Assembly: GCF_006715095.1 (NCBI RefSeq)
Contig: NZ_VFMO01000001.1
Location: 1,798,001-1,862,000 of the forward strand
DNA: 64,000 nt
Reading direction: 5' to 3'
Origin: Yimella lutea
GTDB taxonomy: Bacteria > Actinomycetota > Actinomycetes > Actinomycetales > Dermatophilaceae
The notes beneath the pieces are model-generated. The model searched no databases. It was not told the origin of the DNA and saw nothing but the letters and a program-made list of their open reading frames with translations. Shown in pieces: positions 1 to 64,000 of this stretch (position 1 is the first letter of the stretch; each line of letters begins with the position of its first letter). Made by a program: the position numbers and the translations under genes.

Positions 1-714
1 CCTACGTTGTGGTCCGCCGATGCCGAGCGGGGTTGGTTGCTCGTGCCGGATCAGGGGCCGACCCTGCGCGACGTTGCCGACGCGCAGAACATCACGGGGC
101 ACCTCTCGGCGGTGCTTCGCCGATATGCTCGGGCGCAACGAGCGTCCGTCAAGGCGGTCGATGCGATGGCGGCGGCCGGCGTGCCCACGCTCCGTCCCTG
201 CGATCTGGTGCAGGAGTGGACGAGTGAGGGCCTGTCCGCAGAGGCCACACCCGCGTTACGTGACGCCGCGGCGCGCCTCGACGCGGTCGGCCTGCCGACC
301 ACCGTCCAGCACGACGACCTGCATGCCGGCAATGTCTTTGTCGCCGACGCGGCCAGTGCCAGCATGCATGACTCGCGCATTTTCGACTGGGGTGACACCT
401 ATCTCGGAAATCCGTTGTGCTCGTTGCTGATTCCGCTGCGTGGCCCGTCGTACCACTTCGATCTGCCCGCTGACCCAGAGCGCGACGCTCGCATGGTGCG
501 GGCCTACCTGGCGTGCTGGTCGGACGTCGCGTCGTCGGCCGAATTGTCGAAGGTACTTCCCGACGCGCTGCTGCTGGCCCGGGTCGGTCGCATCATCGGG
601 TGGCGCCGAGCGCTGGCGAATGCGACAGATGCCCAGAAGCGGCAGTGGTCGGACCACCCGATGCAATGGGTGAAGGAAGTCGTCGCAGCCGTACGGTCTG
701 CACGCCGGCGATGA
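1..714 (+). CDS. APH-family phosphotransferase, 5' end cut by window
   Basis: The frame is open from the first base, so the N-terminal lobe lies outside the window and the TTG at position 7 need not be the real start. The visible 237 residues hold the C-terminal lobe of an aminoglycoside/choline-kinase-like fold: the catalytic loop HDDLHAGN (visible residues about 104-111) and the metal-binding DWGD (about 129-132). Such enzymes move the ATP gamma-phosphate to a hydroxyl of a small molecule. The substrate cannot be read from the sequence, and the fold is also used for homoserine, fructosamine and choline kinases, so a resistance role is not implied. It converges with the aldo/keto reductase gene about 95 bp downstream. 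Confidence 0.75.
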   Translation, partial: PTLWSADAERGWLLVPDQGPTLRDVADAQNITGHLSAVLRRYARAQRASVKAVDAMAAAGVPTLRPCDLVQEWTSEGLSAEATPALRDAAARLDAVGLPTTVQHDDLHAGNVFVADAASASMHDSRIFDWGDTYLGNPLCSLLIPLRGPSYHFDLPADPERDARMVRAYLACWSDVASSAELSKVLPDALLLARVGRIIGWRRALANATDAQKRQWSDHPMQWVKEVVAAVRSARRR

Positions 715-809
715 GGCGAGCCGCATCCGTGCTGGGTAGTGGTCGTCCAGGGGCCACTAATCGCTCGATCGCGTGGTTCATCCAGCGCTCCTCGGCCGCC
801 ACCCCAGGG

Positions 810-1643
810 TCACAGCATTTCTAGTCGTCGCGGTCCGCTCGGCGGCGGGAACGCACGGTCCAGAGCGTCCAAGTCTTCGCGGGTCAGCTCCACCTCCAGT
901 GCTGTGGCGTTGTCGCGCACGTGTTGCGGGCTGCTCGCCTTGGGGATCGTGCAGAGCGAGTCGCGGCGCAGCACCCAGGCGAGGGCCGCCGCCGCGGGGC
1001 TGACGCTGTGTCCGGCCGCGACGTCGTTCAACGTCGCGTCGTGAAGGATGCGGCCCTGCTCGATCGGCGAGTACGCCATGACCGGCAGCTGGTGGTCGGT
1101 GCACCACGGCAGTAGGTCGTACTCCGGTCCTCGCCGCGACAGGTTGTACAGCACCTGATTCGTGGCCAGCCCGCTGCTGCCCGGCACGTCTCGCAGGTCG
1201 GCGAGGGCCAGGTGGTCGAAGTTGCTGACGCCCCAGTATCGGATTTTCCCGTCCGCGACGAGCTGTTGGAAGGCCGCGACGGTGTCCTGCAGCGGGTACC
1301 TGCCCTGCCAGTGCAACAGGTAGAGGTCAATCCGATCGGTGCCCAGGCGTTCCAGGCTGCGTTCGCAGGCCGCGATCGTGCCGGAACGGGAGGCCTGGGA
1401 CGGCCGGACCTTGCTGACCACGAACGCCTCGTCGCGGCGACCCGCCAATGCTTCGCCGACCACCTCCTCCGCGCCGCCGTCGGCGTACATCTCGGCGGTG
1501 TCGACCAGTGTCATGCCCAGCTCCAGGCCGGCGTGCAGCGCGGCGACCTCGTCGCCGCGTCGGCCGGGGTCCTCACCCCAGCCCCAGGTGCCCTGGCCCA
1601 GCACAGGGATGGACTCCCCGCTCGGTAGCGTTATCCGTCGCAT
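810..1643 (-). CDS. Aldo/keto reductase
   Basis: A 277-residue NADPH-dependent oxidoreductase of the AKR family, a TIM barrel that reduces aldehydes or ketones. The catalytic tetrad is visible as D48, Y53, K78 and H111 (the last in LLHWQG). The C-terminal IPKASS segment is the usual cofactor phosphate-binding strand. The length is at the short end of the family, like bacterial 2,5-diketo-gluconate-reductase relatives. The ATG at 1643 is the first start in frame and begins right before the first beta-hairpin (LPSGESIP). It lies downstream of the glycerophosphodiesterase gene on the same strand with a 105 bp gap, so joint transcription is possible but not shown. The substrate is unknown. Confidence 0.88.
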   Translation of the reverse strand: MRRITLPSGESIPVLGQGTWGWGEDPGRRGDEVAALHAGLELGMTLVDTAEMYADGGAEEVVGEALAGRRDEAFVVSKVRPSQASRSGTIAACERSLERLGTDRIDLYLLHWQGRYPLQDTVAAFQQLVADGKIRYWGVSNFDHLALADLRDVPGSSGLATNQVLYNLSRRGPEYDLLPWCTDHQLPVMAYSPIEQGRILHDATLNDVAAGHSVSPAAAALAWVLRRDSLCTIPKASSPQHVRDNATALEVELTREDLDALDRAFPPPSGPRRLEML

Positions 1644-1748
1644 TCCGCGATCACTTCCTGGTTGTCCTGAGGTGGGAGGTGGGCTGAGATCCTCGAAGGG
1701 CCGGCGCGTACCCGGCCGGTACTCAGCGTCGACAAACGACCTGGCCGC

Positions 1749-2516
1749 TCAGGCCCACTGACCGCGTTCCTGCAGAACGGTTTTCAGCAGGTCGGCACGG
1801 TCGGAGATCAGGCCGTCGACGCCGAGGTCGAGCAACTCGTGCATCTCCTCGGGGTCGTTGATCGTCCAGACATGCACCTGTACTCCGGTGCTGTGCGCCC
1901 GCTGCACCAGCGCTCTGGTCACCACGGTCACCCGACCATAGTGATGGGGGATCTGCAGAGCGTCGACCGGGCCAAGTGCTCGGCGCGCCAGCGGGGAGAA
2001 CCGGGCCTTTGCGGCCAGCACAGCGGTGCGAGTCCGACTCTTGCCGGCCGAGGTCGCCACCGGTCTCGACAGTCGCTTGAGCACCTCGTGACGCGTGTGA
2101 TCGTCGAACGACGCGACAAGGACGCGGTCGTGCGCCGCGTGCTTCTCGATCGTGTCGGCAAGGGTCTCAGCGGCGCTGATGTGCTTGCAGTCAATGTTCA
2201 GACGGAGGGCGGGCCAGGCATCCAGCACGTCGTCGAGGCGGGGCACGGGCTGATCGCCGATACGGGCGAGCTCGACCGTGCTCCAAGGCAGTTCGCGGAT
2301 CAGCCCGTGCGCATCGGTGACCCGGTCGAGGGTGTCGTCGTGGAAGGCGACCAGCATGCCGTCCGACGTGACGTGCACATCGGTCTCGACATAGGCGAAA
2401 CCCAGATCGACCGCCTGCTCGAAGGCAGCGAGGGTGTTCTCGTGGCCGTCGACCGAGAAGCCGCGATGCGCCATCGCGATCGGGGCCGGGTGATCGAAAT
2501 ACGCCGTACGTGCCAT
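1749..2516 (-). CDS. Glycerophosphodiester phosphodiesterase
   Basis: A 255-residue GDPD-family TIM barrel that hydrolyses glycerophosphodiesters to glycerol 3-phosphate and an alcohol. The N-terminal AHRGF motif, ENTLAAF, ETDVHVT and FHDDTLDR segments carry the His/Glu/Asp metal and acid-base residues; WTINDPE and GLISDRAD close the barrel. No signal peptide is seen, so it should be cytoplasmic. The frame is open further upstream, but that stretch lies inside the MurA-like gene and looks non-coding. The ATG at 2516 begins at the expected N-terminus, 11 nt after the MurA-like stop codon, so the two genes are probably cotranscribed and translationally coupled. Confidence 0.88.
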   Translation of the reverse strand: MARTAYFDHPAPIAMAHRGFSVDGHENTLAAFEQAVDLGFAYVETDVHVTSDGMLVAFHDDTLDRVTDAHGLIRELPWSTVELARIGDQPVPRLDDVLDAWPALRLNIDCKHISAAETLADTIEKHAAHDRVLVASFDDHTRHEVLKRLSRPVATSAGKSRTRTAVLAAKARFSPLARRALGPVDALQIPHHYGRVTVVTRALVQRAHSTGVQVHVWTINDPEEMHELLDLGVDGLISDRADLLKTVLQERGQWA

Positions 2517-2527
2517 GGGCGCGCTGC

Positions 2528-4054
2528 TCAGTCGCGGAAGGACTCGATCTTCGCGCCGAGGTCGTTGAGGCGCTCGGCGAGCTCCTCGTAGCCACGGTTG
2601 ATGACGTAGGTGTTGCGCAGCACCGAGGTGCCCGGTGCGGCGAGCATGCCCAGCAGGATGACGACTCCCGGACGCAGCGCCGGCGGGCACATGACCTCGG
2701 CCGCGCGCCAACGGGTCGGGCCCTCGATGAGCACGCGGTGCGGGTCCATCAGCTTGACCTTCGCACCGAGCGCGTTGAGGTCGATCAGGTAGATCGCCCG
2801 GTTGTCGTACACCCAGTCGTGGATCGTGGTGCTGCCGGTCGCAGTCGCCGCGATGACGGCGAAGAACGGCAGGTTGTCGATATTGAGGCCGGGGAACGGC
2901 ATCGGGTGGATTTTGTCCTTCGGCGCCACCAGATCGCTCGGGATCGTGGTGATGTCGACCAAACGGGTCTCACCGTTCTTCGACAGGTACTCCTGGCTCA
3001 TCTCGTACTGGAAGCCCATGACCTCCAGCTGAGCCAGTTCCATCTCCATGAACTCGATCGGCACGCGCTTGACGGTGATCTGCGACTTGGTGACGATCGC
3101 GGCTGCGATGAGCGACATCGCCTCGATCGGGTCCTCGGACGGGTGGTACTCGACGTCCTTGTTGATCTCCTTGACGCCGGTGACGGTCAAGGTTGTCGTG
3201 CCGACGCCCTCGACCTCGACACCGAGTTCGCGCAGGAAGAAACAGAGGTCCTGAACCATGTAGTTCGGGCTGGCGTTGCGAATGATGGTGGTGCCCTCAT
3301 AGCGGGCGGCCGCGAACAGTGCGTTCTCGGTGACGGTGTCGCCGCGCTCGGTGAGCACGATGGCACGCTTGGGGCGCACCTCGCGATCGACGGTCGCGTG
3401 GTAGTAACCGTGCGTCGCGACGACGTCGAGGCCGAAGTGGCGCAGCGCGTGCAGGTGCGGCTCCACGGTGCGCTCACCGAGGTCGCAGCCGCCGGCGTTC
3501 GGCAGCTTGAACTTCTCGTACTCGTGCAGCAGCGGGCCGAGGAACATCAGGATCGTGCGGGTGCGGCGGGCAGCTGCCTCGTCCATCGAATCGAGGTCGA
3601 TGGTGTCGCCCGGGACGATCTCCAGGTCGGAGCTGTTCGGCAGCCAGCGGGTCTTCACGCCGATCGAGTCGAGCACCTCGGTGATGCGGTTGACCTCTTC
3701 GATGCGCGCAAGGTTGCGCAGCGTCGTCTTCCCCTTGTTCAGCAGAGCCGCACACAGACACGCGACTGCGGCGTTCTTGCTGGTGCGTACGTCGATCTCA
3801 CCCGAGAGCTGACGCCCGCCTTCGATGCGAAGGTTCAGGGGAGTGTTCGATGCCACGGTTACCACCTCGGTGTCGAGAGCCTGTCCGATCCGCGCGAGCG
3901 TCTCCAGACTCAAGTTCTGTTTGCCTTGTTCGATGCGCGCGACGGCGCTCTGACTGGTGTTCAAGGATGCTGCAAGTTCGTGCTGGGTCAGTTGTTTGTG
4001 GCGCCGCGCGTCGCGAATGATGCGGCCGACGCGTACCAGATAGTCCTCAGTCAC
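2528..4054 (-). CDS. XRE helix-turn-helix fused to MurA-like enolpyruvyl transferase
   Basis: About 508 residues in two parts. Residues about 1-65 form an XRE/Cro-type helix-turn-helix (TQHELAASLNTSQSAVARIEQGK). The rest is a complete EPT fold like UDP-GlcNAc 1-carboxyvinyltransferase. The MurA active-site features are kept: SKNAA (UDP-sugar/PEP contact), GGCDLGERTVEPHL with the catalytic-loop Cys, and the ALRPG plus NRGYEEL segments near the C-terminus. From memory, similar fusions occur widely in actinobacteria beside a normal MurA, so this is probably a second, DNA-binding paralogue. The GTG at 4054 is preferred over the GTG at 4072 because a TACGCT box sits 6 nt upstream and relatives start at the TEDYLVR region. 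A perfect palindrome overlies the promoter, suggesting autoregulation (inference). Confidence 0.88.
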   Translation of the reverse strand: MTEDYLVRVGRIIRDARRHKQLTQHELAASLNTSQSAVARIEQGKQNLSLETLARIGQALDTEVVTVASNTPLNLRIEGGRQLSGEIDVRTSKNAAVACLCAALLNKGKTTLRNLARIEEVNRITEVLDSIGVKTRWLPNSSDLEIVPGDTIDLDSMDEAAARRTRTILMFLGPLLHEYEKFKLPNAGGCDLGERTVEPHLHALRHFGLDVVATHGYYHATVDREVRPKRAIVLTERGDTVTENALFAAARYEGTTIIRNASPNYMVQDLCFFLRELGVEVEGVGTTTLTVTGVKEINKDVEYHPSEDPIEAMSLIAAAIVTKSQITVKRVPIEFMEMELAQLEVMGFQYEMSQEYLSKNGETRLVDITTIPSDLVAPKDKIHPMPFPGLNIDNLPFFAVIAATATGSTTIHDWVYDNRAIYLIDLNALGAKVKLMDPHRVLIEGPTRWRAAEVMCPPALRPGVVILLGMLAAPGTSVLRNTYVINRGYEELAERLNDLGAKIESFRD

Positions 4055-4060
4055 TCCGGG

Positions 4061-4066
4061 AGCGTA
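4061..4066 (-). promoter_or_regulatory. Putative -10 box, leaderless start of HTH-MurA gene
   Basis: On the minus strand TACGCT is followed by exactly 6 nt and then the GTG at 4054. This TANNNT-6-start layout is typical of leaderless actinobacterial mRNAs. No clear -35 is visible. Confidence 0.4.
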
Positions 4067-4082
4067 TCTCACATATGAGATA
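4065..4082. promoter_or_regulatory. Candidate autoregulatory operator (TATCTCA-N4-TGAGATA)
   Basis: A perfect inverted repeat with 7-bp arms around CATA lies immediately upstream of, and overlapping, the putative -10 box of the HTH-MurA gene. Its size and position fit a dimeric XRE-type repressor site that would block RNA polymerase. No other gene start is close, so the fused HTH domain is the natural candidate ligand. Confidence 0.5.
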
Positions 4083-4138
4083 TCGACGGGATTCAGAGCA
4101 GTTTGTTCAGCGTAACGCTGATCACCCCTTCGACACGA

Positions 4139-4173
4139 AAGGCGCGACCCGTCACGTGGACAGGTCGCGCCTT
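4139..4173 (-). terminator. Hairpin terminator after fadJ-like gene
   Basis: An 11-bp stem (AAGGCGCGACC / GGTCGCGCCTT) with a 13-nt loop lies just downstream of the stop codon at 4190 on the minus strand. Confidence 0.55.
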
Positions 4174-4189
4174 CGCGCTCGAGATGTGC

Positions 4190-6295
4190 TCAGGACGTGG
4201 GCACGCTCGCAACGCCCGGAGCCAGGAACCGCGAACCCGTGACCTTCTCGGAGGTGCCGGTGCGGTCCAACAGCGGTGAGATGCCGCCGTTCCAGAACGG
4301 GAAACCCGCACCGGTGATCATCGCGAGGTCGATGTCCTGCACCTCGGCAACGACGCCTTCGTCGAGCATTCGGCGGATCTCGTCGGCCATCGAGGCCAGC
4401 GCGCTCTCGCGCACCTGCTCGGCGGTGAGCTCCTTCGGGTCGGACGGAGCATCGAACAGCTCCATGACCTTCGGGTCGATCTTCCCGTCGGCGCCGTAGA
4501 ACGAGGGGATCTTCGCCTCCACGACCTTGGCCAGGTTCTTGCTCGCCCGGAAGCGGTCCGGGAAGGCCTTGGCGAGGGTCTCGCTGTTGTGCAGCGCGAT
4601 CGGGGGACCGACCAACGAGATCAGCATGAACGGCGGCATCGGGGTGAGGCCGGCGAATGCCTTTTCGACGGTCTCGATCGGCGTGCCCTCATCGACCATG
4701 CGACCCGCGTCGCCCATGAAACGCCCGAGCAGACGGTTGACCACGAACGACGGCGAGTTCTTCACCAGGATGCAGGTCTTCTTCAGGCCCTTTCCTGCGG
4801 CGAATGCCGTTGCGAAAGTAGCGTCGTCGGTCTTCTCGCCGCGGATGATCTCCAGCAGCGGCATGACGGCCACCGGGTTGAAGAAGTGGAAGCCCACTAC
4901 CCGCTCCGGGTGCTTGAGGTCTTCGGCCATCTCGGTGATCGACAGCGACGAGGTGTTGGTGGCCAGCACGCACTCCGGCGTGACGATCTCCTCGACCTCG
5001 GCCCAGACCTTCTTCTTGACCGACATCTGCTCGAACACCGCCTCGATGACGAAGTCGGCGTCGGCGAATCCGTCCTTGGAGGTGGAACCGGTGACGAGCG
5101 CCTTGAAGCGGTTCACGCCGTCGGGGGAGATGCGTCCCTTCGCAGCGAGCTTGTCGATCTCTGCGTGGACGTACTCCACACCCTTGTCGACCCGCTCCTG
5201 GTCGAGGTCGGTCATCACGACCGGCACCTTCAGCTGACGGATGAACAGCATCGCCATCTGACTGGCCATGAGTCCTGCACCGACGATGCCCACCTTGGAG
5301 ATCTTGCGGGCGAGCGACTTGTCCGGCGCACCGGCAGGACGCTTGGCGCGGCGCTGCACCAGGTCGAACGCGTACAGGCCGGCACGCAGTTCGTCGCTCA
5401 TGATGAGGTCGGCCAAAGCCTGGTTCTCAGCCTCGAAAGCCTCCTCGCGCGACGCCGTTCGAGCGGCAGCGACGAGGTCGAGCGCGCGGTACGCCGAGAT
5501 GGCAGCGCGACCGGTGCGCTGGTCCGCCGTCTTGCGCATCTTCGAAACGGCTGCGTCCCAAGCGGTTTCGTCGGTGTCGACCGACCCGCGCTCGACCTTC
5601 TCCTCGCCCGAGATGACGCCTTCGGCGAACGCCAGCGAGTCCTCCAGGAAGGTGACCGGCTCGAGCAGGCGGTCCGCGCAACCCAGGGCGAAGGCGTCCT
5701 TGCCCTTGATCATGCGGTTCTGGTTGAGCGGGTTCTCGACGATCAGCTTGAGTGCGTTCTCGACACCGATGAGGTTCGGCAGCAGGTAGGTGCCACCCCA
5801 GCCGGGCACGAGACCGAGGAAGACCTCGGGCGTGGCGTACGCGGGCACGTCCGAGGAGATCGTGCGGTAATCGGCGTACAACGCGATCTCGACGCCGCCA
5901 CCCATGGAGGCGCCGTTGATGAACGCGAAGGTCGGCACCGACAGGTCGCTGATCTTGCTGAACGTCTCGTGACCCTGACGGGCGATCTCCAGCGCCTGGT
6001 CGCGGGAGGTGATCGTGCCGACACCCTTGAGGTCGGCGCCGACGGCGAAGATGAACGGCTTGCCGGTGATGCCGAGGCCGACGATCTCCTTGGCATTCGC
6101 GCGGCGGGCGGCCTCGTCCAGCGCGTCCGAGAGCTCGGTGAGACCGGCCGGGCCGAAGCTGTTCGGCTTGGTGTGGTCGAACGCGTTGTCGAGCGTCAGG
6201 AGCACGAAAGTGCCTGCACCACCGGGCAACTCGACGTCCTGGCTACGGACGTGGGTGACGACCTCGTCCGCGTGCTGGTTCTGGTTCTCGGCCAT
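4190..6295 (-). CDS. fadJ: Multifunctional enoyl-CoA hydratase/3-hydroxyacyl-CoA dehydrogenase (fatty acid oxidation alpha subunit)
   Basis: A 701-residue FadB/FadJ-type enzyme for the middle steps of fatty acid beta-oxidation. Residues about 30-220 are a crotonase domain with the oxyanion region ASMGGGVEIAL (E136) and PEVFLGLVPGWGG (E157). A Rossmann NAD site begins at about residue 336 (VGAGLMA), followed by NTSSLSI and the catalytic His segment GFHFFNPV, then two 3HCDH C-terminal repeats. The nucleotide motif is GAGLMA rather than the usual GAGTMG, a mild variant. ATG 6295 shares one base with the thiolase stop codon (TGATG), so the frame continuing upstream is ignored. It forms a cotranslated alpha/beta pair with the thiolase. 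fadB is an equally fair name. Confidence 0.93.
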   Translation of the reverse strand: MAENQNQHADEVVTHVRSQDVELPGGAGTFVLLTLDNAFDHTKPNSFGPAGLTELSDALDEAARRANAKEIVGLGITGKPFIFAVGADLKGVGTITSRDQALEIARQGHETFSKISDLSVPTFAFINGASMGGGVEIALYADYRTISSDVPAYATPEVFLGLVPGWGGTYLLPNLIGVENALKLIVENPLNQNRMIKGKDAFALGCADRLLEPVTFLEDSLAFAEGVISGEEKVERGSVDTDETAWDAAVSKMRKTADQRTGRAAISAYRALDLVAAARTASREEAFEAENQALADLIMSDELRAGLYAFDLVQRRAKRPAGAPDKSLARKISKVGIVGAGLMASQMAMLFIRQLKVPVVMTDLDQERVDKGVEYVHAEIDKLAAKGRISPDGVNRFKALVTGSTSKDGFADADFVIEAVFEQMSVKKKVWAEVEEIVTPECVLATNTSSLSITEMAEDLKHPERVVGFHFFNPVAVMPLLEIIRGEKTDDATFATAFAAGKGLKKTCILVKNSPSFVVNRLLGRFMGDAGRMVDEGTPIETVEKAFAGLTPMPPFMLISLVGPPIALHNSETLAKAFPDRFRASKNLAKVVEAKIPSFYGADGKIDPKVMELFDAPSDPKELTAEQVRESALASMADEIRRMLDEGVVAEVQDIDLAMITGAGFPFWNGGISPLLDRTGTSEKVTGSRFLAPGVASVPTS

Positions 6296-7557
6296 CAGGC
6301 AACACCCTCTTCGGAGTTGTTCGAGTGGAGCTTGGAGACCTCGCTGTCGACCGAGCTGACGTACTCGGCGTGGTGCGGGTTCTCCCAGATGACCGCCCCA
6401 CCCATGCCGATTCCGATGCACATCGCGGTGAGGCCGTAACGCACCTCGGGGTGCTCCTCGAAGTGACGCGACAGCTGCGTCATCAGCCGGACACCGGACG
6501 AGGCCAGCGGGTGACCGGTCGCGATCGCACCGCCCCACGGGTTGACACGCTTGTCGTCGTCGGCGATGCCGAAGTGTTCGAGGAAGGCGAGCACCTGCAC
6601 GGCGAACGCCTCGTTGAGCTCGAACAGGCCGATGTCGTCGATGCTCAGACCGGCGTGGTCGAGTGCCTTCTCGGTGGCCGGCACCGGACCGATACCCATG
6701 ACCTCCGGTTCCACACCCACGAACGAGTAGGTGACCAGGCGCATGCCGACCGGCAGGCCGAGCTCGTTGGCTGCACGCTCGGAGGCAAGCAGGCAGGCGG
6801 TCGCACCGTCGTTCAGGCCGGCCGCGTTGCCGGCGGTGACGTTTCCGTGCGGACGGAACGGGGTCTTCAGCGACGTGAGGTCCTCGAGCTTGACGTCCTT
6901 GCGCGGCGGCTCGTCGACGGTGGCCAGGCCCCATCCCTTGTCGGCGTGACGCGTCGCGACGGGCACCAGGTCGGGCTGGATCTTGCCGTCCTCGTACGCC
7001 TGCTGCAGCTTGTTCTGGCTGGCGACCGCGAAGTTGTCGCAGCGCTCCTTGGTGACGCTGGGGTAGCGGTCGTGCAGGTTCTCGGCGGTCTCGCCCATGA
7101 CGAGGGCAGAGGTGTCGACCAGCTTCTCGGCGACGATGCGCGGGTTGGGGTCGACGCCCTCACCCATCGGGTGGCGGCCCATGTGCTCGACGCCGCCGGC
7201 GATGGCGATGTCGTAGGCACCGAAGGCGATGCTGGACGCGGTGTTGGTGACGGCCGTCATCGCACCAGCGCACATGCGGTCGACGGAGTAGCCGGGAGTG
7301 GTCTTGGGCAGGCCGGCCAGCAGGGCAGCCAGGCGGCCGAGGGTCAGGCCCTGGTCACCAATCTGCGTCGTGGCCGCGATCGCGACCTCCTCGACGCGCT
7401 CGGGCGGCAGGTTGGGCTGACGGCGCAGCAGGTCGCGGATGCATTTGATGACGAGGTCGTCAGCGCGGGTCTGGGCGTAGATGCCCTTCTCGCCGGCCTT
7501 GCCGAACGGCGTACGAACGCCGTCGACGAAGACGACCTCGGAAAGCGTGCGGGGCAC
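6295..7557 (-). CDS. fadA: Acetyl-CoA acyltransferase (thiolase)
   Basis: A 420-residue thiolase that cleaves 3-ketoacyl-CoA to acetyl-CoA and a shortened acyl-CoA, the last step of beta-oxidation. The acyl-accepting Cys is C96 in DRMCAGA. NEAF (315-318), GHPLASSG (H349) and the second catalytic Cys C380 in AMCIGIGMGG complete the active site. The GTG at 7557 follows GGGAGG at a short 4-nt distance. The stop codon overlaps the start of the hydratase/dehydrogenase gene by one base, which ties the expression of the two subunits together. A TAGAGT box at 7592-7597 on the minus strand could be the promoter -10. Confidence 0.95.
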   Translation of the reverse strand: MPRTLSEVVFVDGVRTPFGKAGEKGIYAQTRADDLVIKCIRDLLRRQPNLPPERVEEVAIAATTQIGDQGLTLGRLAALLAGLPKTTPGYSVDRMCAGAMTAVTNTASSIAFGAYDIAIAGGVEHMGRHPMGEGVDPNPRIVAEKLVDTSALVMGETAENLHDRYPSVTKERCDNFAVASQNKLQQAYEDGKIQPDLVPVATRHADKGWGLATVDEPPRKDVKLEDLTSLKTPFRPHGNVTAGNAAGLNDGATACLLASERAANELGLPVGMRLVTYSFVGVEPEVMGIGPVPATEKALDHAGLSIDDIGLFELNEAFAVQVLAFLEHFGIADDDKRVNPWGGAIATGHPLASSGVRLMTQLSRHFEEHPEVRYGLTAMCIGIGMGGAVIWENPHHAEYVSSVDSEVSKLHSNNSEEGVA

Positions 7558-7607
7558 AGTGCCTCCCGGGATGAGTCGATAGGTCAGGACGACTCTAACC
7601 CGGTTGG

Positions 7608-8861
7608 TTACTCGCTGGTAGGCAGGTCGGCGGAAACCGCGTCGACGATCATCGGGGTGACGACCTCGATCTGCCAGGGCCGCGCTCCGAGCTGGGTCAA
7701 CTCGGCCGAGATCGTCTGTGCATCAAGGGGATTCGCGGAATCCCAGAGCACTCGGCGCAGGTGGTCGGGGGTGAGGATGTTCTCGACCGGCAGGTTGTGC
7801 TCCTCGGCGAAGACCGCGAGGTCGTCACGCACCTCGGTCAGGCGGGCTGCTGCGACGGGGTCGCGGTCGGCCCAGACCCGCGGCGGCGGAGGAGCGTCGC
7901 TGCGGACGGTCGCCGGCGGCAGGTCGGCGTCGGCCATCGAACCGACTCGGCGGACCGCCTCCAACCAATCGCGTTGGTGACGGGCTACGCCGGTGTGCGG
8001 GCGCCCACGCCGACTGGTGGCGCTCGGCAGTGCGAGCAACTCGGCCGGAGTCTTGGGGGCTGTGTTGGCGATCTCGACCAGAAGTGCGTCGGGCAGGACG
8101 CGCCCGGGCGACGTGTCGCGGCGCTGGGCGATGGTGTCGCGGGTGAGCCACAGCTCGCGCACCCGGGCGATCGCGCGACGGTTCTTGATCTTGTGCATCC
8201 CGGAGGTCCGTCGCCAAGGATCCTGACGCGCCGGGGGACCGGTGAAGGAGGTCAGCGCGTGAAACTCCTGCTCGGCCCACTCCCACTTGCCCTGCTCCTG
8301 CAGGTCGGCGGCCAGGGCGTCACGCACCTGCACCAGCACTTCGACGTCGAGTGCCGCGTACGACAGCCACGGCTGCGGCAAAGGCCGCTCGGACCAGTCA
8401 ACCGCCGAGTGCTCCTTCGCGAGTGTCATGCCGAGGTAGTGCTCGATCACCGCGGCAAGACCGACCCGCGGGAGGCCGGCCAGCCGCGAGCCGAGTTCGG
8501 TGTCGAACAGGCGGCTCGGCTTCAGGCCGACCTCGGCCAGGCACGGCAGGTCCTGCGTCGCAGCGTGCAGGACCCACTCGACGTCGGCGATCGCGTCCTG
8601 CACCGGGCTGAGATCGGGGCAGGCGATCGGGTCGATCAGGTGAGTGCCGGATCCTTCCCGGCGGATCTGGACGAGATAGGCACGGTTTCCGTAGCGGAAC
8701 CCGGACGCCCGCTCGGCGTCGATCGCGACCGGACCTTCACCGCCGGCGAGCGCCTTCGCAGTCTGCGTCAGTGCGCGTTCGGTGTCGACGACCGCCGGGA
8801 CCCCGTCAGCGGGGGCGGCCAGCAGTGGGTAGGTGGTGGGTTCGGCGACTTCGTCGGTCAT
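7608..8861 (-). CDS. Ribonuclease D-like 3'-5' exonuclease with HRDC domain
   Basis: A 417-residue RNase D homologue. The DEDDy exonuclease residues are visible: D48 and E50 (AIDAERASG), D104 (ATQDLPCL), and Y168 and D172 (YAALDVEVL). A C-terminal HRDC-like region follows (SPGRVLPDALLVEIAN, KTPAELLAL). It should trim RNA 3' ends in the cytoplasm. ATG 8861 overlaps the DUF3000 stop by four bases (ATGA), which fixes the start although the frame runs on upstream. RNase D next to DUF3000 is a pairing I recall as common in actinobacteria. Confidence 0.9.
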   Translation of the reverse strand: MTDEVAEPTTYPLLAAPADGVPAVVDTERALTQTAKALAGGEGPVAIDAERASGFRYGNRAYLVQIRREGSGTHLIDPIACPDLSPVQDAIADVEWVLHAATQDLPCLAEVGLKPSRLFDTELGSRLAGLPRVGLAAVIEHYLGMTLAKEHSAVDWSERPLPQPWLSYAALDVEVLVQVRDALAADLQEQGKWEWAEQEFHALTSFTGPPARQDPWRRTSGMHKIKNRRAIARVRELWLTRDTIAQRRDTSPGRVLPDALLVEIANTAPKTPAELLALPSATSRRGRPHTGVARHQRDWLEAVRRVGSMADADLPPATVRSDAPPPPRVWADRDPVAAARLTEVRDDLAVFAEEHNLPVENILTPDHLRRVLWDSANPLDAQTISAELTQLGARPWQIEVVTPMIVDAVSADLPTSE

Positions 8862-9439
8862 CGACGCTGCCCCGGCAGCGCCACGACGCCCTCGGGCAGC
8901 GGGGGCAGACCGGCGATCGTGCACAACATCGCACCCCAGGCCTGCAGGTGAGACGTGAGGTCCTCGGTGGTGGGGGTCCACGAGGCGCGGATCTCCATCT
9001 CGACCGTGGTGCCGTTGTCGGCGAGGCCACCGAAGCCCTGTGACAGGACGCGGGTGACGGTGCCGGCCTCGGCGGTGAACTCGGCACCGGCCTCGGCCAG
9101 GGAGTCGATCAGCCAGGTCCAGCCGACCTCTCCGAGCATCGGGTCGGACGCCAGTTCCGGTTCCAGTTCGGCGCGCGCGAAGGTGACGATGCGCCAGGCG
9201 CCTGCCCAGGGCTCGGGGCAACTGGGGTCGTGCAGCACGACGAAGCGTCCCGAGGCGAGTTCGTCGTCGTCGGGGGAGTTCGCCACCTCGGCGGTCATGG
9301 CGACGGAGTACGGCGCGATGCGCCCGGGCGCCGGAACCTCGGTCAAGCTGACCTCGGGCCGAAGGCGCACGGTCTCGAGCTCGCGGACGACGCGAGAGAA
9401 GTGCGACCCGATGTCGCTGCTGGCATTCTTCGAACCCAC
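8858..9439 (-). CDS. DUF3000 family protein
   Basis: A 193-residue protein matching the actinobacterial DUF3000 family in length, in the core segment WRIVTFARAELEPEL, and in its location just before an RNase D gene. No catalytic motif, signal peptide or membrane segment is seen and the function is unknown. The GTG at 9439 has no Shine-Dalgarno sequence but is preceded at 7 nt by TACCCT, so the mRNA is probably leaderless. The ATGA overlap with the RNase D gene indicates one operon, possibly linking the protein to RNA turnover (inference). Confidence 0.8.
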   Translation of the reverse strand: MGSKNASSDIGSHFSRVVRELETVRLRPEVSLTEVPAPGRIAPYSVAMTAEVANSPDDDELASGRFVVLHDPSCPEPWAGAWRIVTFARAELEPELASDPMLGEVGWTWLIDSLAEAGAEFTAEAGTVTRVLSQGFGGLADNGTTVEMEIRASWTPTTEDLTSHLQAWGAMLCTIAGLPPLPEGVVALPGQRR

Positions 9440-9446
9440 GTCGTCG

Positions 9447-9452
9447 AGGGTA
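9447..9452 (-). promoter_or_regulatory. Putative -10 box, leaderless DUF3000-rnd operon
   Basis: TACCCT on the minus strand lies 7 nt before the GTG at 9439, and no ribosome binding site is present. Confidence 0.4.
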
Positions 9453-9520
9453 TGTCGAACATGCCTACGAATCGCGGAACGGCACGCCGTGAGCCCGGAC
9501 GGGTACAGCAGGATGGGCGG

Positions 9521-10363
9521 ATGGTCGCTCTCCTGGCTCTCGGTTCCAGTCTGGTCTGGGGCACCTCGGACTTCGCGGGCGGTCTGCTCGCCAAGCGCAT
9601 CGCCGCCGTCCGGGTCGTCGCCGTGGCGCAGATCGGCGGCCTGCTCACGATGTGTGTCGTGCTCGGCATCCGGGTCGCGCAGGGCGTCGCGATCGCAGAC
9701 GGGCCCTGGTACCTCTACGGGGCGTTGGCCGGCCTGACCGGTGCGGTCGGCCTGGTCTGCTTCTACGCCGCGCTGTCGATGGGCACCATGGGCGTCGTCT
9801 CGCCGATCGCCTCGATGGGTGCGGTCGTGCCGGTCGCGGCGGGGCTGGCCACCGGTGACCGGATCGGAGTGGCGGTCGGAATCGGGTTGGCACTCATGGT
9901 GTTCGGCGTGGTGCTCGCATCCGGTCCTGAGCTCGGTGGCGGCGCCGGACGGACACCGGTGCTGCTCGCGTTCGTGGCGGCCGTCGCGTTCGGGTTGTCG
10001 CTGTTCTGCATGGATCGCGCCGCCGAGGTCGACGTCATCCCCGCACTGTGGGCGATGCGGATCGCGAGCGTGTCGGCTCTGCTGCTCGCCTGGCGCTTTT
10101 GGCCGGGTGGCCCGGTGGGCGCACGGGTGCCTCGCCGCGATGTGCCGATAATCATGCTCGTCGGAGTCGGCGATCTGGCAGCCAACGCACTGTTCAGCTT
10201 CGCCGCTGCGCAGGGAATGGTGAGCGTGGTCAGTGTTCTCGGGTCGCTTTACCCGGTCGTCACGCTCATCTGGGCACGGGTGCTGCTGGACGAGCGATTA
10301 CGTCCCGTCCAGGTCGCGGGGGTGGCAGCAACGCTCGGCGGCATCGCGTTGGTCGTGGGCTGA
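9521..10363 (+). CDS. EamA/DMT family transporter
   Basis: A 280-residue integral membrane protein with about ten hydrophobic segments in two EamA repeats; the first opens with [13 protein letters not shown] and the second ends with [14 protein letters not shown]. Both ends carry the family's glycine-rich helices and the conserved late Glu (LLDER). DMT exporters or importers move amino acids, nucleotides or metabolites, and the substrate here is unknown. ATG 9521 puts the first membrane helix at the N-terminus; the upstream part of the frame is polar and low quality. hemE starts 31 nt downstream, so cotranscription with haem synthesis is possible. Confidence 0.85.
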
Positions 10364-10394
10364 GCACCGCTGCGGTCGTGGGAGGATCGGCGGC

Positions 10395-11441
10395 GTGACC
10401 GTTGCATCGTCTGACCCGCGCGACAGCGCCCTCGTCCGTGCCGCTCGCGGCCAGTCCGTCGACCACACCCCGGTGTGGTTCATGCGCCAGGCCGGGCGCT
10501 CCCTGCCTGAGTACCGAAAGGTGCGCGAGGGCGTCCCGATGCTGCAGTCGTGCCGCACACCCGAACTGGTCACCGAGATCACGCTCCAGCCGGTGCGGCG
10601 GCACAAGGTGGACGCGGCGATCTTCTTCAGCGACATCGTCGTGCCGCTCGCCGCAGCCGGGATCGACCTCGACATCGTTCCGGGTACCGGCCCCGTCGTT
10701 GCGTCGCCGGTGCGTTCGCGAGCCGATGTCGACGCACTGCCGGAACTCGACCCCTCGCAGATCGACGACATCGCGACGTCCGTCGGCATGCTGACCGCCG
10801 AGCTCGGCGGCACTCCGCTGATCGGCTTCGCCGGTGCGCCGTTCACGCTTGCCAGCTACCTGGTCGAGGGCGGTCCGTCCAAGAACCACGAACACACCAA
10901 GGCGATGATGTATGGCGACCCGGAAGCGTGGAATGCGTTGTGCGCCAAGCTCGCCCGCATCTCCTCCACCTTCCTGAAGGTGCAGGTGCAAGCCGGTGCC
11001 TCCGCGATCCAGTTGTTCGACTCGTGGGTCGGTGCACTCAGCCGCGTCGACTACCTGACGTACGTGCAGCCGCATTCGGCGGCGGTGTTGTCGGCGTTGG
11101 GTGAGCTCGACGTCCCGCGCATCCACTTCGGCGTCGGCACCGGAGAGCTGCTCCCGGCGATGGGCGAGGCCGGCGCGGACGTCGTCGGCGTCGACTTCCG
11201 CATTCCGTTGGACGAGGCTGCACGACGGGTCGGCCCGACCTACGCCCTGCAGGGCAACCTCGACCCGGCACTGCTGTTCGCTCCCTGGGAACCGTTGCGC
11301 GACAAGGTGATCGAGATCCTCGACGCCGGCTTGGGCGCACGTGGCCACATCTTCAACCTCGGCCACGGCGTGCTCCCGACGACGGACCCCGACATGCTCA
11401 CCCGGGTGGTCGAGTTGGTGCACGAGCACTCCGCACGCTGA
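10395..11441 (+). CDS. hemE: Uroporphyrinogen decarboxylase
   Basis: A 348-residue enzyme that decarboxylates uroporphyrinogen III to coproporphyrinogen III, the branch point of haem synthesis. The signature [11 protein letters not shown] lies at residues 31-41, the catalytic Asp is in FFSDIV (D80), and [13 protein letters not shown] and FNLGHG are also family features. The GTG at 10395 follows GGAGG (10381-10385) with a 9-nt spacer, which decides the start inside a longer frame. Together with the hemY-type and hemQ genes 2.7 kb downstream it completes the coproporphyrin-dependent route of Gram-positive bacteria. A remnant region and the MocR/YczE pair separate it from them. Confidence 0.96.
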
Positions 11442-11471
11442 GTCAACGCAGCGGCGGGTGAGCCTCGCTCG

Positions 11472-11590
11472 TCAGGCGCGCCGGCTGGTGAGTTGGACGT
11501 GGTCGTCGTCGACGACGTCGTAGGTGATGGTGGTGTCGACCACCTTGAAGCTGCTGCCCTGGGTGCAGATGTTGTCAATCAGACCGAGGT
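11472..11590 (-). other. Possible minus-strand gene tail, unidentified
   Basis: In the 519-bp gap after hemE, the minus-strand frame ending at 11472 has about 40 residues of protein-like composition (acidic and hydrophobic residues alternating, ending near VDDDHVQLTS) with no plausible start and only Arg-rich sequence upstream. It may be the end of a decayed gene. I do not recognise a family. Confidence 0.2.
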
Positions 11591-11632
11591 TGGCGGTGGC
11601 GCAGGCCGCACAGGACGGTCGCCGCCGAACTC

Positions 11633-11923
11633 GTGAACGCGTCCACCGAGGCGGCGGGGCGCATCGAACGGCAGTTGCTGAGCGCTCGCGGCTTCGACAC
11701 ATGGGGTTCGCAGCGGCTCAAGGGCACGACGAAGGCGGTGCTGCTGAAGTTCGAGCCCGGCGCTCTCAAGCAGGCGCGTCGGCATACCGTTCGCAATGAG
11801 TCCGGAGTGTTCGTCGACGCGAAGACCAGAGGCGTCTGGGACTACGAGATGACCGACGAGGGCGTCTACACCTGGACCAGCCGCACCGGGCAGACCTACG
11901 TTACGTATCCACCGGGCGATTGA
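11633..11923 (+). pseudogene. Remnant resembling the C-terminus of a 13E12/DUF222-HNH protein
   Basis: An open stretch of 96 codons. The second half (RRHTVRNES, then GVWDYEMTDEGVYTWTSRTG) resembles the tail of DUF222/HNH proteins of the 13E12 repeat family, where HNH residues are followed by a W-Y-rich tail ending in a GxxY segment. The HNH core itself (CDLDH type) and the long DUF222 region are missing, and the first half is unlike the family. The GTG at 11633 has no ribosome binding site. I read it as a truncated leftover, not a working nuclease; a short real gene cannot be excluded. Confidence 0.4.
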
Positions 11924-11960
11924 CGGCAGGCTTGGTCCGCCGACGACCCGCCGGTGATCC

Positions 11961-12680
11961 TCATTCGCCGCGCTCGGCCAACTCGGTCTCGGTCGGTGTG
12001 TGTCGCTCGGGCAGGTCGACGATGCAGGCCGGCAGGAACAACTGCACGAGCGGGCCGATCAGCAGCGCGTAGGCGAGCGTGCCCACGCCGACGATGCCGC
12101 CGAGCAGCCAGCCGATGCCGAGCACGCTGAGCTCGATGCCGGTGCGCACCACCCGCAGGCTGATGCCGGTGCGACGGTGCAGACCGGTCATCAGTCCGTC
12201 GCGCGGCCCGGGGCCGAGTTGGCTGCCGATGTAGAGCGCGCCGCCGAGAGCGTTGATCACCAGGGCCGCCGCGAACAGCGGCACCTGCACGGCGAGGCCG
12301 TGCGCGGTGGGCAGCAGCCGCAGCGAGATATCCGTGGCAACACCGATCCAGAGGGCGTTGGCGACGGTGCCGAGGCCGGGCCACTGACGAAGTGGCGCCC
12401 AGAGCAGCAGCACCGGAATGCTCACCACGATCACCGCGACACCGAGCGACCAGTCGGTGTGCAACGAGACGCCGTAGTGGAAGACGTCCCACGGGTCGAG
12501 GCCCACGCCGGCGCGCACCATCATGGCCATCGCGAGGCCGTACATCGACAGGCCCACGAAGAGCTGGGCCAGGCGGCCGGTCAGCCGTCCGGCACGCAGT
12601 TGCGCCAAGGGGGAGAGGTTCGCCAACTGGCGGGGTGCGGGTCGGGCCGCAGCAGCGGTCGTGCTCATGTCGACAAGCAT
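11961..12680 (-). CDS. YczE/YyaS-type integral membrane protein
   Basis: A protein of about 239 residues with at least five hydrophobic helices and the family features RAGVGLDPWDVFHYG and LGPGPRDGLMTGLHRRTG. These match the YczE/YitT-like membrane proteins, whose transported substrate is not settled. The ATG at 12680 is taken as start; the ATG at 12668 is an alternative four codons in. The gene is divergent from a MocR-type regulator with a 49-bp gap that holds repeated AGTGGC half-sites. In bacteria, yczE-like genes are often paired with a MocR regulator, so the membrane protein is probably its target. Confidence 0.8.
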   Translation of the reverse strand: MLVDMSTTAAAARPAPRQLANLSPLAQLRAGRLTGRLAQLFVGLSMYGLAMAMMVRAGVGLDPWDVFHYGVSLHTDWSLGVAVIVVSIPVLLLWAPLRQWPGLGTVANALWIGVATDISLRLLPTAHGLAVQVPLFAAALVINALGGALYIGSQLGPGPRDGLMTGLHRRTGISLRVVRTGIELSVLGIGWLLGGIVGVGTLAYALLIGPLVQLFLPACIVDLPERHTPTETELAERGE

Positions 12681-12686
12681 GACCGA

Positions 12687-12726
12687 AAGTGGCCTTGTTC
12701 TACATAGCCACTTGTGTGACAGTGGC
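12687..12726. promoter_or_regulatory. Three AGTGGC/GCCACT half-sites between MocR and yczE-like genes
   Basis: AAGTGGC (12687-12693), GCCACTT (12707-12713) and AGTGGC (12721-12726) form two nested inverted repeats and one 33-bp direct repeat, filling the short divergent region. Multiple spaced half-sites are characteristic of MocR/PdxR-type regulators. TACATA at 12701-12706 could act as a -10 element on either strand. Confidence 0.5.
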
Positions 12727-12729
12727 TTC

Positions 12730-14112
12730 GTGAGCATGCGCATCTCGGCGAGCCGGCTCGGCTCCATTCTCGGCGATGATCGCAGCGACGGCCCGGCGTA
12801 CCTGTGGATCGCCGACGGCATCCGCGCCGCCGTCGCCGACGGACGTGTCATGCACGGCACCCGACTGCCCGGCGAGCGCGACCTCGCACCGGCGCTCCAA
12901 GTCTCGCGCACCACGATCACCAAGGCCTACGCCGTGCTCGCCGAACGCGGATACACCCGCGCTCGCCAGGGTTCCGGCACGACCATCGTGCTGCCCGGTG
13001 GCCGGCCCGACGAGGGTGACGCCGAACCGCTCGACGACCGTCCGGCCGACCCGCGGTTGCTCAATCTGGTGCAGGCCGCGCCCCCGGCCACCCCGGGTCT
13101 GCAGGCGGCCTTCGAGAAGGGTCTGGAGCAACTGCTGCGCTTCACCGCCGGCCGCGGCTACTACTCGCTCGGCATCCCCGACCTGCGCGAGGCGATCGCG
13201 CAGCGTTACACCGACCGCGGGGTGCCCACCGGCGCCGACCAGGTCGTCGTGACGACGGGCGCGAGTTCCGCGGTCGGCATCGCCCTGACCGCGCTCACCG
13301 ACCCGCGCTCGGCGGTGCTGCTCGAGAGCCCCGGATACCCCAACACCGTCCAGGCCATGCGAGGCGTCGGGCGGCGCCCGGTCGGTGTGCCGGTGGCCGA
13401 CCCGGCGGCCATGGACAACGCCTTGGCGCGGGTGAACGCGTGCCTGGTCGTGCTCGACTTCCAGAACCCGACGGGCCTGCTGGCCGACGAGGAGCGCCGA
13501 GCCGAACTTGCTCGCATTTGGAAACGTCGTGGCACAACCGCGATCGTCGACGAGACGCTGGTCGAGACCTGGCTGGACGACGAACCGCAGGTGCGCCCGA
13601 TGGCGGCGCACCACCCGGGTGTCATCACCATCGGATCGGCCAGCAAGACGCACTGGGGCGGGCTGAGACTCGGCTGGATCCGGGCGCCGCGTCAGCTCGT
13701 GGGTGCGCTGTCGGCCGCCCGGCGCAGCTTCGACCTGGGGTCGCCGGTGCTCGAACAACTTGCCCTTGACGAGCTGCTGCGCACCCGGCCCGGCCTGCAC
13801 CCCGACATGCGCGTGATGCTGCGGGGGAGCCGGGATCGGTTGTGGCAGTTCGGAATCGAGTGCGGCTGGCGGGCCCTTGCGCCGTCCGGCGGACTCAGCA
13901 TCTGGTGGCGTCTGCCGCGCCCACGCGGCAATGCGCTCGCCGCTGCCGCCGAACGCGAGGGCCTGCTGATGCTGCCCGGTTCGGCTTTCGCGGTCGACGG
14001 TCGCGGGCTCGATTCCTTCCTGCGCACGCCGTTCACGCTGCGTCCCGATGAGATCGACAAGGTGCTGCCGGCCCTGCGTACGGCGGCCGAGAACAGCGGG
14101 TGCGTCGAGTAG
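12730..14112 (+). CDS. MocR-type GntR regulator with aminotransferase-like domain
   Basis: 460 residues. Residues about 22-90 are a GntR winged helix (LPGERDLAPALQVSRTTITKAYAVLAERGY). The rest is a fold-type I aminotransferase-like domain with the PLP lysine in GSASKTHWGG near residue 300 and conserved FQNPTG and GLRLGWIR segments. MocR proteins bind PLP and regulate vitamin B6, GABA or transport genes. The GTG at 12730 or the ATG at 12736 is the start; the upstream part of the frame reads through the divergent yczE-like gene. The shared intergenic repeats make yczE the likely target. The ligand and effector are unknown. Confidence 0.9.
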   Translation: MSMRISASRLGSILGDDRSDGPAYLWIADGIRAAVADGRVMHGTRLPGERDLAPALQVSRTTITKAYAVLAERGYTRARQGSGTTIVLPGGRPDEGDAEPLDDRPADPRLLNLVQAAPPATPGLQAAFEKGLEQLLRFTAGRGYYSLGIPDLREAIAQRYTDRGVPTGADQVVVTTGASSAVGIALTALTDPRSAVLLESPGYPNTVQAMRGVGRRPVGVPVADPAAMDNALARVNACLVVLDFQNPTGLLADEERRAELARIWKRRGTTAIVDETLVETWLDDEPQVRPMAAHHPGVITIGSASKTHWGGLRLGWIRAPRQLVGALSAARRSFDLGSPVLEQLALDELLRTRPGLHPDMRVMLRGSRDRLWQFGIECGWRALAPSGGLSIWWRLPRPRGNALAAAAEREGLLMLPGSAFAVDGRGLDSFLRTPFTLRPDEIDKVLPALRTAAENSGCVE

Positions 14113-14161
14113 CTACTACCCCGTGTCGGAGTCGTTCGCCGGACGTGGGAGACTGAGTCAC

Positions 14162-15568
14162 GTGGTCGATGTAGCCGTCGTCGGAGGCGGGATCGCGGGC
14201 CTGAGTGCTGCGTGGGAGCTTGTCGGCTCCGGAGCCTGCGTCTCAGTGTTCGAGTCCACCGACCGGGTCGGCGGCAAACTCCGCACCGAGAACGTCGCGG
14301 GCACGCCCGTCGACGTCGGCGCCGAGTCGATGCTCGGTCGTCGCCCGGAGGTGCAGCAACTCCTCGCCGAACTCGACCTCACGCCCAGCCCGCCCGCCCA
14401 GGTCGGTGCGTCGATCTGGAGCCGCGGCGCGCTGCGTGCGATGCCGAAGGGCACGCTGATGGGTGTGCCCTCCGATGCGAGCACGCTCGCCGGCCTCCTC
14501 GGCGACGCCGAGGTCGCCCGCGCGGCCGACGAACAGACCGTCCGGCTCGACACCGGTGGCGACATCTCGGTCGGCGATGCCGTCGAGCAGGCCTTCGGAC
14601 CGGCCGTGGTCGACCGACTCGTCGAGCCGTTGCTCGGTGGCGTCTACGCCGGCGACGCCCGCTATCTGTCGCTGCGGGCGTGTGTTCCTGCCCTGTACGA
14701 CGCTGTGCAGCACGGCAACTCGCTGGGGGGCACAGCCGCTGCGGCCTCCCGCCAACCCGCCGTCGCCGCAGCCGACCAGCCGCCGGTCTTCGCCGGACTG
14801 CGCGGCGGAATCGGCTCGCTCCCGACCCGGCTCAGCGAGGCGCTGCACGCGGCGGGGGCGCAGGTGCGGGTCGGCACGTTGGTCACCGGCATCGACCGCG
14901 ACGAGCAGGCCGGACGCTGGCGGCTCGTGCTCGGCGACGGCACCACCTTCGACGCCGACGCGATCGTGCTCGCCACCCCCGCACCCTCGTCCGCGAAGCT
15001 ACTGGCGACCCTCGCACCCGGGGCGTGCGACGAACTGCGCGCCATCGAGTACGCGTCGATGGCCGTGGTCACGTACGCCTTCCCCGCGTCGGCGCGCGAG
15101 TTGCTGGGGGAGCAGTCGGGCTTCCTCGTGCCGCCGGTCGACGGGCGCCGCATCAAGGCCTCGACGTTCAGCTCGGTGAAGTGGCCCTGGCTGGCGCAGG
15201 AAAGCCCCGACCTGGTCTTCGTTCGGGTCTCCGCGGGCCGTTTCCGCGAGACCGAGGCACTGCGTCGCCCCGACGCGCTGCTCGCCGCCGACGGCCTCGC
15301 CGAACTGCGGACGGCGCTCGGTCCCTTGCCGACTCCGGTGGCCGCTCACGTGCGGCGCTGGGGCGGCGGCCTGCCGCAGTACGCCACCGGGCACATCGAC
15401 CTCGTCGCCCGCTTGCGACGCGAACTCTCAAGTCTTCCAGCGGTTTCCGTGGCCGGCGCAGCCTACGACGGTGTGGGCATCCCGGCCTGCATCGGTTCGG
15501 GTCGCACCGCTGCCCGTACCGTGCTGGATCAGTTGAACCCATCCGAACCCACCGAAGGACGCTCATGA
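14162..15568 (+). CDS. hemG: HemY-type protoporphyrinogen/coproporphyrinogen III oxidase
   Basis: A 468-residue FAD-dependent oxidase. The N-terminal dinucleotide site [13 protein letters not shown] and RVGGKLRTE are classic for the HemY type, and the C-terminal [15 protein letters not shown] closes the FAD site. In actinobacteria with HemQ this enzyme oxidises coproporphyrinogen III to coproporphyrin III (also called CgoX or HemY). The GTG at 14162 has GGGAG 10 nt upstream; the GTG at 14123 in the same frame lacks this and starts inside non-conserved sequence. The stop overlaps hemQ by four bases (ATGA), so oxidase and decarboxylase are made together. Confidence 0.92.
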
Positions 15569-16284
15569 CCGACCAGCAACACGACGTGCACCGCCAGCCC
15601 ACCGAGGCCGAGGCGGAAGCGATCAACGCCAGCATCCGCTACGCGATGTACTCGGTGTTCAAGGCGGAGCGCCCGAAGCCGGAGGGCAAGAAGGCCGTCA
15701 AGGAGGCCGAGAAGTTCTTCGCCGGCCTGGAGAAGTCGGGTGTCACCGTCCGCGGCATCTACGACGTGGGCGGCCTGCGCGCCGACGCCGACCTGCTGGT
15801 CTGGTGGCACGCCGACACCGTCGAGCAACTCCAGGACGCCTACCGGGGCTTCCTAGCCACCGAGTTCGGTCGCAGTTTCGACGGCGTCTGGTCGAACGTC
15901 GGGCTGCACCGTGCCGCGGAGTTCAACCGCGGCCACGTGCCGGCCTTCCTGTCCGGCGAGGCTGCGCGCAAGTACATCTGCGTCTACCCCTTCGTGCGCT
16001 CCTACGACTGGTACTTGCTGCCCGAGGACGAGCGGCGCCGCATGCTGCGCGAACACGGTGAGGCCGCCCGCGACTTCGGCGACGTGCGCGCCAACACCAT
16101 CTCGGCGTTCGCCCTCGGTGACTACGAGTGGCTGCTGGCGTTCGAAGCCGACGAACTGCACCGCATCGTCGACCTCATGCGCGAACTGCGCGCGGTCGAC
16201 GCGCGTCGCCACGTGCGCGAGGAAGTGCCGTTCTTCACCGGCCCGCAGACCACGATCACCGACTTCGCGCAGCGACTGCGCTGA
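15565..16284 (+). CDS. hemQ: Coproheme decarboxylase (HemQ/ChdC)
   Basis: A 239-residue chlorite-dismutase-fold protein that converts coproheme to haem b, the last step of the Gram-positive haem route. The likely proximal haem ligand is H164 in [19 protein letters not shown]. The Tyr-rich active-site strand [15 protein letters not shown] spans residues 136-150. True chlorite dismutases carry a distal Arg and different surroundings; the genomic pairing with hemG points to the decarboxylase. The start is fixed by the ATGA overlap with the upstream gene. A strong hairpin ends the unit. Confidence 0.95.
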
Positions 16285-16305
16285 CGACCAGCACCACACC
16301 GAACC

Positions 16306-16343
16306 AACAGCAGAGCCCCGGGATCGTCCGGGGCTCTGCTGTT
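16306..16343. terminator. Bidirectional terminator between hemQ and msrB
   Basis: A perfect 16-bp stem (AACAGCAGAGCCCCGG and its complement) with a 6-nt loop lies between two convergent stop codons. There is no U-tract on either side. Confidence 0.8.
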
Positions 16344-16370
16344 CGTCGGTGTTGTTCGTGATGCGGTCGT

Positions 16371-16772
16371 TCAGTCGTTCGGCTGCAGGGTGAGCGACAC
16401 CGAGTTGATGCAGTAGCGCTGGTCGGTCGGGGTGGCGTAACCCTCGCCCTCGAAGACGTGCCCGAGGTGGGAATCGCAGCTGCCGCAACGCACTTCGGTG
16501 CGCACCATGCCGTGCGACCGGTCTTCGATGAGGCGCACGTTGTCGTCGCCCGACGGCGCGTAGAACGACGGCCAACCGCAGTGGCTGTGGAACTTCGTCG
16601 TCGAGCGGAACAACTCCGCACCGCACGCCCGGCAGTTGTAGATGCCCTCGGTCTCGGTGTCGGTGTATTCGCCCGTGAACGCGCGCTCGGTGCCGCCCTC
16701 GCGCAGCACCGCATACTCCATCGGGCTCAGCTGCTCACGCCACTCCTGCTCCGACTTGGTCACCTTCGTCAT
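16371..16772 (-). CDS. msrB: Peptide-methionine (R)-S-oxide reductase
   Basis: A 133-residue MsrB that repairs R-methionine sulfoxide in proteins. The zinc site is complete, with C47/C50 (CRAC) and C96/C99 (CGSC). FHSHCGWPSF and SHLGHVF are core motifs, and the catalytic Cys is C121 in RYCINSVSL; C65 is a possible resolving Cys. No signal peptide is present, so it acts in the cytoplasm. The ATG at 16772 follows AAGGAG at 9 nt. It is convergent with hemQ. Confidence 0.96.
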   Translation of the reverse strand: MTKVTKSEQEWREQLSPMEYAVLREGGTERAFTGEYTDTETEGIYNCRACGAELFRSTTKFHSHCGWPSFYAPSGDDNVRLIEDRSHGMVRTEVRCGSCDSHLGHVFEGEGYATPTDQRYCINSVSLTLQPND

Positions 16773-16813
16773 CGGTCCACTCTCCTTGTCCGGTCTGCCT
16801 CTGCGTCAACGAC

Positions 16814-16845
16814 GCGGGCCGGGCGGATCATTCCGCCCGGCCTGC
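16814..16845 (-). terminator. Terminator after the secreted nuclease gene
   Basis: A 14-bp GC-rich stem (11 perfect core pairs, GGCCGGGCGGA) around a TCAT loop lies between the nuclease stop codon (16868) and the msrB start. Confidence 0.65.
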
Positions 16846-16867
16846 GCCGATGTGTCGCAACTGCGGG

Positions 16868-19255
16868 TCAGCGGGTCACCTGCACGGGCAGACGGACGAT
16901 CTGGGGGTCGTGGTCGGAATCCTGGTCGTGGAACTCGGCATTCGTGTGGACGATGTCGTAGGAGTAGCGTTTGTTGGCCATCGTGCGCACCAGGTTCCGG
17001 CTGAGCAGGATGTGGTCGAGCACCTGGTTGTTGCCCTGGAACACATAGGTGTACCGCTCGGGCGCCGGCAGCGTCCGCGGCAGATCGGTCAGTGCGCTCG
17101 AACCGGACCCCACCAGGATGTCGGTGGTACGGCTGAACTCGAAGTCGTTGATGTCACCGAGGACGATGACGTTCGCGTCCGGGTCGGCGGCGAGCAGCTT
17201 GTCGACGAATCCACGCACCACCTGTGCCTGGCTGTGTCGCTGGGCCTCCGAACCACGCACCGGCTGCTGGAAGCGGCCGAACAGTGGGTCGTCGCCACCT
17301 TTGGATGCGAAGTGGTTGGCGATGACGAACACACTGCGGTCGTTGTAGCTGAACTGTCCGACCAGCGGCTTGCGCGAGTTGTTCCACGCGGCGTTACCGA
17401 CGTCGATGCGTCCCGGAGACTGGGTCAGTGAGGTGCCGCGGCCGGTGCCGACGACGTCCGTCGAGGTGTTCGCGGTTGCACCGGGCTTGTCGACGAACCA
17501 GACGCCTCGGTCGGTGCGGAACAGGAAGACCTGGCGGATGTTGCCTCCCGGCTGGCCACCGTCGGTCAGGTTGTTCGGATTGACCCACTTGGCCTCGTAC
17601 GCCGGTCCGCCGGCCGCCTTGATGGCGGCGATCAGCGTGTCGCTGGTCGCGGTCGAGTCGACCGTGCCGTCGTTGCGAGAGCCGCTGTTGTCCTGGATCT
17701 CCTCGAGCGCCAGGATGTCGGGCGACTTGAGGTTGGTGACGATCTGTCCGGCCAGCCGTGAGTACTTCTCCGCAGGGTCGGACGGCGCGAGGTTCTCGAC
17801 GTTGAACGTCGCGACAGCCATCTCGTTGCCGCGCGGGGACGCGGTGACCTCACGCTGCAGGCCGTTGTCGGTCAGCGTGCCGGGGTCGGTCGCGAGCAGG
17901 GTGTAGTTGGCGAACGAGTAGTCCAGGACGCCCGTTGTGGTGCCGCTGAACACGTCGCCGACGTTCGCCGCACCGATCTGACCCTTGACGAGCGAGTCGT
18001 TGAGGATCAGCCGCATGGCGTTGGGGTGGGCATAGGAGCTGTACACGACGCCGCCGCGGGGTGAGTTGACCGCGTCGACGTTCTGGCCGGGAACGACCGG
18101 GGTTTCGCCGTAGCGCGTGTTCGTCGGTCCCACAGCGCGAGCGTCCTTCAGCGCCAGACGCATTCCTTCCATCGACTCGTTGAAATCGATGGCGTTCTGC
18201 GCGGGTTCGAACGGGACGCCGGGCAGTTCGATGTTGCCGGGGTCGCCGGCGAAGATCGTTTGCTGCGGAGCGACGCGGTCGACGCCGAGCACGACCGGCG
18301 CGGGCAGCGCAGCGGTGCCCGTGACGGTGACCGTCGGACCGTCGATTTCGGTGGTGGTCAGGTTGGTGGTGCCGCCCGAGCCGCCGGGGCGGTACTCGGC
18401 GACGGTACCGACAACAGAAACCTTGTCGCCCGCCTTCACCGTCGGTGCCGTCCGGGTGAAGACGTAGATGCCTTCGCTGGTCGAGTCGTCGCCGTCCGGA
18501 GTGAGCGACTGGATCCAGAAGCCGGAACTCTTGACCGCGGTGACGACGCCCTCGACGTCCTTGACCTTCGTGCCGGCCAGGGGGGAGGTGTGTGAACTGC
18601 CCTGGATCTGCGCGACCGTTGCGACAGTGCCGTCGTCGGGCGGCGTCGGGCTGCAGTCCTGTTGTCCGGCAGCCGAATTGCGAGGACTCGGGGAGCCCAC
18701 GGCGAAGTCGACCGAATTGTTGTCGGTGTCGGTGCACGTGGAGGTGCGTGCGACGGACGTCGGGTTGGAGGTGGCGGCAGCCGGGCTGCCCTCTGCGGTC
18801 GACGCGCTGCCCCATCCGAGCAGGTCGACGACCTTGCCGGACGGGTCGACGATCGCGACCCGTCCACCCGATGCGCTCATCGGAATGGTGCCGACGACGT
18901 CCGGCGTGGGCAGGGGAGTGGCCGACGTGTTCGCTCCGGATGCTTCCTTGACCAGGAAGCTCGTGGCCGGCGCGACCGTGCCGCTCAGCGGGGTGCGCTG
19001 GGCGGTGGTGCCGTTCGCCGACCAATACTGGACGCTCCAGCCATTCAAGTCGACCGGGGTACCGCTGAGGTTGTACAACTCGACGAAGTCGCTGTTGTGG
19101 ACGGCGCCGGAGTTGCCGCCACCGCCGTACACCTCCGAGATGACGACGGACGAGGAGACGGCTTGAGCAGAGGGCGCAAGTGACACCGCGCCTGCGGCGG
19201 CGAGGGTGGCGGCAGAGCCTGCCACGGCGAGGCGGAACAACGAACGAGAAGGCAT
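16868..19255 (-). CDS. Secreted nuclease/phosphatase with lamin-tail and EEP domains
   Basis: A 795-residue exported protein. It has a signal peptide (basic N-terminus MPSRSLFR, Ala-rich core, AQA cleavage site near residue 34) and a lamin-tail-like domain at about 36-155 (VVISEVYGGGGN, DFVELYN, GWSVQYW). An OB-fold-like middle region, as in bacterial extracellular nucleases, lies near 210-330. The C-terminal endonuclease/exonuclease/phosphatase domain runs from about 470 (ATFNVENL, LALEEIQD, VLGDINDF, VLDHILLS, SDHDP), with all metal-binding and catalytic signatures present. It probably degrades extracellular DNA for phosphate or nucleoside supply (inference). ATG 19255 gives the signal peptide; upstream in-frame sequence is not coding-like. 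Confidence 0.9.
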   Translation of the reverse strand: MPSRSLFRLAVAGSAATLAAAGAVSLAPSAQAVSSSVVISEVYGGGGNSGAVHNSDFVELYNLSGTPVDLNGWSVQYWSANGTTAQRTPLSGTVAPATSFLVKEASGANTSATPLPTPDVVGTIPMSASGGRVAIVDPSGKVVDLLGWGSASTAEGSPAAATSNPTSVARTSTCTDTDNNSVDFAVGSPSPRNSAAGQQDCSPTPPDDGTVATVAQIQGSSHTSPLAGTKVKDVEGVVTAVKSSGFWIQSLTPDGDDSTSEGIYVFTRTAPTVKAGDKVSVVGTVAEYRPGGSGGTTNLTTTEIDGPTVTVTGTAALPAPVVLGVDRVAPQQTIFAGDPGNIELPGVPFEPAQNAIDFNESMEGMRLALKDARAVGPTNTRYGETPVVPGQNVDAVNSPRGGVVYSSYAHPNAMRLILNDSLVKGQIGAANVGDVFSGTTTGVLDYSFANYTLLATDPGTLTDNGLQREVTASPRGNEMAVATFNVENLAPSDPAEKYSRLAGQIVTNLKSPDILALEEIQDNSGSRNDGTVDSTATSDTLIAAIKAAGGPAYEAKWVNPNNLTDGGQPGGNIRQVFLFRTDRGVWFVDKPGATANTSTDVVGTGRGTSLTQSPGRIDVGNAAWNNSRKPLVGQFSYNDRSVFVIANHFASKGGDDPLFGRFQQPVRGSEAQRHSQAQVVRGFVDKLLAADPDANVIVLGDINDFEFSRTTDILVGSGSSALTDLPRTLPAPERYTYVFQGNNQVLDHILLSRNLVRTMANKRYSYDIVHTNAEFHDQDSDHDPQIVRLPVQVTR

Positions 19256-19444
19256 CGGGGCACTCCGGGGGAATTTGACTGGGTCTTGGGACGGGGCAGT
19301 TCCGACGCTAGGTCGCCCCGATGTCCTTCCCCTCCGGTTTCGGTGAATGTCCGGCAACGGTTCGGTCATGAGATGGCAAAGTCGCCGGGCCCAACTGTGC
19401 GAACCGCGGATCGGAACACCCGGGCTGCCGGCGTGCCAGGCCCC

Positions 19445-19450
19445 TAGGGT
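19445..19450 (+). promoter_or_regulatory. Putative -10 box, leaderless LigD-type polymerase gene
   Basis: TAGGGT lies 6 nt before the ATG at 19457 with no ribosome binding site between, which fits a leaderless transcript. Confidence 0.45.
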
Positions 19451-19456
19451 GAGTAC

Positions 19457-20500
19457 ATGGCAGCTGCGAAGCCGGTGATGCTCGAGGTCGACGGACCGGC
19501 CGGCGTCCGGACGGTGAAGATCTCCAGTCCGGACCGACTGATCTATCCCCAGGACGGGATCACCAAGCTCGATCTGGCGCAGTATCTGGTCGCCGTCGGC
19601 GAGGTGTTCATCCACGCCAACGGCAACAGACCCGTCGCGCTGGAACGGTTTCCGGAGGGCATCGAGGGGGAGCAGTTCTTCTCCAAGAACCCTCCCCGCG
19701 GAGTGCCCGAGTACATGCGCTCGGTCATGTGTACCTACCCCTCCGGACGCAAGCACCCGCAGTTGGTGCTCGACGAGCCGGCTGCCGCGGTGTGGTGTGC
19801 ACAGATGAACACCGTCACCTTCCATCCGTGGCCGGTCTGCGCCTATGACAACGACAACCCGGACGAACTGCGCATCGACCTCGACCCGCAACCCGGGCGC
19901 GGTTTCAAGGATGCTGTCGAAGCAGCCTTACCGTTACGCGACCTGCTCACCGAACTCGGCTTCCAACCGCGAGTGAAGACCTCCGGCAACCGGGGAGTCC
20001 ACGTGTACGCCTCGATCGAACCGACGCACGAGTTCCTCGACGTCCGCCACGGCGTCATCGGTATCGCTCGCGAACTCGAGCGCCGCCTGCCCGATCTGGT
20101 GACCACGGCGTGGTGGAAGGAAGAACGAGGCGAGCGAGTCTTCGTCGACTTCAACCAGGCGTGCCGGGATCGCACGATCGCCGGCGCGTATTCGCCACGT
20201 CCTTTGCCCGGTGCTCCTGTCTCCATGCCGCTCACCTGGGAACGGCTGGCGGACGCCGACCCGCGCGAGTTCACCGTGCGCACCGCTCCCGGCATCGTCG
20301 AATCCGAAGGTGATGCGTGGGCCGATCGCGGCGAGCCCGGCGATATCGCTGCCGCGATCGCGTTGTGGGACAGAGACGTTCAGGAACGCGGGCTCGGCGA
20401 ACTGAACTTTCCTCCCGATTATCCGAAGATGCCCGGCGAGCCGCGCCGCGTCCAACCGAGCAAGAAACGCAACGACCTGCCGGATCCCGAATTTCGATGA
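19457..20500 (+). CDS. ligD: LigD-type DNA polymerase/primase (PolDom)
   Basis: A 347-residue stand-alone polymerase domain of the archaeo-eukaryotic primase superfamily, as used in bacterial end joining and gap repair. The metal-binding Asp residues D141 and D143 (RIDLDPQPG) and D231 (VFVDFNQ) are present, as are the SGNRGVHVY template/nucleotide motif and the final conserved PLTWERL region. No ligase or phosphoesterase domain is attached. A separate LigC-type ligase gene is convergent with it 233 bp downstream. Polymerase and LigC genes are also neighbours in mycobacteria, which suggests joint work in repair. No Ku gene lies in the window. Confidence 0.93.
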   Translation: MAAAKPVMLEVDGPAGVRTVKISSPDRLIYPQDGITKLDLAQYLVAVGEVFIHANGNRPVALERFPEGIEGEQFFSKNPPRGVPEYMRSVMCTYPSGRKHPQLVLDEPAAAVWCAQMNTVTFHPWPVCAYDNDNPDELRIDLDPQPGRGFKDAVEAALPLRDLLTELGFQPRVKTSGNRGVHVYASIEPTHEFLDVRHGVIGIARELERRLPDLVTTAWWKEERGERVFVDFNQACRDRTIAGAYSPRPLPGAPVSMPLTWERLADADPREFTVRTAPGIVESEGDAWADRGEPGDIAAAIALWDRDVQERGLGELNFPPDYPKMPGEPRRVQPSKKRNDLPDPEFR

Positions 20501-20615
20501 AGAGCTGTCGATTCGGGCGGGTTTACGTTCGCCGGCACCATGTCTCGATCGCGCTCGGTCGGTAACCCTGCCTCACCACTCGACCGGCGGGTTGTGTCGG
20601 GCCTGCCCGAGTAGC

Positions 20616-20637
20616 CCATGGGGAGTTCTCCCCATGG
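20616..20637. repeat. 22-nt near-perfect palindrome in PolDom/LigC intergenic region
   Basis: CCATGGGGAG-TT-CTCCCCATGG has 10-bp arms separated by only two bases, too tight for a good terminator loop and far from any start codon. It may be part of the terminator region for ligD or a protein site. The function is unknown. Confidence 0.4.
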
Positions 20638-20678
20638 TCACCCCGGCTGCCGATCGACAGGATGTTCGTGGGGGCAAG

Positions 20679-20719
20679 AGATCGGCGCCGGATCCTCGGG
20701 GGAGGTCCGGCGCCGATCT
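20679..20719. terminator. Terminator between convergent PolDom and LigC genes
   Basis: A 14-bp perfect stem (AGATCGGCGCCGGA and its complement) with a 13-nt loop lies just outside the ligase stop codon at 20734. Confidence 0.65.
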
Positions 20720-20733
20720 TCGTCCGGTGATGA

Positions 20734-21801
20734 TCAGCGGCTGAGTACCGCGCCGAGGTCGTACGCCGGGGCGCGCTCCACCTGGTCCAGCAGGCACGAT
20801 TCGGGGTCGCGATCGGGCCGCCAGCGCAGGAACGTCACGCCGTGCCGGAAACGAGAACCCTCGAGTTGATCGAACTTCACCTCGACCACGCGCTCCGGAC
20901 GAAGGCGTACGAACGACACGTCCTTGTTGCTGCTGAACCGCGACCGGTCGGTCTCGCCACGAACCGTCTCTCCCTCGTCGTCGGTGACCACGAGGTCGGC
21001 GAGTTCGTCGATCAGCTCCACTCGTCGCTTCGCGGTGAACGCAAGAATGCCGCCGACATTGCGCAAGTTGCCGTCGTCGTCGTACAGCCCGAGCAGGAGC
21101 GAGCCGACTCCGTTGCCGCTCTTGTGAATTCGATAACCCAGCAGCACCGCCTCACACGTGCGGCTGTGCTTGATCTTCAGCATCGAGCGCTTGCCCGGCT
21201 GGTACGGGCTGGTGACATCCTTGGCGATCACGCCGTCCAGACCGGCTCCCTCGAACTGTTCGAACCACTGCTGCGCGACCTGGGGATCCTCGGTCACGCG
21301 GGTCAGGTGGAAGGGGCCGTCGGTGGGCAGACCGTCGAGTGCCTCGACCAGCGCGCAGCGGCGTTCGGCGAACGGTTGTTCCATCAACGAGTCACCGCCG
21401 GTCCACAGGCAGTCGAAGAAGATCACCTCGGCGGGTGTCTCCACCGACAGCTTGGTCACCCTCGAGGCGGCCGGGTGGATGCGCTGCCCGAGCGCTTCGA
21501 ACGACAGGCGCTGCGCTCCCGGTGCGCCGGAGCGAACGACGATCTCGCCGTCCAGGACACACTGCTGCGGCAGCAGCCGACGAGCCGCTTCGATCAGTTC
21601 GGGGAAGTAACGGGTGAGCGGTTTGGAGCCACGCGACTCGAGTTCGACCTCGTCCCCGTCCTTCACCAGAACACACCGGAAGCCGTCCCACTTGGGTTCG
21701 TACAGGTACCGCTTGGTGTCGTCGGGTGTGGGCACCGCGGGAGTGGCCTTGGCCAGCATCGGCGTGATCGGGGTCTCGAACGGCACGGTCATGCCCGCCA
21801 T
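20734..21801 (-). CDS. ligC: ATP-dependent DNA ligase, LigC type
   Basis: A 355-residue ATP-dependent ligase that seals nicks in duplex DNA. The adenylation site is EPKWDGFR with lysine K37, followed by ESRGSK, CVLDGEIV, FFDCLW, GVIAKD and MLKIKH (nucleotidyltransferase motifs III to V). A C-terminal OB fold carries VVEVKFD and LRWRPDRDP. The size and lack of extra domains fit LigC rather than LigB or LigD. The ATG at 21801 is used; the ATG at 21792 is also possible and has a CACAAT box 7 nt upstream. It is divergent from an alpha/beta hydrolase gene with only a 28-bp gap. Confidence 0.93.
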   Translation of the reverse strand: MAGMTVPFETPITPMLAKATPAVPTPDDTKRYLYEPKWDGFRCVLVKDGDEVELESRGSKPLTRYFPELIEAARRLLPQQCVLDGEIVVRSGAPGAQRLSFEALGQRIHPAASRVTKLSVETPAEVIFFDCLWTGGDSLMEQPFAERRCALVEALDGLPTDGPFHLTRVTEDPQVAQQWFEQFEGAGLDGVIAKDVTSPYQPGKRSMLKIKHSRTCEAVLLGYRIHKSGNGVGSLLLGLYDDDGNLRNVGGILAFTAKRRVELIDELADLVVTDDEGETVRGETDRSRFSSNKDVSFVRLRPERVVEVKFDQLEGSRFRHGVTFLRWRPDRDPESCLLDQVERAPAYDLGAVLSR

Positions 21802-21829
21802 TGTGCTGCCCGGATGTCACGATGGACAG

Positions 21830-22981
21830 GTGCAGCCTCGCCACATCGTTCGTGCCGCCTCCATGCTCGGCGCCGGAGCCCTCATGGGGGCCGGAGCCGT
21901 CACGTCGGCTGCCGCCGTCTTCGCCCGCAAGGTGCTCACACCCGAGCCGCCGGCCGACAAGAGCGTGGTCAGGACGTTCAACGACCTCACGATCACCCTC
22001 GACGTCAACGACGAGACCGTTGCGCCCGGCCGCTACGGACTCTTCGTCGGTGGGTACGACACCCACGCCCGCATCGGGGACGTGCTCGCCGTGGAGGGCG
22101 AGGAGGTCACCCGTGAACTGCTCGGCGTCGACTTCGGTGAGCTCGATGCCGGACCGGCGCGGGTCAACGGCAGCTACTTCGTCGGACCGCCGGCGGACTC
22201 CCTCGGTATCGATCTGCGCGAGGTGGTCTATCGCAGCCCGGTGGGGGACATGCCGGCCTGGCGGATGGACGTGCCCGACTCCACCCGGTGGGCCGTCCTG
22301 GTGCACGGGCGCGGCGCGCTGCGCTCGGAGTGTCTGCGAGCGCTGCCGACCCTGCAACGTTGCGGAATCAACGCATTGATCATCAACTATCGCAACGATC
22401 CAGGGGTCCCGTCCGGAGCCGACGGTCTGTACAACCTCGGCCTCACCGAGTGGCAGGACGTCGAAGCGGCCATGCGCTACGTCCTGGACGCGGGTGCCGC
22501 CGACATTCAGTTGTTCGGGTGGTCGATGGGTGGCGCCACCGTATTGCAGACCGTCGATCGATCGCCGCTGGCCGAGCATGTCAGCCGGATCGTGCTGGAC
22601 GCCCCGGTGATCAATTGGCGGCACGTGCTGGCCTTCCACGCGGGGCTCAACAAGCTGCCCGGTGTCGTCAGTCGGGTCGGGCTCGACCTGATGCGAGGAC
22701 CGTTGCACCGCAACCTGATCGGGTTGGCCGAGCCACTCGACGTCACCCGGGCCGACTGGGTCACCCGAGCGGGGGAACTGACGAAGCCGACGCTGCTGAT
22801 CCACTCGGTCGACGATGACTTCGTGCCCTTCGAACCATCGCAGGACCTCGCCGACGCACGACCCGATCTGGTGCGTCTGGAGACCTTCGAGGTGGCACGG
22901 CATTGCCGGGAGTGGAATGTCGACAGTGAGCGCTGGGAGAAGGTCGTGCGTAACTTCTGTGCGCCGGCCTCAGCGCACTGA
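21830..22981 (+). CDS. Alpha/beta hydrolase with N-terminal membrane anchor
   Basis: 383 residues. A hydrophobic Ala/Gly-rich segment at about 10-32 looks like a membrane anchor or uncleaved signal. The hydrolase fold follows, with oxyanion region VLVHGRGA, nucleophile elbow GWSMGG, the acid in LIHSVDDDFVPF and a His near HCREW. An approximately 100-residue N-terminal extension with GRYGLFVGGY and DVLAVEG is also seen in actinobacterial homologues. The substrate is unknown (esterase or peptidase-like). The GTG at 21830 is the first start clear of the ligase promoter region. The 3' end overlaps the convergent reductase gene by 12 nt. Confidence 0.85.
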   Translation: MQPRHIVRAASMLGAGALMGAGAVTSAAAVFARKVLTPEPPADKSVVRTFNDLTITLDVNDETVAPGRYGLFVGGYDTHARIGDVLAVEGEEVTRELLGVDFGELDAGPARVNGSYFVGPPADSLGIDLREVVYRSPVGDMPAWRMDVPDSTRWAVLVHGRGALRSECLRALPTLQRCGINALIINYRNDPGVPSGADGLYNLGLTEWQDVEAAMRYVLDAGAADIQLFGWSMGGATVLQTVDRSPLAEHVSRIVLDAPVINWRHVLAFHAGLNKLPGVVSRVGLDLMRGPLHRNLIGLAEPLDVTRADWVTRAGELTKPTLLIHSVDDDFVPFEPSQDLADARPDLVRLETFEVARHCREWNVDSERWEKVVRNFCAPASAH

Positions 22982-23635
22982 CCAACGAGCCAGCAGCGTC
23001 GACTCGGATTCGATCAGTCCGACCAGCCTCGCGCGCAGGTCGAGCGGTGCTCCGTCGACCATCCGGTGGGCCGAGCCGCCCACCAACAACGGCGAGGTGG
23101 TCAGGCAGATCTCGTCGATCAGGTCGTCCCCGAGGGCGAGGCCCGCAATGGTCGGGCCGCCTTCGAGCAGCACGCGGTTGTAGCCGCGTCGGCGCAGACG
23201 GTGCAGAGCCGTTCGCACTCCGTCCGGGCCGCTGCTGTCGACCGCGAAGACGTCATCACGACCCATCGTGTCCATCCCCGGCGGCAGTTCCGCTTCGGTG
23301 CTCAGCACGGCCATCGCGGGGTGTTCCGGGCGCCCTGCACGCAGCGATCGCCACCGCTCGTCGGTGATCGGTGCGTCGTACTGCTCGGCGCGTGCGGTGC
23401 CTGCGCCGACCGCGATGACATCGGCCCACGCCCGCAGCATGTGGAAGACGAGCCCGTCGACGTCATTGTTGATCGACCCCGACCGATGATCCCCGCCGAC
23501 AACCGAACCGTCCACTGTCGCAACGAAGTTCAGCCGCACGAACCAGCCGCGATCGACGCCGCATTCGTAGGCGTCCGGCAGATCACCGGGCGTGATTGCT
23601 GCGTGATCGGGGAGCAGTTTCCTCATGTCGGTCAT
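22970..23635 (-). CDS. RibD C-terminal-domain reductase (pyrimidine reductase family)
   Basis: A 221-residue protein equivalent to the reductase half of RibD and to dihydrofolate-reductase-like folds. FVATVDGSVVG, VGAGTARAEQY and VLLEGGPTIAG are the cofactor and substrate signatures of the family. It lacks a deaminase domain and is not beside riboflavin genes, so the true substrate may be another pteridine- or pyrimidine-like compound. The ATG at 23635 is used; the ATG at 23626 is an alternative. It is divergent from the PPK2 gene by 21 bp and overlaps the convergent hydrolase gene at its 3' end. Confidence 0.85.
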   Translation of the reverse strand: MTDMRKLLPDHAAITPGDLPDAYECGVDRGWFVRLNFVATVDGSVVGGDHRSGSINNDVDGLVFHMLRAWADVIAVGAGTARAEQYDAPITDERWRSLRAGRPEHPAMAVLSTEAELPPGMDTMGRDDVFAVDSSGPDGVRTALHRLRRRGYNRVLLEGGPTIAGLALGDDLIDEICLTTSPLLVGGSAHRMVDGAPLDLRARLVGLIESESTLLARWSVR

Positions 23636-23656
23636 CCAATCGTGAGATCATCCCGT

Positions 23657-24559
23657 ATGGCCAAGAAGAAGACGAAGAAGTCCGACAAGAAGTCGGACAA
23701 GCAGCTCAAGAAGTCCGGCGATCTCGCAGCCGAGATCACCGAGAAGCTTTGCGTCGCACCAGGATTCGAGCTCAGCTCCCTGGATGCCTCGTCCACTCCC
23801 GGCTACAAGGGTGACAAGGCGGAAGCGGAGGAACTGCTCGCAGCGAGCGCCGCCGAGCTCGGCGAACTGCAGGAGCGCCTCTACGCCAACGGGCGTGACG
23901 GCGACGGCACGTCCGTCCTGTTGGTGATCCAGGGCATGGACACCTCAGGCAAGGGCGGGATCATGCGTCACGTCGTGGGAAGCGTTGACCCGCAGGGAGT
24001 TTCGCTGACCTCTTTCAAGGCGCCGAACGCCGAGGAGCGCAAGCACCCGTTCCTGTGGCGGATCCGCAAGGCGTTGCCGAAACCTGGGATGATCGGTGTC
24101 TTCGACCGGTCGCACTACGAGGACGTGCTCATCGCACGGGTGCGCAATCTCGTTCCGGCCACTACCTGGCAGCGGCGGTACTCGCAGATCAACACCTTCG
24201 AGAAGTCGGTGACCGACAACGGCACCCGGATCATCAAGGTGATGTTGCACATCGACGCCGACGAGCAGAAGGCGCGCCTGATGGAGCGGCTCGATCGCCG
24301 CGACAAGTGGTGGAAGTTCAACCCGGGCGACATCGATGAGCGCGAGCTCTGGGACGCCTACCAGGAGGCCTACCAGGCCGCGTTGGACAAGACCTCCACC
24401 GACAGCGCTGCCTGGTACGTGGTGCCGGCGAACCGCAAGTGGTACGCGCGGTTGGCTGTCCAGCAGATCCTGCTGCAGCACCTGCGTGAACTCGACCAGC
24501 CCTGGCCGGACGCCGACTTCGACGTCGAGGAACAGAAGGCGCGTCTCGAAGCGTCCTGA
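23657..24559 (+). CDS. Polyphosphate kinase 2 family protein
   Basis: A 300-residue PPK2-type phosphotransferase that exchanges phosphate between polyphosphate and nucleotides. Walker A is GMDTSGKGG (93-101), the Walker B Asp is D150 in IGVFDRSHYEDV, and the lid is ERLDRRDKWWKFNPGD (about 210-225). A Lys-rich N-terminal tail (first 20 residues, about half lysine) precedes the core and may bind polyphosphate. It is a single-domain protein, so it belongs to the PPK2 short class; I cannot tell whether AMP or NDP is preferred. The start follows directly after the divergent reductase promoter. Confidence 0.93.
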   Translation: MAKKKTKKSDKKSDKQLKKSGDLAAEITEKLCVAPGFELSSLDASSTPGYKGDKAEAEELLAASAAELGELQERLYANGRDGDGTSVLLVIQGMDTSGKGGIMRHVVGSVDPQGVSLTSFKAPNAEERKHPFLWRIRKALPKPGMIGVFDRSHYEDVLIARVRNLVPATTWQRRYSQINTFEKSVTDNGTRIIKVMLHIDADEQKARLMERLDRRDKWWKFNPGDIDERELWDAYQEAYQAALDKTSTDSAAWYVVPANRKWYARLAVQQILLQHLRELDQPWPDADFDVEEQKARLEAS

Positions 24560-24573
24560 AACCGAACTCCGCA

Positions 24574-24609
24574 GTGAAGGGCTCCCCGAGCGATCGGGGA
24601 GCCCTTCAC
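24574..24609. terminator. Bidirectional terminator between ppk2 and glgX
   Basis: A 16-bp perfect stem (GTGAAGGGCTCCCCGA and its complement) with a GCGA (GNRA) tetraloop lies between convergent stop codons. No U-tract is present. Confidence 0.8.
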
Positions 24610-24627
24610 GGGTTTGTCAGGTCCGGT

Positions 24628-26787
24628 TCACTGCTCCTCGTCCGGGGTGCAGCTGAGTACCACGATGGACCGGCCGGCCAGGGTGAGTTCGTACCCACCG
24701 GTGGCTACGCGCTCCTCGGTCTCATCGATGGCTTCGTCGGCGGTGTCGAGCACGACGCTCCACTCCGCGTCCTCGACCACGGTCGGGACGGTGAACGTCG
24801 TCTCCTGGTCGCCGGCGTTGAACAGCAGCAGGAAGTGGTCGTCGATGACCCGTCGCCCCTGGGGGTCCGGCGCCTGGATCGCTGCACCGTTGAGGAACAC
24901 CGCGACCTCACGTGCCAGGCCGTTGCGCCAGTCGATCTGGGTCATGTGGTTGCCGTCGGGCGTGAACCAGCCGATGTCGCCGAGGGTGCTCTCACCGCCG
25001 TGTCCGGCGTCGCCGGAGAAGAACCGGCGCCGACGGAAGGTCGGGTGCTCGCGACGTAGCGAGATGACCTTGCTCGCGAAGTCCAGCAGCGACTGCTCGT
25101 CCTCGTCGAGGTCCCAGTCGAACCACGCCAGTTCGTTGTCCTGGCAGTACACGTTGTTGTTGCCGAGCTGCGTACGGCCGAGTTCGTCGCCGTGAGCGAG
25201 CATCGGCACACCCTGGCTCAGCAGCAGCGTGGTGAGGAAGTTGCGCTGCTGACGCGCCCGCAGCGAGCGGACCTGCGGGTCGTCGGTCTCGCCCTCGACG
25301 CCGCAGTTCCAGGACCGGTTGTGCGCCTCGCCGTCGTTGCCGCCCTCGCCGTTGGCCTCGTTGTGCTTCTCGTTGTAGCTGACCAGGTCACGCAACGTGA
25401 AGCCGTCGTGGGCGGTGATGAAGTTGATCGACGCGATCGGACGGCGTCCCGAGTGTGCATACAGGTCGCTGGATCCGGTGAGGCGAGAAGCGAATTCGGC
25501 CAGTGTCGATGGCTCACCGCGCCAGAAGTCACGGACGGTGTCGCGGTACTTGCCGTTCCACTCGGTCCACAGCGGCGGGAAGTTGCCAACCTGATAGCCA
25601 CCGTCGCCCAGGTCCCAGGGCTCCGCGATCAGCTTCACCTGACTGATGATCGGGTCCTGCTGGATGATGTCGAAGAACGCCGAGAGGCGGTCGACCTCGT
25701 GGAACTGTCGCGCCAGCGTGGCGGCGAGGTCGAACCGGAAACCGTCGACATGCATCTCGGTGACCCAGTACCGCAGCGAGTCCATGATCAGCTGCAGCAC
25801 GTGCGGGCTGCGCATCAGCAGGCTGTTGCCGGTGCCGGTGGTGTCGTAGTAGTGCGCCGGGTCGCTGTCGACCAGCCGGTAGTAGTGGGCATTGTCCAGG
25901 CCGCGGAACGCCAGCGTCGGACCGAGCTGGTTGCCCTCGGCGGTGTGGTTGTAGACGACGTCGAGGATGACCTCGATGTCGGCAGCGTGCAGCGCCTTCA
26001 CCATCGCCTTGAACTCCGTGACCTGCTGACCTTCGCTCCCGCCGGCGCTGTACGCGTTGTGCGGCGCGAGGAAACCGATGGTGTTGTAGCCCCAGTAGTT
26101 CGACAGGCCCTTGTCGACCAGGGTCGAGTCCTGGACGAACTGGTGCACCGGCAGGAGTTCGACCGCCGTCACGCCGAGTTGCTGCAGGTGGTCGATGATC
26201 GCCGGGTGCGCGACGGCGGCATAGGTGCCGCGGATCTCCTCGGGCACGTCCGGGTGGGTCATCGTCAGGCCCTTGACGTGCATCTCGTAGATGACGCTGT
26301 CGTGGTACTCGTGCCTGGGCGGACGGTCGTGGCCCCAGTCGAAGAAGGGGTTCACCACCACCGAGAGCATCGTGTGGTCGAGCGAGTCGTCGTCGTTGAA
26401 TGCGTCCGGGTCGTCGAAACGGTAGGAGAAGAGCGACTCGTCGCCGTCGATCTGCCCGTCGATCGCCTTCGCGTACGGGTCGAGCAGCAGTTTCGAGGGA
26501 TTGCAGCGGTGGCCGAGCTCAGGGTCGTAGGGGCCGTGCACCCGGAAGCCGTACCGCTGACCGGGCTGCACCCCGGGCAGGTAGGCGTGCCAGACGTGTC
26601 CGTCGACCTCGGTCAGATCGATGCGCTCCTCGTCCCAGGTGTGTTCGCCGTCCTCACCCGGCTCTTCACCGGGTGTGAGCAGGCACAGTTCCACCCTTTC
26701 GGCGACGGAGGAGAAGATCGCAAAGTTGACGCCAGAACCGTCGAAGGTGGCGCCGAGCGGATAGGGCTGTCCCGGCCAGATGTCCAT
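24628..26787 (-). CDS. glgX: Glycogen debranching enzyme
   Basis: A 719-residue GH13 isoamylase-type enzyme that removes alpha-1,6 branches from glycogen limit dextrin. An N-terminal CBM48 (YPLGATFDGSGVNFAIFS) is followed by the catalytic barrel with DVVYNHTAEG, GFRFDLAA (nucleophile Asp), LIAEPWD (acid Glu) and FITAHDGFTL (transition-state Asp). GDELGRTQLGNNN and the C-terminal beta domain complete the usual GlgX length. ATG 26787 is at the family start MDIWPGQPYPLG; upstream in-frame sequence is non-coding. It converges with ppk2 and is divergent from the YihY-family gene. Confidence 0.95.
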   Translation of the reverse strand: MDIWPGQPYPLGATFDGSGVNFAIFSSVAERVELCLLTPGEEPGEDGEHTWDEERIDLTEVDGHVWHAYLPGVQPGQRYGFRVHGPYDPELGHRCNPSKLLLDPYAKAIDGQIDGDESLFSYRFDDPDAFNDDDSLDHTMLSVVVNPFFDWGHDRPPRHEYHDSVIYEMHVKGLTMTHPDVPEEIRGTYAAVAHPAIIDHLQQLGVTAVELLPVHQFVQDSTLVDKGLSNYWGYNTIGFLAPHNAYSAGGSEGQQVTEFKAMVKALHAADIEVILDVVYNHTAEGNQLGPTLAFRGLDNAHYYRLVDSDPAHYYDTTGTGNSLLMRSPHVLQLIMDSLRYWVTEMHVDGFRFDLAATLARQFHEVDRLSAFFDIIQQDPIISQVKLIAEPWDLGDGGYQVGNFPPLWTEWNGKYRDTVRDFWRGEPSTLAEFASRLTGSSDLYAHSGRRPIASINFITAHDGFTLRDLVSYNEKHNEANGEGGNDGEAHNRSWNCGVEGETDDPQVRSLRARQQRNFLTTLLLSQGVPMLAHGDELGRTQLGNNNVYCQDNELAWFDWDLDEDEQSLLDFASKVISLRREHPTFRRRRFFSGDAGHGGESTLGDIGWFTPDGNHMTQIDWRNGLAREVAVFLNGAAIQAPDPQGRRVIDDHFLLLFNAGDQETTFTVPTVVEDAEWSVVLDTADEAIDETEERVATGGYELTLAGRSIVVLSCTPDEEQ

Positions 26788-26843
26788 GGCACGCCATTGT
26801 GGTGCACGGCGGGAGCCGTTCGGACCATTACCGTGGGTGACAT

Positions 26844-28016
26844 GTGCTTCACGAGGTCGGCGTCCGGGGCGTGCGGGTGAGTCCGCGCAGCCGCGCAACA
26901 CGCGCACTCGGGCGGATCCCAGGGGCACTCGCGCTGGCACGTCTGACCCGCGAAACCGTGCGTTTGTGCATGCGATATCGGGTGACCGGCCTGGCGGCGG
27001 AAGCCGGTTTCTTCGCCCTCCTGTCGTTCCCGCCGCTGGTGTTCGGATTGCTCGGCGGGGTCGGTTATCTCGGTGGGTGGATCGGTGAGAACGCTGTGAC
27101 TCGTGTCACCGAGGCGATCGAGGCCTACTCGTCCCAGTTCCTCACCGAGAACTCGTTGCGTGATGTCCTGATGCCCACGATCTCCGACGCGCTGCGCGGC
27201 GGAAGACCCGACGTCATCTCCGCCGGTTTCCTGTTGTCGCTCTGGTCGGGATCACGTGCACTCAACGTGCTGCTCGACACCGTCTCGATCATGTACGGGC
27301 AGGGCGGCAAACGAGGCATCGTCCGCACCCGGTTGATGAGCCTGAGCCTGTACTTCGTCACGCTCGCCTTCGGGGCTATCGTCGTGCCGTTGATCGTCAT
27401 CGGTCCGCAGTTGCTCAGCGAATGGCTGCCGGCGCGGCTGCAGGTGCTGATGGTCTTCTACTGGCCCCTCGTCGGCGGCTTGACGATCCTCGGGTTCGCG
27501 ACGCTCTTCTATCTCGCCACGCCGATCAAGACGCCCTGGGTACGCGACCTGCCGGGGGCCGTTCTCACCCTGGTGATCTGGGTGCTGTCGGCCATGGCGC
27601 TGCGCTTCCTGCTCGGTGCCTCGGTCGGTGGCACCAGCATCTACGGGCCGCTCGCGGCAGCCATCGTGGTGCTGATCTTCCTGTACTTCCTCGGCATCGC
27701 GGTACTCATCGGGGCAGCGCTGAACGCCGCCACGATGAAGCTGTGGCCCGTGCAGGAGTTCTTACCGGCCCATCACCGGGCGCGCGAACTGCTCAGCGAC
27801 GGTGTCTCGCGCACCCGCGCCCGCGTCAATGACGTCCGCACGGGACCGATCCCGCTGGCCCGCAACGGATCCGCCGGCAAGAAGGTCAACCCAGCACCCG
27901 CCGCGCGGTCACAAGATCCGGACGACGAACAGTTCCCGACTAATCCGAAGGCGAGCACCGATGGCGACGGCGACACACCCGCACCCCGGCTGGATTCGGC
28001 GGCGTCCATCGGTTAG
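26844..28016 (+). CDS. YihY/BrkB family membrane protein
   Basis: A 390-residue membrane protein of the YihY/virulence-factor-BrkB family with about six hydrophobic helices between residues 55 and 300 (GFFALLSFPPLVFGLLGG, SLWSGSRALNVLLD, GPLAAAIVVLIFLYFLG). A polar, Pro/Ser/Asp-rich cytoplasmic tail of about 70 residues is appended. The old annotation ribonuclease BN is not supported for this family; the role is probably transport or envelope-related and unknown. The GTG at 26844 is taken, and a GTG at 26877 is an in-frame alternative. Confidence 0.85.
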   Translation: MLHEVGVRGVRVSPRSRATRALGRIPGALALARLTRETVRLCMRYRVTGLAAEAGFFALLSFPPLVFGLLGGVGYLGGWIGENAVTRVTEAIEAYSSQFLTENSLRDVLMPTISDALRGGRPDVISAGFLLSLWSGSRALNVLLDTVSIMYGQGGKRGIVRTRLMSLSLYFVTLAFGAIVVPLIVIGPQLLSEWLPARLQVLMVFYWPLVGGLTILGFATLFYLATPIKTPWVRDLPGAVLTLVIWVLSAMALRFLLGASVGGTSIYGPLAAAIVVLIFLYFLGIAVLIGAALNAATMKLWPVQEFLPAHHRARELLSDGVSRTRARVNDVRTGPIPLARNGSAGKKVNPAPAARSQDPDDEQFPTNPKASTDGDGDTPAPRLDSAASIG

Positions 28017-28066
28017 CCTCATGCACCGCACCTGAACGCGTTTCCACAGCGTGATTCCAGGCGCAG

Positions 28067-28139
28067 GCGGACATAGCTCAGTTGGTAGAGCGCAACCTTG
28101 CCAAGGTTGAGGTCGCCGGTTCGAGCCCGGTTGTCCGCT
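28067..28139 (+). tRNA. tRNA-Gly(GCC), copy 1
   Basis: 73 nt with a perfect acceptor stem GCGGACA/TGTCCGC and discriminator T. The anticodon arm is CAACC-TTGCCAA-GGTTG with anticodon GCC. CCA is not encoded. It is first of three tRNA genes in a row and identical to the copy at 29391. Confidence 0.97.
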
Positions 28140-28166
28140 CTGATCTCGCTTTGTCGTGAGATCTCC

Positions 28167-28238
28167 GGTGGCGTGGCCGAGAGGCTTAGGCAACGGCCTG
28201 CAAAGCCGTCTACACGGGTTCGAATCCCGTCGCCACCT
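28167..28238 (+). tRNA. tRNA-Cys(GCA)
   Basis: 72 nt with acceptor GGTGGCG/CGCCACC and discriminator T. The anticodon loop CTGCAAA within an ACGGC/GCCGT stem reads GCA. It starts 27 nt after tRNA-Gly and ends one base before tRNA-Val. It is the one member of this cluster not repeated at 29.4 kb. Confidence 0.97.
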
Positions 28239-28239
28239 C

Positions 28240-28311
28240 GGGCGATTGGCGCAGCGGTAGCGCGCTTCCTTGACACGGAAGAGGTCACTGGTTCAAACCC
28301 AGTATCGCCCA
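28240..28311 (+). tRNA. tRNA-Val(GAC), copy 1
   Basis: 72 nt with acceptor GGGCGAT/ATCGCCC and discriminator A. The anticodon loop TTGACAC in a CTTCC/GGAAG stem gives GAC. CCA is encoded at 28312-28314. It is identical to the copy at 29478. Confidence 0.97.
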
Positions 28312-28321
28312 CCAGTACGCA

Positions 28322-28355
28322 AGCAGGTCCCGGTCGTTCTCGGCCGGGACCTGCT
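28322..28355. terminator. Terminator after tRNA Gly-Cys-Val
   Basis: A 12-bp stem (AGCAGGTCCCGG and its complement) with a 10-nt loop, then GCGTTTTGG. It also lies at the end of the convergent PAP2 gene (stop at 28373). Confidence 0.75.
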
Positions 28356-28372
28356 GCGTTTTGGAGTCGTGC

Positions 28373-29305
28373 TCAGTGCGAGGGCTCGTCCTCGGGCGGT
28401 CGGACCCCGGCGACCTCGAAGAGTTCACGCCGCCCGGCGATATGGTCGGCGCGCGTGCGCCGCACGGTGATCGTCAGCCGGTGCACGGTCACCACGGCGA
28501 CCACCCAGCCGATGCCGAGGAACCACGCCGCGATCACGTCGGTGAGCCAGTGGTGCCCGAGATAGACGCGGGACAGACCCATTGTGATCGTCATCGCCGC
28601 CGTCAGGAGCACCGTGGCGACGCGGGCCCAGGTGCGGTGCGACCAGACCAGCAAGACGTACGCCGCGATGCCCATCATCACCGTCATGTTCAGGGTGTGG
28701 CCGGACGGGAAGGACGGCGAGGACTCGAAGGGCGGCACCGCGAGCTGCGTCGGCGGGCGCAGGCGGGCGGTCGCTTCCTTGCCGAGGACGGTCACCAGCA
28801 GCGATCCCGTCATCGCGATTCCCATGAGCACGGCCGGCGTCCGACGGCGCCACAGCAGGCACAGCAGGGCGGTCAGCACCACGCCGAGGATCGGGCCGCC
28901 GACCTTTCCACCGATGTCGGTGAAGTGCGTGACTGCGGCGTCGGCACCGGGGGAGCGCCACGAAACCATCCGGTCGAGCACCGGGCGGTCCCACCCGGCG
29001 ACTCCGTTGTGGTCGAGCACGTTGTCGTACACCTGCGCTGCGATCGCCTGCGAAGCACCGAGCAGGAGGACGCCCAGCGCGGCCGTGATCAGGGCTGCGA
29101 GGGAGAGACTGCCGTCCGCGGAGTACCGGCGAATCGTGCGCTCCAGCCACCGGAAGGCACGCAGCAGCAGCCGACCCAGCCACGTCGTCCAGCGGCCGAG
29201 GTCGCGTGAACCGATCGACTCGACGGCTCGGGGAAATGCGGTTCGCGCACCGGACTCGGTCTCGGGCCCCGGTGTGGCATCGGCTGGTTCGGGCATGCCA
29301 TCCAT
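28373..29305 (-). CDS. PAP2-family membrane phosphatase
   Basis: A 310-residue integral membrane phosphatase of the phosphatidic acid phosphatase type 2 / undecaprenyl-pyrophosphatase-like family. The three signature motifs are KEATARLRPP, PSGHT and SRVYLGHHWLTDV, carrying the catalytic His pair. About six hydrophobic helices follow a 70-residue polar N-terminus. The ATG at 29305 has GGAAGG 5 nt upstream; an earlier in-frame start would run into the tRNA-Gly gene, so it is rejected. The gene sits between two tRNA clusters on the opposite strand. The lipid substrate is unknown. Confidence 0.9.
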   Translation of the reverse strand: MDGMPEPADATPGPETESGARTAFPRAVESIGSRDLGRWTTWLGRLLLRAFRWLERTIRRYSADGSLSLAALITAALGVLLLGASQAIAAQVYDNVLDHNGVAGWDRPVLDRMVSWRSPGADAAVTHFTDIGGKVGGPILGVVLTALLCLLWRRRTPAVLMGIAMTGSLLVTVLGKEATARLRPPTQLAVPPFESSPSFPSGHTLNMTVMMGIAAYVLLVWSHRTWARVATVLLTAAMTITMGLSRVYLGHHWLTDVIAAWFLGIGWVVAVVTVHRLTITVRRTRADHIAGRRELFEVAGVRPPEDEPSH

Positions 29306-29335
29306 TGAACCCTTCCGGGGCCCGAAGGACTCGTT

Positions 29336-29365
29336 TTGGAGAGTCGGCGAACTGTCGGGTATTGT
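29336..29365 (+). promoter_or_regulatory. Promoter of second tRNA Gly-Val cluster
   Basis: TTGGAG, an 18-bp spacer and TATTGT end 25 nt before the tRNA-Gly gene. Confidence 0.5.
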
Positions 29366-29390
29366 CTTGCCGTTGCCCGCAAGGGCACAG

Positions 29391-29463
29391 GCGGACATAG
29401 CTCAGTTGGTAGAGCGCAACCTTGCCAAGGTTGAGGTCGCCGGTTCGAGCCCGGTTGTCCGCT
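29391..29463 (+). tRNA. tRNA-Gly(GCC), copy 2
   Basis: Base-for-base the same as the tRNA-Gly at 28067, including anticodon GCC and discriminator T. CCA is not encoded. Confidence 0.97.
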
Positions 29464-29477
29464 CTCCTCATTTCCAA

Positions 29478-29549
29478 GGGCGATTGGCGCAGCGGTAGCG
29501 CGCTTCCTTGACACGGAAGAGGTCACTGGTTCAAACCCAGTATCGCCCA
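29478..29549 (+). tRNA. tRNA-Val(GAC), copy 2
   Basis: Identical to the tRNA-Val at 28240, with CCA encoded at 29550-29552. It follows tRNA-Gly by 14 nt; no tRNA-Cys lies between, unlike copy 1. Confidence 0.97.
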
Positions 29550-29553
29550 CCAT

Positions 29554-29593
29554 GAGCAGAGAGGCCCCGGCATGAGCCGGGGCCCCTCTGCTC
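29554..29593 (+). terminator. Terminator after second tRNA cluster
   Basis: A stem of 8+9 bp with a single A/C mismatch and an ATGA loop begins 5 nt after the tRNA-Val gene body (inner arm GGCCCCGGC). Confidence 0.75.
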
Positions 29594-29696
29594 GTCACAA
29601 CCGCATATCCCGAAGGCCGCAGGGGTGGTTGACTTGGCAACGACGCCCCGGCCCGGATCGGGTACCCAGCTGGGCTCGGCGCCAAGGAGGTCGGTA

Positions 29697-30740
29697 GTGC
29701 CCGGTGAACACGCAGAGTTCGACGGGCTGTCGGCCAGAGGCGTCGCGGAGATCCGTCACGACGCCGCAGCGCTGGACGAACCCGGCGTGTGGGTGGTCGT
29801 GATCACTTTCGAGGGGCAACTCACCGCCGTCCGGATGCAACATGTCGACCGGGTCGCTCGGCCCGCCGTTCGGGAGACCCGGTCGACGCCGGCCGCCGAC
29901 AACGGTGAGCATTCCTGGCGCAGTTCGCTCAGCCATGCGCAGTACGAGGCTGCGGTCGAGCAGGTCCGCCGCCGCGTCGCCCTCGGAGAGGTCTACCAGG
30001 CGAACATCTGCCGGGTGCTGTCCCGCGATGTGCCGGCGACGTTCGATCTGCGGCGTCTGGCGGACGTCCTGCTGGCGGGAAACCCGGCCCCCTACGCCGC
30101 CCTGATCGACCTGCCCACAGCCGGACTCGAGATCGTCTGTGCCAGTCCGGAGCTGTACCTCGAGCGCGACGGCGACCGGCTTGCATCGGCGCCGATCAAG
30201 GGCACCGCCCCGACCGAGCAAGAGTTGCTGCCGAAGGACTTCACCGAGAACGTCATGATCACCGACCTGGTGCGCAACGACCTGGCACCGGTCAGCGTGC
30301 CGGGCACGGTCGAGGTCGACGGCTTGTGCGCGGTCGAACAGCATCCCGGCCTGGTCCACCTGGTCTCGACCGTGCGTTCGCTGCTGCGTCCAGGAGTCGG
30401 CTGGCCGGACATCCTCGGTGCGTCGTTCCCGCCCGGGTCGGTGTCAGGTGCGCCGAAAATCACTGCCCTGCATGCAATTCGGGATCTCGAGCGAGTGTCG
30501 CGGGGACCGTACTGCGGTGCCATCGGGTACGTCGACAACGAGACTGCCACCGCCCGGTTGGCGGTGGGTATTCGTACCTTCTGGATGCAGTCCTTGCCCG
30601 GACGCCGGGTGCTGAAGTTCGGGACGGGCGCCGGAATCACCTGGGGCTCCGACCCCGAGGCGGAGTGGTGTGAAACGCTGCTCAAGGCGAGACGACTGAT
30701 CGGGTTGGCCGAGGTCGCGTTGGAGGAGAGGACGTCATGA
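29697..30740 (+). CDS. pabB: Aminodeoxychorismate synthase component I
   Basis: A 347-residue chorismate-binding enzyme that adds ammonia to chorismate for folate (PABA) synthesis. PIKGTAPTEQE carries the lysine that separates PabB from anthranilate synthase TrpE (which has Ala there). NVMITDLVRNDL, FPPGSVSGAPK and FGTGAGITWGSDP are the other active-site blocks. The GTG at 29697 has a perfect AAGGAGG 6 nt upstream, which decides against the earlier in-frame GTG at 29625. A glutaminase PabA is not encoded nearby. It overlaps pabC by four bases (ATGA). Confidence 0.92.
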   Translation: MPGEHAEFDGLSARGVAEIRHDAAALDEPGVWVVVITFEGQLTAVRMQHVDRVARPAVRETRSTPAADNGEHSWRSSLSHAQYEAAVEQVRRRVALGEVYQANICRVLSRDVPATFDLRRLADVLLAGNPAPYAALIDLPTAGLEIVCASPELYLERDGDRLASAPIKGTAPTEQELLPKDFTENVMITDLVRNDLAPVSVPGTVEVDGLCAVEQHPGLVHLVSTVRSLLRPGVGWPDILGASFPPGSVSGAPKITALHAIRDLERVSRGPYCGAIGYVDNETATARLAVGIRTFWMQSLPGRRVLKFGTGAGITWGSDPEAEWCETLLKARRLIGLAEVALEERTS

Positions 30741-31564
30741 CGGTTCGAGTGTGGGTGAACGGCGAGCTGGTCGGCGACCGAGCCAGCATCAGCGCGCTCG
30801 ACCACGGCGTCACCGTCGGCGACGGGGTGTTCGAGACCTGCAAGGTCGAGAACAACGAGGTGTTCGCGCGGGAGCGGCACCACGACCGTCTCGACAACTC
30901 GCTCAAGGGCCTCGGTCTGCCGCCCGCGGACCGGGACCGGCTGGACGAGGGAATCGCCGCTGTCCTGTCAGAACCGTTGGAGTTCGGGCGTGTTCGTTAC
31001 AGCGTGACGGCCGGCCCGGGACCGCTCGGCTCCGACCGTGACGACACCGAGGCGACGTACATCGTCCTCGCGGGGTCTGTGCCGCGTCCGCCGCGGACGA
31101 CCGCAATCACGACCGTTCCGTGGACCCGGAACGAGAACAGCGCAGTCGTCGGACTGAAGACCACCTCGTACGCCGAGAACGTCGTCGCGCTGGCCTACGC
31201 GAAGGAACGCGGCGGCAGCGAGGCGATCTTCGCCAACACCCGCGGCGAACTGTGCGAGGGCACCGGCAGCAACATCTTCGTCGTCGTCGACGGCGACGTG
31301 CTCACCCCGCCGACCGACTCCGGCCTGCTGCCCGGGATCACCCGCGACCTCGCCATCCTCGCCGCTCGCGAAGAGGGCATCACGGTCAAGGAGGTCGCGC
31401 TGCCGCTGTCGATCCTCCAGACTGCAGATGAGGTGTTCATCACCTCGTCCACTCGGGATGTGCAAGCCGTGTCGCGCGTTGACGAACGGAACATGGACGC
31501 TCCCGGTCCCGTCACAGCGCGGGTCGCGGACGCGTTCCGGGCACGAGCAGCAACATTGGCGTGA
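30737..31564 (+). CDS. pabC: Aminodeoxychorismate lyase (class IV aminotransferase fold)
   Basis: A 275-residue fold-type IV PLP enzyme. The PLP lysine is in GLKTTSYAENV, and EGTGSNIFVV and FITSSTRDVQ are conserved phosphate-binding and substrate segments. Its overlap (ATGA) with pabB makes aminodeoxychorismate lyase, giving 4-aminobenzoate and pyruvate, more likely than a branched-chain or D-amino-acid aminotransferase; the sequence alone would not settle this. GAGAGGA precedes the ATG. Confidence 0.88.
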   Translation: MTVRVWVNGELVGDRASISALDHGVTVGDGVFETCKVENNEVFARERHHDRLDNSLKGLGLPPADRDRLDEGIAAVLSEPLEFGRVRYSVTAGPGPLGSDRDDTEATYIVLAGSVPRPPRTTAITTVPWTRNENSAVVGLKTTSYAENVVALAYAKERGGSEAIFANTRGELCEGTGSNIFVVVDGDVLTPPTDSGLLPGITRDLAILAAREEGITVKEVALPLSILQTADEVFITSSTRDVQAVSRVDERNMDAPGPVTARVADAFRARAATLA

Positions 31565-31581
31565 TGAAGAAGGAGACTGCA

Positions 31582-32094
31582 GTGGGGGAGCAGGTGGCGG
31601 ACAAGCACGTCGTGTCCGGCGGCGACGGCGGGAGCACCGCCGTGGCGCCGAAGCGACGCGCGGACGGGGCCTTCGAGGAGCCGTTCTCACCCAAGACATA
31701 CAAGTTCGCCTGGCGTCGCAAGCTCGCGGCGAACCCGGTCTCCAACCACACCTACCGAATCGTGGTCGGTGTCGTCGGGTTCATCGTGACCGGCATCGGC
31801 GTCGTCGCCATCCCGTTCCCGGGTCCGGGCTGGTTGATCGTCTTCCTCGGCCTCGGCATCTGGGCGACCGAGTTCATGTGGGCCGCGCGTCTGCTCAACT
31901 TCGCCCGGGAGAAGGTCGAAGCCTGGAACGACTGGATGCGTCCGAAACCGTTGTGGTTCAAGGGCATTGTCGCGTTGCTGACGTTCGCGTTCGTGTGCTT
32001 CGTCGTCTGGCTGACCCTCAAGCTCGGCGGCATTCCCGGCTTGTTGCCCGGCTCGGCCAAGGACTTCCTGCAGCAAATGCCCGGCCTCGGCTGA
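31582..32094 (+). CDS. TIGR02611-like membrane protein
   Basis: A 170-residue protein with an approximately 45-residue polar N-terminus, then three hydrophobic segments (RIVVGVVGFIVTGIGVVAI, GWLIVFLGLGIWA, IVALLTFAFVCFVVWLTL) and the PFPGPGW motif typical of the TIGR02611/PGPGW families. The function is unknown. The GTG at 31582 has AAGGAG 6 nt upstream; the ATG at 31564, which shares a base with the pabC stop, is the alternative and would signal coupling. It is likely the last gene of the pabBC transcript. Confidence 0.78.
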   Translation: MGEQVADKHVVSGGDGGSTAVAPKRRADGAFEEPFSPKTYKFAWRRKLAANPVSNHTYRIVVGVVGFIVTGIGVVAIPFPGPGWLIVFLGLGIWATEFMWAARLLNFAREKVEAWNDWMRPKPLWFKGIVALLTFAFVCFVVWLTLKLGGIPGLLPGSAKDFLQQMPGLG

Positions 32095-32173
32095 GCGCAC
32101 AGGCCCGATTAGGCGGCGACTTGAACGGCGGGTAAAGTACTTCCTCGCAGCCCGGGCGGGCTGTGATCCGCAC

Positions 32174-32247
32174 GGATGTATAGCTCAGTTGGTTAGAGCG
32201 TTCGCTTCACACGCGAGAGGTCAGGGGTTCGAGTCCCTTTACATCCA
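32174..32247 (+). tRNA. tRNA-Val(CAC)
   Basis: 74 nt with acceptor GGATGTA/TACATCC and discriminator A. The anticodon loop TTCACAC in a TTCGC/GCGAG stem reads CAC. CCA is not encoded (ACCG follows). It is a second valine isoacceptor besides the two GAC copies. A TAAAGT box at 32133-32138 may be its promoter -10. Confidence 0.95.
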
Positions 32248-32255
32248 CCGACATG

Positions 32256-32295
32256 CACTGAAGGACCCGCCACGTTTTGGTCGGGTCCTTCAGTG
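32256..32295. terminator. Terminator between tRNA-Val and the GntR-type gene
   Basis: A 14-bp perfect stem (CACTGAAGGACCCG and its complement) with a 12-nt loop containing TTTT. It serves the tRNA and the convergent regulator gene (stop at 32301). Confidence 0.8.
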
Positions 32296-32300
32296 TTCGG

Positions 32301-33026
32301 TCAGTCGGCAGCGTCCGTGAATGCAGCGAGCACTTCGGCGGTGATCGCTGTCATCGCCGATTGCGCGGCCCTGGTGTCGCCACGCCAGATGGCGTCCGCG
32401 ACGTCCTCGTGCGCGTCCAGCGCCTCCGGCTTGGGCTGCTGGGGCATGAGGGACAACTGCGTGCGACCGATGAGCACGACCTCAACGAGATCCGCCATCG
32501 CGGCGAAGAGGTCGTTGCCGCTCGATTCCAGGATCATCCGGTGCATCCGGATGTCGAGGGTCATGAACTCCTCCAGGCGTCCGGCCTCGCCCAGTTCACG
32601 CATCCGGGCAGCAAGCGGGGGGAGGGCTGCGCGGGCCTCGACGGTTGCCAGGCGGGCGGCCGCACCGGCTGCGGCCGGCTCGACGACGTGCCGCAGCTCA
32701 GTGAGATCGCGCAACTGCTTGGGGCGGTCGGTCGAATGCAGGCGCCAGTCGATCAGGGTGGGGTGCAACGCATTCCAGCCGGCGCGGTCCTGCACGACGA
32801 TGCCGACCCGGCGACGCGAAGTGACCAGGTGCAGCGTCTCCAGTTCGCGGACGACCTCGCGGGCCACGGTGCGCGAGATCCCGAAGCGGCGTTGCAGGTC
32901 GTCCAGCGTCATGCCGGCGTCGACCGCGATTCTGCCCTCGATGATCTCGATGCCGAGTTCGCGCGCGGGCGCGCGGTGCAGCAGCGGCGCGGACGGCGTC
33001 CGGACGGCCTGCCCGATACCCGACAT
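32301..33026 (-). CDS. FadR-subfamily GntR regulator, probable gluconate repressor
   Basis: 241 residues. A winged helix at about 20-80 (LDDLQRRFGISRTVAREVVRELETLHLV) is followed by an all-helical FCD ligand domain whose metal-binding residues appear in LTELRHVVEP, LDIRMHRMI and DAHEDVADAI. It is divergent from the gluconate permease and kinase genes, so it most probably represses them until gluconate or its 6-phosphate binds. The match to gluconate is by location only. ATG 33026 is the first start in frame. Confidence 0.88.
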   Translation of the reverse strand: MSGIGQAVRTPSAPLLHRAPARELGIEIIEGRIAVDAGMTLDDLQRRFGISRTVAREVVRELETLHLVTSRRRVGIVVQDRAGWNALHPTLIDWRLHSTDRPKQLRDLTELRHVVEPAAAGAAARLATVEARAALPPLAARMRELGEAGRLEEFMTLDIRMHRMILESSGNDLFAAMADLVEVVLIGRTQLSLMPQQPKPEALDAHEDVADAIWRGDTRAAQSAMTAITAEVLAAFTDAAD

Positions 33027-33106
33027 CGGCGTCCCCTTTCGGCTTCTCTCGGCAACTGCTCTCGGCCTGGTGAATGCGACCGAGCCTACGTCGCGGCGCC
33101 ACGCCC

Positions 33107-33157
33107 GTATTAAAAATACTCATATTGCTTGATTAAGTACTACGAATAACTCTACAG
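33107..33157. promoter_or_regulatory. AT-rich control region of gluconate genes with candidate operators
   Basis: This is an AT-rich island in otherwise GC-rich DNA. It holds GTATT-AAA-AATAC (33107-33119) and GTA-C-TAC (33137-33143), the latter matching the GTNNNAC core of FadR-type operators. TTGATT (33129-33134) and TCTACA (33151-33156) could be -35 and -10 of the permease promoter, with the second palindrome in the spacer. Confidence 0.4.
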
Positions 33158-33206
33158 TCGTGTGACCCACCCCACGTGATTCATCACACTCGACGAAGGA
33201 TCCTCG

Positions 33207-34604
33207 ATGTTCCTGACCGCAGAAGAGGTGCAGCCCGCATACAGCTCGGGCGTCCTGCTCCTCATCGCCGCAGCGGCGGTGGCAGTTCTGCTCCTGCTGA
33301 TCATGCGTTTCAAGTTGCACGCCTTCGTGGCGCTCGTGCTGGTCAGCTTCCTGACCGCCCTGGCCACGAAGGTTTCGTTCGAGAAGGTCGTGCCGACCTT
33401 GCTGGACGGGTTCGGATCGACGCTCGCGAACGTCGCCCTCCTGGTCGGGTTCGGCGCGATGATCGGACGACTGCTGGAAGTGACCGGCGGTGCTCAGGTG
33501 CTCGCCGACACCTTGATCGCACGATTCGGCGAGAAGCGCGCACCGCTCGCGCTCGGTGTCGCCTCGCTGCTGTTCGGATTCCCGATCTTCTTCGACGCCG
33601 GCCTGGTCGTCATGCTCCCGATTATCTTCTCGGTCGCCCGTCGCTTCGGCGGCAGCGTGCTGACCTACGCGCTGCCTGCCGCGGGTGCGTTCGCGGTGAT
33701 GCACGCGTTCGTCCCGCCGCACCCCGGCCCGGTCGCCGCAGGTGAGTTGCTCGGCGCCGACCTCGGCCTCGTCCTGGTGCTCGGCATCATCATCGGTCTG
33801 CCGACTTGGTACATCTCCTCCTACCTGTTCGGTCTCTGGGCGGGCAAGCGCGTCCACATCCCGGTGCCGGAGCTGCTCTCCGGTGGCGACGTCGAGGAGG
33901 GCAAGGCCGGTGGGTCGAAACCGTCGTTCGGCCTCGTGCTGTTCGTGCTGTTGCTGCCCCTGGTGCTGATCTTCCTCAACACCGGACTGAACACGTTGGC
34001 CACCAACAAGACGATCGACGGTGACGCGACGTGGGTTCGCCTGCTGCGCATGTTCGGTCAGACCCCGATCGCTTTGCTGATCACCGTGCTGGTCGCGATG
34101 ATCCTGCTCGGCATGGGACGCCGCTCGAAGGCCGACATCGAGGAGATCGTCAACGGCGCACTCGGCCCGGTCTGCGCGATCATCCTGATCACCGGTGCCG
34201 GTGGCATGTTCGGTGGCGTCCTTCGCGCCAGCGGCATCGGCCAGGCGCTGGCCGGCTCGCTCGAGTCGACCGGTCTGCCCGTCATCGTCGCCGCGTTCGT
34301 GGTGGCGACCGCACTGCGCGTGGCGCAGGGTTCGGCGACAGTCGCCCTCACCACGACCGCCGGGCTCATGGCGCCGACCGTGGCTGCGACCGGCGGACTG
34401 TCCTCGATCGACCTGGCCTGCATCGTCATCGCGATCGCCGGTGGCGCGACCGTGTTGTCCCACGTCAACGACTCCGGCTTCTGGCTGGTCGGTCGGTTCC
34501 TCGGCATGGACGAGAAGACCACGCTGCGCACCTGGACCGTCATGGAGACGCTCATCGGTGTCGTCGGCTTCACCTTCGCCGCTCTCGTGAGCGCGATCCT
34601 GTGA
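33207..34604 (+). CDS. gntP: Gluconate:H+ symporter (GntP family)
   Basis: A 465-residue membrane carrier of the GntP/GntT family with 12-14 hydrophobic segments. The family signatures FGFPIFFDAGLVVMLPI and HAFVPPHPGPVAAGELL are clear, as is LSHVNDSGFWLV near the end. It imports gluconate or a related sugar acid with protons. AAGGA lies about 7 nt before the ATG. The stop overlaps the kinase start (GTGA), so uptake and phosphorylation are coexpressed. Confidence 0.93.
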   Translation: MFLTAEEVQPAYSSGVLLLIAAAAVAVLLLLIMRFKLHAFVALVLVSFLTALATKVSFEKVVPTLLDGFGSTLANVALLVGFGAMIGRLLEVTGGAQVLADTLIARFGEKRAPLALGVASLLFGFPIFFDAGLVVMLPIIFSVARRFGGSVLTYALPAAGAFAVMHAFVPPHPGPVAAGELLGADLGLVLVLGIIIGLPTWYISSYLFGLWAGKRVHIPVPELLSGGDVEEGKAGGSKPSFGLVLFVLLLPLVLIFLNTGLNTLATNKTIDGDATWVRLLRMFGQTPIALLITVLVAMILLGMGRRSKADIEEIVNGALGPVCAIILITGAGGMFGGVLRASGIGQALAGSLESTGLPVIVAAFVVATALRVAQGSATVALTTTAGLMAPTVAATGGLSSIDLACIVIAIAGGATVLSHVNDSGFWLVGRFLGMDEKTTLRTWTVMETLIGVVGFTFAALVSAIL

Positions 34605-35113
34605 CCGTGGGCGTGCGCCACGCTGTCCTGATGGGTGTGTCCGGCAGCGGAAAGACCACGGTCGCCATGGGCGTCGCCCGGGAACTGGGATGGGAGTTCG
34701 GCGAGGCCGACCTGTTCCACCCCGAGGCGAACGTGGAGAAGATGCGCGCCGGCACCCCGTTGGACGACGACGACCGGCTGCCGTGGCTGCAGACCTTGGC
34801 CGACTGGATCGCCGAGCGGGACGCCGCCGGCACCAGCACCGTCCTGGCCTGTTCGGCTCTGCGTCGTCGCTACCGGGACATCCTGCGCAGCAGCGGGGCC
34901 CAACTCGACTTCGTCCACCTCGCCGGGTCGAAGGAACTGATCGGTTCGCGACTCGTCGCTCGCCAGGGTCACTTCATGCCGGGAAGTCTGCTCGATTCCC
35001 AGTTCGCGACGCTCGAGCCGCTGGAGGAGGACGAGGCGGGAATCACCCTCGACCTCGCGCACACACCGTCCGAGCTCGTCGCGCTGGCGGTTGAGTACCT
35101 GCGCGCCGGATGA
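34601..35113 (+). CDS. gntK: Gluconokinase
   Basis: A 170-residue kinase of the thermoresistant gluconokinase family that makes 6-phosphogluconate for the pentose phosphate pathway. The P-loop is GVSGSGKTT, with ADLFHPEANVEKMRAGTPLDDDDRLPWL as substrate region (family hallmark FHPxxNxxKM) and CSALRRRYRD. The GTG at 34601 overlaps the permease stop by four bases. A strong hairpin follows directly. Confidence 0.94.
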   Translation: MTVGVRHAVLMGVSGSGKTTVAMGVARELGWEFGEADLFHPEANVEKMRAGTPLDDDDRLPWLQTLADWIAERDAAGTSTVLACSALRRRYRDILRSSGAQLDFVHLAGSKELIGSRLVARQGHFMPGSLLDSQFATLEPLEEDEAGITLDLAHTPSELVALAVEYLRAG

Positions 35114-35119
35114 TGCGCG

Positions 35120-35155
35120 CACGAAGGCCCGGGACGTTGGTCCCGGGCCTTCGTG
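35120..35155 (+). terminator. Terminator of the gluconate operon
   Basis: A 16-bp perfect stem (CACGAAGGCCCGGGAC and its complement) around a GTTG loop, 6 nt after the kinase stop codon. Confidence 0.8.
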
Positions 35156-35179
35156 GTGCCGCGGGTGCACGATGGACTC

Positions 35180-35512
35180 ATGAAGACCGTGCGGTTGGAC
35201 GATGTGTATCCCGATGAGCGCGAGCGCGCCGGTGAGTCGAAGGTCGGTCGCAGCGCGCTGACCTTGAAAGGTGGCGGTGGCCAGACTCTCGGCCAGGTGC
35301 TGCTCACCATGAACGCCGGGTCGCAGTTGGCAGACCACAACAACCCTGGTGAGGCGACCCTGCTGGTCCTGTCCGGTGAGGTCACTCTCGGCTGGGCAGA
35401 CGGGTCCGCCCGACTGAAGGCGGGGGAGTACACGGTCATCCCGCAGACCAAGCATCGCCTCGATGCGCACGCCGACAGCGTTGTCCTGCTGTCCGTGGCG
35501 CGGACGGGCTGA
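35180..35512 (+). CDS. Small cupin-domain protein
   Basis: A 110-residue single-cupin barrel (LLTMNAGSQLADHNNPGEATLLVLSGEVTLGW, HRLDAHADSVVLLS). The first cupin motif keeps one His and the Glu position; the second keeps a His in QTKHRL, so metal binding is possible but not certain. The function is unknown. The ATG at 35180 lies 24 nt after the gluconokinase terminator. It converges with the ABC exporter gene, stop to stop within 4 bp. Confidence 0.75.
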   Translation: MKTVRLDDVYPDERERAGESKVGRSALTLKGGGGQTLGQVLLTMNAGSQLADHNNPGEATLLVLSGEVTLGWADGSARLKAGEYTVIPQTKHRLDAHADSVVLLSVARTG

Positions 35513-35516
35513 ACCC

Positions 35517-37361
35517 TCAGGCCGCGGCAGCGCAGAGCTGGGCGTCCCACAGACGTGCGTAGTGGCCCCCGCGCAGCAACAACTGCTCGTGGGTGCCCTG
35601 CTCGGCGATGCGTCCCCGGTCGAGTACGACGATGCGGTCGGCGTCGCGGACGGTCGACAGGCGGTGCGCGATGGTCAGCGTCGTGCGCCCGGCGCCTGCC
35701 GCGTCCAACGCGCGTTGCACGGCGCGTTCGGTGGAGTTGTCCAGCGCCGAGGTGGCCTCGTCCAGCACCATAATCTTCGGATTGCGAAGAATGGTGCGCG
35801 CCAACGCGATCCGCTGCTTCTCACCGCCGGAGAAGCGGTACCCGCGAGCACCGACGACGGTGTCGTAACCCTGCGGGAGTGACTCGATCAGTTCGTGTAC
35901 CTGCGCTGCCCGGGCTGCTTCGATCATCTGGTGGTCCGTGGCATCCGGACGGGCGTACCGCAGGTTGTCGGCGACCGACGCGTGCAACAGGTAGCTCTCC
36001 TGGCTGACGACACCGACCAGGCCGGCGATGTCGGTCAGACGCAGGTCGCGCAGGTCGTGGCCGTCGATGAGGACCCGCCCGTTCGTCGGGTCGTGCAGAC
36101 GTGAGACGAGGGCTGCCAGGGTGGACTTGCCCGAGCCGGTGGCGCCGACGACCGCGACCGTCGACCCCGCCGGGACGGTGAGGTCGATGCTGTCGAGAGC
36201 GGGGCGGTCGGCGTCCGGATAGGTGACGGTGACCCCGTCGAATCTGATTTCACCGCGCGCCCGATCGGTCTGCAGCGGGGCCGGATCGGCCGGGTCGTCG
36301 ATCTCGACGGGAAGGTCGAGGTATTCGAAGATGCGGCTGAACAGCGCCATCGAGGTGACCACTTGGGCGCCGACGTTGAGCACGCCCATCAGGGGTCGGA
36401 ACAACTGGGTCTGCAGTGCGACGAAGGCGACCAAGGTGCCGATCGTCATGCCGCCGCCGGTGGCTGGGAGTCCGGCCGCGAGGTAGATGAGGGCGGGGAT
36501 CGCGGAGAAGATGATCGCCATCGTGCCCATGCGCCAGCGTCCGGCGAGCTGTGACTGCACCTCGAGTTCGGTGAGGGTGGTCGAGGAACCGGAGAACCGC
36601 TGGGAGAGAGCGGGTCCGGAGCCGAGCGTCTTGGCGAGGATGACACCGTTGATCGACAACGACTCCTCGATCTGGGTCTGCATGTCGGCGAGCGTGCGCT
36701 GTGCCTTGCCTTGGATGGCACGCCGCTGGTGGGCGACGCGGCGGGTCAGCCAGATGGCCGGCGGCAGCACGACCAGGCTAAGCAGCGACAGCTTCCAGGA
36801 CAGGAAGGCCATCGCTGTGGCTGTGCCGACGGCGGTGGTGACATTCGATGCGATCGATGTCGCGGAGTCGGTGACGACCGCCTGCATCGCGCTGATGTCG
36901 TTGGTGACGCGGGATTGCACCTCACCGCTGCGGGTGCGGGTGAAGAAGCCGAGCGGCATCCGTTGCAGGTGGGCGAACAGGCGGGTGCGCAGGTCGTGCA
37001 TCACCTGCTGGCCGATGCGGGTCGACAGCCAGGTCTGCAGGACGCCGAGCAGTTGGGTACAGACCGTGATCGTGAGCATGCCGCCGACCAGGGCCAGCAG
37101 CAGCGGCACGTTCTGGGCAGGGATCGCGTCGTCGATCAGGTGCTTCACCAGGAAGGGCGATGCGAGACCGATCAGGGAAGTGAGGACGATGAGCGCGCAG
37201 ACAGCGGCGAGCCGGCTGCGGTAGGGGCGGAACAGCGCCGCGATGCGCGCGAGTTCGACCGGGTGGTCATCGAGTTGGCGGACGTCGGAGGCACTCTTGT
37301 GCGCCATGCGTCCGGGACCGCCGCGTCCTGAGGCGGTCATGGGTTGGGATCCGGCTGCCAT
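35517..37361 (-). CDS. ABC exporter, fused membrane and ATPase domains
   Basis: A 614-residue half-transporter of the MsbA/multidrug type. Six membrane helices span about residues 50-330. The nucleotide-binding domain has Walker A GATGSGKST, Q-loop VSQESYLL, signature FSGGEKQR, Walker B IMVLDEATSALD and H-loop AHRLST, all intact, so a homodimer could be active. The ATG at 37361 has AAGGGAG close upstream. It is divergent from a MarR regulator that shares a palindromic operator region, suggesting drug- or metabolite-inducible efflux. The substrate is unknown. Confidence 0.92.
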   Translation of the reverse strand: MAAGSQPMTASGRGGPGRMAHKSASDVRQLDDHPVELARIAALFRPYRSRLAAVCALIVLTSLIGLASPFLVKHLIDDAIPAQNVPLLLALVGGMLTITVCTQLLGVLQTWLSTRIGQQVMHDLRTRLFAHLQRMPLGFFTRTRSGEVQSRVTNDISAMQAVVTDSATSIASNVTTAVGTATAMAFLSWKLSLLSLVVLPPAIWLTRRVAHQRRAIQGKAQRTLADMQTQIEESLSINGVILAKTLGSGPALSQRFSGSSTTLTELEVQSQLAGRWRMGTMAIIFSAIPALIYLAAGLPATGGGMTIGTLVAFVALQTQLFRPLMGVLNVGAQVVTSMALFSRIFEYLDLPVEIDDPADPAPLQTDRARGEIRFDGVTVTYPDADRPALDSIDLTVPAGSTVAVVGATGSGKSTLAALVSRLHDPTNGRVLIDGHDLRDLRLTDIAGLVGVVSQESYLLHASVADNLRYARPDATDHQMIEAARAAQVHELIESLPQGYDTVVGARGYRFSGGEKQRIALARTILRNPKIMVLDEATSALDNSTERAVQRALDAAGAGRTTLTIAHRLSTVRDADRIVVLDRGRIAEQGTHEQLLLRGGHYARLWDAQLCAAAA

Positions 37362-37389
37362 GCGGACTCCCTTCGGTCGGAGATGTGCT

Positions 37390-37416
37390 GAGGTTACTTC
37401 AACATGTCGTAACCTC
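37390..37416. promoter_or_regulatory. Candidate MarR operator GAGGTTAC-N11-GTAACCTC
   Basis: Perfect 8-bp inverted arms lie in the 76-bp divergent region between the exporter and marR. The repeat ends 9 bp before the MarR -10 box, so a bound MarR dimer would block its own promoter and probably that of the exporter. Confidence 0.6.
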
Positions 37417-37425
37417 CACAATCGC

Positions 37426-37431
37426 TAGGAT
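37426..37431 (+). promoter_or_regulatory. Putative -10 box, leaderless marR
   Basis: TAGGAT lies 6 nt before the GTG at 37438, with no Shine-Dalgarno sequence between. Confidence 0.5.
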
Positions 37432-37437
37432 GTTCCC

Positions 37438-37890
37438 GTGCCTTCCCACGAGTCGTCCGAAGAACTGCCGCTGCGCCAACTGTTGATGCGTGTCGCGCAC
37501 GTCTCCCGACGGGCGTGGCTCGCCGATCTGGAGCCGTACGGTCTGAGCCCGCACCTGGCTCGAGCGTTGAATGTGATTGCCGCGCAAGAGGATTCGGGCA
37601 TGCGGGCAGCAGAGCTCGCGCAGCGTCTTCGGGTGTCCCCGCGTTCGGCGACGGAGGTCGTCGACGGACTGGCGGAGCGTGGCCTCGTGCTGCGCAGCCC
37701 TGATCCGGACGACCGTCGGGCCAAGGTGTTGTCGCTGACGGATGAAGGCGTCCGCTTGTGGCGCACCCTCGACACCTCGCGCCGCGAACGTGATGACGCG
37801 ATGTTCGACGTCCTGAGTGCCGACCAACGCGAGGAACTGCGCGCGTTGCTCCTGGTCGTCCTGCGCTCCACCGACAGTGAGCTCGAGTGA
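37438..37890 (+). CDS. MarR-family regulator
   Basis: A 150-residue winged-helix repressor. The DNA-binding part is MRAAELAQRLRVSPRSATEVVDGLAERGLV followed by the wing RSPDPDDRRAKVLSLTDEG, the MarR hallmark (DxR in the wing). Terminal helices provide the dimer interface. The likely target is the divergent ABC exporter gene and itself, through the palindrome at 37390-37416. The inducer is unknown. Confidence 0.9.
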   Translation: MPSHESSEELPLRQLLMRVAHVSRRAWLADLEPYGLSPHLARALNVIAAQEDSGMRAAELAQRLRVSPRSATEVVDGLAERGLVLRSPDPDDRRAKVLSLTDEGVRLWRTLDTSRRERDDAMFDVLSADQREELRALLLVVLRSTDSELE

Positions 37891-38046
37891 GGCGCGACCG
37901 ACCGGCAGGCGTGCTGGCGCCGGCCGGTCGACGGAGTTCCGTCCCGGATCCGGTTGCGTGAGATGGCTCATCGCGGTGAACTGCCCGGCGTCACGAAGTC
38001 GAGTTGCTGATCTCTTAGCCACTTTTCGGGTGCGGAGTTTGGCAAC

Positions 38047-38084
38047 CTGGGTGCATACCCAGTTCCCGCGGCTGCGGCCGCGGG
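38047..38084 (+). promoter_or_regulatory. Tandem hairpins in leader of MT0933-like gene
   Basis: CTGGGT-GCAT-ACCCAG (38047-38062) is followed at once by CCCGCGGC-TGCG-GCCGCGGG (38065-38084), 26 nt before the ATG at 38111. They could terminate marR transcripts or fold in the 5' leader of the next gene. Confidence 0.35.
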
Positions 38085-38110
38085 TGTGCCCATCCCACGA
38101 GGAGGACGAC

Positions 38111-38542
38111 ATGAGCAACTCCGGTCAGGCGAAGGACCTGTTCGACAAGGCCAAGAAGGCTGCGATCGGCGGCGTCGACAAGGTGAAGAAGGCTGCTGCC
38201 GAGAACCCCGACAAGGTGCGCGGGGGCATCGACAAGGTCACCCAGACGGCCGACAAGGTCACCAAGGGCAAGTACACCGACAAGATCCAGACTGCCGGCA
38301 ACAAGGTCGAGGAAACCGTGCAGAAGCAGGCGCACAAGCCGACGCCGGGTGTGAACCCGACCGGCACCGACGCGACAGCCGACGGCGGATTCAGCACGGA
38401 CGCCACCGGTACGACCGGCGCCCCCGGCACGGCGGGAGCGCCGGACGCCGGCACCGCGGGTCGCCGTCCGGGCCACGTGCCCGACCCGGTCGACCCGCTG
38501 GACCGCCCGGACCCGATCGACCGCCCGGGTCCGCTCAACTGA
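38111..38542 (+). CDS. MT0933-like antitoxin-family protein
   Basis: 143 residues. The Lys/Ala-rich N-terminal half (DLFDKAKKAAIGGVDKVKKAA, then IDKVTQTADKVTKGKYTDKI) matches the actinobacterial MT0933/Rv0909-type antitoxin family. The C-terminal half is low complexity, Pro/Gly/Asp-rich, ending in a VDPLDRPDPIDRP repeat. GAGGAGG is well placed before the ATG. No toxin partner (Rv0910-like or other) lies next to it, so it may be an orphan or act otherwise, for example as a stress protein. The family name rests on pattern likeness. Confidence 0.7.
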   Translation: MSNSGQAKDLFDKAKKAAIGGVDKVKKAAAENPDKVRGGIDKVTQTADKVTKGKYTDKIQTAGNKVEETVQKQAHKPTPGVNPTGTDATADGGFSTDATGTTGAPGTAGAPDAGTAGRRPGHVPDPVDPLDRPDPIDRPGPLN

Positions 38543-38552
38543 GTCTCGAATT

Positions 38553-38590
38553 GAAGAAGCCCGGGTGCCGAAAGGCGCCCGGGTTTCTTC
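38553..38590 (+). terminator. Terminator of MT0933-like gene
   Basis: A 17-bp stem with two G-U pairs and a GAAA (GNRA) tetraloop, with core GCCCGGGTGCC, 10 nt after the stop codon. Confidence 0.8.
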
Positions 38591-38615
38591 GTGCCCGGGG
38601 ATAAGACGACAGTGA

Positions 38616-38843
38616 GTTGGAGGCGTCCTGCGGAGTTGGTGCCACGGAATCCACCTGGACGAGTTGCGCTTCGCCGGTTCCCACGACCCGGTCGCATCCC
38701 TGGTCCTGTGCGGTGCTCACCGAGCCGACCGGGTGATGGTGGATGGGAAGTGGGTCGTGACCGACGGTGCGATCGAAGGGCTCGACCTCGAAGCGGTCAT
38801 GGCGCGACACCAGCAGTTCGCGCAGCAACTGGTCACCGGCTGA
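38616..38843 (+). pseudogene. C-terminal remnant of an 8-oxoguanine deaminase-like amidohydrolase
   Basis: The frame ending at 38843 reads LDELRFAGSHDPVASLVLCG, then RADRVMVDGKWVVTDG, then GLDLEAVMARHQQF. This is the typical closing beta-sandwich and tail of 8-oxoguanine/guanine deaminase-type amidohydrolases. The metal-binding barrel (HxH and later His/Asp) is entirely absent; an in-frame TGA lies at 38613-38615 and there is no start codon or ribosome binding site. About 75 of an expected 450 or so residues remain, so it is a truncated relic. Confidence 0.6.
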
Positions 38844-38950
38844 CCGTGCTGCGGGCGGTTGCCGGGGGACAGTGATATCCGGTCGAGAGCAACGTTGATC
38901 GACCGATAACCTTGCGGGGTTCAATCCGAACCCAGATCAAGGAGCACCAC

Positions 38951-40951
38951 GTGTCCAGCCAGATCACCGTGTCCGTCGCCGGAAGCGAGCGAGCGGTGCA
39001 GCAGGGCACTACCGGCTCCGACCTGTTCGGCGGCGACCGCAGCGTCGTCGCGATGCGCGTCGACGGTCGGCTCCAGGACCTCTTCCGCGAGATCCCGGAC
39101 GGCGCCGTCGTCGAGGCGGTCGACCTGTCCCAGCAGGACGGCCTCGACATCCTGCGCCACTCCGCCGCGCACGTCCTGGCGCAGGCCGTGCAGCAGGTGA
39201 ACCCGGATGCCAAGCTCGGCATCGGCCCGCCGGTCAAGGACGGCTTCTACTACGACTTCGACGTCGAGACCCCGTTCCAACCCGATGACCTGAAGGCGCT
39301 CGAGAAGGCGATGCAGAAGATCGTCAACGAGGGCCAGACCTTCTCGCGCCGGGTCGTCAGCGACGAAGAAGCCCGTGCCGAACTCGCGCAGGAGCCGTAC
39401 AAGCTGGAGCTCATCGGGCTGAAGGGCAATGCCGCCGACGCCGCCGAGGGTGCTGAGGCCGAGGTCGGCGCCGGCGAACTCACGATCTACGACAACATCC
39501 GCCGCGACGGTGAGCGTGCCTGGGGCGACCTGTGCCGCGGACCGCACGTGCCGTCGACCAAGGTGCTCGGCAACGCGTTCAAGATCATGCGTTCGGCCGC
39601 CGCGTACTGGCGCGGCAGCGAGAAGAACCCGCAGTTGCAGCGCATCTACGGCACCGCCTGGGCCAGCAAGGACGAACTCAAGGCCTACCTCGACCGCATC
39701 GCCGAGGCCGAGAAGCGCGACCACCGCAAGCTCGGAGCCGAACTCGACCTGTACTCCTTCCCGGACGAATTGGGTTCGGGCATGGTCGTTTTCCACCCCA
39801 AGGGCGGTGTCATCAAGCGGGAGATGGAGGACTACGTCCGTCGCCGGCACCTGGAGGAGGGGTTCTCCTACGTCAGCACCCCGCACATCTCCAAGGAGGG
39901 GCTCTTCCACACCTCGGGGCACCTGCCGTACTACGCCGACACCATGTTCCCGCCGATGGAGATGGAGAACGCGGAGTACCGGCTGAAGGCGATGAACTGC
40001 CCGATGCACAACCTGATCTTCAGGTCGCGGGGCCGTTCGTACCGTGAACTCCCGCTGCGGTTCTTCGAGTTCGGTTCGGTCTATCGCAACGAGAAGTCCG
40101 GTGTGGTGCACGGTCTGACCCGCGTCCGGGCGATGACCCAGGACGATTCGCACTCCTACGTGACCCCTGAGCAGGCACCGGCCGAGATCGAGCACCTGCT
40201 GAACTTCGTTGTCGGCCTGCTCAAGGACTTCGGGCTGAACGACTACTACTTCGAACTCTCGACGCGCGACACCGAGGGCGACAAGAAGGACAAGTTCATC
40301 GGCTCGGACGAGCAGTGGGAGACCGCGACCAGGGTACTCGAGGACACCGCACGAAAGTTCGGGGTCGACCTCGTGCCCGACCCCGGCGGTGCCGCGTTCT
40401 ACGGACCGAAGATCTCCGTCCAGGCCAAGGACGCGATCGGCCGCACCTGGCAGATGTCGACGATCCAGTACGACTTCAACCAGCCGAACCGTTTCGGACT
40501 GGAGTTCCAGGCCGCGGACGGCAGCCGCCAGGAGCCGGTGATGATCCACTCGGCCAAGTTCGGTTCGATCGAGCGGTTCATCGGTGTGCTCGTCGAGCAC
40601 TACGCGGGGGCTTTCCCGGTGTGGTTGTCGCCGGTGCAGGTGCTCGGTGTGCCGGTGGCCGACGACTTCGCCGACTACCTGAACGACGTTCTGAAGCAGT
40701 TGCGCGACAACGGAGTTCGGGTCGAGCTCGACGACAGCGACGACCGCTTTCCGAAGAAGATTCGCAACGCGTCGAAGTCGAAGGCGCCGTTCGTGCTCAT
40801 CGCCGGCGCCGAGGACAAGGACGCCGGCGCGGTGTCGTTCCGCTACCGCGACGGCTCGCAGCGCAACGGTGTGCCGGTCGGCGAGGCGATCGAAGAGATC
40901 CGAGCCGCGATCGGGTCCAAGGCGCAGATCACCACCGCTCCGCAGCACTGA
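38951..40951 (+). CDS. thrS: Threonine-tRNA ligase
   Basis: A 666-residue class II synthetase charging tRNA-Thr. Domains in order are TGS (1-60), the editing domain with HSAAH and CRGPHV, the catalytic core with MNCPMHN (zinc Cys) and [18 protein letters not shown] (motif 2), DDSHSY and GSIERF (motif 3), and the anticodon-binding domain from about 560. The GTG at 38951 follows AAGGAG at 6 nt. I see no T-box leader in the 107 bp upstream. As in mycobacteria it precedes the HIT-pgsA-acyltransferase-pimA genes, here with a GNAT and an F420-type gene inserted between. Confidence 0.97.
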
Positions 40952-40957
40952 CGGGCC

Positions 40958-40995
40958 TCATGCAGAGCGCGCCACATCCGGCGCGCTCTGCATGA
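40958..40995 (+). terminator. Terminator of thrS
   Basis: A 16-bp perfect stem (TCATGCAGAGCGCGCC and its complement) with a 6-nt loop, 7 nt after the thrS stop. An in-frame ATG of the next gene (40992) lies inside the stem, which argues against that start. Confidence 0.8.
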
Positions 40996-41024
40996 CTTCG
41001 ACGCAGGTGTGCTTCGATGCCCAG

Positions 41025-41495
41025 GTGAGCAGAATCGTCCGTGCCGAGCGTGAACACGCCTTCATCCTGGGCGCGTTGACGCTGCAGGCCGATCTGGAGG
41101 ACGGCGGCACGAACCGTGCCGGGTTCATTGCGCAGTTCGCGGATGCGTGGTTGGAGGAGTTCGAATCCATGCCGACCTGGGTCGCGTTCGGCGATGACGG
41201 ATCCGCGGTCGGATTCGTGCAGACGAACTGGGTGTCGAAACTGCCCAGCCTGCGTCGGCCGACGACCGGTTGGGTGCACGTGAAGAAGGTGTTCGTCACC
41301 CCGGCCGCGCGTGGGAACGACCTCGCCGAACAGATGCTGCGCGCGATGATCGCCTGGGGTACGACCAACGGGATCGAGCGCTACCAGCTGACGGCGCGTC
41401 CGCCAGCACGTTCGCTGTACGAACGGCTCGGCTTCACCGCCCCCGACGAGCGACTGATGGAATTGCGTCCGGCAGCGGTCAGCTCGGCTCGATGA
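41025..41495 (+). CDS. GNAT-family N-acetyltransferase
   Basis: A 156-residue GNAT enzyme that transfers acetyl from acetyl-CoA to an unknown amine. The acetyl-CoA site is VKKVFVTPAARGNDLAEQML (the RGxxLA form of the RxxGxG/A loop), followed by ARSLYERLGF. The GTG at 41025 is preferred because the alternative ATG at 40992 lies inside the thrS terminator; a GTG at 41007 is also in frame. The 3' end overlaps the convergent F420-type gene by 17 bp. Confidence 0.8.
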   Translation: MSRIVRAEREHAFILGALTLQADLEDGGTNRAGFIAQFADAWLEEFESMPTWVAFGDDGSAVGFVQTNWVSKLPSLRRPTTGWVHVKKVFVTPAARGNDLAEQMLRAMIAWGTTNGIERYQLTARPPARSLYERLGFTAPDERLMELRPAAVSSAR

Positions 41496-41913
41496 GGAGG
41501 ACCGGGATCTCCCGGTCGGTCTTGGTCTGGTACTCGGCGTAGGGCGGAAAAGCAGCAACGGCGCGCTCCCACCATTCGTCCCGTTCGGCGCCCGAGATCC
41601 GCCGCGCGACACCGTCCAGGTGACGCGAGCCGTCCTGAACCTCGACGTCCGGGTTCGCGACGATGTTGTGATACCACGCCGGGTGTTCCGGAGCGCCACC
41701 CTTGGACGCCACCGCGGCGTAGACGCCGTCCTTCTCCACCCGCATCAGCGGAACCCGGCGCAGCAGACCCGACTTGTTGCCGCGGATCGTGTAGACGACC
41801 ACAGACCTTCCCTGCACGTCGGCCACCTCGGTGGTGCCGGCTTCGTCGATCGCGGCCAACTGCTGCGCGACCCACGGCGTCTTCTCCAGCGCGTACTCAC
41901 CCTGCAACGGCAT
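41479..41913 (-). CDS. Deazaflavin (F420)-dependent nitroreductase family protein
   Basis: A 144-residue split-barrel protein of the DDN/DUF385 family: VVVYTIRGNKSGLLRRVPLMRVEKDG is the cofactor-binding core and HPAWYHNIVANPDVEVQ is the most conserved block. Members use cofactor F420 to reduce quinones or other oxidants, so its presence suggests the host makes F420; no F420 genes are in view. The ATG at 41913 follows AAGGAG at 6 nt, deciding against the longer frame. Confidence 0.9.
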   Translation of the reverse strand: MPLQGEYALEKTPWVAQQLAAIDEAGTTEVADVQGRSVVVYTIRGNKSGLLRRVPLMRVEKDGVYAAVASKGGAPEHPAWYHNIVANPDVEVQDGSRHLDGVARRISGAERDEWWERAVAAFPPYAEYQTKTDREIPVLLIEPS

Positions 41914-42018
41914 GACGAGCTCCTTAGAACGTGTCGATCGGTACGTGCGGTGCAACCGTCCGCACCATGATGCATGGCAACGGCCGGTGCCACCGAGGCT
42001 ATTCCAGATGGGGCCACT

Positions 42019-42024
42019 TAGGAT
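42019..42024 (+). promoter_or_regulatory. Putative -10 box, leaderless HIT-pgsA-pimA operon
   Basis: TAGGAT lies 7 nt before the GTG at 42032 and no ribosome binding site is present. Confidence 0.45.
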
Positions 42025-42031
42025 CGACGCC

Positions 42032-42604
42032 GTGACCGATCCGACCGATCCGACCGATTCGACCGTGCAGTCCGAGAAACCCGACGACTTCGCCGGCTCG
42101 CCCGACGGTTTCGAGCGCCTGTGGACCCCGCACCGGATGGTCTATATCGAGGCAGACCGGCCGGCCGACCACGACGACGAAGCCTGCCCCTTCTGTGCGG
42201 CGCCGAAGAAGGACGATGCCGACGGGCTGATCGTGCACCGCGGCGAACGCTGCTTCGTGGTGATGAACCTGTTCCCGTACAACCCCGGTCACCTGCTGGT
42301 CTGCCCGTACCGACACGTGCCGCTGTACCTCGACCTCACCGACGAGGAGACGGCCGAGTTCACCAAGCTGACCAAGGAAGGCATCCGCGCGCTGCAGGCC
42401 GTATCGGCGCCGATGGGTTTCAACCTCGGTATGAACCAGGGCGAGGTCGCCGGCGCCGGGGTGGCCGCTCACCTGCACCAGCACATCGTGCCGCGTTGGG
42501 GCGGCGACTCGAACTTCCTGCCGATCATCGCCCGGACCAAAGCGCTACCCCAGCTGCTCGAGGACGCCAGGTCGCGGCTCGCCGAAGCATGGCCGAAGAA
42601 CTGA
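42032..42604 (+). CDS. HIT-domain nucleotide phosphorylase/hydrolase
   Basis: A 190-residue histidine-triad protein. The catalytic HLHQHIVPRW motif is near residue 150, with CPFCAAPKK near residue 50 as a possible zinc site. It corresponds by gene order to the mycobacterial HIT protein upstream of pgsA, described as a diadenosine-tetraphosphate phosphorylase; that activity is inferred. The N-terminus is a (DPT)n stretch made by 9-bp DNA repeats. The GTG at 42032 looks leaderless. It heads the operon HIT-pgsA-acyltransferase-pimA. Confidence 0.9.
   Translation: MTDPTDPTDSTVQSEKPDDFAGSPDGFERLWTPHRMVYIEADRPADHDDEACPFCAAPKKDDADGLIVHRGERCFVVMNLFPYNPGHLLVCPYRHVPLYLDLTDEETAEFTKLTKEGIRALQAVSAPMGFNLGMNQGEVAGAGVAAHLHQHIVPRWGGDSNFLPIIARTKALPQLLEDARSRLAEAWPKN
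42034..42060 (+). repeat. Three tandem 9-bp repeats at the 5' end of the HIT gene
   Basis: GACCGATCC, GACCGATCC and GACCGATTC follow the start codon and encode the DPT repeat. Slippage would change length by whole codons. Confidence 0.7.
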
Positions 42605-42632
42605 ACCGGTCGCTCGGTAACCTGGGACCACC

Positions 42633-43259
42633 ATGCTGAACAAGTACGCCCGCGCGTTTTTCACGAAGGTCTTCACCCCTGTCGCCAAGCTCTTCCTCAA
42701 GATGGGGATCAGCCCCGACGTCGTGACGATCATCGGCACCCTCGGCGTCTGTTTCGGCGCGCTGGCGTTCTACCCGCGTCACGAATTCCTGATCGGGACG
42801 CTGGTCATCACCGCGTTCGTGTTCAGCGACACGATCGACGGTGTCATGGCTCGCATGTCCGGTCGCTCCAGCGTCTGGGGCGCCTACCTCGACTCGACCC
42901 TCGACCGGGTCGGCGACGCAGCCATCTTCGGAGCACTCGTCCTGTACTACGCCGGCGACCAGGGCCACAACATGCTGCTGGCCGGGCTCGCACTCGCCTG
43001 TCTGATCTTCGGCAGCGTGGTCTCCTACGCCAAGGCACGCGCCGAAGGCCTCGGTATGACCGCGAACGTCGGCATCGCCGAACGCGCCGAACGACTGGTC
43101 GTCGTGCTGGTTGCCACCGGACTGTGCGGATGGTTCCTGCGGCCCTGGGAAACCTGGATCATGGGCGTCGTACTCGGCCTGCTCGCGCTGGCCAGCTTCA
43201 TCACCGTGCTGCAGCGGATGCTCACCGTGCGTCAACAGGCGCTCGGCAAAGCTCTGTGA
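42633..43259 (+). CDS. pgsA: Phosphatidylinositol phosphate synthase (CDP-alcohol phosphatidyltransferase)
   Basis: A 208-residue membrane enzyme with about six helices. The CDP-alcohol phosphatidyltransferase signature is complete (DTIDGVMAR, then GAYLDSTLDR), with the metal-binding Asp residues in place. In actinobacteria with this gene order it joins CDP-diacylglycerol to inositol 1-phosphate, making the precursor of phosphatidylinositol mannosides, rather than phosphatidylglycerol phosphate as the name suggests. The stop overlaps the next start (GTGA). Confidence 0.93.
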   Translation: MLNKYARAFFTKVFTPVAKLFLKMGISPDVVTIIGTLGVCFGALAFYPRHEFLIGTLVITAFVFSDTIDGVMARMSGRSSVWGAYLDSTLDRVGDAAIFGALVLYYAGDQGHNMLLAGLALACLIFGSVVSYAKARAEGLGMTANVGIAERAERLVVVLVATGLCGWFLRPWETWIMGVVLGLLALASFITVLQRMLTVRQQALGKAL

Positions 43260-44182
43260 GTTTCGCCGATTCGCTGCAGGTCGCCGGGTTCCGGACGGCC
43301 TGGAAACTCGTCTGCAGACTGCCCGAGTCCGCGGCCTACGGACTCTTCGAACGTATCGCCGACGCCACCTACAAGCGCGGCGGCAAGTCGGTCGAGCGGA
43401 TGCGGTCCAACTACGCCAGAGTTCGTCCCGAACTGTCCGATGGCGAGCTGGATGCATTGGTGCGCAACGGGATTCGTTCCTATATGCGGTACTGGTGCGA
43501 CGCCTTCCGGCTCTCGGTGCACTCGCCCGAGGAACTCGCCGAGCGGATGCGGCTGACCGGCGCGGACGAGCAGGCCAGGGCGATCGTCGGGCGCGGCGAG
43601 CCGATCATCCTGTTCCTCGGCCACATGGGCAACTGGGACCTCGCCGGAGCCTGGTCGACCACCTACTTCGCGCCCGTGACGACCGTCGCCGAACGCCTCA
43701 AGCCCGAGGAACTGTTCGGGGAGTTCTTGGCCTTCCGGGAGTCCTTGGGCATGACGATCCTTCCGCTGACAGGGGGCGACAACACCTACGGACGCCTGGT
43801 CGATGCCCTCGACGCCGGCGGGTTCGTCCCGCTTCTGTCCGATCGAGACCTGACGTCCAACGGCGTCGAGGTGCGGTTGCTCGGCCACCGCATCAAGGCG
43901 GCCACCGGGCCGGCGCGATTGGCCCTCGACACCGGCGCCGCGCTGTTCCCGCTCGCGATCACCTACGAACCCGTGCCGGGTCGGGCGGCGCAACGCGTGG
44001 TCGCGCACTTCGGCGACCGGGTGGTCGTGCCGGACGGCGACCGGTCCGACCAGGTGCGTGCGATGACCCAGCAATGCGTGGACGCGCTCGGGGACGTGGT
44101 CAGGCAGCGCACCGAGGACTGGCACATGATGCAGCGCATCTTCCTCGACGACTTCGACAGCGGCCTGCAGGAGCGGCGATGA
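43256..44182 (+). CDS. patA: Phosphatidylinositol mannoside acyltransferase
   Basis: A 308-residue LpxL/HtrB-type acyltransferase. The HxxxxD catalytic motif is in LGHMGNWDLAG, followed by ERLKPEELF and the LSDRDLTSNG block. In this operon (pgsA upstream, pimA downstream, overlaps of four bases at both ends) it should acylate the mannose of PIM at the inner membrane face. GTG 43256 is fixed by the GTGA overlap. The symbol follows the mycobacterial enzyme. Confidence 0.92.
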   Translation: MSFADSLQVAGFRTAWKLVCRLPESAAYGLFERIADATYKRGGKSVERMRSNYARVRPELSDGELDALVRNGIRSYMRYWCDAFRLSVHSPEELAERMRLTGADEQARAIVGRGEPIILFLGHMGNWDLAGAWSTTYFAPVTTVAERLKPEELFGEFLAFRESLGMTILPLTGGDNTYGRLVDALDAGGFVPLLSDRDLTSNGVEVRLLGHRIKAATGPARLALDTGAALFPLAITYEPVPGRAAQRVVAHFGDRVVVPDGDRSDQVRAMTQQCVDALGDVVRQRTEDWHMMQRIFLDDFDSGLQERR

Positions 44183-45351
44183 GAATCGGGCTGGTCAGCC
44201 CGTACTCGTTCGACGTGCCGGGCGGCGTCCAGTTGCACGTGCGCGATCTTGCCGAATACCTCATCGGACGCGGTCACTACGTCGAGGTGCTCGCGCCGTC
44301 CGAACTCGACACCCCGTTGCCGCCGTACGTGGTGAGCGCGGGCAGTGCGCTTGCGGTGCCCTACAACGGCTCGGTTGCGCGGCTGACCTTCGGCCCGGTG
44401 ACGGCGAGCCGCGTGACCCGCTGGATCGAACGCGGCCGCTTCGACGTGCTGCACGTGCACGAGCCGGTGAGTCCGAGCGTCTCCATGCTCGCGATGTGGG
44501 CCGCCGAAGGACCGATCGTGGCGACCTTCCACACCAGCAACACCAAGTCGCGGGCTCTGCTGGCTGTCGGCCCGATGCTCCAACCGGGCCTGGAGAAGCT
44601 CATGGGACGCATCGCGGTGTCGGCGGAAGCGCGCCGGTTCGTCCACGAACACATCGGCGGGGACGCGGTCATCATCCCGAACGGGGTGTACGTGGACCAG
44701 TTCGCGAACGCCCCGGTCAATCCGGCCTGGCAGGGCACCGACGACCGTCCGACGCTGGCGTTCCTCGGGCGCATCGAGGAGCCGCGCAAGGGCCTGCACG
44801 TGCTGCTCGACGCCATGCCTGCGCTGCTGGCTGCGCGACCTGGGCTACGCCTCATCGTCGCCGGGCCGGGCGACCCCAAGCAGGTTCTCGAGGGACGCCC
44901 GCGCAACGTCATCGACGCCTGCGAGTTCCTCGGCCCCATCAGCGACGCCGACAAGCAGTCGTTCCTGCGGTCGGTCGACTGCTACATCGCGCCCAACACC
45001 GGCGGCGAGAGCTTCGGCATCATCCTGGTCGAGGCGATGAGTGCCGGCGCCGCCGTTGTCGCCAGTGACATCAGGGCCTTCCGCGCGGTGCTCGACGACG
45101 GCTGGGCGGGTGCGTTGTTCGCCAACGAGCAGCCGGGTGAACTCGCGGACGTCGTCCTCGAACTCCTCGCCAACGCGGCCGACCGATTGCAACTCGCAAC
45201 ACAGGGGAGCAGACGTGCGCGTCGCTTCGACTGGTCGCGGGTCGCGTCCGACGTTTTCTCGGTGTACGAAACCGTTTGTGCAGCAACTGTTCCGGCAAGG
45301 ATGGGCAGATCCGATGTCCGTCCGGTCCGTTGGTGGAGAGGCGAGAGCTGA
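44179..45351 (+). CDS. pimA: Phosphatidylinositol alpha-mannosyltransferase
   Basis: A 390-residue GT-B, GT4-family glycosyltransferase that puts the first mannose on phosphatidylinositol from GDP-mannose. SPYSFDVPGGVQLHVRDLAE is the family N-terminus (glycine-rich loop), VHEPVSPS and FHTSNTKS line the acceptor site, and GRIEEPRKGL and NTGGESFGIILVEAM bind the donor (EX7E). It acts at the inner face of the membrane. The start overlaps the acyltransferase stop (ATGA). Confidence 0.95.
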   Translation: MRIGLVSPYSFDVPGGVQLHVRDLAEYLIGRGHYVEVLAPSELDTPLPPYVVSAGSALAVPYNGSVARLTFGPVTASRVTRWIERGRFDVLHVHEPVSPSVSMLAMWAAEGPIVATFHTSNTKSRALLAVGPMLQPGLEKLMGRIAVSAEARRFVHEHIGGDAVIIPNGVYVDQFANAPVNPAWQGTDDRPTLAFLGRIEEPRKGLHVLLDAMPALLAARPGLRLIVAGPGDPKQVLEGRPRNVIDACEFLGPISDADKQSFLRSVDCYIAPNTGGESFGIILVEAMSAGAAVVASDIRAFRAVLDDGWAGALFANEQPGELADVVLELLANAADRLQLATQGSRRARRFDWSRVASDVFSVYETVCAATVPARMGRSDVRPVRWWRGES

Positions 45352-45929
45352 TGCGTGTGTGGTTCTGGGTCATGCTCGTCGTTGCGGTCCTCGCGCTCGT
45401 TGCCTGGTACCTCTCCTACACCGCGGCACGGTTGGACCGCTTGCACGCCAGGCTGGAGGGTTCGGTGTCGGCACTGGATGCCCAGTTGGTGCGCCGGGCC
45501 GAGGCGGTCATGGAACTCGCGCACTCCGGTGTACTCGATCCCGCGAGTTCGATGTTGCTCGCGCAAGCGGCCACCGGCTCGCTCGACTTCGCCGACGACG
45601 CCGAGGTGCACGGCGAGGTGCGTGACTTCGGCATCGACCGGGAACGAGCCACCGCCGAGTCTGCGCTCAGCCATACGCTGCGACTCACGCTCACGCCGGA
45701 CGCGGTCCGCGAGATCGAGACGCACAAGGGTGGGCTCGCGTTGACGCAGCGGGTGCAGCAGGCGGGCCAGCGTGTCGTCCTGGCTCGTGCGTTCCACGAC
45801 GACGCAGTACGCGCCGTGCGTCGGGTGCGGGCGCAGCCGCCGGTCCGTGCCTTCCGGCTCGCCGGCCGCACCACCATGCCGCAGGTCGTCGACTTCGACT
45901 CCGACCCACCGGCCATCGACAGCTTCTGA
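45351..45929 (+). CDS. Conserved membrane-anchored protein, LemA-like
   Basis: 192 residues. An N-terminal membrane helix (WVMLVVAVLALVAWYL) is followed by helical, Ala/Arg/Glu-rich sequence (YTAARLDRLHARLEGSVSALDAQL, NxxR-like helical repeats) that resembles LemA-type proteins without a firm signature. The catalytic NUDIX box seen in the mycobacterial gene after pimA is absent. The ATG shares one base with the pimA stop (TGATG), so it is the last gene of the PIM operon and may serve envelope lipid work. The function is unknown. Confidence 0.75.
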   Translation: MRVWFWVMLVVAVLALVAWYLSYTAARLDRLHARLEGSVSALDAQLVRRAEAVMELAHSGVLDPASSMLLAQAATGSLDFADDAEVHGEVRDFGIDRERATAESALSHTLRLTLTPDAVREIETHKGGLALTQRVQQAGQRVVLARAFHDDAVRAVRRVRAQPPVRAFRLAGRTTMPQVVDFDSDPPAIDSF

Positions 45930-45977
45930 GCTGTCTGGACGCTGCCGTGGCAGCAAAGTGCCATATCCGACGATGTG

Positions 45978-46014
45978 GCTCGAAGTGGACTCCGCACGGG
46001 TCTAGCCTTCGAGC
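45978..46014. promoter_or_regulatory. Inverted repeat spanning the pdxS promoter
   Basis: GCTCGAAG (45978-45985) and CTTCGAGC (46007-46014) flank a TAGCCT box (46003-46008) that could be the pdxS -10, and overlap it on one side. The arms are 29 bp apart, about three helical turns. No regulator gene is adjacent. Confidence 0.35.
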
Positions 46015-46047
46015 AACACCATCGAGGTTCGAACGAGGAGTTCCGCC

Positions 46048-46962
46048 GTGACCCAGGTCGCCGACCACACCACCGATTTCACGCGCACCGGCACCGCCCG
46101 CGTCAAACGCGGCATGGCCGAGATGCTCAAGGGCGGCGTGATCATGGATGTCGTCACCCCCGAACAGGCGAGGATCGCCGAGGACGCGGGAGCCGTGGCG
46201 GTGATGGCGCTGGAGCGCGTTCCCGCCGACATTCGCGCCCAGGGCGGTGTCTCCCGGATGAGCGACCCGGACATGATCGACGCAATCATCGAGGCTGTCT
46301 CCATCCCGGTCATGGCGAAAGCACGGATCGGTCACTTCGTCGAGGCGCAGGTGCTGCAGAGCCTCGGCGTGGACTACATCGACGAGTCCGAGGTGCTCAC
46401 CCCGGCCGACTACGCCAACCACATCGACAAGTGGGAGTTCACCGTCCCCTTCGTCTGCGGCGCCACCAACCTCGGCGAGGCGTTGCGCCGCATCACCGAG
46501 GGTGCGGCGATGATCCGCTCCAAGGGTGAGGCCGGCACCGGCGACGTCTCCAACGCGACCACGCACATGCGTCAGATCCGCCAGGAGCTGCGTCGGTTGC
46601 AGAACCTGCCCGAGGACGAGCTGTACGTCGCCGCCAAGGAACTGCAGGCACCGTACGAGCTGGTCAAGGAGGTGGCCGAGCTCGGCAAGCTGCCCGTCGT
46701 CCTGTTCACCGCCGGAGGCATCGCCACCCCGGCCGACGCCGCGATGATGATGCAACTGGGCGCGGAAGGCGTCTTCGTCGGGTCGGGAATCTTCAAGAGC
46801 GGCAATCCCGCCGAGCGCGCAGCCGCGATCGTGGAGGCGACCACCTTCCATGACGACCCGGACGTGATCGCCAAGGTCTCGCGCGGCCTCGGAGAAGCCA
46901 TGGTCGGCATCAATGTCGATGACATCCCGGCGCCGCACCGATTGGCCGAACGGGGCTGGTAG
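46048..46962 (+). CDS. pdxS: Pyridoxal 5'-phosphate synthase, lyase subunit
   Basis: A 304-residue PdxS/SNZ barrel that builds PLP from ribose 5-phosphate, glyceraldehyde 3-phosphate and ammonia. Active-site residues D34 (IMDVV), K91 ([10 protein letters not shown]) and K159 (RSKGEAGTG) are present. It forms a 12-mer that docks PdxT. The GTG at 46048 has GAGGAG 8 nt upstream. Unlike the usual adjacent pdxST arrangement, a convergent GNAT gene sits between it and pdxT, so the two subunits need separate promoters here. Confidence 0.97.
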
Positions 46963-46964
46963 TC

Positions 46965-47927
46965 CTAGCTGATCCGGATGGCGCCGGCGGGCAGGTCTAC
47001 CGTCAGGCGGTCGCCGTACGTCAGACCAGTGATGCGCGGCATGAGCAACTCGATGACTGAATCCGGTTGGAAATGATCGGGTTTGGTCTCCGGGTGCGGC
47101 CAATAGAGGTAGCCCCCGAACCGCTGATCACCGTTCAGTGCAGAACACCGAACGAGCGAGAAGGTCTCCGCGTCATGCTGATCGGTCCATGCGAGGCCCG
47201 CCAGCGTGATGGTCGGGCGGACCATCTGCACGGTGGCAGCGTCGAGCGAGAGATTGATCGTGGCGGGCTCGAGCCCGGCGAGGTCGACGCCGCGCGAGGT
47301 GAAGTGGGGCGTCTGGGCGGCGATCGTTCCACCCGGATGTCTCGCGTCGCGGCCGGTGCCGGAGGCAACCCCATGACCTCGAACGACTGTGCCGGACAAC
47401 AGAATTCGACCGATATCGTCGGGGAGGGCGAAGAACTGGACATCAGGCGCCCAGTCGGGCAACCAGTCGGGACGGCTGTGGCCGAGGAATCGCCAGCCCC
47501 GGTGTCGATAGACCGCGGTGGCGCTCGACCTGCTCTGGGTGACGTCGAGTACAGGAGTCAGACCTCGGGCACGGATCTCGGCGACAGCGGTGTCCATCAG
47601 TCGTCCACCGACCCCGAGTCCGGCAGCCTCCGGTCCGACGAAAAGCACCGAGAGACAGCCCAGCGCTTCGATCGGCCGGCCGGTTCCGCGCGACCAGAAC
47701 GCCCCGTCCGGGTTGTCGCTCACCCGGGTGACAGACACGTGGCCCGCGACCTGATCGTCGATCTGCGCGACGAAGGCAACCAACTCGGTGTCGCGGACGA
47801 TGAACTGCTCAGGCGGGAACGGCAGTGGCCAGCGCAGGGGGTACTCGGAGACCGGTTGCTGGGTGCGCAGCTGCTCGACCAGCTGCGGCAGGTCCGACTC
47901 GAGGCGAGGACGGATGATCACGGACAC
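46965..47927 (-). CDS. Two-part protein with N-terminal GNAT domain, inserted between pdxS and pdxT
   Basis: 320 residues. Residues about 1-180 are a GNAT acetyltransferase with [19 protein letters not shown] as the acetyl-CoA loop and [15 protein letters not shown]. The following 140 or so residues ([28 protein letters not shown]) form a separate region I do not recognise. The stop is 2 bp from the pdxS stop and the GTG start is 17 bp from pdxT, so it fills the gap exactly, in the opposite direction. A B6-related role is only suggested by position. Confidence 0.78.
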
Positions 47928-47944
47928 AACGGGAGGCTAACCAA

Positions 47945-48577
47945 GTGACCGCTGCATCGGTGCCGGATGCTCGGCAGGTTACCGTCGGCGTCCTGGCTCT
48001 GCAGGGCGATGTCCGCGAACACCTGCACGCTCTGCGCACAGCGGGAGTCGCCACGGTCGCGGTGCGACGGCCCGCCGAACTCGACGCAGTCGACGGTCTT
48101 GTGCTGCCCGGTGGCGAGTCGACGACGATCGACAAGCTGCTGCGCATCTTCGACCTGCGGGATCCGATCCGCGAGCGTCTAGCACAGGGGATGCCGGTCT
48201 ACGGATCGTGTGCCGGGATGATCCTGCTGGCTGACTCGATCGTCGGTGGCACCGCCGACCAGGAGACTCTCGGCGGTATGGCGATCACGGTGCGCCGCAA
48301 CGCTTTCGGTCGACAAGTGGACTCGTTCGAGTGCGACCTGCCAATGCCTGCGCTCGGTGACATCCCGGTGCACGCCGTGTTCATCCGAGCGCCATGGGTC
48401 GAAGCCACGGACGACGCCGTGAAGGTTCTCGCCCGGGTCCCGCAGGGTCATGATGCGGCGTCGGGGCGAGCGGTCGCGGTGCGCCAGGGCAACCTGCTCG
48501 CCACCTCGTTCCATCCTGAGGTCACCGGTGACCACCGCGTGCACGCCTACTTCGCCGACATGGTCCGGCACACCTGA
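47945..48577 (+). CDS. pdxT: Pyridoxal 5'-phosphate synthase, glutaminase subunit
   Basis: A 210-residue class I glutamine amidotransferase that feeds ammonia to PdxS. Catalytic triad: C89 (YGSCAGM), H190 and E192 (SFHPEV). The PGGEST oxyanion strand is at 56-60. GTG 47945 is close after GGGAGG (47931-47936). It is divergent from the GNAT-domain gene with 17 bp between starts, so its promoter must overlap that gene. Confidence 0.96.
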
Positions 48578-48586
48578 GGCCGGACG

Positions 48587-48622
48587 CAGGAATGCCGCGG
48601 ACGAACGTCCGCGGCATTCCTG
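48587..48622. terminator. Terminator between pdxT and the ABC importer operon
   Basis: A 16-bp perfect stem (CAGGAATGCCGCGGAC and its complement) with a GAAC loop. Genes on both sides converge on it. Confidence 0.8.
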
Positions 48623-48649
48623 AACTGATCGACGATCAGGACAGCGAGA

Positions 48650-49999
48650 TCACTCGGTGGCCTTGATGTCGTCCGGCAGACCGGACGCGTTCGGCGCCTG
48701 AGCGGCCGTCCCGGCGTCCGGCTTGATCGCCGCGTCACCCAGGTCGGTGACCATCGGAGACTGCAGACCCTTGCCGATGCCGTTCTGGATCTCGACGACC
48801 TCGACACCGGAGATACCGAGGTGGCTGTCGGCCGAGTAACGGAAGGGCAGCTTCTGCGGGCCTTTCCACTTCGCGCCGTTCTGCTCGATCGCCTTGACGA
48901 TGCCTTCACGGGTCAACTTCTTGCCCGAGGCCTGCAGCGCCGAGACGAACGCGTACGCCTGGGACATGCCGTAGATGCGGTAGTTGGTCAGTTCGCCCTT
49001 GCCGCCGGACTCCTTCCAGACCTTCTGCCACAGCTTGACCCACGGGTCGTCGGCCGAGTCGACACCCGGGATGTACTCGGTCGTCATGATGCCGTCGAGA
49101 GCCGAGCTGCCGTTCTTCACGCTGCCCTTGGAGAACTTCGCGAGCAACTCCCCGACGAGCTTCGGGTCGGATCCGACATTGGTGTAGAACCACTTCGGCT
49201 TGTAGTTCAGCTTCATCGCGGTGAGCTGGCTGAGGGCGGTGTAGGACGGGACGTTGAAGCCCACGATGAGGTCGGCCTTGGACGCCTGCAGCGCGGCGAT
49301 CTGCGGCGCGACGTCCGTGTTACCCGTCGTGTACTTGACCTCCTTGACGACCTGCCCACCGGCGAACTGCTTCAGGCCCTTGGCCCCGTCGGCGCCGAGA
49401 TCGTCGTCCTGGAGGTAGAGGCCGATCTTGGCGTTCGGCATCTTCTCCTTGATGTACTTACCGATGATCTTGCCCTCGATCTCGTAGTCCGGCTGCCAGC
49501 CGAACGTCATCGGGCGCTTCTTCGGGTCGTCACCCCACTTGATCGACCCCGAGGAGACGAACAGGTCGGGCACCTTCTCACTGTTGAGGAAGTCGACGAC
49601 CGCCGAGTGGGTGGGGGTGCCGAGACCACCGACGACCGCGAAGACCTTGTCCTTCTGCACCAGCTCGTTGACGGCCTGTGTGGTGTTGGTGGGGATGTAC
49701 CCGTCGTCCTTGACGACGTACTGGATCTTGCGCCCGTGAATGCCGCCCTTGGAGTTGACGTAGTCGAAGTACGCCTTCGCGCCCGACGGAATCTCGCTGT
49801 AGCCGGGTGCGGCGACGCCGGTGAGCGGGTAGTGCGCACCGATCTTGACCGTGGTGTCGGTGATGCCGGTCGTGGAACCGGCGGACCCGCCGTCCTCGGA
49901 AGCCTTGTCGTCGCGGCCGCCTGCGCCGCAAGCGGCGAGCAGAACGGTGCTGAGCGCCATGCTCACGACGACCGTGCCCTTCTTGGACCTTCTCATCAT
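48650..49999 (-). CDS. Branched-chain-amino-acid-type ABC transporter substrate-binding lipoprotein
   Basis: A 449-residue periplasmic-binding-like protein of the LivJ/LivK type. The signal peptide ends in the lipobox LLAAC (lipidated C24), followed by a Gly/Ser/Asp-rich linker and a type I binding fold (KIGAHYPLTG, VVGGLGTPTHSAVV, IYGMSQAYAFVSAL). It captures amino acids, amides or urea outside the membrane; the ligand is not readable. GAGGAGG lies 5 nt before the ATG. It is the last gene of the livG-F-H-M-K-type operon. Confidence 0.92.
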   Translation of the reverse strand: MMRRSKKGTVVVSMALSTVLLAACGAGGRDDKASEDGGSAGSTTGITDTTVKIGAHYPLTGVAAPGYSEIPSGAKAYFDYVNSKGGIHGRKIQYVVKDDGYIPTNTTQAVNELVQKDKVFAVVGGLGTPTHSAVVDFLNSEKVPDLFVSSGSIKWGDDPKKRPMTFGWQPDYEIEGKIIGKYIKEKMPNAKIGLYLQDDDLGADGAKGLKQFAGGQVVKEVKYTTGNTDVAPQIAALQASKADLIVGFNVPSYTALSQLTAMKLNYKPKWFYTNVGSDPKLVGELLAKFSKGSVKNGSSALDGIMTTEYIPGVDSADDPWVKLWQKVWKESGGKGELTNYRIYGMSQAYAFVSALQASGKKLTREGIVKAIEQNGAKWKGPQKLPFRYSADSHLGISGVEVVEIQNGIGKGLQSPMVTDLGDAAIKPDAGTAAQAPNASGLPDDIKATE

Positions 50000-50035
50000 T
50001 GGTGCCTCCTCGGCGGTTGTTCCTCGCGGGCGAGG

Positions 50036-51220
50036 TCAGTGGTGGGTATTGCGGTGTGCGGTGTGCGGTGCGCGGGAGGCCGGCGCCGCTCCGGGAGCTG
50101 ATGAGTGCTTCCCGGTGTCCTGGGGGTGGGCCGAGTCGGCTTCCACGGTCGGGGTGTCCGCGGCTGCGCCGGGACCACCGCCACGACCCGGACGTCGAGC
50201 CCACAGTTTCCTGATGCCGCCGACGATTCCGCCGGGCATGAGCAGAATGACCAACATCGTGGTCAGACCGATGATCAACGGTGCGAGCTGAGCCGCCTGG
50301 ATGTCGGTCAGACCGGCCGAAGTGCCCGCGTTCGTCGCGAAGTTGGGCAGCAGGGCCAGCAATCCGGAACCGAGCAGGGCTCCTGTCAGACTGCCCAGAC
50401 CGCCGAGCACGACCGCGCTGAGCAGGGTGAGCGACAGTGTCAACGAGAACGATCCGGGAGCCGCCAGCCGGTTGGCGAGGGCGAGCAGAGCGCCCGCGAT
50501 TCCGGCGCACGCCGCACTGACGACGAACGCGATGACCCGATCGCGGCCGAGGTTGATCCCGGCCAGGGACGCGGCGACCTCGTCGTCACGCACTGCACGC
50601 CAGCGTCGTCCGACCCGGCTGGAGGAGAGGTTCGCCAGCAGGATGTAGACGAAGATCAGCAGGAACCATCCCGAGTAGGCGACCCATTCCGACGGTGTGG
50701 TCTCCGTGCCGGTCAGGAAGTAAAGCGCGTCGTCGGCGAGTTTCGGTACCTCGGGCACCATCACGCTGAGGCCCTGTTCACCGCCGAGCGTCTCGGAGAA
50801 ATGCAGCGCAAGAGCGGGCACGGCAACCGCGAGCGCGAGCGTGGCACCGGCGATGTACGGACCGTGCAGACGAGCAGCGGCGACCCCCACCACGGCGCCG
50901 ATCACGGTGGCGGCCAGTGCCGAGAGCGCGATGATCAGCAGCGTCGGCAGGGCGCCTTCGCGATCCTGCAGCAACAAGGCCGTGGTGTACGCGCCGATCG
51001 CCATGAACGCGCCGTGACCCAGGGAGAGTTGACCGTTCAGGCCGGTGAGGATCGTCAGACCGCCGGCCGCTATGGCGTAGTACGCCATCATCGCCAGCTG
51101 TCCCTGCCGGAACGGGTCGACCGATTCCATGACGAGGATGACGAGGGCCGCGGCCAGCAGGCCGAGGAGCAGGTGCCGGAGCAAGGGATTGCCCCGGACG
51201 GTTGTCACTGCGGAACGCAT
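50036..51220 (-). CDS. livM: ABC importer permease, LivM type
   Basis: A 394-residue membrane subunit with about ten helices. Family motifs are LTGLNGQLSLGHGAFMAIGAY and RDDEVAASLAGINLGRDRVIAF, the loop that contacts the ATPase. The last 50 or so residues form a Pro/Ala/His-rich cytoplasmic tail ending in a His cluster (HTAHRNTHH), which is longer than usual and could bind metal or be disordered. The start is one base after the LivH stop. Confidence 0.92.
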   Translation of the reverse strand: MRSAVTTVRGNPLLRHLLLGLLAAALVILVMESVDPFRQGQLAMMAYYAIAAGGLTILTGLNGQLSLGHGAFMAIGAYTTALLLQDREGALPTLLIIALSALAATVIGAVVGVAAARLHGPYIAGATLALAVAVPALALHFSETLGGEQGLSVMVPEVPKLADDALYFLTGTETTPSEWVAYSGWFLLIFVYILLANLSSSRVGRRWRAVRDDEVAASLAGINLGRDRVIAFVVSAACAGIAGALLALANRLAAPGSFSLTLSLTLLSAVVLGGLGSLTGALLGSGLLALLPNFATNAGTSAGLTDIQAAQLAPLIIGLTTMLVILLMPGGIVGGIRKLWARRPGRGGGPGAAADTPTVEADSAHPQDTGKHSSAPGAAPASRAPHTAHRNTHH

Positions 51221-51221
51221 G

Positions 51222-52100
51222 TCAGACCTTCCGCTCGGAGGTGTGGGAGAACAAGCCGCCGGGCCGCACCAGCAGGACCAGGACCAGGATGACGAGGGCG
51301 GCGAAGGAGACCAGCCCGGAGCCGAGGTATCCGGAGACGAGGCTGAGGCTGAGCCCGATGATCATGCCGCCGGCGACGGCGCCGAACGGACTGTCGAGGC
51401 CGCCGATCACAGCCGCCACGAAGCCGAAGACGACGACCGAGTCCATGTAGCCGGGGTGCACCAGGTTGCCTCCCGCGATCAGCAGGCCGGACAGTGAACC
51501 GACCAGTGCGGCGAGCGCCCAGCCGAGCGTCAGCATCGTGCTCACCCGGACGCCGAGCAGGCGGGCCACCTCGGGGTTGAACGCGGAGGCGCGCATCTGC
51601 AGACCGATGTCGGTCTTCTGGAAGAGCACGAGCAGCAACAGCATCACCGCGAACACCGCGAGGATGGTGAAGATGCCGAACGGGGTGATCGCCAGGCTCG
51701 TGCCGCCCACGGTGATGCCGCGGACTCCGAAGGCCGCCGGGAAGGACTTGTAGTCGCTGCCGAAGATGAGCGCCGCCGCCGAGTGCAGCACGATGAACAG
51801 ACCGAGGGTCAGGATCACCGCGTTGATGTCGGACTTGCCTTCGACCGGGCGGACGATCACTCGTTCGACGAACGCGCCGAGCAGGAAGCCCGCGACCAGC
51901 GCCGCGATGAAGGCGATCCAGTAGTTCATCCCGCGTTCGATGAGGTTCATCGCGACGTAGGTGGTGACCATGGCCATCGGTGCCTGCGCGAAGTTGACGA
52001 TACGGGTGGAGCGCCAGATGAGCACCAGTGCCAGCGCGAACGCCGAGTACACGGCACCCATGGTGATGCCGTTGAGGATGGTTGTGACGAACTGTTGCAC
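51222..52100 (-). CDS. livH: ABC importer permease, LivH type
   Basis: A 292-residue membrane subunit, the partner of LivM, with eight or so helices and the motifs GAVYSAFALALVLIWRSTRIVNFAQ and MRASAFNPEVARLLGVRV (ATPase coupling loop). GTG 52100 has AAGGGA about 7 nt upstream; the longer open frame runs back into the livF-like gene and is not used. It lies 13 bp after that gene. Confidence 0.92.
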   Translation of the reverse strand: MQQFVTTILNGITMGAVYSAFALALVLIWRSTRIVNFAQAPMAMVTTYVAMNLIERGMNYWIAFIAALVAGFLLGAFVERVIVRPVEGKSDINAVILTLGLFIVLHSAAALIFGSDYKSFPAAFGVRGITVGGTSLAITPFGIFTILAVFAVMLLLLVLFQKTDIGLQMRASAFNPEVARLLGVRVSTMLTLGWALAALVGSLSGLLIAGGNLVHPGYMDSVVVFGFVAAVIGGLDSPFGAVAGGMIIGLSLSLVSGYLGSGLVSFAALVILVLVLLVRPGGLFSHTSERKV

Positions 52101-52113
52101 GACGGTTCCCTTC

Positions 52114-52818
52114 TCAGAACCCGAGGTAGGCGTGGCGTAGACCCTCGTCCGCCGCGAGAGCGTGCGCCTCCTGGGTCGTGACGACCTTGCCGAGGTTGAG
52201 GACGACGCCGAGGTCGGCAATGGACAGCGCGCTGCGCGCGTTCTGCTCGACCAACAGGACCGACAGGCCTTGTTCGTCGACGAGCGTGCGCACCAGGTCG
52301 AAGATCTGCGCCACGATGCGCGGCGCAAGGCCGAGCGAGGGTTCGTCCAGCAGCAGCACCTTCGGGGTGGCCATCAGCGCTCGCGCGATGACCAGCATCT
52401 GGCGCTCGCCACCGGACAGCGTCCCGGCGAAGGCCGAGCGCCGGTCGGCGAGCTTGGGGAACATCTCCCAGACGCGATCCATGGAGACGGGGTCACCGTT
52501 CCTGGCGCGTCCCAGTTCACCCAGCCGGAGATTCTCGGTCACGGTGAGTTCGGTGATCACTCCGCGGCCCTCGGGGACGTGGGTGAGGCCGAGGCGGGAC
52601 ATGCGTTCGGGTGCCGCGTGCGTGATGTCAGCGCCGTCGAGGGTCACCGTGCCGGACTGTGGACGGATCAGGCCGGACACGGTGCGCAGCAGTGTGGTCT
52701 TGCCGGCGCCGTTGGCGCCCAGCACGGCGGTGATCGTGCGGTCGGGCACCTCGAAGGAGACGCCCTGCAGGGCCTTCACCGGTCCGTAGGAGGCAGAGAG
52801 TTCCGAGACCTCAAGCAC
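52114..52818 (-). CDS. livF: ABC importer ATPase, LivF type
   Basis: A 234-residue ATPase with Walker A GANGAGKTT, signature LSGGERQML, Walker B LLLDEPSLGLAP and LVEQNARSAL, the LivF hallmark (EQN after the switch). GTG 52818 has GGAG 7 nt upstream and overlaps the livG-type gene by eight bases; an upstream ATG at 52893 is in frame but would duplicate the other ATPase's tail region. Confidence 0.92.
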   Translation of the reverse strand: MLEVSELSASYGPVKALQGVSFEVPDRTITAVLGANGAGKTTLLRTVSGLIRPQSGTVTLDGADITHAAPERMSRLGLTHVPEGRGVITELTVTENLRLGELGRARNGDPVSMDRVWEMFPKLADRRSAFAGTLSGGERQMLVIARALMATPKVLLLDEPSLGLAPRIVAQIFDLVRTLVDEQGLSVLLVEQNARSALSIADLGVVLNLGKVVTTQEAHALAADEGLRHAYLGF

Positions 52819-53716
52819 GTCGGTCTCCGTTCGCGTCGTCACGGTCGAGGGAACGGTTCGGGTCGCGGTCGTCGGCGTCGTCGTCGATCCCACCGTCGTC
52901 GTGGGTCACCTCGTTGCCGAGGTAGGCGGCGAGGACGGCAGGGTCCTCCCGGACCTCGTCCGGTGTGCCGCGAGCGATGACCCGGCCGAAGTCGAGCACG
53001 GTGATCCGGCTGCACACCCGCATGACCAGATCCATGTGGTGCTCCACGAGCATCACCGACACCCGGTCGGACAGCCCGAGGATGATGTCGCCGAGCTCGG
53101 CCATCTCCGACTCGGACAGGCCGGACGCCGGCTCGTCCAGCAACAGCAACTCCGGCTCGCTGACCAGGGCGCGTGCCAGGGCGACACGCTTGCGGATCGG
53201 GTAGGGGAGGCTGGCCGGTGAGCGGTCGGCGTATCCCTCGATGTCGAGTTCACACAGCACGTCGAGGCTGCGCTCGCGCAGTGCCTTCTCGTCGCCGGTG
53301 CTGCGCGGGATCGCCAGCAGACCCGACCAGAATCCGGCCCGGCCGTGACGGTCGGCTCCGACCATCACGTTTTCAAGCACGCTGATGCCGTCGAACAAGC
53401 CGAGACCCTGCAGGGTGCGGGCGATGCCGTGGCGGGCCAGGTGGTGGGGCCGCAGGCCGTTGAGCTGTTCGCCCTTCCAGGTGATCGTGCCGGAGGACGG
53501 TTGCACGAAGCCGCAGGCGACGTTGAACAACGTGGTCTTGCCGGCGCCGTTCGGACCGATCACGCCGTGGACCTCGCTCGGACGGACCTCGAGACCGACG
53601 CTGTCGAGCGCGACGATGCCGCCGAAGCGAACGGTGATGTCCTGCAGCGTGAGCATGGTCGTGGGCGAGGCGAGGGCTGCGCGGTCTGGTGCACCGTCTG
53701 GTGCAAATGCGCTCAC
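52811..53716 (-). CDS. livG: ABC importer ATPase, LivG type
   Basis: A 301-residue ATPase with Walker A GPNGAGKTT, RTLQGLGLFDGISVLENV, Walker B LLLDEPASGLS and VEHHMDLVM, the LivG pattern. The signature position reads LPYPIRKRVALARAL instead of the usual LSYGxQRRLEIARAL, so the LSGGQ-like motif is quite degenerate; activity may rely on the canonical motif in LivF. The C-terminal 30 residues are Asp-rich. GTG 53716 has AGGAG 5 nt upstream. It is first in the operon. Confidence 0.88.
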   Translation of the reverse strand: MSAFAPDGAPDRAALASPTTMLTLQDITVRFGGIVALDSVGLEVRPSEVHGVIGPNGAGKTTLFNVACGFVQPSSGTITWKGEQLNGLRPHHLARHGIARTLQGLGLFDGISVLENVMVGADRHGRAGFWSGLLAIPRSTGDEKALRERSLDVLCELDIEGYADRSPASLPYPIRKRVALARALVSEPELLLLDEPASGLSESEMAELGDIILGLSDRVSVMLVEHHMDLVMRVCSRITVLDFGRVIARGTPDEVREDPAVLAAYLGNEVTHDDGGIDDDADDRDPNRSLDRDDANGDRRA

Positions 53717-53762
53717 TTTGACTCCTGGGGTGGAAGTGCGGGTGACCCAACTTTGGACGCTA

Positions 53763-53848
53763 CGCACAAGAAGGGGTATGGGCGCAGCGCACAATATCTG
53801 TGGTGCAGGCGGTCATCCCGGGGATCTGCCACTAGCGCTTTTTGTGCG
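53763..53848. promoter_or_regulatory. Three CGCACAA boxes between liv-type operon and its regulator
   Basis: CGCACAA occurs at 53763-53769 and 53788-53794 (25 bp apart) and inverted as TTGTGCG at 53842-53848 within the 151-bp divergent region. This is a plausible array of binding sites for the PucR-like regulator. Confidence 0.4.
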
Positions 53849-53867
53849 CCGGTGTCATTCTCGGCCC

Positions 53868-55142
53868 ATGGCCGCGCCCACCGAGTCGAGTCTGTCGACC
53901 TCCCGGCACGAGATTCCCGCCGCCCAGCGGGAGGCGATCCGACGTGCGTGGGCGAGCATGCTCGACGACGCCGAGATCATCGCGGACGCGATCACTCTCG
54001 AACTGTTCGGGCGCGACGAGGCCTACTACCAGCAGGTGACCAGCGAACTGCGTGAGGAGGTTCGCACCAGCACCCGCCGCCACGTCCGGGCCGGATTGCT
54101 CACGATGGCCGGCCTGGCAGCCCCGGACGATCGCGCGATCCACGTCTGGCGCGAAACCGGGCGCCGGCGCGCACAACAGGGCGTGCCACTGGAACAAGTG
54201 TTGAACGCCTACAGCTACGGCGCGAGAGCCCTGTGGGAGACCGTGCTGCTGCAGGGTTCGGGCAACGTGCGCGAGGTGAGCGCGCAGACGCTCATCCTGA
54301 TGGGACAACAGTTGTGGAGCGCGCTCGACGTGCAGAACGCAACCGCCTGCGAGTCCTACCGTCGCGAGGAAGCGCTGCTACAACGGCGGGACCTGCAACG
54401 CCAGCTCACCGTGCTGGACGGGCTGGTCCAGGGACGTGGGTCCGAGCCTGACTTCGCCTCGGAGGCCCGTCAGGTACTGAGCGTCGGTATCGACGAGGAC
54501 CTGCTCGCGATCAGCTGCATCAACGACGACGAGGCCGATCAGCCCACCCGGTGGGCCGAGGAACGCCTGGAGCAGATCGGGGTCCAGTCGCACTGGCTCC
54601 AACTCGGCGCGCAGACCGTGGGGCTGATCGACCTCGCCGGTCGTGACCCGGCGCAGGTCATCGACCATCTCCAAGTTGCGGCGCGGGGACGGGCCGCCGT
54701 CGCGCTGTGCAGCGACGGTCTGCAGGGTTTCGCGGTCGCGCGACAGCTGGCCTCGCGGGCCGCGTCCTCGCTGCCCGGTGGCAGTCGCGAGGTGGTCGAC
54801 GTCCGGGATCGTCTGCCGGAGGTTCTGCTCACCGGTAGCCCGGAGGCAACCGTGCTCCTGGTCCAGGAGACGCTCGGACGTCTGAACCAGCAGCCCGACT
54901 CGACGCGCCGGATGCTGCTGGAAACCCTCGGTGCGTTGCTGCGGCACGGGGGCTCACCGACCCACGCCGCCCAGGAACTGTTCTGTCACCGCAACACCGT
55001 CATCTACCGCCTCAAGCAGATCGAGAACCTCACCGGGCGCTCGCTGACGCAGCCGCGGGATCGGCTGATGCTGTCGCTGGCCATCATCGCCTTGCGCGCC
55101 GGAGGAGACGGGGAGAGCGCGCCGTCGTCCGTCGGCGCCTGA
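53868..55142 (+). CDS. PucR/CdaR-like transcriptional regulator
   Basis: 424 residues. The C-terminal PucR-type helix-turn-helix is clear (THAAQELFCHRNTVIYRLKQIENLTGRSL). The N-terminal two thirds are a helical sensory region (RRHVRAGLLTMAG, GVPLEQVLNAYSYGARALWE), as in RsbRD-N/GGDEF-like PucR proteins. It is divergent from the ABC importer operon and probably controls it in answer to the transported amino acid, amide or purine product. ATG 53868 has a CATTCT box 6 nt upstream (weak leaderless candidate). Confidence 0.88.
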   Translation: MAAPTESSLSTSRHEIPAAQREAIRRAWASMLDDAEIIADAITLELFGRDEAYYQQVTSELREEVRTSTRRHVRAGLLTMAGLAAPDDRAIHVWRETGRRRAQQGVPLEQVLNAYSYGARALWETVLLQGSGNVREVSAQTLILMGQQLWSALDVQNATACESYRREEALLQRRDLQRQLTVLDGLVQGRGSEPDFASEARQVLSVGIDEDLLAISCINDDEADQPTRWAEERLEQIGVQSHWLQLGAQTVGLIDLAGRDPAQVIDHLQVAARGRAAVALCSDGLQGFAVARQLASRAASSLPGGSREVVDVRDRLPEVLLTGSPEATVLLVQETLGRLNQQPDSTRRMLLETLGALLRHGGSPTHAAQELFCHRNTVIYRLKQIENLTGRSLTQPRDRLMLSLAIIALRAGGDGESAPSSVGA

Positions 55143-55158
55143 CGCCCGTCCGGTCAAT

Positions 55159-55164
55159 TAGGAT
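55159..55164 (+). promoter_or_regulatory. Putative -10 box of yebC
   Basis: TAGGAT lies 50 nt upstream of the yebC ATG. Transcription would start near 55171, giving a leader of about 45 nt with its own Shine-Dalgarno sequence. Confidence 0.4.
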
Positions 55165-55214
55165 GGCCGACGCCCTGTGGGCCGAAGCGAACGTACGAGT
55201 GTGTAGAGGGAGAC

Positions 55215-55973
55215 ATGAGCGGTCACTCCAAATGGGCGACGACCAAGCACAAGAAGGCTGCGATCGACGCCAAGCGGGGCAAGCTCTTCGCAAAGCTCAT
55301 CAAGAACATCGAGGTGGCCGCGCGTCAGGGCGGCGGTGACCCCGCCGGTAACCCCACGCTGTACGACGCCATCCAGAAGGCCAAGAAGTCGTCGGTGCCC
55401 AACGACAACATCGACCGCGCCGTCAAGCGTGGTTCGGGCGCCGAGGCGGGCGCCGCCGAGTACATGAGCCTGATGTACGAGGGTTACGCACCCGGCGGAG
55501 TCGCGCTGCTCATCGAGTGCCTGACCGACAACAAGAACCGCGCCGTGGCTGAGGTGCGTACCGCGCTGCAGAAGAACGGCGGCTCGATGGCCGACTCCGG
55601 CTCGGTCGCCTTCCAGTTCCATCGCAAGGGTGTCGTCATCGTCCCGAAGGGCGACAACACCGAGGACGACCTGCTCGAGATCGTGCTCGACGCCGGCGCC
55701 GAGGAGATCAACGACCACGGCGAATCGTTCGAGATCGTCTCCGAGGCAGGCGATTTCGTTGCCGTGCGTGAGGCGCTGCAAGCGGCCGGTGTCGACTATG
55801 ACTCCGCCGAGTCGTCCTGGCTGCCGACCGTCGAGGTGCCGCTCGACAAGGAAGGCGCCAAGAAGATGTTCCGCGTCATCGAGGCGCTCGAGGACTCCGA
55901 CGACGTGCAGAACGTGTTCGCCAACGGTGACGTGTCGGACGAGGTGCTCGCCGAACTCGACGCCGAGGACTGA
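55215..55973 (+). CDS. yebC: YebC/PmpR family protein (TACO1-like)
   Basis: A 252-residue three-domain YebC family protein. The N-terminal [25 protein letters not shown] is the invariant signature, with [14 protein letters not shown] and [14 protein letters not shown] in the middle. Members were annotated as regulators; more recent work links them to translation of proline-rich stretches, fitting the Pro-rich SecD insert encoded nearby only by chance. GAGGGAG precedes the ATG. In actinobacteria it normally sits between pdxT and ruvC, as broadly here. Confidence 0.95.
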
Positions 55974-55991
55974 TCCCGTTCCACCTCGAAC

Positions 55992-56022
55992 TCGACCCGG
56001 CAGACTCGCTCCGCCGGGTCGA
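55992..56022 (+). terminator. Terminator of yebC
   Basis: A 10-bp stem (TCGACCCGGC and its complement) with an 11-nt loop, followed by the T-rich TTCGTTTCTT. Confidence 0.65.
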
Positions 56023-56048
56023 TTCGTTTCTTCCCCGATCAGGGGTCG

Positions 56049-56402
56049 GTGCCCGGACTGCTGACCCTGAATCTCTCCAATCCGTAGCGCGTGAAGGCGC
56101 AGGCGCTCCTGCACTGGCTGTCGCCGCCCAGAAGACGTGTGGGTGCTGACCGAGATCGGCGGCGGCGAGGGGTCACGATTGATCGAGGCCGTCTGCCGCC
56201 AGGCTGGGTACTCGGTCATGTCGTCGGACGTGATCACACCGGACTCGGCTGCCGATACGATCACGCGTTCGTCACCGAAGGCTTCGTCGTCCGGCGATGC
56301 GACCTCGATCAGACACCGCGGATCGAGGGGCACACCGATCATGCGGCGCTCGTGCTCGATGTCGATGCACCCTGCTCATCCCAGTCCGGCGCGCCTGCGT
56401 GA
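56049..56402 (+). pseudogene. Decayed endonuclease/exonuclease/phosphatase (EEP) family gene
   Basis: Pieces of one protein are spread over two frames. A GTG at 56049 begins PGLLTLNLSNP, then a TAG at 56085-56087 interrupts, and KAQALLHWLS follows in the same frame. From about 56128 another frame continues PEDVWVLTEIGGGEGSRL and AVCRQAGYSV. From about 56253 the first frame resumes with RYDHAFVTEGFVVRRCD and TDHAALVLDVDAP, the closing YDH and DHxAL motifs of EEP enzymes. The middle of the domain (about 100 or more residues) is deleted. One nonsense codon, two frame changes and a deletion mark a dead gene. It lies between yebC and ruvC, where no gene is expected. Confidence 0.7.
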
Positions 56403-56462
56403 ATCGCCCCGCCGGTACGGGTTAACGTTCCTGAAACCGAACATTTGTGCGAGGAGTGGACT

Positions 56463-57029
56463 GTGCGTGTACTCGGCGTCGACCCGGGGCTGACCCGGTG
56501 CGGCATCGGAGTGGTCGACGGCGGCATCGGGCAACCGGTGCGGCTCGTGGGCGTCGGCGTGATCCGTACGCCCGTCGGCGACGACCCGGCCGAGCGACTG
56601 CTCACCCTGCAGACCGAACTCGACCAGTGGTTGTCCGACTACGAACCGGACGTGGTCGCGGTCGAGCGGGTCTTCGCCAAGGCGAACATCAAAGGGATCA
56701 TGGGCACCGCGCAGGCGTCCGCCGTGCCGATGCTCGCCGCCGCGCGTCGCGGGTTGCCGTTGGTGATGCACACGCCCAGTGAGGTGAAGGCGTCCGTCAC
56801 CGGCAACGGCCGGGCCGACAAGGCCCAGGTCACTTCGATGGTGACCCGTATCCTGCGGCTCGAGGTCGCGCCCAAACCGGCGGACGCCGCTGACGCACTC
56901 GCTCTCGCGATCTGCCATGTCTGGCGCGGGGGTGCGCAGGCACGCATTGCGAACGCCGCTGCTGCACAACGAAACTCACGACCGAAAGAGGCTCCGTTGG
57001 TCCGGGCGTCAAACAGGTACGCACGATGA
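56463..57029 (+). CDS. ruvC: Holliday junction resolvase
   Basis: A 188-residue RuvC nuclease that cuts Holliday junctions. The four acidic metal ligands are D7 (GVDPG), E68 (VERVF), D141 and D144 ([12 protein letters not shown]). The tail after residue 160 is basic and variable. GTG 56463 has GAGGAG exactly 6 nt upstream. The stop overlaps ruvA by four bases (ATGA). Confidence 0.96.
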
Positions 57030-57631
57030 TTTCTTCCATCCGCGGCAGCGTGTTGAGTGCCGGTCTCGACAATGTCGTCGTCGAGGTCGGGGGAGTGGGC
57101 ATGCTCGTTCACACCACGCCCGCGCATGCAGCGTCAGCGCGCGCCGGCACCGAAGCGACCTTCTTCACCACGCTGGTCGTGCGCGAGGACTCCCTGACGT
57201 TCTACGGGTTCGGCGACGACTCCGAACGCAAGCTGTTCGAACTGGTCCAGACCGTCAGCGGGGTCGGTCCCCGGCTCGCACTGGCGATGCTCGCCGTGCA
57301 CGCACCGGATGCCCTACGCGGGGCGATCGCCGGTGGGGATGTGCCCACGCTGATGAAGGTGCCCGGTATCGGCAAGAAGGGCGCCGAGCGCATCGTGCTG
57401 GAACTCAAGGACAAGGTCGGTGCCCTCACCGGCGGCGGGTCTTCCTCGTTGCCGCAGCCGCAGGTGCCTGCCGCCGACGAGACGCAACAACAGGTCGTCG
57501 ATGCGCTCGTCGGCCTCGGCTGGTCGACCAAACAGGCGCAGGACGCCGTCGCCAAGGTCACCAAGGCCGACGACGCCCCCACGGATGTCTCGCAACTGCT
57601 GCGAGTGACCCTTCGTAGCCTGGGCCGATGA
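57026..57631 (+). CDS. ruvA: Holliday junction branch migration protein RuvA
   Basis: A 201-residue junction-binding subunit. The N-terminal OB fold begins MISSIRG; two helix-hairpin-helix motifs follow ([27 protein letters not shown]) and a C-terminal UBA-like domain that touches RuvB ([19 protein letters not shown]). ATGA overlaps on both sides join it to ruvC and ruvB. Confidence 0.97.
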
Positions 57632-58716
57632 GCGAGTACGACGACTCCTCCTACGAGGCCGGCGCCCGCATCGTCGACCCCGGCGTCGCACCCGATGAAC
57701 GCCACTTCGAGGCGGCACTGCGTCCGAGGCGGTTGGCGGAGTTCCCCGGCCAGCCACGGGTCAGCGAGCAACTCGGACTCGTGCTCGCGGCGGCGAAGCG
57801 TCGTGGCACGACGCCCGACCACGTCCTGCTGTCCGGTCCGCCCGGCCTCGGCAAGACCAGCCTGGCGATGATCATCGCCGCCGAACTCGAGCAGCCGATC
57901 CGCATCACCAGCGGCCCCGCCATCCAGCACGCCGGTGACCTGGCGGCGATCCTGTCCTCGCTGGCCGAGGGCGAGGTGCTCTTCCTCGACGAGATCCACC
58001 GTATGGCCCGTGCGGCCGAGGAGATGTTGTACCTGGCGATGGAGGACTTCCGCGTCGATGTCATCGTCGGTAAGGGCCCTGGCGCAACGGCGATCCCGCT
58101 CGAACTGCCGCCGTTCACGGTGGTCGGTGCGACCACCCGGGCCGGTCTGCTGCCGGCCCCGTTGCGAGACCGCTTCGGCTTCACCGGACACCTGGACTTC
58201 TACACACCCGAGGATCTCGCGGCCATCCTGCACCGCAGTGCCGGTCTGCTCGGGGTCGACGCCACCCGGCAGGGCATCGCCGAGATCGCCGGACGCTCCC
58301 GCGGCACACCCCGTATCGCCAACCGGTTGCTGCGGCGGGTGCGCGACTATGCGCAGATCCATGGCAGCGAGGTCGTCGATCAACCGTCCGCCATGGCTGC
58401 GTTGAAGCTGTTCGACGTCGACGAGAAGGGCCTTGACCGGCTCGACCGCGGCGTCCTGGAGACGTTGTGCAAGCGGTTCGGCGGGGGACCGGTCGGGCTC
58501 ACGACCCTCGCGGTGGCCGTCGGCGAGGAACCCGACACCGTCGAGACGGTCGCCGAGCCGTACCTGGTGCGTGAGGGATATCTGTTGCGCACACCGCGCG
58601 GACGTGCCGCGACGGCGCAGGCGTGGGCGCACCTCGGGCTGACGCCGCCCAAGGATGCCGGAACGTGGGCGACGCAGTTGTCGTTGCCTGAGGGTGAAGG
58701 TCGTTTCTCGGACTGA
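57628..58716 (+). CDS. ruvB: Holliday junction branch migration ATPase RuvB
   Basis: A 362-residue AAA+ motor that drives branch migration with Ruv[13 protein letters not shown], Walker [10 protein letters not shown], Walker B LFLDEIHR, sensor [11 protein letters not shown] and the arginine-finger region PLRDRFG are present, with a C-terminal winged helix ([10 protein letters not shown]). It is the last gene of the ruvCAB operon; no clear terminator is seen in the next 180 bp. Confidence 0.97.
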
Positions 58717-58778
58717 ACATTCCGATCCATCCGCCGGGTATTGCTCGAACTCGGGCATGACACGCCTCACACCCGAAG

Positions 58779-58807
58779 TTGGGGCAGCCGCACACCTGAC
58801 TTAGACT
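58779..58807 (+). promoter_or_regulatory. Promoter of the yajC-secD-secF operon
   Basis: TTGGGG, a 17-bp spacer and TAGACT lie in the 181-bp ruvB-yajC gap. A start near 58814 gives an approximately 84-nt leader. Confidence 0.5.
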
Positions 58808-58897
58808 CACCCGTCGGCGTACGCGTCCGATCGCACCGGCGAAGCACAACCGTCCGGGCCGTCGCCACATCTATCGATCGCAGGGAGCACCACTCAC

Positions 58898-59218
58898 ATG
58901 CACGCACTCGTCGCCGAGACCGGCACTCAGAACTCGGGCGGCATGGTCTTGTTGCTGCTGCCGCTGGCGCTGCTCGCCGTGATGTTCTGGTTCAGCCGTC
59001 GCCGGCAGAAGCAGTTCGCGCAGGCGCAGTCGCAGATCACGGTAGGCGACGAAGTCACCACCACGTCCGGCCTGTACGGCCGTCTGGTCGCCATGGACGA
59101 CCAGACCGCAACGCTCGAGGTCGCCGACGGTGTCCAACTTCGTTTCGACCGCCGGGCGGTCGTGCCGCGCAGCATGGTCATTGAGGCGACCCCCGAATCC
59201 AACGACAAGAAGGCCTGA
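58898..59218 (+). CDS. yajC: Preprotein translocase subunit YajC
   Basis: A 106-residue protein with a single membrane helix (GMVLLLLPLALLAVMFWF) and the cytoplasmic motifs ITVGDEVTTTSGLYG and RRAVVPRSM. It accompanies SecDF in the Sec holo-translocon. secD begins 5 nt after the stop. An acidic tail rich in Glu, Asn and Lys ends the protein. Confidence 0.93.
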   Translation: MHALVAETGTQNSGGMVLLLLPLALLAVMFWFSRRRQKQFAQAQSQITVGDEVTTTSGLYGRLVAMDDQTATLEVADGVQLRFDRRAVVPRSMVIEATPESNDKKA

Positions 59219-59222
59219 GTTC

Positions 59223-61214
59223 GTGGCAACCCGTGCAACCCGTGCTCGTCGTGCACCGGCTTCCAAACCGAAGCGCACGCTGATCCTGCTCTTCTTGATC
59301 ATCGCCGCGCTCTTCGGCGGCATCGCGGCGACCACCGTCTGGGCCAAGCCGGCCGGACAATGGACCCCGAAGCTCGGCCTCGATCTCGAAGGTGGCCGCC
59401 AGGTCGTCCTCGAGCCGGTGCTCGGACGCGGCCAGCAGGTCAGTTCGGGCCAGGTGAACCAGGCGGTGAACATCATCCGCCAGCGCGTCGACGGCACGGG
59501 CGTCGCCGAGGCGGAGGTCAGCACCCTGGGTGACCGCAGCATCGTGGTGGCGATCCCGGGCAACCCGTCCAAGGAGATCCTCGACTCTCTCGCGCAGTCC
59601 TCCAAGCTGACGATCCGTCCGGTCATCGCCACGACCCCGCCGGTGGCGGATGCCGCTGCAACGGCGAAGCCGTCGACCAGCAGCGCGCCCTCGACTCCGT
59701 CCGGCTCGCCCTCGACCGCTCCGGCCAAGCCGAGCACGAGCGCTCCGGCCAAGCCGAGCACCTCTGCACCGGCAGCATCGACCTCTGCGAACGCTCCGTT
59801 CCCCGAGGCGTACGCCAAGGCCGCACCGAGCACTCCGGCGCCGAGCACTCCTGCGACCTCCAAGCCTGCGACCTCCAAGCCTGCGACCACGTCGAAGACC
59901 GCCGCGACTACGCCCGCTGCTCCGGCCGACCCGGTTCCCGCGCAGCCGACGCTGCCCGGTGCCGAAGACGCCGGTATTCCGGCCACGCCCAGCGACCCGC
60001 AGTGGGGCGCCAAGCCGGTCGCCGACATCTGGGTGACCAACGGGCTGGCCAAGAAGGGCACTACTTACCAGCAGTTGATGTCGCAGTTCAGCTGCCGCAA
60101 CACCGACCCGAAGAAGGGCCCCACCGCGGCGAAGTTCCGTGAGATCTCCGCGCAGGCGCCCGAGGACGAGCCCTCCGTCGCGTGTGCCAAGGACGGCAAC
60201 GAGGTTCTGCTGATGGGTCCGGTCGAGGTGGACGGTTCCACCATCACCGACGCTTCCTTCGGCCAGCGCACCAACCAGCAGGGCATCGCCACCGGTGAGG
60301 TCGCGGTCAACCTGGAGTTCAACGAAGAGGGCAAGAAGGCCTTCGGCGACATGACCCGTCGTCTGTCCTCCCTGAAGCAGGACCAGAACCGCTCCGCGAT
60401 CAACGTCGACGGGGTCGTCATCTCCGCTCCCGGTACGAACGGCCCGATCGTCGACGGCCGCGCCGAGATCAGCGGAGGCTTCACCTCCGACAGCGCGAAG
60501 ACCCTCGCCGATCAACTCAAGTTCGGCGCGCTGCCGTTCAGCTTCAAGGAACTCACCTCCGACCAGATCAGCCCGCAGCTGGGCACCGACCAGTTGCAGA
60601 AGGGACTCATCGCCGGCGCGATCGGTCTGCTCCTGGTGGTCCTCTACTCGCTGTTCCAGTACCGCGCGCTCGGCCTGGTGACCGTGGCCTCGCTGATCGT
60701 GGCCGGTCTGCTCACCTACGGTGCGGTCACCTTCCTGGGCTACGCGAACAACTTCCGTCTGACCATGGCCGGCATCACCGGCCTCATCGTCGCGATCGGT
60801 ATCACCGCCGACTCCTTCATCGTCTACTTCGAACGAGTCAGGGACGAAGTCAGATCCGGAAGACCATTGCGTGCCGCCGTCGAGACGGGTTGGGCCCGTG
60901 CCCGCCGCACGATCCTGATCTCCGACGCGATGAACTTCATCGCCGCCGCGGTGCTGTACGTGTTGTCCGAATCCAGCGTGAAGGCGTTCGCGTTCACCCT
61001 CGGTGTCACAACCCTGATCGACCTGCTGGTCGTCGTGATGTTCACCCACCCGGTGCTGTCGCTGCTGGCCCGCACCAAGTTCTTCGGCGACGGACACAAG
61101 TGGTCCGGCTTCGACCCCGAGCGCCTGGGCGCCAAGGGTGCGACCTACGCCGGGCGCGGACGCGTCACGATCGCCGATCGCAAGGCCGCTGCGGCCGAAG
61201 GAGGAATGCTCTGA
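59223..61214 (+). CDS. secD: Protein translocase subunit SecD
   Basis: A 663-residue Sec accessory protein. The first membrane helix is at about 20-42, with LGLDLEGGRQVVLEP (D1 motif) and RQRVDGTGVAEAEV in the P1 extracytoplasmic domain. Five more helices follow from about 460 (AGAIGLLLVVLYSLFQYR, TADSFIVYFERVRDE). A Pro/Ala/Ser/Thr insert of about 110 residues (about 145-250) splits P1, much longer than in E. coli and built from DNA repeats. GTG 59223 is used. The stop shares a base with the secF start. Confidence 0.94.
   Translation: MATRATRARRAPASKPKRTLILLFLIIAALFGGIAATTVWAKPAGQWTPKLGLDLEGGRQVVLEPVLGRGQQVSSGQVNQAVNIIRQRVDGTGVAEAEVSTLGDRSIVVAIPGNPSKEILDSLAQSSKLTIRPVIATTPPVADAAATAKPSTSSAPSTPSGSPSTAPAKPSTSAPAKPSTSAPAASTSANAPFPEAYAKAAPSTPAPSTPATSKPATSKPATTSKTAATTPAAPADPVPAQPTLPGAEDAGIPATPSDPQWGAKPVADIWVTNGLAKKGTTYQQLMSQFSCRNTDPKKGPTAAKFREISAQAPEDEPSVACAKDGNEVLLMGPVEVDGSTITDASFGQRTNQQGIATGEVAVNLEFNEEGKKAFGDMTRRLSSLKQDQNRSAINVDGVVISAPGTNGPIVDGRAEISGGFTSDSAKTLADQLKFGALPFSFKELTSDQISPQLGTDQLQKGLIAGAIGLLLVVLYSLFQYRALGLVTVASLIVAGLLTYGAVTFLGYANNFRLTMAGITGLIVAIGITADSFIVYFERVRDEVRSGRPLRAAVETGWARARRTILISDAMNFIAAAVLYVLSESSVKAFAFTLGVTTLIDLLVVVMFTHPVLSLLARTKFFGDGHKWSGFDPERLGAKGATYAGRGRVTIADRKAAAAEGGML
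59718..59765 (+). repeat. 24-bp tandem repeat in secD (unit A)
   Basis: Two near-identical 24-bp units (GCTCCGGCCAAGCCGAGCAC plus 4 variable bases) encode APAKPSTS twice in the low-complexity insert. Confidence 0.75.
59851..59889 (+). repeat. 15-bp tandem repeat in secD (unit B)
   Basis: CTGCGACCTCCAAGC occurs twice in full (59851-59865 and 59866-59880) and once in part, encoding the ATSKP repeat. Confidence 0.75.
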
Positions 61215-62347
61215 TGGCGAGCTTCGCGCAGTTCGGTAACGACCTCTACACCGGACGCCGTCAATTCGACTTCGTCGGACGCCGCAAGACCTGGTACGTC
61301 ATCTCCGCGATCCTTCTCGTCGTCGCGGCCGCCGGCCTGCTCGGCCGGGGTCTGAACCTCGGCCTGGAGTTCAAGGGCGGCTCGGAGCTTCGCGTCCAGG
61401 GCGTCACCCAGATGGACAACTACGAGGAGCGCGCCAAGGACGCCGTGAGTTCCGCCACCGGTGCCAACGACTCGCTCAACGTCACCAAACTGGGTGACAA
61501 CCAGGTACGCATCCAGGCCAAGAAACTCGGCGACAACTCGGCCGCGACGACCGACAAGGTCTCGAACGCGCTGGCCGAGGAGTTCGGTGTCCCGGCCACC
61601 TCCATCGACAGTTCGTACATCGGACCGTCCTGGGGTGAGACCGTCACCCGCAAGGCCCTGATCGCGTTGATCGTCTTCCTGGTGCTGGTGTCCGTCGTGC
61701 TCGCGATCTACTTCCGCACGTGGGCGATGGCGGTCGCCGCGCTGGTCGCGTTGATGCACGACCTCGCGTTCACCGTCGGCATTTACGCGCTGTCCGGGTT
61801 CGAGGTCTCGCCGGCCACGATGATCGGCTTCCTGACGATCCTCGGTTACTCGATCTACGACACCGTCGTCGTGTTCGACAAGGTGCGTGAGAACGTCGAC
61901 GAGGCGCACGCCACCGGTAAGCGTTCCTACGCGCAGGCTGCCAACTACGCCGTCAACCAGACGCTCGTCCGTTCGATCAACACCTCGGTCGTCGCGTTGC
62001 TGCCGATCCTGGCGTTGCTGGTCGTCGGATTCACCATGCTCGGCCCGGGCACCCTGCTCGACCTCGCGCTGGTGCTGTTCATCGGCATCGCCGTCGGCAC
62101 GTACTCCTCGATCTTCATCGCCACTCCGCTGCTGGTGTCGCTGCGCAACCGTGAGCCCGCCAACAAGGAACTGGCCCGGCGCGCGGCGCAGTACCAGGAA
62201 GCGACCGGAGCCGACCACGCAGGCACCGCCGAGACCTCGTCCGGCGTCGTCGACCCGGAGCGGGAGAAGGAACTCGTCGCCGCCCGCAAGGAACGCACCG
62301 CCCGTAAGCGTGAGGTGCACCCGTGGGCCACGAAGGACGACGCGTGA
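61214..62347 (+). CDS. secF: Protein translocase subunit SecF
   Basis: A 377-residue partner of SecD with six membrane helices. Motifs are NLGLEFKGGSELRVQG (P1), ALMHDLAFTVGIYAL and LGYSIYDTVVVFDKVREN, the conserved proton-relay Asp-containing helix. A charged, Lys/Arg/Glu-rich cytoplasmic tail of about 60 residues ends it. The start overlaps secD by one base (TGATG); the stop overlaps apt (GTGA). Confidence 0.96.
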   Translation: MASFAQFGNDLYTGRRQFDFVGRRKTWYVISAILLVVAAAGLLGRGLNLGLEFKGGSELRVQGVTQMDNYEERAKDAVSSATGANDSLNVTKLGDNQVRIQAKKLGDNSAATTDKVSNALAEEFGVPATSIDSSYIGPSWGETVTRKALIALIVFLVLVSVVLAIYFRTWAMAVAALVALMHDLAFTVGIYALSGFEVSPATMIGFLTILGYSIYDTVVVFDKVRENVDEAHATGKRSYAQAANYAVNQTLVRSINTSVVALLPILALLVVGFTMLGPGTLLDLALVLFIGIAVGTYSSIFIATPLLVSLRNREPANKELARRAAQYQEATGADHAGTAETSSGVVDPEREKELVAARKERTARKREVHPWATKDDA

Positions 62348-62865
62348 GCAACGCCTCGCAGGTGCTCCTGGAGCGCGTGCGCGACATCCCCGACTTCCCC
62401 CGGCCGGGCGTGTTGTTCAAGGACCTCAACCCCCTGTTCGCGGACCCCGACGCGTTCGCTCTCGTGCTCGGCGAGGTGGCGTCCGGCTGGGAGGGCACGA
62501 TCGACCTGGTCGCCGGCATCGAAGCTCGCGGCTTCGTCGTGGGCGCTGCGCTGGCCCAGCGGATGGGCGTGGGTTTCCTGCCGGTGCGCAAGGCTGGCAA
62601 GTTGCCGGGGGAGACGATCGACCAGACGTACGACCTGGAGTACGGCACCGCCACCATCGAGATCCCGGCCGACGCGTGCGAGGGCAAGCGCGTGCTGTTG
62701 GTCGACGACGTGCTGGCCACCGGGGGCACCGCCGCCGCTGCGGTCTCGCTGCTGGAACGGGCGGGCGCGACGGTCGTCGGAATCGAGTTCCTGCTCGAGG
62801 TCGGGTTCCTGGAGGGGCGCCGGCTGCTGGAGGGTCACGAGGTCGCGGTCGTCGCGACCGTGTGA
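62344..62865 (+). CDS. apt: Adenine phosphoribosyltransferase
   Basis: A 173-residue purine-salvage enzyme that makes AMP from adenine and PRPP. The PRPP loop is VLLVDDVLATGGTAAA, and FPRPGVLFKDLNPLF and AGIEARGFVVG are the adenine-site segments. It is translationally coupled to secF by GTGA. The position between secF and rel is standard for actinobacteria. Confidence 0.97.
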   Translation: MSNASQVLLERVRDIPDFPRPGVLFKDLNPLFADPDAFALVLGEVASGWEGTIDLVAGIEARGFVVGAALAQRMGVGFLPVRKAGKLPGETIDQTYDLEYGTATIEIPADACEGKRVLLVDDVLATGGTAAAAVSLLERAGATVVGIEFLLEVGFLEGRRLLEGHEVAVVATV

Positions 62866-62899
62866 CGGCACGGCGGTCAGTTCTGCCGCGCTGCGGCAC

Positions 62900-62905
62900 T
62901 AAGAT
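62900..62905 (+). promoter_or_regulatory. Putative -10 box, leaderless rel
   Basis: TAAGAT lies 6 nt before the rel ATG at 62912 without a Shine-Dalgarno sequence. Confidence 0.5.
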
Positions 62906-62911
62906 CAATTC

Positions 62912-64000
62912 ATGGTCGAGCAGGAGCGTTCCGGGTCGCGGGTCAGGGCCCGTCTGGTGCGGCTGGGCGCCCCGCGCACACCGCAGCACAAGGTGCTCGG
63001 CCCGCTGCTGCGCACCGTCCGTGACTCTCACCCCAAGGCCGATGTCACGCTGCTGGAACGCGCGTATGCCGTGGCCGAACACGCCCACCGTGGGCAGACC
63101 CGCAAGTCCGGCGACCCGTATATCACCCACCCGCTCGCGGTCACCACGATCCTGGCCGAACTCGGCATGCAGCCGGCCGTGCTCGCCGCCGCGCTGCTGC
63201 ACGACACCGTCGAGGACACCGACTACTCGCTGAACCAGTTGCGCGAGGACTTCGGCGAGGAGATCGCCCTCCTGGTCGACGGCGTCACCAAGCTCGACAA
63301 GATGAAGTACGGCGACGCGGCGCAGGCCGAGACCGTCCGCAAGATGGTCGTCGCGATGGCCAAGGACATCCGGGTGCTGGTCATCAAACTCGCCGACCGG
63401 CTGCACAACGCGCGCACCTGGCGCTACGTGTCGGTGGAGTCGGCGACCCGCAAGGCCAACGAGACGCTCGAGATCTACGCTCCTCTCGCGCATCGACTGG
63501 GCATGAACACCATCAAGTGGGAGTTGGAAGACCTCTGCTTCGCGGTGCTGCACCCCAAGCTGTACGACGAGATCGCCCGGTTGGTGGCCGACGCCGCCCC
63601 CGCGCGCGAGCAGTATCTGCAGGGTTTCCGCGAACAGGTCAGTACCGACCTCAAGGCGGCGCGGATCGACGCGACGGTCACCAGTCGGCCCAAGCACTAC
63701 TACTCGGTCTACCAGAAGATGATCGTGCGCGGCCGGGAGTTCAAGGACATCTACGACCTGGTCGCGGTGCGCATCCTGGTCGACTCGGTGCGCGACTGTT
63801 ACGCGGTGCTCGGCACCCTGCACACCAGGTGGAGCCCGGTGCCGGGGCGGTTCAAGGACTACATCGCCACCCCGAAGATGAACATGTACCAGTCGTTGCA
63901 CACGACGATCATCGGGCCCGACGGCAAGTCGGTGGAGATCCAGATCCGCACCCACGCGATGCACCACCGGGCCGAGTACGGCGTTGCGGCGCACTGGAAA
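62912..64000 (+). CDS. rel: Bifunctional (p)ppGpp synthetase/hydrolase, 3' end outside window
   Basis: The first 363 codons of a RelA/SpoT homologue; the frame is open to the last base. The HD hydrolase domain has [27 protein letters not shown] (the HDxxED catalytic motif, so hydrolase-competent) and [12 protein letters not shown]. The synthetase domain follows with [28 protein letters not shown] and [20 protein letters not shown], including the acidic and basic nucleotide-site residues. A single long RSH of this type is normal in actinobacteria. TGS and ACT domains would follow outside. Confidence 0.96.

Follow-up and report, generated by a model that had tools for sequence, protein, structure and literature searches.

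HTH-MurA gene and its upstream region

The window (the whole stretch of 64,000 nucleotides of the Yimella lutea genome that was analysed; contig NZ_VFMO01000001.1, positions 1,798,001 to 1,862,000) carries on its minus strand a gene whose product joins a helix-turn-helix (HTH) domain to an enolpyruvyl transferase (EPT) domain of the MurA type. This protein is called HTH-MurA below. The features of the locus, in window positions, are as follows:

1749–2516, minus strand: glycerophosphodiester phosphodiesterase (GDPD) gene (PF03009, 152.9 bits), its ATG 11 nt after the stop codon of the MurA gene
2528–4054, minus strand: HTH-MurA gene, 508 amino acids, GTG start; the only MurA found in the genome by the TIGR01072 search
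2540–3832, minus strand: MurA (enolpyruvyl transferase) domain, residues 75–505, with the catalytic Cys190 in GGCDLGER
3866–4018, minus strand: Xre-type HTH domain (HTH_3, PF01381), residues 13–63, 43.1 bits against a cut-off of 23
3923–3958, minus strand: presumed recognition-helix stretch TSQSAVARIEQG, residues 33–44, with TSQ invariant in a 62-sequence alignment
4061–4066, minus strand: −10 box TACGCT (TAnnnT), 6 nt before the GTG; the transcript is probably leaderless
4065–4082, no strand assigned: predicted palindromic operator TATCTCA-N4-TGAGATA (18 bp), from orthologue comparison

The fusion of the two domains, read from the sequence in the earlier note, is confirmed by profile matches on one and the same chain. 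The N-terminal part is assigned to the Xre/Cro-CI type by the HTH_3 profile, whose curated cut-off is clearly exceeded, and PF00275 matches residues 78–496 with 154 bits (cut-off 22.8). The TSQSAVARIEQG stretch is taken by us to be the recognition helix on the basis of the Xre/434-repressor fold. Translation is assigned to the GTG at 4054 (VTEDYLVRVG...) by alignment of the orthologues, and not to the in-frame GTG at 4072, with which the listed open reading frame begins. The linker between the HTH and MurA domains (residues 64–70) is of low confidence in the structure model, and the fold search effectively covered residues 71–508. Several orthologues are named "helix-turn-helix domain-containing protein" by NCBI, so the fusion is already annotated.

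The C-terminal part has the EPT fold of the MurA type. It scores 329.9 bits with the curated subfamily NF006873 (PRK09369; 297 required) and 64.4 bits with the AroA equivalog TIGR01356, far under the cut-off of 287.25. Its score with the MurA equivalog TIGR01072 (about 310.8 bits) is below the cut-off of 392.7, which is a threshold for naming and not a biochemical criterion. The MurA active site, features of which were pointed out in the earlier note, is well preserved: of the 13 positions checked, 12 (Lys22, Asn23, Arg91, Cys115, Arg120, Glu188, Asp231, Asp305, Arg331, Leu370, Arg371 and Arg397 in E. coli numbering) keep the MurA residue with at most one exception among 119 orthologues. These active-site positions were mapped onto the alignment by eye. 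At the thirteenth, the equivalent of E. coli Asp369, 118 of the 119 orthologues have Ala and one has a gap.

The DNA upstream of the gene, read on the minus strand, is TATCTCATATGTGAGATACGCTcccggaGTG. It runs from the palindrome (4082–4065) through the TACGCT box (4066–4061) and a gap of 6 nt to the GTG at 4054. The box begins with the last TA of the palindrome, that is, the two elements overlap; palindrome, box and spacing all lie at the positions first reported for them. The exact sequence TATCTCANNNNTGAGATA is found at one place only in the 3.53 Mb genome. With up to three mismatches 13 places are found (the exact one, two with two mismatches and ten with three), against 3 for the pattern read backwards.

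MurA copy number

The protein had been labelled a paralogue of MurA, which presupposes a separate housekeeping gene. Search of the complete genome of Y. lutea with PF00275 yields two genes. The second (1319639–1320868) was considered as the housekeeping MurA and rejected: it scores 375.1 bits with TIGR01356 (cut-off 287.25), is hence AroA, and adjoins the gene of RsgA. No second murA was found in this complete genome by the TIGR01072 search, in which the AroA gene gives weak matches only; MurB is present. The earlier note had counted the lack of a second murA among the refutations of its proposal; the label of paralogue is refuted by it, while the proposal of an autorepressor attached to it stands and becomes more interesting.

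The same pattern is common in the family. A match to HTH-MurA at E 1e-100 or better is present in 170 of 186 family genomes (a count that includes G361, where the HTH is deleted, and lines with an altered helix), and a MurA above the TIGR01072 cut-off in 55. HTH-MurA alone is present in 128 genomes, one of which (G031) has pieces of a classical MurA; both kinds are present in 42, the classical kind alone in 13, and neither in 3 incomplete genomes. The corresponding figures for the 162 genomes of good quality (completeness of 90% or more and contamination of 5% or less, as rounded figures) are 116, 35, 11 and 0. All 11 good-quality genomes with classical MurA only belong to genus g32 (G460–G469, G033), which is devoid of HTH-MurA and has two classical MurA matches per genome. 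HTH-MurA was found in 59 of the 216 genomes of a class-wide sample; for 20 of these 59 (15 of family f24, 4 of f1 and 1 of f119) only one MurA match is listed, at the strength of HTH-MurA or below.

The best reading of these distributions is that HTH-MurA is the sole, housekeeping MurA of the cell, with a predicted enzymatic activity. The score below the TIGR01072 cut-off and the replacement of Asp369 by Ala could also be expected of a dead MurA domain retained as the sensor of a pure regulator. We regard this as highly improbable: in many good-quality genomes, among them the complete genome of Y. lutea with its MurB, no other MurA was found, and not one of the 162 good-quality family genomes is without both kinds. 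Moreover, the active site is intact in locus L027 although its recognition helix is altered.

Conservation of the operator and its loss together with the HTH

Of 121 orthologue loci, a set that includes the locus of the window itself and a few loci fetched twice, 116 have a best upstream match to the palindrome of 11 or more of 14 positions, and 117 one of 10 or more; dinucleotide-shuffled upstream regions reach at least 11 of 14 in 30 of 12,100 cases. The template was the window's own sequence, and these figures accordingly measure likeness to that sequence. A score of 11 or more is reached by 218 upstream sequences in 146 clusters. In these, none of the 40 columns preceding the site holds more than 0.35 bit, and most columns of the site together with the TA...T of the −10 box hold 1.3–2.75 bits. 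Selection at this score favours the 14 template columns; the centre of the site (1.3, 2.0 and 2.2 bits) and, with 2.2 bits, the final T of the −10 box are free of that selection and conserved as well. Since the likeness exceeds that of the shuffled controls and columns outside the template are conserved too, the palindrome is more than a chance occurrence. Its conservation near the same distance upstream of orthologues, on which the earlier note had made its proposal depend, is therefore observed. The families with a conserved operator are Dermatophilaceae, Intrasporangiaceae, Ornithinimicrobiaceae, Nocardioidaceae, Streptomycetaceae, Actinopolymorphaceae and Streptosporangiaceae.

The arrangement of the promoter is conserved with the operator. 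A TAnnnT box stands directly at the operator end in 214 of 216 distinct operator-bearing loci, and in 206 of the 216 the first in-frame start codon follows the box after 6–8 nt, the spacing by which leaderless genes are recognised. The promoter probably follows the leaderless-gene pattern.

In a phylum-wide sample, exact ATCTCANNNNTGAGAT is present at the promoter of this gene in nine of the twelve genomes with an orthologue, and eight of the nine have no further exact copy; G215 has a second one elsewhere. The exact core is missing in G040, G193 and G236, and the sites of G040 and G236 (L042, L036) match 12 of 14 positions. There are 46 genomes of the sample with an exact match, 37 of which are without an orthologue and fall outside the single-target count. 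Judged by these exact-site counts, HTH-MurA looks like a regulator with a single target.

The right arm of the operator is moved outwards by 2 nt in 14 distinct loci (L055, with TATCTCA-N6-TGATCTA, L057, L058, L065 and relatives; those with names are Ornithinimicrobium and Serinicoccus), an odd change for the site of a dimer.

Joint presence and loss of helix and site were followed in 283 loci; L299 was dropped, being the same place as L043, which left 282 loci, 259 of them distinct. A helix was counted as intact if it starts with [T/S][S/A]Q, and an operator as present at 10 or more of 14 positions. Intact recognition helix and palindrome occur together in 251 of the 259 distinct loci. The HTH is altered or deleted in seven (L027, L253, L288 and four of one genus: L043, L304, L305 and L306), and none of the seven has the palindrome. 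An intact helix with a decayed site is seen at one locus (L028/L066, genome G007). In every genus with losses another member keeps both helix and operator: G355 (L216) next to the loss genomes G193, G353, G354 and G356; G365 (L232) and G366 (L245) next to G021 and G364; and G011 (L012) next to G361. The gene persists in all seven loss genomes, each of which has a single MurA match. In G361 (L288) the N-terminal HTH and the operator are gone, possibly in one deletion that took the HTH and the promoter region, and the MurA domain, the only MurA match of this genome, is kept. In the other six loss loci (L027, L043, L253 and L304–L306) a TAnnnT box is still readable 6–7 nt before the start codon.

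Helix and site also tend to change together. Position 3 of the site is A in all 25 distinct loci with T or G as helix residue 7, and T in 116 of the 117 with Ala. Family f102 breaks this rule: nine of its loci have His and five have Asn, all of them with A at position 3, and 13 of the 14 show the change in the left arm alone. Perfect covariation between residue 7 and position 3 was considered and given up, as 35 additional loci broke it, and the relation is reported as a tendency. On a tree of 118 MurA domains made without f102 the site type agrees with the helix in 115 of the 115 rows tested, and the T/A switch requires four changes, two of them on well-supported branches; independent switches are so few that a sign test cannot reach 0.05.

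Given this conservation, and the absence of the palindrome from the loci that have lost the HTH, binding of the protein to the palindrome in its own promoter is very probable.

Proposed autorepression, its alternatives and known systems

MurA, which fosfomycin targets, stands at the entry to cell wall synthesis and is usually described as a monomer. We consider it likely that in Y. lutea this sole housekeeping enzyme represses its own gene, with its probably leaderless promoter, through binding of its HTH to the palindrome, in a negative autoregulation. Two HTH heads would bind TATCTCA-N4-TGAGATA and keep RNA polymerase off the −10 box of the enzyme's own gene; a rise of the enzyme would lower transcription, and the level of an essential enzyme would thereby be fixed. 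As MurA is usually monomeric, binding as a dimer must come from the HTH. Repression is favoured as the sign of control because the palindrome overlaps the −10 box. We infer DNA binding, dimerisation and this sign from comparison of sequences. Self-repression, as put forward in the earlier note, is supported by the conserved operator, its loss together with the HTH and the overlap with the −10 box; the part that does not hold is that it would take place beside a separate housekeeping MurA.

The opposite sign deserves consideration, since the palindrome is situated immediately before the −10 box, in the region between the −35 and −10 elements where activators of the MerR type act. The conserved columns show no −35 hexamer, and the promoter may thus need help. 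The site, however, overlaps the −10 box itself. Furthermore, the seven loss lines keep the gene and six of them keep a readable TAnnnT box, so the promoter seems to work without operator or HTH. Activation by the HTH is accordingly judged unlikely.

Autorepression could be refined by feedback in which UDP-GlcNAc, PEP or UDP-MurNAc held in the MurA domain controls DNA binding by the HTH; the two readings are compatible. The intact catalytic domain speaks for such gating, as does the existence of MurA structures with UDP-GlcNAc and UDP-MurNAc in the PDB, by which a metabolite-dependent change of shape is possible. A precedent is PutA, which proline switches between enzyme and repressor according to passages of PMC8249747. 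On the other hand, the modelled linker of low confidence gives no sign of a rigid coupling, and autorepression without a ligand accounts for the observations. Ligand-gated feedback is therefore put forward tentatively, plain dose-dependent repression being somewhat more likely. That bound UDP-GlcNAc, PEP, UDP-MurNAc or fosfomycin sets the grip of MurA on its own operator is, in this more specific form, possible and rather doubtful; if true, peptidoglycan flux, inhibition by the drug and murA transcription would be tied together in one protein, with neither a kinase nor a second messenger.

Autorepression would make HTH-MurA a trigger enzyme, with a single target by the exact-site counts: enzyme and DNA-binding domain are united in one chain, and a cognate operator in the target promoter is recognised by comparison (conservation, joint loss with the HTH). 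PutA, BirA and NadR of E. coli are described in PMC8249747, in the part consulted, as enzymes doubling as transcription factors; PutA resembles HTH-MurA in having its own gene among its targets and one bound region. In contrast with all three, the own promoter is the only evident target of HTH-MurA. They also differ from it in enzyme, pathway and DNA-binding domain, which in PutA is a ribbon-helix-helix; HTH-MurA would act at the first step of the wall pathway. A weak NCBIfam match on the HTH is PRK08154, and the PRK08154/BzdR type (HTH and shikimate-kinase-like domain) likewise has an Xre-type HTH before an enzyme-like fold. In that type the enzyme-like part is a sensor; in HTH-MurA it is the one MurA that was found in the cell. 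Compared with classical MurA (E. coli, Enterobacter cloacae), to which its identity is about 24–30% in structural alignments, HTH-MurA has the added N-terminal HTH and its score under the TIGR01072 cut-off.

One known control of an actinobacterial MurA acts at the level of the protein, by CwlM in mycobacteria (PMC12723410, in part); with a MurA that binds DNA, the committed step would be subject to direct feedback on transcription. The prediction is sharp, with a single operator at a single promoter, and concerns a protein of wide distribution in actinobacteria, many of which show no other MurA. In the open-licence PMC literature no paper was found that deals with DNA binding by HTH-MurA or with regulation of its own gene.

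Judging by the name, MurA2 of Streptomyces (SCO5998, sven5810, vnz_28735) probably belongs to the same family. The Streptomyces loci match over residues 1–508 at about 69–71% identity, with HTH and operator, and the four named Streptomyces genomes searched have a classical MurA in addition to HTH-MurA. In the passages seen of the respective papers, murA2 is targeted by BldM-WhiI, which footprints on its promoter (PMC4125116), is a predicted target of DmdR1 (PMC12161575) and is SigB-dependent with a SigB promoter (PMC8346170); the exploration phenotype of whiI overexpression was not reproduced when murA2 was overexpressed (PMC11005364). These passages place murA2 in sporulation control; they do not describe it as a regulator and make no mention of an HTH or of autorepression.

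The reported footprints, DmdR1 site and SigB promoter raise the question of whether the palindrome is the target of another regulator, the HTH having some other role. We think this very unlikely. BldM sites are of the form TCACcCgnncGgGTGA in the part of PMC4125116 seen and do not resemble the palindrome; losses of helix and site coincide, as do most of their switches; and the exact core is unique in eight of the nine orthologue genomes that have one.

A separate element, TCACCCGAA, which starts like the BldM half-site TCACcCg (PMC4125116, in part), begins 28–30 nt before the operator in 14 operator-bearing loci among L034–L041 and L055–L134 (L037, L039, L040, L087, L096, L097 and eight more of the Streptomyces group). 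An activator and the putative autorepressor may share the promoter in these loci.

The earlier note also placed the downstream GDPD gene under the same control. With a gap of 11 nt this is plausible here, and the gene is probably co-transcribed with murA in this genus. The arrangement is local: a same-strand downstream GDPD gene is seen in 17 of 121 loci, with flanks of 1.5–3 kb (shorter in a few). A fatty-acid-oxidation gene lies upstream in 36 of the 121 loci, with flanks of limited length. Between this gene and murA of the window an inverted repeat (AAGGCGCGACC...GGTCGCGCCTT, 4139–4173) is present, perhaps a terminator that separates the two genes; L004 has a version of it with 15-bp arms.

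The next best site in the genome of Y. lutea is a similar palindrome with two mismatches, TGTCTCAGATATGAGACA (L136, G000:C1:87469-87486). It lies about 9 nt upstream of an open frame of an IclR-type regulator, and was rejected as a target of a wider regulon, being probably that regulator's own site. A second small palindrome, TCAGCGTAACGCTGA (4107–4121), is situated 25 bp upstream of the operator and occurs only in three loci of the own genus (L003–L005) among the 283 loci examined.
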